Virus record (IMG/VR): IMGVR_UViG_3300026184_000080 | Location: 1 to 21,319 of that record | Strand: one strand, 5' to 3' | DNA from: a virus | Length of the DNA stretch: 21,319 nt | Part shown: in pieces, positions 1 through 21,319 of the stretch | How the letters are laid out: every line of letters begins with the position of its first letter | How positions within the stretch are numbered: position 1 is the first letter of the stretch | Made by a program: the position numbers and the translations under genes | Notes under the pieces: model-generated | The model's database searches: none | Told to the model about the DNA's origin: nothing | What the model saw: the letters and a program-made list of their open reading frames with translations, nothing else

Positions 1-351
1 CCGTCTTTGGTCCACACCGACCCCGAGATACCCGAGGTCACGCTGTGCTATGGGTGGAATGGTGACGAGAGGCCGGAGAAATGCGTGGTTGGATATGCTG
101 CGAACGAGCGAGGTATTTTAGACGTTAGAGACGAAACAAGTTCGAGCGAACTGGAATATCACTTCGACCACATCGAACCCATCGAGCTCGCCAAGCCGAT
201 CGAGTGGGAGCTGATAGACCCATCGGTGGAACGTCTTGCCGAAATGAAGAGTGGACGGGTAGAGCCGTGTTGGACACGCATTGGAGTCGGAGACGCTTGG
301 GGAACGCACGGTGACCGTATAGTCGCCATCCATCGGAGGCCGCAGTCATGA
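1..351 (+). CDS. Hypothetical phage protein, probably 5' partial
   Basis: The frame is open from the first base of the window, so the true start may lie upstream; the first possible start inside is TTG at 7, giving 114 residues. The product is small and acidic, with several Trp and Cys residues but no motif, signal peptide or membrane segment that I recognise. Its last codons (…HRRPQS) contain the GGAGG Shine-Dalgarno of the next gene, and its TGA overlaps that gene's ATG, so the two are translationally coupled. It heads a run of small early-type phage genes. The reading frame is well supported by the coupling, but no function can be given. Confidence 0.6.
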   Translation, partial: PSLVHTDPEIPEVTLCYGWNGDERPEKCVVGYAANERGILDVRDETSSSELEYHFDHIEPIELAKPIEWELIDPSVERLAEMKSGRVEPCWTRIGVGDAWGTHGDRIVAIHRRPQS

Positions 352-355
352 GTAA
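334..355. repeat. 22-bp junction repeat, copy 1
   Basis: A block running from CGGAGGCCGCAG through CATGAGTAA covers the end of the first gene and the start of the second. It recurs at 579-600 with one difference (T to C at the 13th base). Each copy holds the Shine-Dalgarno (GGAGG), the last codons of the upstream gene (RRPQ) and the ATGAGTAA start overlap of the downstream gene. Confidence 0.75.
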
Positions 356-596
356 GAGCGAGAAGCATCTGACAAAGTGTCCGTTCGGGATAGGTGAAAT
401 AGTTCGAATGATCGATTCTATCGATGGGCGACCAAACCGGTACTGGAACAATAAGCGCGACTTCGAAACCTATACCGTGATCGGAGCCTTGCGGCAAACT
501 GACGCGCAGAGTGGTTGGATGATCTGTGCGATGAGCGAAACGGGCAGACAAAATCCGTGGCTCGATTCCGGGTGGTACCGGAGGCCGCAGCCATGA
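348..596 (+). CDS. Hypothetical small phage protein
   Basis: This 82-residue protein starts at the ATG that overlaps the upstream stop (ATGA), with GGAGG about 8 bases upstream. It is basic in its first half and has no recognisable domain, signal peptide or membrane segment. Its C-terminus (…WYRRPQP) mirrors the end of the preceding protein because both carry the same 22-bp junction repeat. Its own stop overlaps the start of the next gene. The coupling and Shine-Dalgarno support a real gene; the role is unknown. The order suggests cassette-like stacking of small accessory genes. Confidence 0.6.
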   Translation: MSKSEKHLTKCPFGIGEIVRMIDSIDGRPNRYWNNKRDFETYTVIGALRQTDAQSGWMICAMSETGRQNPWLDSGWYRRPQP

Positions 597-600
597 GTAA
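579..600. repeat. 22-bp junction repeat, copy 2
   Basis: This is the second copy of the block at 334-355, again spanning the end of one gene and the start of the next. The two copies match at 21 of 22 bases. Its GGAGG serves as the Shine-Dalgarno for the ATG at 593. Confidence 0.75.
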
Positions 601-1219
601 CCCACGATTGCGCGATATCGAGAAACTACGTCACCTGATCTATGAGGTCGAGGACTTGAACCCGAGCCAGGTCGACGAGGTGAGCGAGTTGGTTCCGGCG
701 CTCTTCGAGGAATACGACGCGCTACGGAAGCCGGTGAGTGGCCAGCGGTTGGAGGAGGCGCTGGAGTGGGAGCAGAACGTTACCGAAAGGGGATCGATTT
801 CAGCGCGACCGGCTGGAAGGAAAAGCGCAGTGCGATATCTTGAGATCCTCGCAGAAGCCGCCCGTACCGCCGAGTCTGCCCGAGAGCAGGGATTCAGGGA
901 GGCAGCTGATATCGTTGACCAATGGGCAGACGAGCACAACGAGCATGTTCACGAGTTGGCCGACAAGCTCCGCTCTCTCTCGCCCGACGATGGGGTATGC
1001 GAGTGGACATGTGCCAAGGATAGGTTGCCGCTCATAGGGCGATGGGTTCTCCTGTGTATCAAGGGCGTCGTTCAGCGAGAAGCTTTCTACCTCGACCAGG
1101 GTGACAATGGTCCTGAATATTGGGACAGAGATGATCTCGAAGAGGGTCTCATGGTAAACGACGACGATTACTGGATACTGTTGCCGGACAGGCCAGACGA
1201 CGTGAAGGGGGGTGAATGA
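593..1219 (+). CDS. DUF551-like phage protein
   Basis: I place the start at ATG 593 because it follows GGAGG and overlaps the previous stop; a longer in-frame opening at 515 has no such support. The 208-residue product is largely charged and helical in its first two thirds. From about residue 140 it shows the DUF551 pattern: a W-x-x-x-K-D-R-L-P opening, a W-V-L-L segment, a short variable part and a Y-W-I-L-L-P-D-R-P close. DUF551 is common in small phage early proteins and has no established function. The stop overlaps the next gene by one ATGA. Confidence 0.65.
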   Translation: MSNPRLRDIEKLRHLIYEVEDLNPSQVDEVSELVPALFEEYDALRKPVSGQRLEEALEWEQNVTERGSISARPAGRKSAVRYLEILAEAARTAESAREQGFREAADIVDQWADEHNEHVHELADKLRSLSPDDGVCEWTCAKDRLPLIGRWVLLCIKGVVQREAFYLDQGDNGPEYWDRDDLEEGLMVNDDDYWILLPDRPDDVKGGE

Positions 1220-1479
1220 CGATGGGCGATAGGTGGTGGTGCATCGAATGTCAGGAGTTGCTCACAAAGGTGCACGGTGATGAAACTAAGCACGTAATGG
1301 TCCACGTTCCGGAGCGACTCTACTCCGCCATCTGTCCCGAGCGGAAGGTGTGTAAGTGGCTGTGGAAACGCTCCGATCAGTTCTGGTATACAGAATGCCC
1401 CGATGAGCCACGACGATTCGCCTACCGGCTCGGTGAATACTGCCCCGGCTGCGGCAACAAAATAGAGGTGGTTGAATGA
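1216..1479 (+). CDS. Small zinc-ribbon-like hypothetical protein
   Basis: The ATG at 1216 overlaps the previous stop and follows an AAGGGGGGTG Shine-Dalgarno; ATG 1222 is an alternative. The 87-residue product has a CIEC pair near the N-terminus and a CPGCGNK pair near the C-terminus. This spacing could bind one zinc ion as a split zinc ribbon, and an isolated Cys lies between. No signal peptide or membrane segment is seen. Such small Cys-paired proteins are frequent in phage early operons. The zinc assignment is inferred from the Cys pairs only. Confidence 0.6.
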   Translation: MTMGDRWWCIECQELLTKVHGDETKHVMVHVPERLYSAICPERKVCKWLWKRSDQFWYTECPDEPRRFAYRLGEYCPGCGNKIEVVE

Positions 1480-1928
1480 TTGTCGCAGCGTTGTTTGCGT
1501 CACTCCTCTCCACCTCAGCCTTTGCCCCGTCACCCGATCTCGCGCTCTACGTGAGAGAGCAGGCGCGGGTTGCCGGCGTACCGGCGTCCCTCGCTGAGTC
1601 GGTTATGCAGATCGAGTCCGGGGGAAATGTGCTCGCGACTCACGAGAACCCAGACGGTACCTTTGATCGTGGGCCGTGGCAGCTGAATGACGACTCACTC
1701 CCCTGGTTAGAGAAGCACCTGAATGGAGGCGAGGCCATTAACCCGTATGACCAGTACGAATCGACCAGGATTGCTGTCAGATATCTCGCGTATCTTCGGA
1801 AGCGAACGGGGAGCTGGGGCGGGGCGGTCATGGCGTATAACGCGGGCTCGTGGGCCGTGAGGGTGGGAGCGGTCCCTGTGGCGACGAAAGAATATGCGGC
1901 TAATGTGTTCGCGTTGGCGGCGATGTAG
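1476..1928 (+). CDS. Lytic transglycosylase (SLT domain) with N-terminal signal peptide
   Basis: This 150-residue protein starts with a short hydrophobic segment (about residues 1-17, ending SAFA) that fits a signal peptide or signal anchor, so it probably acts in the envelope. The rest is a compact SLT-type domain: E47 in MQIESGG is the expected catalytic acid, a GPWQLN segment follows in the place of the usual G-x-x-Q, and AYNAG near the C-terminus is a standard motif. The family cleaves the MurNAc-GlcNAc bond of peptidoglycan to form 1,6-anhydromuramic acid. The start overlaps the preceding gene and GAGGTGG lies just upstream. Its place before the replication genes is unusual for an endolysin, and no holin is visible beside it. 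Confidence 0.82.
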   Translation: MIVAALFASLLSTSAFAPSPDLALYVREQARVAGVPASLAESVMQIESGGNVLATHENPDGTFDRGPWQLNDDSLPWLEKHLNGGEAINPYDQYESTRIAVRYLAYLRKRTGSWGGAVMAYNAGSWAVRVGAVPVATKEYAANVFALAAM

Positions 1929-1955
1929 GATGAGGTCGCGGGTGCTTTCTTGCAG

Positions 1956-1984
1956 TTTACAAGAGAGCAAGCTCGTGATAGTAT
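1956..1984 (+). promoter_or_regulatory. Candidate sigma70-type promoter for the replication module
   Basis: TTTACA at 1956-1961 matches the -35 consensus at five of six bases. TAGTAT at 1979-1984 matches the -10 at four of six, with an ideal 17-bp spacer. It lies in the first true intergenic gap, between the transglycosylase stop and the replication initiator. Transcription would start near 1991 and give a leader of about 115 nt. Confidence 0.5.
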
Positions 1985-1991
1985 TACCGGG

Positions 1992-2009
1992 TTCCCCTTG
2001 GCCGGGGAA
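1992..2009 (+). other. Leader hairpin
   Basis: TTCCCC at 1992-1997 pairs with GGGGAA at 2004-2009 around a 6-nt loop, followed by an A-rich run rather than Ts. It is therefore not a + strand terminator. In the predicted leader transcript it would sit at the very 5' end, where such hairpins can stabilise mRNA. Confidence 0.4.
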
Positions 2010-2020
2010 AAAAGAAAGAT

Positions 2021-2095
2021 AGGAGGAGTGGGCGATTGATCCGAGCGCGGAGTTCCTATCCTCCGGCGGCCAGCCTTGGCTCGGGTCAGTCGCCC
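2021..2095 (+). promoter_or_regulatory. Distant Shine-Dalgarno plus 16-bp RNA stem upstream of the replication initiator
   Basis: AGGAGGA at 2021-2027 is the best Shine-Dalgarno in the region but lies about 79 nt before the initiator ATG at 2106, which has none of its own. Between them, GGGCGATTGATCCGAG (2030-2045) pairs along its whole length with CTCGGGTCAGTCGCCC (2080-2095). Fourteen pairs are Watson-Crick and two are G-U, and the G-U pairs only work in + strand RNA. Two smaller hairpins fit inside (2048-2052 with 2061-2065; 2070-2072 with 2077-2079). Folding would place the Shine-Dalgarno about 12 nt from the ATG. A competing reading is a 28-codon leader ORF starting at TTG 2036 and ending at 2122. 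Confidence 0.6.
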
Positions 2096-2122
2096 TTTCT
2101 TGTGCATGCGACGACAACCTAA
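2036..2122 (+). CDS. Possible 28-aa leader ORF overlapping the initiator start
   Basis: TTG at 2036 lies nine bases after AGGAGG and opens 28 codons ending with TAA at 2120-2122, which is 14 bases beyond the initiator ATG at 2106. Translating it would unwind the 16-bp stem and could hand ribosomes to the initiator by reinitiation. The start codon is weak and the peptide resembles nothing that I know. I list it as an alternative explanation of the distant Shine-Dalgarno rather than as a firm gene. Confidence 0.25.
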   Translation: MIRARSSYPPAASLGSGQSPFLVHATTT

Positions 2123-2876
2123 TCACACACAGATTCCTAACTGGTTCATCGAGGATGAAGTCTCAAGGTGTACTGGGGCGGAAACGAAAGTCTTTCTTGC
2201 GATCTGCCGGAAAACAATCGGGTGGCATAAGGATCTCGACAGGATAAGCTATTCTCAGTTCATGCGTATGACCGGTCTGTCTGTTAACGCGATCCGGAAG
2301 GCTATCGGTGGGCTGATGGAGAAGGAGTTAATCCTACGAGAAGGGGACGAGAAACACCATCGGTACGAGGTTAACTTCGACGACGAGGTGTATCAAAAAG
2401 TGATAGAGGGTGTATCAGAAAGTGATAGAGCAGGTGTATCAAAAAGTGATACTACAAAAGAAAGCCCTAAAGAAACTAAGAAAAATAAAGTTAGTTCTAC
2501 CAAGAGAACGGGGAAGCGGAGCACGGACTATACCAGCGAACCCTACGGGAAACAGTTCGTCGAGATATTCGGTCTCTATCCTACCCGGAAACCTTCCAAC
2601 CCAAAACGCACGGCTTATAAGGCATTCGCGAAGCTGATGCGTGAAGGGGTTCCCCTCCAGGATCTGAAACGGGCAGTGATAAACTACGCCGAGGAGCGGA
2701 AAGGGAAGGAACCTGAGTTTACGATGATGGCTCAAACCTTCTTCGGGCCTAATGAGCGGTGGTCAGATTTCGTCACTACTGGTGGATCAGAGAAGCCTGG
2801 CTATCAGGCGAACATAGTCGAGGACGATATCGGGATTGGAGAGCTCGTGAAGAAAGCGCAACGGCGGCCGGCATGA
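2106..2876 (+). CDS. Phage replication initiator, lambda O-like
   Basis: The 256-residue protein opens with a winged-helix domain (about residues 1-95) of the phage replication protein O N-terminal type: T-x-I-P-N-W-F, a helix with A-E-T-K-V-F-L-A-I-x-R-K-T-I-G-W, then S-x-x-F-x-R-M-T-G-L-S and a recognition helix. The match to the usual family start supports ATG 2106 although no Shine-Dalgarno adjoins it. A hydrophilic linker (about 96-140) is encoded by three iterons and an AT-rich stretch. The C-terminal part (about 150-235) has the Y-P-x-R…A…F…R-W-x-D pattern seen in helicase-loading initiators. It should bind the iterons and recruit the helicase, which is the next gene and overlaps its stop. 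Conserved partners and origin placement make this call firm. Confidence 0.85.
   Translation: MRRQPNHTQIPNWFIEDEVSRCTGAETKVFLAICRKTIGWHKDLDRISYSQFMRMTGLSVNAIRKAIGGLMEKELILREGDEKHHRYEVNFDDEVYQKVIEGVSESDRAGVSKSDTTKESPKETKKNKVSSTKRTGKRSTDYTSEPYGKQFVEIFGLYPTRKPSNPKRTAYKAFAKLMREGVPLQDLKRAVINYAEERKGKEPEFTMMAQTFFGPNERWSDFVTTGGSEKPGYQANIVEDDIGIGELVKKAQRRPA
2388..2405. repeat. Origin iteron 1
   Basis: GTGTATCAAAAAGTGATA carries a TATCA/TGATA dyad around a 5-bp centre. It is read here as V-Y-Q-K-V-I, a different frame from the other two copies, so the DNA rather than the peptide is what is repeated. It is identical to iteron 3. Confidence 0.75.
2410..2427. repeat. Origin iteron 2
   Basis: GTGTATCAGAAAGTGATA differs from iteron 1 by one base (A to G) and starts 22 bp after it. 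It is read in the G-V-S-E-S-D frame. The terminal TATCA/TGATA dyad is intact. Confidence 0.75.
2434..2451. repeat. Origin iteron 3
   Basis: This copy is identical to iteron 1, starts 24 bp after iteron 2, and is read in the G-V-S-K-S-D frame. With its next base the dyad extends to GTATCA/TGATAC. The spacing of 22-24 bp is about two helical turns. Confidence 0.75.
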
Positions 2877-4090
2877 CGCAGGACGAAAGGGTATTGCTCG
2901 GGCAGATCCTGCTCGATGAATCGGTGTACCACGACAGCGGTATAAAGCCAGCACAGTTTTCCGACGCAGTGAGCAGGAGGATAGCGACTGCAATCTCGGA
3001 GCTGATTAGCGAGGGGGTGAAGCCGGATATCCTTAACGTGAGCCAAAAGGCTGGAGGACTCGAAGCGGAGATCGCGGGGTTGACGAATGTGGGGAGCTCT
3101 GCGAACTGGAAGTATTACCACAAGAGAGTCCAGGAAGCCTACCAGGGGAGAGAGCTCGAACGGCTTGCTTCGGAGATAAAAGAGCACGCGAAGAATCCGG
3201 GGAGCGCACTCTCAATGATCGAGGACCGCTTGCTATCGATCTATTCGGAGGGGAACGGGTCCGAGGTGGTAAGAAGCTGGGACGTTGCCAGGAAAGTGCT
3301 CGACAGAATAGAGGCGCGGTATAAAATGCACGGGGAAATCCCTGGTATACCAAGCGGGATCAGCAAGCTCGATGAAACGATCCTCGGTTTCGAGGACAAG
3401 AAACTCTACTACGTTGGAGCTCGGCCGAGTGTCGGGAAGTCAGCCCTGCTCGGAAACTTCGCAGCGGCGGCGTGTGGGCTCGGATTCAAAACAGGGATGA
3501 TAACTATCGAGTCGGCAGGGACGGAGCTCGTCACGAGGATACTTGCTACAGAAACGAACATCGATAGCAGGCGGCTTATGACTGGGCGGCTCGATGAAAA
3601 GGATTTCGGCTGGTTGATGGACAGCGCGAGTAAAATAGCCGAATGGCCGTTGTGGTTGTATGACGACCCGGACGCGACGATTGATGATGTGCGGAGACGG
3701 ATGCGACAGATGGTTTTGTATCACGGGGTGCAGATCATCTTCGTTGACTATGTACAGCTGATCGCCCGCAACGGGAGGAGCGGAGAATACCGAGATAGGG
3801 TTGCTGAGTGCTCGATATCGCTAAAGGCCGCTGCGAGAAGTCTGCGAATCCCGGTGGTATCGGCTGCGCAGCTGACAAGAGACTCCCAGGGGCGGGTTCC
3901 TACACTCGCGGATTTTGCGGACAACTCACAGATCGAGAAGGATGCAGACGTTGCGATCCTCATCCATAGGGAGAAGGGTAACTACTGGCTGAAGGTCGAG
4001 AAGCACAGGGACGGGAAAACGGGGGACGTCCCCGTGACGTTCCTGCCGGCAACGGTTCGGTTCGTTAATAGGGCGATGGAGGAGGAGTGA
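2873..4090 (+). CDS. Replicative DNA helicase, DnaB-like
   Basis: The start is placed at ATG 2873, overlapping the initiator stop; an in-frame extension to 2759 would lie inside that gene. The 405-residue product has an N-terminal helical domain (about 1-100), a linker, and a RecA-type ATPase domain from about residue 155. Walker A is GARPSVGKS (182-190) and Walker B is IIFVDYVQL (288-296). A Q-L-T-R segment follows, then the D-N-S-Q-I-E-K-D-A-D region typical of DnaB. The length fits compact phage DnaB proteins. It unwinds DNA at the fork after loading by the adjacent initiator. GGAGGAG at the end of the gene precedes the structured RNA region, not another start. Confidence 0.9.
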   Translation: MTQDERVLLGQILLDESVYHDSGIKPAQFSDAVSRRIATAISELISEGVKPDILNVSQKAGGLEAEIAGLTNVGSSANWKYYHKRVQEAYQGRELERLASEIKEHAKNPGSALSMIEDRLLSIYSEGNGSEVVRSWDVARKVLDRIEARYKMHGEIPGIPSGISKLDETILGFEDKKLYYVGARPSVGKSALLGNFAAAACGLGFKTGMITIESAGTELVTRILATETNIDSRRLMTGRLDEKDFGWLMDSASKIAEWPLWLYDDPDATIDDVRRRMRQMVLYHGVQIIFVDYVQLIARNGRSGEYRDRVAECSISLKAAARSLRIPVVSAAQLTRDSQGRVPTLADFADNSQIEKDADVAILIHREKGNYWLKVEKHRDGKTGDVPVTFLPATVRFVNRAMEEE

Positions 4091-4095
4091 AAATT

Positions 4096-4167
4096 GCCGG
4101 AGGGGCTGAGTGGTCCAGCTGTTGGCTATGTTCAACTTTGCGCGGGGTTCGAATCCCCGCCTCCGGC
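4096..4167 (+). tRNA. tRNA-like element, isotype unresolved (His-like features)
   Basis: GCCGGAGG (4096-4103) pairs with CCTCCGGC (4160-4167) as an 8-bp acceptor. GCTG/CAGC (4105-4108, 4116-4119) makes a D arm whose loop contains GG. CGGGG/CCCCG (4143-4147, 4155-4159) closes a canonical TTCGAAT T loop. The anticodon arm is one base short: GTTGG/TCAAC (4121-4125, 4132-4136) encloses only six bases, CTATGT. Read from the conserved T33 the triplet is ATG, which would decode CAU, and an extra G-1:C73 pair is the hallmark of tRNA-His. The short loop and the single base between acceptor and D stem mean it may be degenerate or not a working tRNA. No CCA is encoded. Confidence 0.5.
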
Positions 4168-4189
4168 TTCGGCTCGTATGAGCTGATAA

Positions 4190-4206
4190 CACCACAGTTT
4201 GTGGTG
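4190..4206 (+). other. Perfect 7-bp hairpin in the structured region
   Basis: CACCACA (4190-4196) pairs with TGTGGTG (4200-4206) around a 3-nt loop. No T run follows, so it is not a terminator. It is the tightest hairpin in the non-coding stretch downstream of the tRNA-like element. Confidence 0.45.
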
Positions 4207-4315
4207 GCGACGCATGGATGTAAAAAAGTTAGGCGATTGGTTTCCGGCCTACAGGGACCAGACGGGATGCGTACGAACCGGCGGCGGGTGGGAGCCCCGC
4301 ATTATTTCAACAAGT

Positions 4316-4342
4316 GGCCGCTCCGTATGGAGGGCCGATTTT
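4316..4342 (+). terminator. Candidate Rho-independent terminator
   Basis: GGCC-G-CTCC (4316-4324) pairs with GGAG-GGCC (4329-4336) around a GTAT loop, leaving a single bulged G, and is followed by GATTTTC. The T run is short, so termination may be partial. A further T6 run lies at about 4355-4360. It would end transcripts carrying the tRNA-like element. Confidence 0.4.
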
Positions 4343-4404
4343 CAAGGGAATTAGTTTTTTCATTGCTCGGTTGGCAACGTACCTGACGTTGTAGGAAGTA
4401 GTGC

Positions 4405-4437
4405 GCCGGGGGGCGGTTTAGTCTCCCGTCTCCCGGC
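4405..4437 (+). other. 8-bp hairpin just upstream of the zinc-protein gene
   Basis: GCCGGGGG (4405-4412) pairs with CTCCCGGC (4430-4437) with one G-U pair that favours the + strand RNA. CATTTCAAGG follows; the T run is too short for a convincing terminator. It lies 18 bases before the ATG at 4455 and could affect translation there. Confidence 0.35.
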
Positions 4438-4454
4438 CATTTCAAGGGGGACGG

Positions 4455-4760
4455 ATGGAAACGAGAACGTATACCTGCGACCGTTGCAAAAAGCGGGTGA
4501 AGATGAATGAATTGTACCGGGTTACAGCAGAGGTAAAACCCGCATATGGGAGCGGATCAATTGGGCGGGGGTTTGACGGAGAAAAGGAGTATAAGGTCCC
4601 ATGCGGCTACGAGTCTAAGGAGTTGTGCGCGACGTGCTGCGTGCAGCTCGGGATTGCGCTTCCGGAAGGGACTCGGGATCAGGAGGTCGAGCGGATACGG
4701 GAAGAGGGCCCGAGCCTGCTTGATCGGCTGCGGGAGATCGTGCTGGAGCTGATAGAATGA
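4455..4760 (+). CDS. Small Cys-paired (zinc-binding) hypothetical protein
   Basis: ATG 4455 follows AAGGGGGAC at a good distance. The 101-residue product begins with a CDRC pair (residues 9-12) and has a CATCC cluster near residue 60, a layout consistent with one zinc ion held between two knuckles. The C-terminal third is charged and helical. I do not recognise a named family. It is the first gene after the structured RNA region and overlaps the next start by ATGA, heading a coupled chain: zinc protein, membrane peptide, HNH nuclease. Confidence 0.65.
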   Translation: METRTYTCDRCKKRVKMNELYRVTAEVKPAYGSGSIGRGFDGEKEYKVPCGYESKELCATCCVQLGIALPEGTRDQEVERIREEGPSLLDRLREIVLELIE

Positions 4761-4855
4761 GCTGGTTAGATGGGCGTAAGGGTGCTTTCCGGTTTTCGAT
4801 ACTCGTGCTGCTGCTGGTGGCGGCCGCGCTGCTGGTTTTGTGGGCCGCGCTCTGA
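4757..4855 (+). CDS. 32-aa single-pass membrane peptide
   Basis: ATG 4757 overlaps the upstream stop, and the TGA at 4853-4855 overlaps the next ATG (TGATG), so this short frame is locked into a translationally coupled chain. The peptide has a 12-residue N-terminal part with charges (D5, R7, K8, R12). A continuous hydrophobic helix follows from about residue 13 to the end, rich in Leu, Val and Ala with a Trp near the C-terminus. It could be a small holin-like or other inner-membrane peptide, but nothing beyond a single helix supports that. The coupling on both sides is the main evidence for a real gene. Confidence 0.6.
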   Translation: MSWLDGRKGAFRFSILVLLLVAAALLVLWAAL

Positions 4856-5217
4856 TGCCGATCAATTATGGCGAGTATCCGAAGGATTGGCCGGAGATCC
4901 GCTGCCGTATTCTGCACCGGGCAGGAGAACGAAGAGACGAGAAGGGTCGAATCGTTGTCGAGGGCCGTTGTGAATGGTGCGGGGCTGACAACCACCGGAC
5001 TCATCCGGAAACGGGCAGTATGGTGGTGCTGACTATCGCCCATCTTGACCACGACAAAGAGAATGAGCAGGTAAAGGATGAACGGCTTGCAGCGCTCTGC
5101 CAGCGGTGCCACCTCGGGTATGACCGGGAGCACCACATAAAGAGAAGGAGAGAGAATCGACACAACGCGAAGGGGCAGCTGCCGCTTTATGGGAATGAAT
5201 CAGGAAGCGGGATCTGA
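4855..5217 (+). CDS. HNH endonuclease
   Basis: The start ATG 4855 sits in the TGATG overlap with the membrane peptide; an in-frame extension upstream to 4840 would run through that gene. The 120-residue protein shows the HNH fold: a first zinc knuckle CEWCGA (C39, C42), the AHLDHD core (H63, H66), an Asn at N70, and the second knuckle LCQRCH (C82, C85, H86). The tail is very basic, fitting DNA binding. Family members nick or cut DNA with one metal ion in a ββα-metal site. In phages they act as free homing nucleases, as terminase partners or in host DNA degradation. This one is far from the terminase genes. Confidence 0.85.
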   Translation: MPINYGEYPKDWPEIRCRILHRAGERRDEKGRIVVEGRCEWCGADNHRTHPETGSMVVLTIAHLDHDKENEQVKDERLAALCQRCHLGYDREHHIKRRRENRHNAKGQLPLYGNESGSGI

Positions 5218-5223
5218 TATACT
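5215..5223 (+). promoter_or_regulatory. Candidate extended -10 promoter
   Basis: TGATATACT is a TGn extension plus TATACT, five of six matches to the -10 consensus. No good -35 lies 17 bp upstream, as is common for extended -10 promoters. It would start transcription about 25 bases before the secreted-protein gene at 5256. Confidence 0.4.
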
Positions 5224-5255
5224 GGGATCGGAATCATTCGAACAGGAGGTGCGTC

Positions 5256-5561
5256 ATGCGCAAGAGTGGCTTTATCGTGCTGCTGTTGGTGGGCTTGCTG
5301 GTTGCAATGCCGGCAGTAGCGGGCGTCCTCGGGGCGTCCAACGGCTCGTATGAGCTGGCGTTCGTAGGAACCAAGATTTCAGCGCCGAAAGCGGCAGCCG
5401 AGAATCCCTTCGGCGGGGAGGTGGCTGCGCTCGCAGTCGAGATCAGTACGGAGGCTGGAGCTCTTCAATACTGCGTAGCGGCTAATGCTGATGGGACCTG
5501 CGAATCGGCAACGGTCGAGGTGGCCGGGGATGGGCTGGGCGCGAACGCGCCCTATACTTAG
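5256..5561 (+). CDS. Secreted small protein, possibly with a premature or readthrough TAG
   Basis: ATG 5256 follows a perfect AGGAGGT. The 101-residue product starts with a classic signal peptide (RKS, a hydrophobic core FIVLLLVGLLVAM, cleavage near AVAG), so it should be exported. The mature part is rich in small residues and β-prone, with two Cys (ALQYCV and GTCES) that could form a disulfide. The frame stops at TAG 5559-5561 but stays open for ten more codons, R-T-R-L-Q-Y-C-V-N-H, to a TGA at 5592-5594 that abuts the terminator. The extension repeats the internal LQYCV motif with synonymous third-base changes, so the ancestral gene may have ended there. I do not recognise the family. Confidence 0.7.
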   Translation: MRKSGFIVLLLVGLLVAMPAVAGVLGASNGSYELAFVGTKISAPKAAAENPFGGEVAALAVEISTEAGALQYCVAANADGTCESATVEVAGDGLGANAPYT

Positions 5562-5594
5562 CGAACCCGCCTCCAGTACTGCGTGAATCACTGA
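5562..5594 (+). other. In-frame C-terminal extension after TAG
   Basis: Ten sense codons follow the TAG at 5559 in the same frame and end in TGA 5592-5594. They repeat LQYCV using CTC CAG TAC TGC GTG, against CTT CAA TAC TGC GTA in the gene. Three of the five codons thus differ only at the third base. This points to amino-acid-level constraint, by readthrough now or in the recent past. Confidence 0.5.
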
Positions 5595-5620
5595 GGAGGC
5601 GTGACCGTGCGCCTCCTTTA
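5594..5620 (+). terminator. Rho-independent terminator, with a competing upstream stem
   Basis: AGGAGGCG (5594-5601) pairs perfectly with CGCCTCCT (5610-5617), followed by TTTA. The GGAGGC half can instead pair with GCCTCC at 5569-5574, helped by AGT (5575-5577) with ACT (5590-5592). The two folds are mutually exclusive, as in an attenuator. Confidence 0.6.
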
Positions 5621-5634
5621 TCTGAGGGAGGACA

Positions 5635-6681
5635 ATGGACAAACCAAAACAGATCTATGGCATAAAGACTCCGAAGGGGGTTTTCGTGTCGATTTTCCGG
5701 TCGGACGAGTATTCTCCATGGGCACCGTTGACCGGATACCTCGTGAACGGGAAGGAGCCAAAGGAGACGTTCGTAAAGAACTGGTCGAAGGTGGACCGTG
5801 ACGTGGTGAAACTCCAGAAGGAAGTGCCACAGCCGTCGATCAACCATCGATTTGAGCTGATAGATAAGTCGATGGAGTCGGAGAAAATCCCAGCCGTGTT
5901 GCCGAGCGAGGAAGCCGGAGAGCACACGATGGACGGTTTCATTTGGAAGCCGGAACTGGCGATGTACGAATCACTATACGAACGGAAGTACGACAAACAG
6001 CCACCACTGATAGTGGGGGTCCCGTTTACGTATGAGCGGATCGCGGAGGTTGAAGAGATCCCGTCCCGGCCGTTCAGCTTTCCGGTAGATCCAGAGACAT
6101 CCCTGTGGGCGGCGACGAAGACAACGGAGATTGGCGAGGAGCGGGTGCGATACTCGATTGTCGAGCGGCTGATGCTCCCGCCTCCTCTGCTCCCGATGGG
6201 GCCGTGTGAGCTCTCCCGGGAGGACAGCTACCGCATAATCCGAGCGCACGTGAAGCGGACAATCTCGGCGGCGGCCGCAATTACCAGCGACTACGATTTC
6301 TGCTTCACGGTCGAGAAGCGGGTATCACTTCCGGAGCCAGAAGAGTACACGGTCGACGTCAACCTCGGGCATAACCTGTTTGCTGCCAAGGGTAGAAAAC
6401 GGAAGCCGAAGTACGAGACGCGCTACCGGAAAACGCGGGACGTGGTAATCTTCGAGATTGCTCCGAAGCCGTACCACGAGTACCCTGTTGTCGAACCGTT
6501 CAAGGGGAAGAATCGGGAAGAGCTCGCGGAGAATATCCAGCGCTACCTCGATGAGCTGATGGAGTTCATAAACGAGCCGGTTGTAGAGTGCTCTACTTGC
6601 CACGGGGCTGGGGTGCTCTTCCGGTATGCATTCGAGAAGAAGCCCGACCGGAAGCGGGAAGAATCTTCCGGAAAGGAGTAA
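5635..6681 (+). CDS. Hypothetical phage protein with C-terminal CxxCxGxG motif
   Basis: ATG 5635 follows GAGGGAGGA at good spacing. The 348-residue protein is soluble and charged, with no signal peptide or membrane helix. Near the C-terminus it has CSTCHGAG, a single CxxCxGxG knuckle like one half of a DnaJ zinc finger; one knuckle alone would need a partner to bind zinc. A very basic stretch (KGRKRKPKYETRYRKTR) lies around residues 250-270 and could contact nucleic acid. I do not recognise a named family. It follows the terminator at 5594-5620 closely and is followed at three bases by the next gene, so the two are probably one unit. Confidence 0.7.
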   Translation: MDKPKQIYGIKTPKGVFVSIFRSDEYSPWAPLTGYLVNGKEPKETFVKNWSKVDRDVVKLQKEVPQPSINHRFELIDKSMESEKIPAVLPSEEAGEHTMDGFIWKPELAMYESLYERKYDKQPPLIVGVPFTYERIAEVEEIPSRPFSFPVDPETSLWAATKTTEIGEERVRYSIVERLMLPPPLLPMGPCELSREDSYRIIRAHVKRTISAAAAITSDYDFCFTVEKRVSLPEPEEYTVDVNLGHNLFAAKGRKRKPKYETRYRKTRDVVIFEIAPKPYHEYPVVEPFKGKNREELAENIQRYLDELMEFINEPVVECSTCHGAGVLFRYAFEKKPDRKREESSGKE

Positions 6682-6684
6682 CGA

Positions 6685-6933
6685 ATGCCCGACAAGCCGA
6701 AGAAGATCGGGACGGCGAAGTTCAGTGGTTCGATCACTGGCTTCAAGCAACTCTTCGTGAAGGGAGGAGGATATCGGGTCACGATCCAGACGAGATCCGA
6801 CCCGCAGCTCGGTGCGCTTCTCCTTAAGGGGACGGAGCACGGAGAATGCCCGATCCAGGCAACGATTGACCTGGAGGAAGGACAGCTCGAAATGCCGTAC
6901 GACGAAGAGGAGGACGGAAAACAGACGATGTGA
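6685..6933 (+). CDS. Hypothetical small acidic-tailed protein
   Basis: ATG 6685 lies three bases after the previous stop and is preceded by GGAAAGGAG. The 82-residue product has a basic start (PDKPKK), a β-prone middle and a strongly acidic tail (YDEEEDG). That polarity is seen in some single-strand DNA-binding and other DNA-mimicking phage proteins, but nothing here is diagnostic. A strong terminator follows its stop directly, so it ends its transcript. Confidence 0.6.
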   Translation: MPDKPKKIGTAKFSGSITGFKQLFVKGGGYRVTIQTRSDPQLGALLLKGTEHGECPIQATIDLEEGQLEMPYDEEEDGKQTM

Positions 6934-6937
6934 CGCG

Positions 6938-6972
6938 AGGCCGGGGGCTCCGATGAGCTCTCGGCCTTTTTT
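6938..6972 (+). terminator. Strong Rho-independent terminator
   Basis: AGGCCGGGGGCTC (6938-6950) pairs along 13 bp, including two G-U pairs, with GAGCTCTCGGCCT (6955-6967) around a CGAT loop. A run of six Ts (6967-6972) follows. The G-U pairs fix it to the + strand. It separates the accessory block from the resolvase-to-portal unit. Confidence 0.88.
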
Positions 6973-6973
6973 A

Positions 6974-7002
6974 TTGCGACGGCGGGCGATAAGCAGTAGA
7001 AT
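6974..7002 (+). promoter_or_regulatory. Promoter for the resolvase-to-portal unit
   Basis: TTGCGA (6974-6979) and TAGAAT (6997-7002) match the -35 at four and the -10 at five of six bases, with an ideal 17-bp spacer. The site starts right after the terminator T run and lies about 20 bases before the next gene, where a new promoter is expected. Confidence 0.6.
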
Positions 7003-7021
7003 AAACGAAATGGAGGTACGA

Positions 7022-7462
7022 ATGGCAATAGCGACAGTGCAGACGTCAACATGGACTGGGAAGGCGTGCTCGAAGAATAGGTGGCTAAAGGCGCGGGCGT
7101 ACTACGATAAGGTTACCCGGAAGCCAAAGGCGATGATGTACAGCTCGGCGGAGTACAAGCAGTTCCTTGAGGCGCTCGCGATCCAGTTCCGAGTGGACCT
7201 GGAGCCGATAAAGGGTAAGTTCGACATCGCGCTGAAAATGCGTGTCCACCATATGACCGATGATCATAACTTCCTCTTCGCGGTGTTCGATGCTCTTGAG
7301 AGCTCGGGGATAATCGAGAATGACCGTCACGCAGAGCTGAAGATCATCTATCCTCCGGAGCGCCACGGGAACGGAGAGGACGATATCATCCAGGTGTGGA
7401 TAAGAGAGGCGCAGAGTGTCAACGACCCATCGGGGGCCCCGTATAAAGAGGTGCTATGGTGA
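7022..7462 (+). CDS. RusA-like Holliday junction resolvase
   Basis: I choose ATG 7022 because GGAGGT lies just upstream; longer in-frame starts would cross the terminator. The 146-residue product has the RusA arrangement: a β-strand I-A-L-K-M-R-V-H, then M-T-D-D-H-N (79-83, in place of the usual D-x-D-N), F-A-V-F-D-A-L (D90), G-I-I-E-N-D-R (D101) and a closing β-strand. These acidic residues bind the catalytic metals in RusA, which cuts four-way DNA junctions symmetrically. In a phage this helps resolve replication and recombination intermediates before packaging. The first Asp-Asn motif is altered, so activity is likely but not certain. The stop overlaps the next start by seven bases. Confidence 0.78.
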   Translation: MAIATVQTSTWTGKACSKNRWLKARAYYDKVTRKPKAMMYSSAEYKQFLEALAIQFRVDLEPIKGKFDIALKMRVHHMTDDHNFLFAVFDALESSGIIENDRHAELKIIYPPERHGNGEDDIIQVWIREAQSVNDPSGAPYKEVLW

Positions 7463-8268
7463 GTGGGAAGGGGAAGCAGTCTATCGTAATAAGGTGTGAA
7501 GGGTCAGAGCTCGCCGATTACAGGAAGCTGGTAGGGATGCAGGGCGGATTCAAGGCCAGGGGCCCCGAGGATGTTGCCAGGATGGGGAAGTCGATTGTCG
7601 AGTACGGGTTCAGCTTCCCCTTCTTTGTCTGGAAATCACGGAAGCGGCTATATTGCCTCGATGGCCATGGGCGGCTCGAAGCGCTTGCGTACCTGGAGCA
7701 GGAAGGCTACGAGATCCCGCCGGTTCCGATTGCCTTCGTCCACGCGACAAATCTGGAGGAGGCGAAGCAGAAACTTCTGCGCCTCAACTCGCAATACGGG
7801 GAAATAACCCGCGAGGGTCTGCTGGAGTTTACGGAGGGACTCGACGTTGACTGGGGTGCGCTTGTTTTCCCTGGTGGAGCTCTCGATTTGACTGACCCCG
7901 AACAGGCGCTCGCGGAGTACGAGTACTCGAGGAAGATCGAGGCACCCGTCTACAAGCCGAGCGGTCTGAAACCGGAATTGTCGGAGCTCGCGGACACGTT
8001 CAAAACTGATGCGATGATCGAGAGGATTTCTGAGGCGGATCTTCCGGAGGATGTGAAGAAATCCCTCGTGCTTGCCGCTCATCGTCACACTGTTTTCAAT
8101 TACGCGAAGATCGCGGAATACTACGCCCACGCGGAGCCGAGGCTACAGCGACTGATGGAGGAATCAGCGCTTGTGATTATCGATTTCAAGAAAGCGCTTG
8201 AAGCCGGGTTCGTTCGGTTCACCCGCGACATCGATAAACTCTACGTTGAGGATGTGAAGGGTGCGTAA
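7456..8268 (+). CDS. ParB-like nuclease domain protein
   Basis: The 270-residue protein starts at ATG 7456, overlapping the resolvase stop. Its N-terminal half carries a ParB/sulfiredoxin-type fold with the signature DGHGRLEAL (69-77), followed by L-N-S-Q-Y-G-E. The C-terminal half is helical with a conserved-looking A-A-H-R-H…I-A-E-Y-Y-A-H-A segment. Phage proteins of this kind are often beside DNA-modification genes (methylases, TET/JBP enzymes, base glycosyltransferases). Here the next gene is a TET-associated-type glycosyltransferase with an overlapping start. I infer a role in DNA modification or in handling modified DNA; partition is unlikely because no ParA is seen. Confidence 0.75.
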   Translation: MVSGKGKQSIVIRCEGSELADYRKLVGMQGGFKARGPEDVARMGKSIVEYGFSFPFFVWKSRKRLYCLDGHGRLEALAYLEQEGYEIPPVPIAFVHATNLEEAKQKLLRLNSQYGEITREGLLEFTEGLDVDWGALVFPGGALDLTDPEQALAEYEYSRKIEAPVYKPSGLKPELSELADTFKTDAMIERISEADLPEDVKKSLVLAAHRHTVFNYAKIAEYYAHAEPRLQRLMEESALVIIDFKKALEAGFVRFTRDIDKLYVEDVKGA

Positions 8269-9142
8269 GAGATTCTGCGCGATGATCTTGACCCACGGGC
8301 GGGCCGACCGGGTGGTCACGTACAAGACGCTACGCCTGTTCGGGTACACCGGGGATATCGTGCTGGTGATAGATGATGAGGATGAGCAGGCGGACCGTTA
8401 CCGGGAGCTCTATGGGGACCAGGTAGTGCAATTCTGCAAGTCTGATATCGCGAGCCGGTTCGACGAGGCAGATAACTTCTCGGATCGTCGAACGATCTTC
8501 TATGCGCGAAATGCAGCCTTCGAGATAGCGGAAAAACTCGGGTACCAGTACTTCATGCAGCTCGACGACGATTACAACTGGTATCGGTACGTTTTCAATG
8601 AGGACCACGGCTACTGCCGGCAGAAGAAGATACGGAACCTCGACGGGGTTTTCGAGGCGATGATTCGGTACTTCGAGAGGGCCCCGATTGACTGTTTGGC
8701 GATGATCCAGACCGGGGATACTCCAGGCGGCCGGCAGGCGAGCATGGTGGACGCAGTGCGGATGAAGCGGAAGGCGATGAACACGCTCCTGTGCAGTGTG
8801 GATCGAAAGGTCGAGTTCATCGGCCGGATCAATGAGGACGTAACCGCTTATGCCCTGCTCGGCTCTCGCGGCAAGATGTTCCTGAGTGTCAACAACGTAC
8901 AGATCAACCAAGGGGAGACACAGAAAAACAAGGGCGGAATGACGGAGCTCTACGCCTCGAACGGAACCTACGTAAAGAGCTTTTACACCGTGATGCAGTG
9001 CCCATCCTTCGTGAAAATCTCCATGATGGGCACGCACTACCGAAGGCTCCATCACCTGATCGAGTGGAATAGCGCCGTACCAAAGATCCTCCAGGAGAAG
9101 TACCGAAAGCCGGACCTGCAGGGTGAGAAAAAGGGGAAATAG
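8261..9142 (+). CDS. TET-associated-type GT-A glycosyltransferase
   Basis: The frame begins at 8261 (GTG) and overlaps the ParB-like stop. The 293-residue product opens with I-L-T-H-G-R-A-D-R-V-V-T-Y-K-T-L and a V-I-D-D-E-D strand. It continues with Y-A-R-N-A-A-F-E-I-A-E and then QLDDDYNW (DDD 102-104), the metal- and nucleotide-sugar-binding acidic motif of GT-A enzymes. This set resembles the TET-associated glycosyltransferases (TAGT), which are thought to add sugars to hydroxymethylated pyrimidines in phage DNA. No TET/JBP or base methylase is present in the window, so the acceptor is unproven. The ParB neighbour and the packaging genes just downstream fit a DNA-modification role. ATG 8282 is an alternative start. 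Confidence 0.72.
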   Translation: MRKRFCAMILTHGRADRVVTYKTLRLFGYTGDIVLVIDDEDEQADRYRELYGDQVVQFCKSDIASRFDEADNFSDRRTIFYARNAAFEIAEKLGYQYFMQLDDDYNWYRYVFNEDHGYCRQKKIRNLDGVFEAMIRYFERAPIDCLAMIQTGDTPGGRQASMVDAVRMKRKAMNTLLCSVDRKVEFIGRINEDVTAYALLGSRGKMFLSVNNVQINQGETQKNKGGMTELYASNGTYVKSFYTVMQCPSFVKISMMGTHYRRLHHLIEWNSAVPKILQEKYRKPDLQGEKKGK

Positions 9143-9145
9143 GCT

Positions 9146-9700
9146 ATGCCTAAAGAGCGGAAATCAACGGCAGAAGAGATCGAAAGAAGGGTCAGCCTCA
9201 TCGCGGAGGTCATGATCAAGGGAATCCGCTCTCCTCGGCGGATAATCCTATATGTTCGTGAGCAGGATCGAAAGGCTGCTGTGGACTCGAATACTCGGGA
9301 ATCCTGGGGAGCACCCTGGAACGTACACGACGACATGATTCGGGAGTATACCCGGAGGGCTGCGCAGCTGTTTGCTATGGCCGAGAGGGATAATCTTGAC
9401 CAGGAGAGAGCGCTCCAGCTTGAGCGGCTGGAGAACGTCTACGCGGCAGCATTGCGGGCGGGGAAACACATGGCTGCGATACGGGCTCTCCGCGAGATCA
9501 ACTTCCTGCGTGGCTTCGGAGAAGTGGGGGTGAATGTTCCCGGACTGGAGCGGCTGGTGCAGGCCCTGGAAGCCGGGGCGAAGCGCAAGCCAATACTCCC
9601 GGCAATGCAGCAAGAAACCGTGCAGGCCGGTGTAAACGGGAACGGAAACGGGAACGGGAGCCATAATGGGAACGGCCGAAACGGGCATTCAACTCCCTGA
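9146..9700 (+). CDS. terS: Small terminase subunit (probable)
   Basis: ATG 9146 lies three bases after the previous stop. The 184-residue product is helical and charged. It starts with a basic segment and an I-E-R-R-V-S-L-I-A-E helix that may form a helix-turn-helix, and a long helical region spans roughly 70-130. The end is low-complexity and Gly/Asn-rich (NGNGNGNGSHNGNGRNG), encoded by tandem AACGGG-type hexamers. No family motif is decisive; the call rests on size, helical make-up and position directly before the large terminase, whose start lies 35 bases inside this gene. TerS recognises the packaging site and loads the large subunit. Confidence 0.62.
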   Translation: MPKERKSTAEEIERRVSLIAEVMIKGIRSPRRIILYVREQDRKAAVDSNTRESWGAPWNVHDDMIREYTRRAAQLFAMAERDNLDQERALQLERLENVYAAALRAGKHMAAIRALREINFLRGFGEVGVNVPGLERLVQALEAGAKRKPILPAMQQETVQAGVNGNGNGNGSHNGNGRNGHSTP

Positions 9701-11069
9701 GCTCATCCAACAGAGCCAGCACTTCTACCGGAAATATCCGATCAATTTCGTTGTGGATATGTTCGGGGTTATGCCCGATCCGCAGCAGCAGGAGCTCTTG
9801 CAGGCGGTTGCTGACGGGGATGCAGTAGCGGCGAAGAGCGGTCACGGAACTGGAAAGACTACGTGCCTGTCGTGGCTGGTGCTGTGGTTCCTGTATTGCT
9901 TCGCAGAGTCGAGAGTCGTTGCCACGGCTCCCACCCAAAGACAGCTGACAGACATCCTCTGGCCCGAAATCTATAAGTGGTTAACCGGATCTCCGCTGGA
10001 GTTTATGATCTACTGGCAGGCGACTCGGGTTGCCGTTGCCGGCAGAGAGGAAACCTGGTTCGCTACACTCAGAACCTCGAACAAGCCGGAGAACATGCAG
10101 GGGTTCCACGCTGAGTACCTGCTCATCCTGGTGGACGAGGCATCCGGCGTTCCGCAGAACACGATGGAGGCGATTGAAGGAGCGCGGACAACGAAGGGGA
10201 GCAAACTGGTTCTGGCTGGTAATGCAACCCAGCTCTCTGGAACGTTCTACGACGCATTTCATCGGCTGCGGGCTTTCTACCGAACGATCACTATGAATGC
10301 TGAGCTCTCCTCCCTGGTGTCGAAGGAGTACTGTGAGCGGATAGCACAGAAATACGGCGAGAGCTCGGACGTTTATCGGGTGCGCGTCAAGGGGGAGTTC
10401 CCGAGCTCCGAACCGGATGTGTTCATACCGCTGAGTAGAGTCGAGGCTGCCGTCATGCGGGAGGGAGTCGCCGAAGGGGGCGAGATTGCGATCGGCTGCG
10501 ACCCGGCTCGGTTCGGGAATGCGGAGAGCGTAATCTATTGGCGCCGTGGGCTGAAGGTGGCGGAGCCGATAACCCTACAGGGGAAGGATACGAGCTGGAC
10601 GACTGGCGAGATCGTGAAACTTGTACGGTGGCTTCGGAGGGAGTACGACTATTCCCCGAAGATCCGAGTCATGGTTGACGATACCGGAGTAGGGGCCGGC
10701 GTGGTCGACCAGTTGGTGCAGCTCGAAGTGGAACTGGAGATCGAGGTCGTGCGGGTAAACTTTGGCGGGCCTGGGAACGAAGAATGTTACGAGACTGCTA
10801 CGTACCTGCTCTGGGGGATCCGAGAGGTTATTGACGAGATCGAGTTGCCGAACGACGATGATACCGTAGCGCAGATATCGACCCGGAAGTACAGGCTCCG
10901 ACCTGACGGGAAGCTGAAGATCGAGTCGAAGGACGAAATGGTCGCTCGGGGGCTGGTCTCTCCGGACCGGGCCGATGCTCTCGGACTTTGCTTTTACCAG
11001 GACTCGAACAGTGTTATAATGACTGACGATATGGCCGCAGCGATGCGGGCGAGAAGGGGGAGAAAATGA
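9666..11069 (+). CDS. terL: Large terminase subunit (DNA-packaging ATPase and nuclease)
   Basis: The 467-residue protein has both terminase domains. In the ATPase part the Walker A is SGHGTGKT (58-65), the ATA-P-T-x-R-Q motif is near 87-92, and the Walker B is LILVDEAS (about 153-160) with the catalytic Glu. The C-terminal RNase H-like nuclease has GCDPARFG (D279), V-M-V-D-D-T-G-V-G (about 336-343) and S-P-D-R-A-D-A-L (D434, D437), the expected metal-binding acids. It cuts concatemers and pumps DNA into the prohead through the portal, which is the next gene (ATGA overlap). The chosen ATG lies inside terS, preceded by CGGGAG; length is normal. Confidence 0.93.
   Translation: MGTAETGIQLPELIQQSQHFYRKYPINFVVDMFGVMPDPQQQELLQAVADGDAVAAKSGHGTGKTTCLSWLVLWFLYCFAESRVVATAPTQRQLTDILWPEIYKWLTGSPLEFMIYWQATRVAVAGREETWFATLRTSNKPENMQGFHAEYLLILVDEASGVPQNTMEAIEGARTTKGSKLVLAGNATQLSGTFYDAFHRLRAFYRTITMNAELSSLVSKEYCERIAQKYGESSDVYRVRVKGEFPSSEPDVFIPLSRVEAAVMREGVAEGGEIAIGCDPARFGNAESVIYWRRGLKVAEPITLQGKDTSWTTGEIVKLVRWLRREYDYSPKIRVMVDDTGVGAGVVDQLVQLEVELEIEVVRVNFGGPGNEECYETATYLLWGIREVIDEIELPNDDDTVAQISTRKYRLRPDGKLKIESKDEMVARGLVSPDRADALGLCFYQDSNSVIMTDDMAAAMRARRGRK
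10993..11020 (+). promoter_or_regulatory. Candidate internal promoter before the portal gene
   Basis: A perfect TATAAT at 11015-11020 follows TTTACC (10993-10998, four of six -35 matches) with a 16-bp spacer. It lies inside the 3' end of terL, so it could be chance coding sequence. It would start transcription about 40 bases before the portal ATG. Confidence 0.35.
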
Positions 11070-12616
11070 GCTGGTTCACTGATACGGCCACCACTGTGAT
11101 GGATTGGCTACAGGGAAGGGGGACGCAAGAAGCCCCCGCGGCAGATCCGATCCACGCGATAACCAGGCGGCCACGGACGATTGACCAGACAGAGTCGTTG
11201 ACGGTGAATGAGGATTTAACCCTGGGGCTCTGGAGGAATAGCTACCAGGGGTTGAAGCTGGGAGGGTCGCTTGCATTTGCGCCGATCTTCATCCCGGTCT
11301 CTCTCATGGGAATCCCAGTACCTACCAGCGAAGACGAACATACCCAAGAGCTGCTTTCTGCGATCATGGAGGAGCGAGCCGTTGACTGTTGGCTGATCCA
11401 TCGGACGGCTCACCGAAATGGGACGTGTTGGATCTGGCCGAAGTACGCACCGCAGACGGGGCTGGTGTGGGAGTTCATCCCGGATGCATCTGTCGTGGAT
11501 ATCGAGAAAGATATCGTGAGCGGCGAGGTGGTAGGGATCAGGACCGACGAGCAGCTGATGATCTCCGTGGGCGAGGCGGATGTTCGGAGCGTCAGAAGGA
11601 AGCGCTACTTCACCCGTGAGAAGCTGACGATAAGATACCTTGCGAGTACCGTGCCGGACCTGCCGGAGTTCGAAGTCTACGCGAACCCCTCCGGAGAGAT
11701 CCCGATTGCATTCGGGAATGACGCAGAGCCAAACGAGACCAGGGGTATTTCGGACTATGCCCGGATACTTCCGGACCTAAAGACTTATCACGACGTAGAT
11801 CAGGCGTGGACGATGATGCTCGCGAGGTTTAAGCCGAAGCTGGTGCTGGGGCTAAAGAATCTAAACAAGTGGCTGGAAAACAACGGCTACGGGACCGTGA
11901 CGGACATCGATGTTGCGAGCGCGGACCTGTTTATTAAGATGGTCGGCGATGAAGAGACTATCGACATCATAAAGCCTCCCGAGACGGCAGCATATGCCGA
12001 GAAGCTGAAACAGACGTTCCACAAGATTGTCGAGGGATCGGGGATACCGGAGATCGTTTGGGGGCTGAAAACCGAAGGGAATCACGCGAGCGCAGAGGAG
12101 CAAATGGGGACGCTGGTACAGTTTGCCCGGGAGAAGCAGGCGCAGAAGAACAAGCCGTATATCCGGCTCTTCGATGCATCCCTTCGGCTGGTTGCGTTGG
12201 CGCGGATGCGAAACCCGCAGCCGTTCGAGGTGACGTGGAATAAGCTGGATGCGGTGAGCGATGCTGTGCGCTCGGAGATCTTCCGGAACTATGCCCAGGG
12301 TATCGGGTACGTGATGCAGTGGGCTGGAATAACCGACCGGCAGCTCCACGCGATCTGGCAGCAAAACTTCCCAGATGCTACTGAAGAGGATTACGAGGAG
12401 TACCGAGCGGCAATGGTAGAGGCTGCGAAGTTCAGGCAGTTCGCGCAGGCGAGTCTGACGGACGCATTCGACGTACAGAGCCCATACGAAGAGGTGATAC
12501 CTCCCGAGCCTCCCGCAGCGGACGCAGGGCCGCAGGGGGGTGGATCTGCTGCGAACGGGCTGCTCGATATACTGGAAATGCTGAAGAAGAAGCAGAACGG
12601 CCACGCTGTGAAGTGA
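11066..12616 (+). CDS. Portal protein
   Basis: The 516-residue protein starts in the ATGA overlap with terL. It has the make-up of an SPP1 gp6-like portal: an N-terminal part with a W-x-x-N-x-Y-Q segment, a W-L-I-H-R-T-A-H-R-N-G-T-C-W region, a central helical wing and I-P-E-I-V-W-G near the clip/stem. A helical C-terminus ends in an acidic, Pro/Ala/Gly-rich tail. Portals form the dodecameric ring at the prohead vertex through which DNA is packaged and ejected, and on which the connector assembles. Gene order (terL before, MuF-type head protein after) supports the call. In most phages MuF follows directly, but here a 3.6-kb cassette separates them. Confidence 0.85.
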   Translation: MSWFTDTATTVMDWLQGRGTQEAPAADPIHAITRRPRTIDQTESLTVNEDLTLGLWRNSYQGLKLGGSLAFAPIFIPVSLMGIPVPTSEDEHTQELLSAIMEERAVDCWLIHRTAHRNGTCWIWPKYAPQTGLVWEFIPDASVVDIEKDIVSGEVVGIRTDEQLMISVGEADVRSVRRKRYFTREKLTIRYLASTVPDLPEFEVYANPSGEIPIAFGNDAEPNETRGISDYARILPDLKTYHDVDQAWTMMLARFKPKLVLGLKNLNKWLENNGYGTVTDIDVASADLFIKMVGDEETIDIIKPPETAAYAEKLKQTFHKIVEGSGIPEIVWGLKTEGNHASAEEQMGTLVQFAREKQAQKNKPYIRLFDASLRLVALARMRNPQPFEVTWNKLDAVSDAVRSEIFRNYAQGIGYVMQWAGITDRQLHAIWQQNFPDATEEDYEEYRAAMVEAAKFRQFAQASLTDAFDVQSPYEEVIPPEPPAADAGPQGGGSAANGLLDILEMLKKKQNGHAVK

Positions 12617-12633
12617 TAGCCCGGAGAGAATAG

Positions 12634-12661
12634 AGCGCGAGGCGCTAAAGGAGGATCAATG
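12634..12661 (+). promoter_or_regulatory. Strong ribosome binding site with short hairpin before the cassette
   Basis: AGCGC/GCGCT (12634-12638, 12642-12646) is a small hairpin directly before AAAGGAGG (12647-12654) and ATG 12659. The previous gene ends 42 bases upstream, one of the few uncoupled starts here, and marks the left edge of the sugar-modification cassette. Confidence 0.5.
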
Positions 12662-13450
12662 AAACAATCTGACATTGCGATTATCGGGTACGGGGTCGTC
12701 GGCCGACACATGGGGGAGCTGTTCCCGGAGGCGAGGATCGTTGACCCGTTCTACGCTGGGAAGCGAGATGGGCTGCCGTTTGACTGGGAGGGAGAGAACG
12801 AGTATTCCGTGGCGTTCGTTTGCGTGCCTACAGATAGGTTGCCAGACGGGAGCGCTGATATCTCCCTCGTTGCGGAAGCGATCATAAGGAATCACGCAGA
12901 CATATTCGTTATCAAGAGCGCGATACCTCCGGGGACGGCGGCCAGGGTTGAAGCCGAGACGGGCAAGTGGCTGGTCGTGTCTCCGGAGTTTGTCGGCGCG
13001 ACTCCTCACTCCAAGGGGGCCGATGAGGGCTTCGTGATACTCGGAGGAGATCGTTTGGCAACGGATATGGTGGCGGAGCTCTACAAGGAGCGGAAGAGCG
13101 GGGACTTCAGAATCGTGAAAACCGACGCCTTGACTGCCGAGCTGGTGAAGTACGCCGAGAACGCGTTCTATGCTACGAAGGTCACCTTCTTTGCGGAGTT
13201 CTATCGGTACGCGGAAGCGCTCGGAGTAGACATCGACGAGTTCCGGGAGCTCCTGCTCCTCGACGGGAGGATCGGAAGAAGCCACACGTTCACCTACCGA
13301 GCCCATCCCTATTACGCGAGCCACTGCCTCGACAAGGACCTGCCGGCGATAGTGGTTGCGGCAAGGAAAGCTGGAAGCCCGATGCCTCTACTGGAAGAGG
13401 TGGTCGAGCAGAACCAGATACAGCGCGGGAAAGCGGAGGGTCAGGGATGA
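12659..13450 (+). CDS. Short UDP-glucose/GDP-mannose dehydrogenase-family protein
   Basis: This 263-residue protein has the first two domains of the family. The NAD-binding G-Y-G-V-V-G is at 10-15 and FVCVPT at 53-58; KSAIPPGT (86-93) and SPEF (108-111) follow. A-E-L-V-K-Y-A-E-N-A-F (160-170) has the conserved Lys and Asn. SHCLDKD (221-227) holds C223 in the place of the catalytic Cys of the GxCLPKD motif. The usual C-terminal UDP-binding domain is absent (family length is about 390-450). Full-length enzymes oxidise UDP-glucose to UDP-glucuronate in two NAD-dependent steps. The preserved Cys, Lys and Asn suggest a working but minimal enzyme. The next gene is a glycosyltransferase with an overlapping start, so it may supply its donor. 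Confidence 0.8.
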   Translation: MKQSDIAIIGYGVVGRHMGELFPEARIVDPFYAGKRDGLPFDWEGENEYSVAFVCVPTDRLPDGSADISLVAEAIIRNHADIFVIKSAIPPGTAARVEAETGKWLVVSPEFVGATPHSKGADEGFVILGGDRLATDMVAELYKERKSGDFRIVKTDALTAELVKYAENAFYATKVTFFAEFYRYAEALGVDIDEFRELLLLDGRIGRSHTFTYRAHPYYASHCLDKDLPAIVVAARKAGSPMPLLEEVVEQNQIQRGKAEGQG

Positions 13451-14178
13451 GGGTCGAGACGTTCGCGTTTAACTACCCGTCGCAGCTGAAGAGGCTCGAC
13501 TACCACCGGCTGATAGAGGTATTCGAGTACTCGCTCCACCACCACGTGCCCGATGCTGATATCCGGGCCAGGATAATCGAACCGCCGGATCATCGGGGAG
13601 CGGTCAAGATCCCCTTCCTTTCCAATACGTACAAGCTCGCGTTCTGGGTTGCTGCGGTCGAAGAAGCGTACCTCGATGGTGAAAACCTGATCCTTTCGGA
13701 CTCGGATATGCTCTGCACCGGGAACCCGGAGCCAGTGTTCGAGAGGGAGTTCGATATCGCGTACACCGTCCGGGACGACCATACGAACATCCCGCTGAAC
13801 GGCGGGGTTGTCTATGTGAAGCCCACGGAAGCGGCAAGGAGGTTCATGCAGGAGTGGCTGAAGATCGACGAACGGATGTACGAAGATTGGAATTTCCACC
13901 AGCCGTGGAGGATCAAGTACGCGGGGCAGAACCAGGCCAGCTTCGGGTATCTGCTGGAGAACCCGGTCGAGGGGGTGACGCTGCTGGAGCTCCCGACCCG
14001 GATCTATAATGCGGTCAATACGGACTGGCACCGGATAGGCTCGGACACGGTATTCATTCACATCAAGAGCCAGTTGAGGAAAGCCGTGCTGCGCGGAGAA
14101 CCGCCAACGGGGACGATGCGGCCGGCGATGCTGAAGTGGTACGAAGAGCGAGACCGGGTGGAAGGAGCCGTGCGATGA
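13447..14178 (+). CDS. GT-A fold glycosyltransferase
   Basis: The start overlaps the dehydrogenase stop (ATGA). The 243-residue product contains a K-L-A-F-W-V-A-A-V-E-E-A strand-helix, then LILSDSDMLC, whose DSD (85-87) is a DxD-type metal and nucleotide-sugar site. PLNGGVVYVKP (116-126) follows, a segment typical of GT-A transferases of the GT8 and related sorts, and then an R-R-F-M-Q-E-W helix. Near the end, VFIHIKSQ supplies a His in the place where these enzymes bind the donor. No membrane anchor is present, so it acts in the cytoplasm. The acceptor cannot be told from sequence: DNA base, capsid or tail protein, or host surface glycan. Pairing with a UDP-sugar dehydrogenase points to a uronic-acid donor. 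Confidence 0.75.
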   Translation: MRVETFAFNYPSQLKRLDYHRLIEVFEYSLHHHVPDADIRARIIEPPDHRGAVKIPFLSNTYKLAFWVAAVEEAYLDGENLILSDSDMLCTGNPEPVFEREFDIAYTVRDDHTNIPLNGGVVYVKPTEAARRFMQEWLKIDERMYEDWNFHQPWRIKYAGQNQASFGYLLENPVEGVTLLELPTRIYNAVNTDWHRIGSDTVFIHIKSQLRKAVLRGEPPTGTMRPAMLKWYEERDRVEGAVR

Positions 14179-14429
14179 GCAAGGAAGCGTTCAAGAGAAG
14201 CTGGGACCGCCTGTCTGGGCAGATGGATGAGACCGAAGAGCTGTGCGTCGAGGCGGCCGAGAAGCAGGACCGTGGGGAAGAGCTGACGGAAACGGAGCGA
14301 AGAAGGCTGGAAGCGTGGGACCGGGTTGGCAGAGAGAGGTGGAGAAAGACACCGAGGCTGCTGGCAAAGATTAGGAAGGCTGCGAAGATTGCGGCGCGGA
14401 ATGAAAGGAGGATGCGAGGGAATGGATAA
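14175..14429 (+). CDS. Small charged helical protein
   Basis: ATG 14175 overlaps the glycosyltransferase stop, and the TAA at the end overlaps the next start. The 84-residue product is almost wholly helical by composition. Its first part is acidic and has heptad-like spacing (W-D-R-L-S-G-Q-M-D-E-T-E-E-L), and its C-terminus is strongly basic (LAKIRKAAKIAARNERRMR). A coiled coil and nucleic-acid or partner binding are possible. I recognise no family. Being locked between two enzymes suggests it belongs to the cassette. Confidence 0.6.
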   Translation: MSKEAFKRSWDRLSGQMDETEELCVEAAEKQDRGEELTETERRRLEAWDRVGRERWRKTPRLLAKIRKAAKIAARNERRMRGNG

Positions 14430-15393
14430 ACAGGGTGGAGCTCGGAGACCGAAAACCTTCAGTTCCGATGCAATACGGCGAAATGAGGCGGGGCAGACGC
14501 TTCGGAACTGCTCACCCCACCGGACCATCTGCGAGGTGCTGAGGGAGATCAACGACATGCACCAGGGAGACACGCAGGTGGATCTGGACACCCGGGCGAA
14601 GGTGCGGGAAGCCGTGGACATGGCGAAGCGTATGGATCGAAAGCTGAAGGAGTACAACAAGGAGTACGATGCTGGGTGGTGGGAAGCGAACCCAGACTAC
14701 GAGGCGGATCTTGAGCGTAGGCTGGCGACGGACTACATAGCGATGGACGATGCGGAGATCTCGGACGTTGTCCGGGCTATCCCCTCGATGGGTGGCCGGG
14801 AGATAGGGCGATACCTCCGGGAGTGGGCAGCTGGGGTCCCTGACCATCGGGAGATTGTGGAGCTCGGCGTCTGGCTCGGGGCGGGCACGGCGCAAATGGC
14901 TCTCGGTGTGAAACGGTCGGGAGCGGATGTAATCGTTCACGGGTATGATAGGTTCAGGGCGGGTACGAGCGAAGTGATGAAGGCTCGCAACCAGGGGATC
15001 GAGCTGGAGCACGGGCAGAACACGGAACCTGTGGTCGTTGGGCTGCTGGAATCGGCCGGCGTGATAGATTGCGTCGGGTTGACTATCGGTGAGATCGGAG
15101 ACAGGAAATACCAGGGGTGGCCGATAGGGATGTACGTCGATGATGCGTGCAAGAGAGAGGAGCAATTCCTCCGGGCTCTCCGGCTATTCGGCCCGTACTG
15201 GGTGCCCGAGGAGACGATTGTCGTGCTCATGGATTTCTGGTACTTCGAGCGCAAGCCTGGAGTCAAGGGGCTACGGTTCCAGTATGAATGGATGCAGCAG
15301 CACGCGAGCAGCTTTGATGTGCTCTACGAGAGATTGCCTGGGGTGTCGGCAGCCGCATTTCGGTATGTTGACGGGAAGCCGTGGGAGGAGTAG
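14422..15393 (+). CDS. SAM-dependent methyltransferase with an extra N-terminal helical region
   Basis: The chosen ATG 14422 overlaps the preceding TAA; a longer frame upstream lies inside that gene. Of 323 residues, about 1-115 are a charged helical region (…T-L-R-N-C-S-P-H-R-T-I-C-E-V-L-R-E-I-N-D-M…) of a sort that also occurs as a stand-alone small phage protein. From about 125 a class I methyltransferase domain begins: IVELGVWLGAG is the SAM-binding motif I, and V-H-G-Y-D-R-F ends strand 2 with the acidic residue. M-Y-V-D-D-A-C and V-V-L-M-D-F-W-Y follow. The fold resembles sugar O-methyltransferases of the TylF/Methyltransf_24 type. The substrate is inferred from its neighbours. Confidence 0.65.
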   Translation: MDKQGGARRPKTFSSDAIRRNEAGQTLRNCSPHRTICEVLREINDMHQGDTQVDLDTRAKVREAVDMAKRMDRKLKEYNKEYDAGWWEANPDYEADLERRLATDYIAMDDAEISDVVRAIPSMGGREIGRYLREWAAGVPDHREIVELGVWLGAGTAQMALGVKRSGADVIVHGYDRFRAGTSEVMKARNQGIELEHGQNTEPVVVGLLESAGVIDCVGLTIGEIGDRKYQGWPIGMYVDDACKREEQFLRALRLFGPYWVPEETIVVLMDFWYFERKPGVKGLRFQYEWMQQHASSFDVLYERLPGVSAAAFRYVDGKPWEE

Positions 15394-15399
15394 CGAGGC

Positions 15400-15606
15400 G
15401 TGGGAAAGAACGAGCCGTCGATGTGCAGAGGGAAGATTGGATACGACTCTCCGAGTCGGGCGTGTAAAGCCCGAGATAGGATGAACAAGAGAGGGAGCAA
15501 CAAGGGGGCGATTGACGTATACCGATGCTCGGTCTGTGGGAAGTGGCACCTGGGGCGTAGGCCGCCGGGAATCAAGAAATCAGAGAAGAAGGAGAATGCG
15601 ATATGA
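15400..15606 (+). CDS. Small zinc-knuckle protein
   Basis: GTG 15400 lies nine bases after GGAGGAG, the best-placed start; ATG 15421 is an alternative. The 68-residue product is very basic, with a Cys near the start (MCRGK) and a C-terminal Y-R-C-S-V-C-G-K-W-H-L-G-R segment. This YxCxxCxxWHL pattern is common in tiny phage proteins and may bind zinc with the His and an earlier Cys. It overlaps the second methyltransferase start by four bases. Function unknown; nucleic-acid binding is plausible from its charge. Confidence 0.65.
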   Translation: MGKNEPSMCRGKIGYDSPSRACKARDRMNKRGSNKGAIDVYRCSVCGKWHLGRRPPGIKKSEKKENAI

Positions 15607-16286
15607 AACGGAGAAGGTGGGATGCGATCCTTTCGAGAGTGCCGAATCAGCAGAAGATAGTCGGAGTAGAGGTGGGCGTCTGGGACGGGAAGCTATCGAA
15701 CCGGCTCTTGTCGGCCCGGCAGGAGCTGACGCTCTACATGGTGGACCCCTGGAAGGCAGCGGAGGAAGGATCATCCTTCGCAGAGAGTGGAGCGCAGATG
15801 GCAGAGTACTCGCAGGAGCGGTTCGACCTGTCGAAGGACCGGGCGAAAGAGGTGGCGATGCGTTATGGCCGGCGAGCTCGGATTGTCGAGGCTGATTCGG
15901 TGGAAGCTGCCGGCGAGATCCAGGGTAGGAAGGTGTCTCCAGATTTCGTGTTCATTGACGGGGACCATAGCTACGAAGGGGTGAAGCGGGATCTCGAAGC
16001 GTGGGCTCCGCTGATCGGTAGCGATGCCCTGTTCATAGGCGGCCACGACTACGAGAACAACCACGGAGAGGTGAAGCGGGCGGTCGATGAGTACTTCGGA
16101 GAGGATGCGGTCGAGGTGGATGACGACCATACCTGGTTTGTGAAAGCCGAGAATGTCAGGAAGCGCCGAAAGGCTGCCGTCCAGCGGAAGATGAGCCGAA
16201 AGAGCAGCAAGGAGAGCCAGGAGGATCCAAGGGTGCATGAACGGCCGGAGCCCACCACGGAACCTCCGGAGTCGAGAGAAGAATAG
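15603..16286 (+). CDS. SAM-dependent methyltransferase (Methyltransf_24-like)
   Basis: ATG 15603 overlaps the stop of the zinc-knuckle gene and follows AGAAGGAG. The 227-residue product has a well-formed class I domain: VGVEVGVWDGKLS (motif I), L-Y-M-V-D-P-W (acidic end of strand 2), then DFVFIDGDHSYEGVKRDLEAW. This last is the signature of Methyltransf_24 enzymes, which often methylate sugars or small molecules with a metal held by Asp and His. A GGHDY segment follows, where the family usually has D-D-Y. The last 45 residues are a basic then Pro/Glu-rich disordered tail. Motif I is nearly the same (E-x-G-V-W-x-G) as in the other methyltransferase of this cassette, so the two may be diverged copies. 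Confidence 0.8.
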   Translation: MKRRRWDAILSRVPNQQKIVGVEVGVWDGKLSNRLLSARQELTLYMVDPWKAAEEGSSFAESGAQMAEYSQERFDLSKDRAKEVAMRYGRRARIVEADSVEAAGEIQGRKVSPDFVFIDGDHSYEGVKRDLEAWAPLIGSDALFIGGHDYENNHGEVKRAVDEYFGEDAVEVDDDHTWFVKAENVRKRRKAAVQRKMSRKSSKESQEDPRVHERPEPTTEPPESREE

Positions 16287-16290
16287 CGAA

Positions 16291-17286
16291 ATGACGAACG
16301 CGGAGTTCCATCGGCTTTCTATCCAGGCGAGAAACAGCCTCCCGGATCTCACCAGGCGGATCATGAAGAAGATCAAGAAGGTGTACGAGGAGGCTGCTCG
16401 GAACGTTGCGGAGCAGGTGGCGCTCGCGGATCTCGCGTCTACGTTCGGGGGGCAATCGGAGCTCACAACGGCGAGTCGGGTATCGGTCTACCGGCAGCTC
16501 GAACAGGAAGCGGCGAAGGTGGCTGCGGCGATTGAGGAGAACGGGAAAATAGGGCTCCAAATGGCCGTGGAAAAGATAGGGACTGCTAACGATACGTTTA
16601 TGGCTCAGGCGTTCAATGACGCGGGCATAGCGACGATCTCCCGAGCGGTTATCGCGCAGATAGTGAGCGGGGTGAACACGAAGGTCGTAGAGTCGGTCGT
16701 CAACCGGGTGTGGAGTGACGGGTACAACTTCTCGAAGCGGTGCTGGCTGGCAGGGCAGAGGTTCCAGGATGATATCAAGAATATCCTCTCTACCGGGCTT
16801 GCTGAGGGGAGAGACGTGTTCGATATCGCAAAAGACATCAACATCTATTCCCGTGACGGGAAGGTGAAGCTCTTCCAGCGATGGGATAAGCTGAAGAGAG
16901 GGTCGAAGGAATTTGCGAAACGGGTTCCGAAAAATGTAGATTGGCGGGCGTTGCGGCTGGTACGGACCGAGCTCTACATTTCCCTTCGGGATGCAGGCGT
17001 TCAGTACGGGCTGGCGAACCCGGCGTGTACCCAGGAATGGGACTGGATACGGCAGAGCTCGACTGACTGGGGGTGCTCGTGCCCGGACTATGCGAAGGGA
17101 TCTCCGTACAAGCTGGAGGATCTGCCGTCTACTCCGCACGCGAATTGTCTATGCGCGGTAGTGCCGAGGATGATTCCTCGGGAGCAGTTCCAGGAGCAGC
17201 TGAAATCCTGGGCACGCGGAGAGAGCCAGCCGGGGATTCAGAAGTGGTTCGAGGACTACTACCTCCCAAGCGAGCGGGCCGCATGA
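16291..17286 (+). CDS. MuF-type minor head protein
   Basis: I choose ATG 16291, just after the previous stop; an in-frame ATG at 16237 would overlap the methyltransferase tail. The 331-residue protein is helical in its first 210 residues. It ends in a Mu gpF-like domain: R-L-V-R-T-E (222-227), A-G-V-Q-Y-G, W-D-W, G-C-S-C-P-D-Y (261-267) and P-H-A-N-C-L-C (282-288), the Cys/His pattern that closes the domain and may bind zinc. MuF proteins sit in the prohead near the portal and are needed for head assembly or DNA ejection. Position before protease, scaffold and capsid is canonical apart from the inserted cassette upstream. Confidence 0.85.
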   Translation: MTNAEFHRLSIQARNSLPDLTRRIMKKIKKVYEEAARNVAEQVALADLASTFGGQSELTTASRVSVYRQLEQEAAKVAAAIEENGKIGLQMAVEKIGTANDTFMAQAFNDAGIATISRAVIAQIVSGVNTKVVESVVNRVWSDGYNFSKRCWLAGQRFQDDIKNILSTGLAEGRDVFDIAKDINIYSRDGKVKLFQRWDKLKRGSKEFAKRVPKNVDWRALRLVRTELYISLRDAGVQYGLANPACTQEWDWIRQSSTDWGCSCPDYAKGSPYKLEDLPSTPHANCLCAVVPRMIPREQFQEQLKSWARGESQPGIQKWFEDYYLPSERAA

Positions 17287-17489
17287 GTGGGTTGACGGAA
17301 CGGCAAACGGAGGTGCTGGAGTTCATCCGGGCTTTCTCGGAGGGGAACGGCTACGCCCCCTCGGTGCGGGAGCTCTCGATCCAATTCGAGATCAGTCTAA
17401 ATGCTGTGCAGTGCCACCTGGAAGCCCTGGAGAAAAAGGGAGCTATTCACCGAACGAACGGCGTAGCCCGGTCGATTGTGGTGCAGTAA
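17283..17489 (+). CDS. LexA-type DNA-binding domain, no peptidase
   Basis: ATG 17283 overlaps the MuF stop. The 68-residue product is a complete LexA N-terminal winged helix: L-T-E-R-Q-T-E-V-L-E-F-I-R, then G-Y-A-P-S-V-R-E-L, and a recognition helix I-S-L-N-A-V-Q-C-H-L-E-A-L-E-K-K-G. S38, N40 and A41 match the Ser, Asn and Ala that E. coli LexA uses to read CTGT; its two following Glu are replaced by Q43 and C44. The dimerising, self-cleaving peptidase half is missing, so RecA cannot inactivate it by the usual route. An SOS-box-like site and a promoter lie directly downstream, so it probably controls the capsid genes or competes with host LexA there. Confidence 0.82.
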   Translation: MSGLTERQTEVLEFIRAFSEGNGYAPSVRELSIQFEISLNAVQCHLEALEKKGAIHRTNGVARSIVVQ

Positions 17490-17490
17490 C

Positions 17491-17510
17491 TACTGTACAA
17501 CCGTACAACA
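17491..17510. promoter_or_regulatory. SOS-box-like operator
   Basis: TACTGTACAACCGTACAACA matches the E. coli LexA box consensus at 13 of 20 positions. The key half-sites read CTGT-N8-ACAA, one mismatch from CTGT-N8-ACAG. It starts two bases after the LexA-like gene and ends against the -35 at 17511. It also reads as GTACAAC repeated with an 8-bp period. Confidence 0.6.
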
Positions 17511-17540
17511 TTGACGGCGCTGCGACCGGGGGTGGATAAT
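17511..17540 (+). promoter_or_regulatory. Promoter for the protease-scaffold-capsid unit
   Basis: TTGACG (17511-17516) and GATAAT (17535-17540) each match consensus at five of six bases, with an 18-bp spacer. Transcription should begin about 17547, only a few bases before ATG 17550, which would make the mRNA leaderless or nearly so. The operator abuts the -35. Confidence 0.6.
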
Positions 17541-17549
17541 TGACCTACG

Positions 17550-19004
17550 ATGGTCCAGAATAAAGCCAGTTCCGATAAGATCTTCAATTTCCGGTACATC
17601 CACAATCGAGATGCTGCTCTCCCTGTAGGAGAGGTGCCGACCCTGGTCCCGAACACCGTGATGAATGAGCTCACGGCTGGGGATAGCGCACCCTACTTCC
17701 GGGTAGAGTCGATTGCGTTTCCAGCGGAAGGCGACAATCCCTTCGGCTCGAAACCCGCGATCTACAATCAGCAGTTTTTCCAGTCAGTTCTCGACTACCT
17801 CAAAAATAAGCCCATGCCGGGTAGCAAGCGCGGCCACGAGTACAAGAGCAGGCCGGCGAGTGACTTCTACACCGTGGGCGGAAAGATCGTTGAGAATGGG
17901 GACGGAACCGGAACGGTTAACCTGAAAATCTATATCCCTCCGACCGGAGACGAAACCAGTAATGCGGGCTTCGTCCGGGATAACAAGGCGGGGATTGTCG
18001 AGTTCAGCATCGAGGCCTATGCGGAGTTTACTGTCAACGGGGATACCGGAGACGTAACCGTGATCTCGGTGAAAGGGAACCCGCGTAATGATGCGGTGCC
18101 CGAAGGCGCGATGGCCCAGACGGTGAACGCAGCGAACCGGGACGATGAGGACCTGGTATTGAATGCGGCCGGCGACAAGCTGCTGGCTGCATCTGTGCGG
18201 AAGGCTCGCGGGCTGATAAATGCGGGGAAGTATGACGCGAAGGCGTCTTGGTCGAAGAAATCCGCGTTGCGGAAGATCCTCGGTGCGAACGGGGATGATT
18301 ACACGAACCTGAAGGCGTGGTCACTCGTGGAGCACACTGGTGCTCCGGAGAACACCCAGGGGAGATACGGCTACCAGTACGGAGACGGGACGTTAGTGTA
18401 TCGGTCTGCGTTGCAGAACATTGCATCGAGGGCTTCTGCACAGAACCTCCCGGACGTGAGCAAGGCCGCATCTGACTTGGTTGATCTCATCCACGAGAAG
18501 AGTAACGCCAAGAACGAAAGGAGTCTGGTTGTGGAAAAAGACGAAGTCATGGAGTTTTTGACCGTCAACTCTGCAATTCCTATCGAGGATATTGCGAAGG
18601 TCATGCGGCAGGACGGAAAGATCGTCACCCCTGAGCACCTGGAGGCAGTGAAAACTGTGAACGGGCTCAAGGAGCTGGGGATCAAAGATCCTGTCACGGA
18701 GGTCCGGGAAATGCAAAAGCAGATCGCCGACTCCGAGAAGGATCGCGTTGCGAATCGGCTCAATGCCGAGTTCGGGACCGAGAAGGATGCGACCGGGAAG
18801 GAGAACCCGCTCCGGATCTATGCCGGGCAGATGATCACCAACTCGGCGGATCTCGATAAGCAGATCGAGACTTTCCGGGAGAACCCGATTGCGAAGAAGC
18901 TGGCAGCGGAGCGTGCGGACTTCTCGCGCAACTCCCTGAAGGTTGTCGAAAACGGCGGCGGTGAGCGTCAGGAAGAGGGCGCGCCGGTTGTGGCCGAATA
19001 CTAA
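17550..19004 (+). CDS. Prohead protease fused to scaffold
   Basis: Of 484 residues, about 45-190 look like a prohead maturation protease: Y-F-R-V-E-S-I-A-F near the start, G-H-E-Y-K-S-R-P (H96), and V-E-F-S-I-E-A-Y (S153) as the likely His and Ser of the catalytic site. A domain at about 220-315 (SWSK…LVEHTGAPENTQGRYGYQY…VYRSALQNIASRA) resembles the W-S…peT…Y-x-Y-P…R-A-A-Q region found attached to many phage proteases. The rest, rich in Lys and Glu, is coiled-coil-like scaffold. The scaffold fills the prohead and is then degraded by the protease. ATG 17550 has no close Shine-Dalgarno and lies a few bases from the predicted transcript start; ATG 17661 is a possible alternative. Confidence 0.75.
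   Translation: MVQNKASSDKIFNFRYIHNRDAALPVGEVPTLVPNTVMNELTAGDSAPYFRVESIAFPAEGDNPFGSKPAIYNQQFFQSVLDYLKNKPMPGSKRGHEYKSRPASDFYTVGGKIVENGDGTGTVNLKIYIPPTGDETSNAGFVRDNKAGIVEFSIEAYAEFTVNGDTGDVTVISVKGNPRNDAVPEGAMAQTVNAANRDDEDLVLNAAGDKLLAASVRKARGLINAGKYDAKASWSKKSALRKILGANGDDYTNLKAWSLVEHTGAPENTQGRYGYQYGDGTLVYRSALQNIASRASAQNLPDVSKAASDLVDLIHEKSNAKNERSLVVEKDEVMEFLTVNSAIPIEDIAKVMRQDGKIVTPEHLEAVKTVNGLKELGIKDPVTEVREMQKQIADSEKDRVANRLNAEFGTEKDATGKENPLRIYAGQMITNSADLDKQIETFRENPIAKKLAAERADFSRNSLKVVENGGGERQEEGAPVVAEY
18531..19004 (+). CDS. Nested in-frame scaffold protein
   Basis: Inside the protease gene a perfect AAAGGAG (18517-18523) stands seven bases before an in-frame GTG at 18531 (residue 328). Starting there would give a 157-residue protein that is the whole scaffold part, V-E-K-D-E-V-M-E-F-L onward, with charged helices typical of scaffolds. 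Nested scaffolds made from an internal start in the protease gene are known, for example lambda Nu3 in gene C. It would allow more scaffold than protease. The evidence is the ribosome binding site and its position exactly at the domain border. Confidence 0.6.
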   Translation: MEKDEVMEFLTVNSAIPIEDIAKVMRQDGKIVTPEHLEAVKTVNGLKELGIKDPVTEVREMQKQIADSEKDRVANRLNAEFGTEKDATGKENPLRIYAGQMITNSADLDKQIETFRENPIAKKLAAERADFSRNSLKVVENGGGERQEEGAPVVAEY

Positions 19005-19018
19005 GGGAGGGCTGAAAG

Positions 19019-19423
19019 ATGGCAGCGCTTAACAGTGTCTACATAGAGAAGCCGAACGGCCCGTCGATTCGGGCAGCGAACAGCACCGGGGCGATTCTCT
19101 ACGAGAATGAGTTCACGGTACTCGGTGCGGGGACCAAGGGAATCCCTGCGGTAGCGAACGAGCAAATCGGGATTGCCGCAATTGGTGGGTTCGACGTCGA
19201 GCCGTATAAGCTGGTTCAGGCCAGCGATCTGACGGCCGGCGAGAACACGTTCGGAACGGTCAACCAGCCGGTGTATTTCAACCCGGCGACGGGTGCGTTC
19301 TCGGACACCGCGACGGTCGGGTATTACCTGGTTGGAATCCTCGCAGAGGCGAAGAGCTCGGCGGGAGTAATCAAGTTTTTCGTTCTCCCCGTGGCGGATG
19401 AGATCGAGAGCGACGAGACGTAA
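19019..19423 (+). CDS. Capsid decoration protein, DUF2190-like
   Basis: ATG 19019 follows AGGGAGGGC at suitable spacing. The 134-residue product is β-rich and rich in Gly and Ala, with a run of short strands: E-F-T-V-L-G, I-G-I-A-A-I-G-G-F-D-V, Q-P-V-Y-F-N-P-A-T-G, Y-Y-L-V-G-I-L-A and I-K-F-F-V-L-P. This is the pattern of DUF2190 and lambda D-like head proteins that bind the outside of the expanded shell and stabilise it. Its position between scaffold and major capsid gene is the usual place. The acidic tail is not part of the fold. Confidence 0.72.
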   Translation: MAALNSVYIEKPNGPSIRAANSTGAILYENEFTVLGAGTKGIPAVANEQIGIAAIGGFDVEPYKLVQASDLTAGENTFGTVNQPVYFNPATGAFSDTATVGYYLVGILAEAKSSAGVIKFFVLPVADEIESDET

Positions 19424-19442
19424 GGGAGGTTGAGAGAGAGTT

Positions 19443-20657
19443 ATGGTTGAGACTGTAATCAATGCACGAACGCTCGCCGAGCGTCTCGCGAAAGAGAAGG
19501 TTGCTAACACCGTCCGGATCTACCGGGGCGATGCAAGGCATAACCTTGAGGCCAAGGAGTACGAGTCCTTCGGAAACGACATCATCGTCAAGGCGGCGAA
19601 CGCACGGTACGCAGGAACGGACGGAGAGGCGAGGCTCTGGAACGAGATTCACCTGCTGAAGCAGAGGATCGAGAACGCCGCGCAGGCCCCAAGCCAGACT
19701 GACCTGGAGGCGCTGATCGGGAAGATGTTCATCGACATCACCAGGCGCTACCAGGAGAAAGGCGATCTTACTGGGATAATCGCGCAGGAGCTGAACGATC
19801 CGAACTTCCCGAAATCGGTGAACCTCCAGGATTTCTACAAGTACGTAGGAAAGTTTGGGGTGATCCAGGGGAACGGGGACGCGGTCCCGTTGGTGCAGCA
19901 GCTGCTCGGAGAGACCGCGAGCGTCACGATGGCGATCCGTGGTATCGGCTGGGCGACCACCCTGGCGAACCTCCTGTACAACTCCACGTTCACGCAGCAG
20001 AAGGTGAACGATGCCGTTGCCGAGGCGTATGTGGACATGCGGAATGCTCGGGTAATCGGGCAGATCGTTGCGGCCACCTACGTAGCTACCCAGAAGGTCA
20101 GCTTCGTTGCGGACTCGAACGAGACCTACGACGAGAACCTGTACAACGCGTTCCGGTGGGGGATCAAGAAGCTCCGGAAGCTGAAGGACAACATCACGAC
20201 CCGACCGATAAGCACCACGGCGGGGATCGTCTGCCTGTGCAACAGCCAGGATACCTGGGACATCATGCGTGTGATCAACGGTGCGCTCGCGGCGGGCGGA
20301 GGTGCACGGGGCTACAACCGGCAGGCGCTCCCGATCAACCAGGTGGTTGAGTACGATCAGGGCGCGACGGACGGGTTCACCTTCGGGAAGGAAACGCTCA
20401 GCTTCCCTGGAGTCACCCAAGGGTATGCGTACCTTCTGGTACCGAACTACGCCTACGTGCTGAACAAGCGCGGGCTCACGCTCGAAACCGGGATGGGGAG
20501 TGCGTTGTCGCTCTCGCAGGAAGAGCGCGCATGGTACTCGGTGCAGACCGAGTTCCTTCGGGATCTTCTGGGTTCGTCCTACTCCTCTCCGCCTTCGGGC
20601 CACGAGGCCGGTTATGGAGCGATCGTGGAGATCGTGCTCCCGACCGACGAGACCTAA
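19443..20657 (+). CDS. Major capsid protein
   Basis: ATG 19443 follows GGGAGG about a dozen bases upstream. The 404-residue protein has an N-terminal helical segment (about 1-100), which may act as a scaffold-like delta domain removed by the protease. The remainder is mixed α/β and includes a long N-I-T-T-R-P-I-S-T-T-A-G-I-V-C-L-C-N strand region and a β-rich end (E-I-V-L-P-T). This is consistent with an HK97-fold shell protein. No short motif defines the family. The call rests on size, on position after protease-scaffold and decoration genes, and on the strong terminator directly behind it, which is common after highly expressed capsid genes. Confidence 0.75.
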   Translation: MVETVINARTLAERLAKEKVANTVRIYRGDARHNLEAKEYESFGNDIIVKAANARYAGTDGEARLWNEIHLLKQRIENAAQAPSQTDLEALIGKMFIDITRRYQEKGDLTGIIAQELNDPNFPKSVNLQDFYKYVGKFGVIQGNGDAVPLVQQLLGETASVTMAIRGIGWATTLANLLYNSTFTQQKVNDAVAEAYVDMRNARVIGQIVAATYVATQKVSFVADSNETYDENLYNAFRWGIKKLRKLKDNITTRPISTTAGIVCLCNSQDTWDIMRVINGALAAGGGARGYNRQALPINQVVEYDQGATDGFTFGKETLSFPGVTQGYAYLLVPNYAYVLNKRGLTLETGMGSALSLSQEERAWYSVQTEFLRDLLGSSYSSPPSGHEAGYGAIVEIVLPTDET

Positions 20658-20677
20658 GATCGAAAGGGAATAGATCG

Positions 20678-20714
20678 AAGCCCAGGGGCGGCAATCCGTC
20701 GCCTGGGCTTTTTT
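20678..20714 (+). terminator. Strong Rho-independent terminator after the capsid gene
   Basis: AAGCCCAGG (20678-20686) pairs with CCTGGGCTT (20702-20710). An inner GGCGG/CCGTC stem with one bulged G and one G-U pair closes on a CAAT loop. A T6 run (20709-20714) follows. It lies between the capsid and connector genes and probably lowers expression of the latter. Confidence 0.88.
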
Positions 20715-20727
20715 AGGAGTACCGAGA

Positions 20728-21222
20728 ATGGCAGCAAGCTGGGATGATGCGAAAGAAATAAGGCTGCTCGTGAACGACCCGCAGGGATGCGTGGATCTTG
20801 TCTCGGTGGCAAGCTCGGATGCTCTCCCATCGGTCCCGGCGCAGCAGACGTACTACTACCTCCAGGACAAGAAGCGCTACGTGGGCACGGACCTGGAAAG
20901 TGGGGCGACAGCAGCGGACTATGAGACGAAGGCGATCCGGATCTCCGACGAACGGATTATGGCGCTGATAGATTCCCTCGGGGCGGATATGGCTCGATGC
21001 CGAGTGCTGAAGCTGATCATGACGAAGCTGGGAGCAGAGCTCCAGGTGAAGAGTACGTCGATGGGAGGAGATCAGTCCACCTACACCTCGTTGAAGGAAC
21101 TGTACGACTACTATGAGAAGCAGGCGAGGGAGTGCGAGAGGGAGATAGCGACTACCGCGGATAGCGGGAGCAGCAGGTCGATCAATACCACGGCTCCGGA
21201 GATTGCCGGGGGGCTGCTGTAG
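20728..21222 (+). CDS. Probable head-tail connector (head completion) protein
   Basis: ATG 20728 follows TAGGAG at good spacing, just after the terminator. The 164-residue product is mainly helical: an early D-D-A-K-E-I-R-L-L-V-N-D-P segment, then a long helix (I-S-D-E-R-I-M-A-L-I-D-S-L-G-A-D-M-A-R-C-R-V-L-K-L-I-M-T-K-L) and Y-T-S-L-K-E-L-Y-D-Y-Y-E-K-Q-A-R-E. The tail is Ser/Thr-rich. Helical proteins of this size directly after the capsid gene are usually connectors of the gp6 or adaptor sort. The L-x-x-L-Y-x-Y-Y-E-x-x-A region fits that group, but no motif is decisive. The stop overlaps the next GTG by one base. Confidence 0.6.
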   Translation: MAASWDDAKEIRLLVNDPQGCVDLVSVASSDALPSVPAQQTYYYLQDKKRYVGTDLESGATAADYETKAIRISDERIMALIDSLGADMARCRVLKLIMTKLGAELQVKSTSMGGDQSTYTSLKELYDYYEKQARECEREIATTADSGSSRSINTTAPEIAGGLL

Positions 21223-21319
21223 TGGACAAGGGGATGGCTCGGGAACAGGCGCGGAGAATGATCGACAAGGTTATCGAAGAGAATCCGAGCCAGTTGGAGC
21301 TGACGAGGCCGGCGACGGC
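21222..21319 (+). CDS. Phage head-tail joining protein, 3' partial
   Basis: GTG at 21222 shares its G with the upstream TAG. The frame then stays open to the window edge, giving 32 codons with the rest missing. The visible part, M-A-R-E-Q-A-R-R-M-I-D-K-V-I-E-E-N-P followed by a predicted β segment, is like the start of head-closure or tail-terminator proteins found after the connector. ATG 21234 is an alternative start. The call leans on gene order. Confidence 0.45.
   Translation, partial: MDKGMAREQARRMIDKVIEENPSQLELTRPAT

Follow-up and report, generated by a model that had tools for sequence, protein, structure and literature searches.

We analysed a virus record of 21,319 bases, probably a fragment, which as a whole is referred to here as the window. 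Six open reading frames, in the order UGD-GT-helical-MT1-Cys/His-MT2, lie on the plus strand at 12659-16286, with a portal gene on their left and a MuF-like gene on their right. The cassette, the head genes around it and one further glycosyltransferase gene are listed below.

8261-9142, plus strand: TAGT-family glycosyltransferase, adjoining a ParB-like gene (PF20691, 6.1e-34; phrog_842, 2.7e-70)
11066-12616, plus strand: portal, left flank (PF06381, 2e-6, below cut-off; phrog_146, 5e-4; synteny in relatives)
12659-13450, plus strand: UGD, minimal UDP-glucose/GDP-mannose dehydrogenase homologue (UDP-sugar dehydrogenase), 263 aa (PF00984, 1.5e-18, above cut-off; phrog_9148; PDB 3gg2, 6e-30)
13447-14178, plus strand: GT, GT-A glycosyltransferase, 243 aa (PF03407, 6.6e-9, above cut-off)
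14175-14429, plus strand: small helical basic protein, 84 aa (own profile search; no database family)
14422-15393, plus strand: MT1, divergent sugar-type O-methyltransferase, 323 aa (phrog_2675, 1.7e-7; PF13578 sub-threshold)
15400-15606, plus strand: small CxxC...H (Cys/His-motif) protein, 68 aa, GTG start (phrog_15216, 1.1e-6, a family of unknown function)
15603-16286, plus strand: MT2, Methyltransf_24 family, likely sugar O-methyltransferase (PF13578, 1.4e-15, 58.5 bits, above cut-off; PDB 6g7d MeT1, 0.0011)
16291-17286, plus strand: MuF-like head morphogenesis protein, right flank (phrog_1657, 1.9e-46)
17550-19004, plus strand: conserved head-module gene, putatively protease/scaffold-like (synteny with the 19019 gene and the major capsid protein gene in relatives; no Pfam match)
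19019-19423, plus strand: cement/decoration protein (PF09956 Phage_cement_2, 7.9e-5, 23.4 bits, just under the cut-off of 24)
19443-20657, plus strand: likely major capsid protein, MCP (position and conservation in 22 of 26 related records; no Pfam match)

An earlier note on this DNA had described six stacked genes between portal and MuF behind a fresh ribosome binding site. We recovered all of these reading frames, and a AAAGGAGG site precedes the UGD ATG. Stop and start codons overlap in the ATGA manner at 13447, 14175 and 15603, the start of MT1 falls within the helical gene, and the only gap in the cassette consists of the 6 bases upstream of the Cys/His-motif gene. The helical, Cys/His-motif and MT2 genes escaped greedy calling of reading frames, and profile-guided calling was used instead. 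The families that the note had read from motifs were borne out for UGD, GT and MT2, which exceed curated Pfam cut-offs, but MT1 stays under its cut-off (15.8 bits against 26.3 for PF13578). The note's zinc-knuckle label is not borne out for the Cys/His-motif protein, which reaches the cut-off of no curated zinc-finger family, and the note had overlooked the TAGT-family gene at 8261-9142. On the flanks, Pfam and PHROG support for the portal is weak. MuF probably starts at 16291 (MTNAEF...) and not at the upstream in-frame ATG at 16237, since the N-termini of relatives match there.

UGD comprises an NAD-binding and a central domain only. The glycines of its GxGxxG motif (G10, G12 and G15), K164, N168 and C223 are kept in an alignment of 6 homologues; K226 and D227 are conserved too, and the cysteine and the KD pair line up with the UGD of PDB entry 3gg2. 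Pfam detected no C-terminal UDP-binding domain, and the alignment with 3gg2 ends at residue 302 of 450. Because this usual domain is absent, production of a UDP-uronate is not secured.

In GT, the DxD motif (D85/D87) is invariant across 32 homologues, and an AF2 model (pLDDT 95.0) has a GT-A fold. Its best fold match in the PDB is the PBCV-1 major-capsid glycosyltransferase, with an E value of 1.7e-8 and a TM-score of 0.56-0.68. Identity to that enzyme is 11-13%, which is the level of the GT-A superfamily. As glycogenin, LgtC and others score close behind, the match gives the fold of the enzyme and not its acceptor.

MT2, a likely sugar O-methyltransferase, has IDGDH and GGHDY motifs, which show small changes among relatives. 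In MT1, D240, D241 and D271 are invariant, and the nearest folds to its structure model are MeT1, SpnH, MycF and NovP, which we take to be methyltransferases acting on sugars. The model is good for this catalytic part but poor for the N-terminal helical domain, which begins RTICEVLREIND. Profile searches placed that domain at the C-terminus of a protein in one relative (G022) and in a separate 84-aa gene in another (G013), by which it appears to be a mobile partner domain. Homologues of the small helical protein follow GT in G001 and G002 and adjoin UGD in G004, and the Cys/His-motif protein is conserved in G001 and G002. Loss of active-site residues in homologues had been named earlier as evidence against a working pathway; the UGD, GT and MT2 motifs are kept.

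Next, we investigated how the cassette is distributed. Single-sequence searches of viral contigs returned no match for UGD and one locus for GT, and profiles were needed. Searches with UGD, GT and MuF profiles, together with profile-guided gene calling, gave 26 related records, all of them metagenome contigs and all fragments. Most share a head module of portal, MuF, protease-like gene, cement-like gene, MCP and the gene next to it. A scan of genome contigs found no relative with GT; with UGD it found 56 loci, none with two or more head-module families. Gene order in G002 is identical to that in the window (portal-UGD-GT-hel-MT1-Cys/His-MT2-MuF), and G001 differs from it by the absence of MT1 and by an additional small reading frame ahead of MuF. 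Core enzymes of these two records are about 55-68% identical to those of the window at the protein level. The arrangement is beyond chance, because the order recurs in two other contigs.

Over the whole set, GT homologues are present in 25 of the 26 records, MT2 in 22 and UGD in 17. Toolkit genes occupy at least four slots of the head module, with head genes as their immediate neighbours: before portal, between portal and MuF, between MuF and the protease-like gene, and between MCP and the next gene. They precede TerL in G007 and G014. UGD stands alone between portal and MuF in three records (G003, G011, G023), downstream of the next gene in two (G005, G008) and far from head genes in G004. 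A search with the MuF profile, which is blind to sugar genes, found GT in the head module of 8 of 13 contigs, which are all those long enough to judge; the other five are short fragments in which not every slot is covered. Gene content differs as well. One island (G017) pairs an APS kinase (9.5e-42) with a putative sulfotransferase that scores below the Pfam cut-off, and another (G004) carries a PEP mutase/CTP transferase (1e-58), a TPP enzyme and a LicD-family protein. Elsewhere the islands hold TupA-like ATP-grasp proteins in G021 and G025, a GT2 enzyme in G020 and, in addition, a third methyltransferase. A motif had suggested a sulfotransferase for a 205-aa protein of G002 (ST2), a reading to which Pfam lends no support, and the protein is left unassigned. 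The GT/MT2 core is near-constant, and the surrounding chemistry and position are variable.

These observations bear on the pathway proposed in the earlier note, in which a UDP-sugar is oxidised to a UDP-uronate, transferred to an acceptor and then O-methylated. The enzyme classes and the GT/MT2 core agree with it, but a single fixed six-gene pathway is not upheld: 9 of the 26 records have no UGD, other records have it detached from GT, G001 does without MT1, and enzymes of sulfate or phosphonate chemistry are present in relatives. Scattered or single occurrence, which the note had named as a refuting result, was found for UGD and MT1, whereas the GT/MT2 core does not show it. The suggestion that head-module placement points to the virion fared better, as the set is conserved and homologues remain among head genes in nearly all relatives. 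Placement alone could mean tolerant insertion sites, because many small genes lie between head genes here. No strong membrane segment was predicted in the cassette, with one borderline stretch in MT1, and Pfam matched none of the relatives' island genes that were scanned to flippases or polymerases; a cytosolic acceptor fits both results.

We propose, with a probability of about 0.6, that the cassette is an island for virion-glycan decoration, variable in its chemistry, which most likely acts on a protein at the head surface. UGD would oxidise a nucleotide sugar, in the simplest case UDP-glucose, which would give UDP-glucuronate. The soluble GT-A enzyme would move a sugar onto a head protein, or onto a sugar already there, around the time of particle assembly, and MT2 and MT1 would put O-methyl groups on it, with the helical and Cys/His-motif proteins as accessories. 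The island would behave as a variable slot into which relatives exchange sulfation, phosphonate/LicD or TupA-type chemistry, its position shifting within the head module while the tie to head genes is retained. The cement protein and MCP are candidate acceptors. Donor sugar, step order and acceptor are inferred, as is a function in shielding or altering the particle surface. Against the proposal stand a UGD that lacks the C-terminal UDP-binding domain and that is missing in 9 of the 26 records, and a GT whose likeness to the PBCV-1 enzyme is at superfamily level.

Precedent for virion glycosylation is known. The portal and protease genes of Corndog enclose two glycosyltransferases, a putative N-acetylglucosaminyltransferase and an O-methyltransferase, and the authors of that work suggested that the capsid carries methyl and glycan modifications (PMC4351075). 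The note's remark that no described system was known with exactly this set is too strong in view of Corndog. Glycosylated capsid or tail proteins are reported for the mycobacteriophages Che8 (cluster F), Corndog (cluster O) and Myrna, according to Freeman et al. 2023 as relayed in PMC12363180 and PMC11256854. The likeness to these phages lies in phage-encoded glycosyltransferases and, for Corndog, in the O-methyltransferase companion between portal and protease. The window GT has the soluble GT-A and DxD character of virion glycosylation of the Corndog/Che8 kind, and its setting amid virion structure genes, in the company of an O-methyltransferase, matches Corndog, as compared by published gene order; the Che8 glycosyltransferases are located at the right genome end. 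By contrast, common descent with the known glycosyltransferases was not found: tblastn with GT against 50,697 phage records, Che8 included, gave no match, so GT would work like known virion glycosyltransferases without being a member by descent. What the window and its relatives add to Corndog, Che8 and Myrna is UGD, a second methyltransferase, exchangeable chemistry including sulfate and phosphonate enzymes, and several head slots. A limited literature search found no published description of a phage head module that contains genes for UGD, sulfation or phosphonate chemistry.

The chlorovirus PBCV-1, the source of the solved fold nearest to GT, offers a second comparison. For its capsid N-glycan, the A064R protein unites a methyltransferase with two glycosyltransferases (PMC7019647); the major capsid protein thereby receives a methylated glycan that is built by viral GT-A enzymes and a methyltransferase. 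It differs in being a eukaryotic virus with a fused three-domain protein, an unrelated capsid and only 11-13% identity between the GT-A enzymes.

To see whether the island follows the head genes, we compared pairwise divergences across the records. Those of portal, MuF and MCP are correlated (rho 0.44-0.65, with 0 of 500 permutations as high). By contrast, GT divergence is uncorrelated with that of MuF or MCP (rho -0.09 and 0.08), in a rank test to which each contig contributed its single best-scoring GT copy; the choice of paralogue may blur or weaken the result. MT2 shows only a weak correlation with MuF, and UGD tracks MuF, not MCP. Because GT does not follow head-gene divergence, exchange of the island or its rapid diversification fits. 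Tentatively, and with rather less confidence than we would need to assert it, these records may come from an uncultured phage family with an exchangeable glycan locus in the head module, organised with a logic like that of bacterial O-antigen loci. A conserved GT/O-methyltransferase core would be joined by swappable uronate, sulfate, phosphonate or TupA-type modules, and surface chemistry would be diversified independently of the head proteins. In the literature examined, sugar coats on phage particles have so far been demonstrated mainly in a few mycobacteriophages. If decoration is the correct reading, the surface chemistry of the particle would be a trait under its own selection in many environmental phages, and the islands would be a source of candidate sulfating, phosphonate-adding and methylating enzymes that act on capsid proteins. 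It would also raise the question of what selects for particle sugars where no animal immune system acts.

Three other explanations were weighed against virion decoration. That insertion-tolerant gaps between head genes simply gather assorted small-molecule enzymes with no joint function would agree with the variable position and content and with UGD and MT1 being often separate or missing. We nevertheless regard it as highly improbable: the GT/MT2 core is present in nearly all records, GT and MT2 divergences are weakly correlated (rho 0.31, with 2 of 500 shuffles as high), and islands hold chemically sensible pairs, such as APS kinase with the putative sulfotransferase, or PEP mutase/CTP transferase with LicD. 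In favour of a modification of the host surface, UGD, O-methyltransferases, LicD and TupA classes also serve bacterial cell-surface polysaccharides, and the minimal UGD family is found in bacterial chromosomes. The enzymes could then change a host polysaccharide, for example for a superinfection block or a serotype change. Yet the cassette contains no strong membrane-spanning or flippase-like protein, and it lies inside a run of head genes whose presumably late expression would be late for exclusion, which makes a host-surface role very unlikely in our judgement.

The last alternative is hypermodification of DNA, in which modified bases receive a sugar that is then methylated; this sugar might be a uronate produced by UGD. 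The TAGT gene beside ParB in the window speaks for it. Attachment would in that case fall to the TAGT protein at 8261-9142 and possibly to the cassette GT. The gene recalls the T-even-like TAGT (PF20691) DNA glycosyltransferases (PMC13390438), and the Bacillus phage SP-15, whose DNA has phosphoglucuronate, has a UDP-glucose dehydrogenase together with glycosyltransferases in its modification cluster (PMC5977210). The SP-15 system, however, acts on DNA with a hydroxymethyldeoxyuridine synthase, and no such synthase was found among the 26 records; the thymidylate synthase/hydroxymethylase family (PF00303) is detected in none of them, all being fragments, with a positive control. A TET/JBP search (PF12851), whose control gave no signal, carries no weight on this point. 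The TAGT gene of the window stands apart from the cassette, whose GT is outside the TAGT family and whose genes keep company with head genes, not replication genes. Among records with the toolkit, TAGT is present in 2 of 26 and absent from 24, which weakens the case further, and we consider DNA hypermodification unlikely. In its favour, TAGT is credited in T6-like phages with adding the second glucose on modified cytosine. MT1, UGD, ParB and TAGT are close together in G007, and in Quhwahvirus ParB, a weakly TAGT-like glycosyltransferase and a short UGD are consecutive. The TAGT gene may have a DNA role of its own, unconnected with the cassette.

The name 'DNA methyltransferase', given by phrog_2675 and several cyanophage records to homologues of MT2, the second methyltransferase of the cassette, is probably wrong, because family evidence favours a sugar O-methyltransferase. 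This gene and the other features considered here are as follows.

1476-1928, transglycosylase SLT-domain protein (PF01464, 5.5e-14), close to the left window end
5635-6681, strongly matching the Gabija anti-defence protein Gad1 (PF25705, 3.2e-79)
7456-8268, ParB-like gene, adjoining the next
8261-9142, + strand, TAGT-family glycosyltransferase (PF20691)
14422-14790, RTICEVLREINDLHQ domain of MT1, the first cassette methyltransferase; also at L117:6645-7517, L032:10433-10687, L073:670-939 and L045:13044-13328
15603-16286, MT2; homologue at L013:3986-4540
17283-17489, lone LexA DNA-binding domain in the head module (PF01726, 4.2e-21)

The RTICEVLREINDLHQ domain, which has no Pfam name, is N-terminal in MT1 of the window, C-terminal in the related contig G022 and stand-alone in other loci; it is a mobile partner domain. 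The reading frame of the UDP-sugar dehydrogenase (UGD) in contig G006 (G006:C1:11759-12502) is interrupted by a single internal TAG, reflecting a decayed gene, a sequencing error or recoding.

The earlier note did not mention the TAGT gene. A second instance of such a gene beside a ParB-like gene was found in contig G007. As in Quhwahvirus (L011), UGD has a ParB-linked context in a Treponema contig (L138:8294-12212), where ParB, a minimal UGD and further enzyme-like ORFs form a row; one of the latter resembles, by eye, a family-8 glycosyltransferase.

In contig G001 (L002:4756-5487), the LexA DNA-binding domain belongs to a longer ORF of 244 aa; by eye, the C-terminal half of this ORF appears HNH-like. 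The SLT-domain gene lies distant from any tail genes seen.
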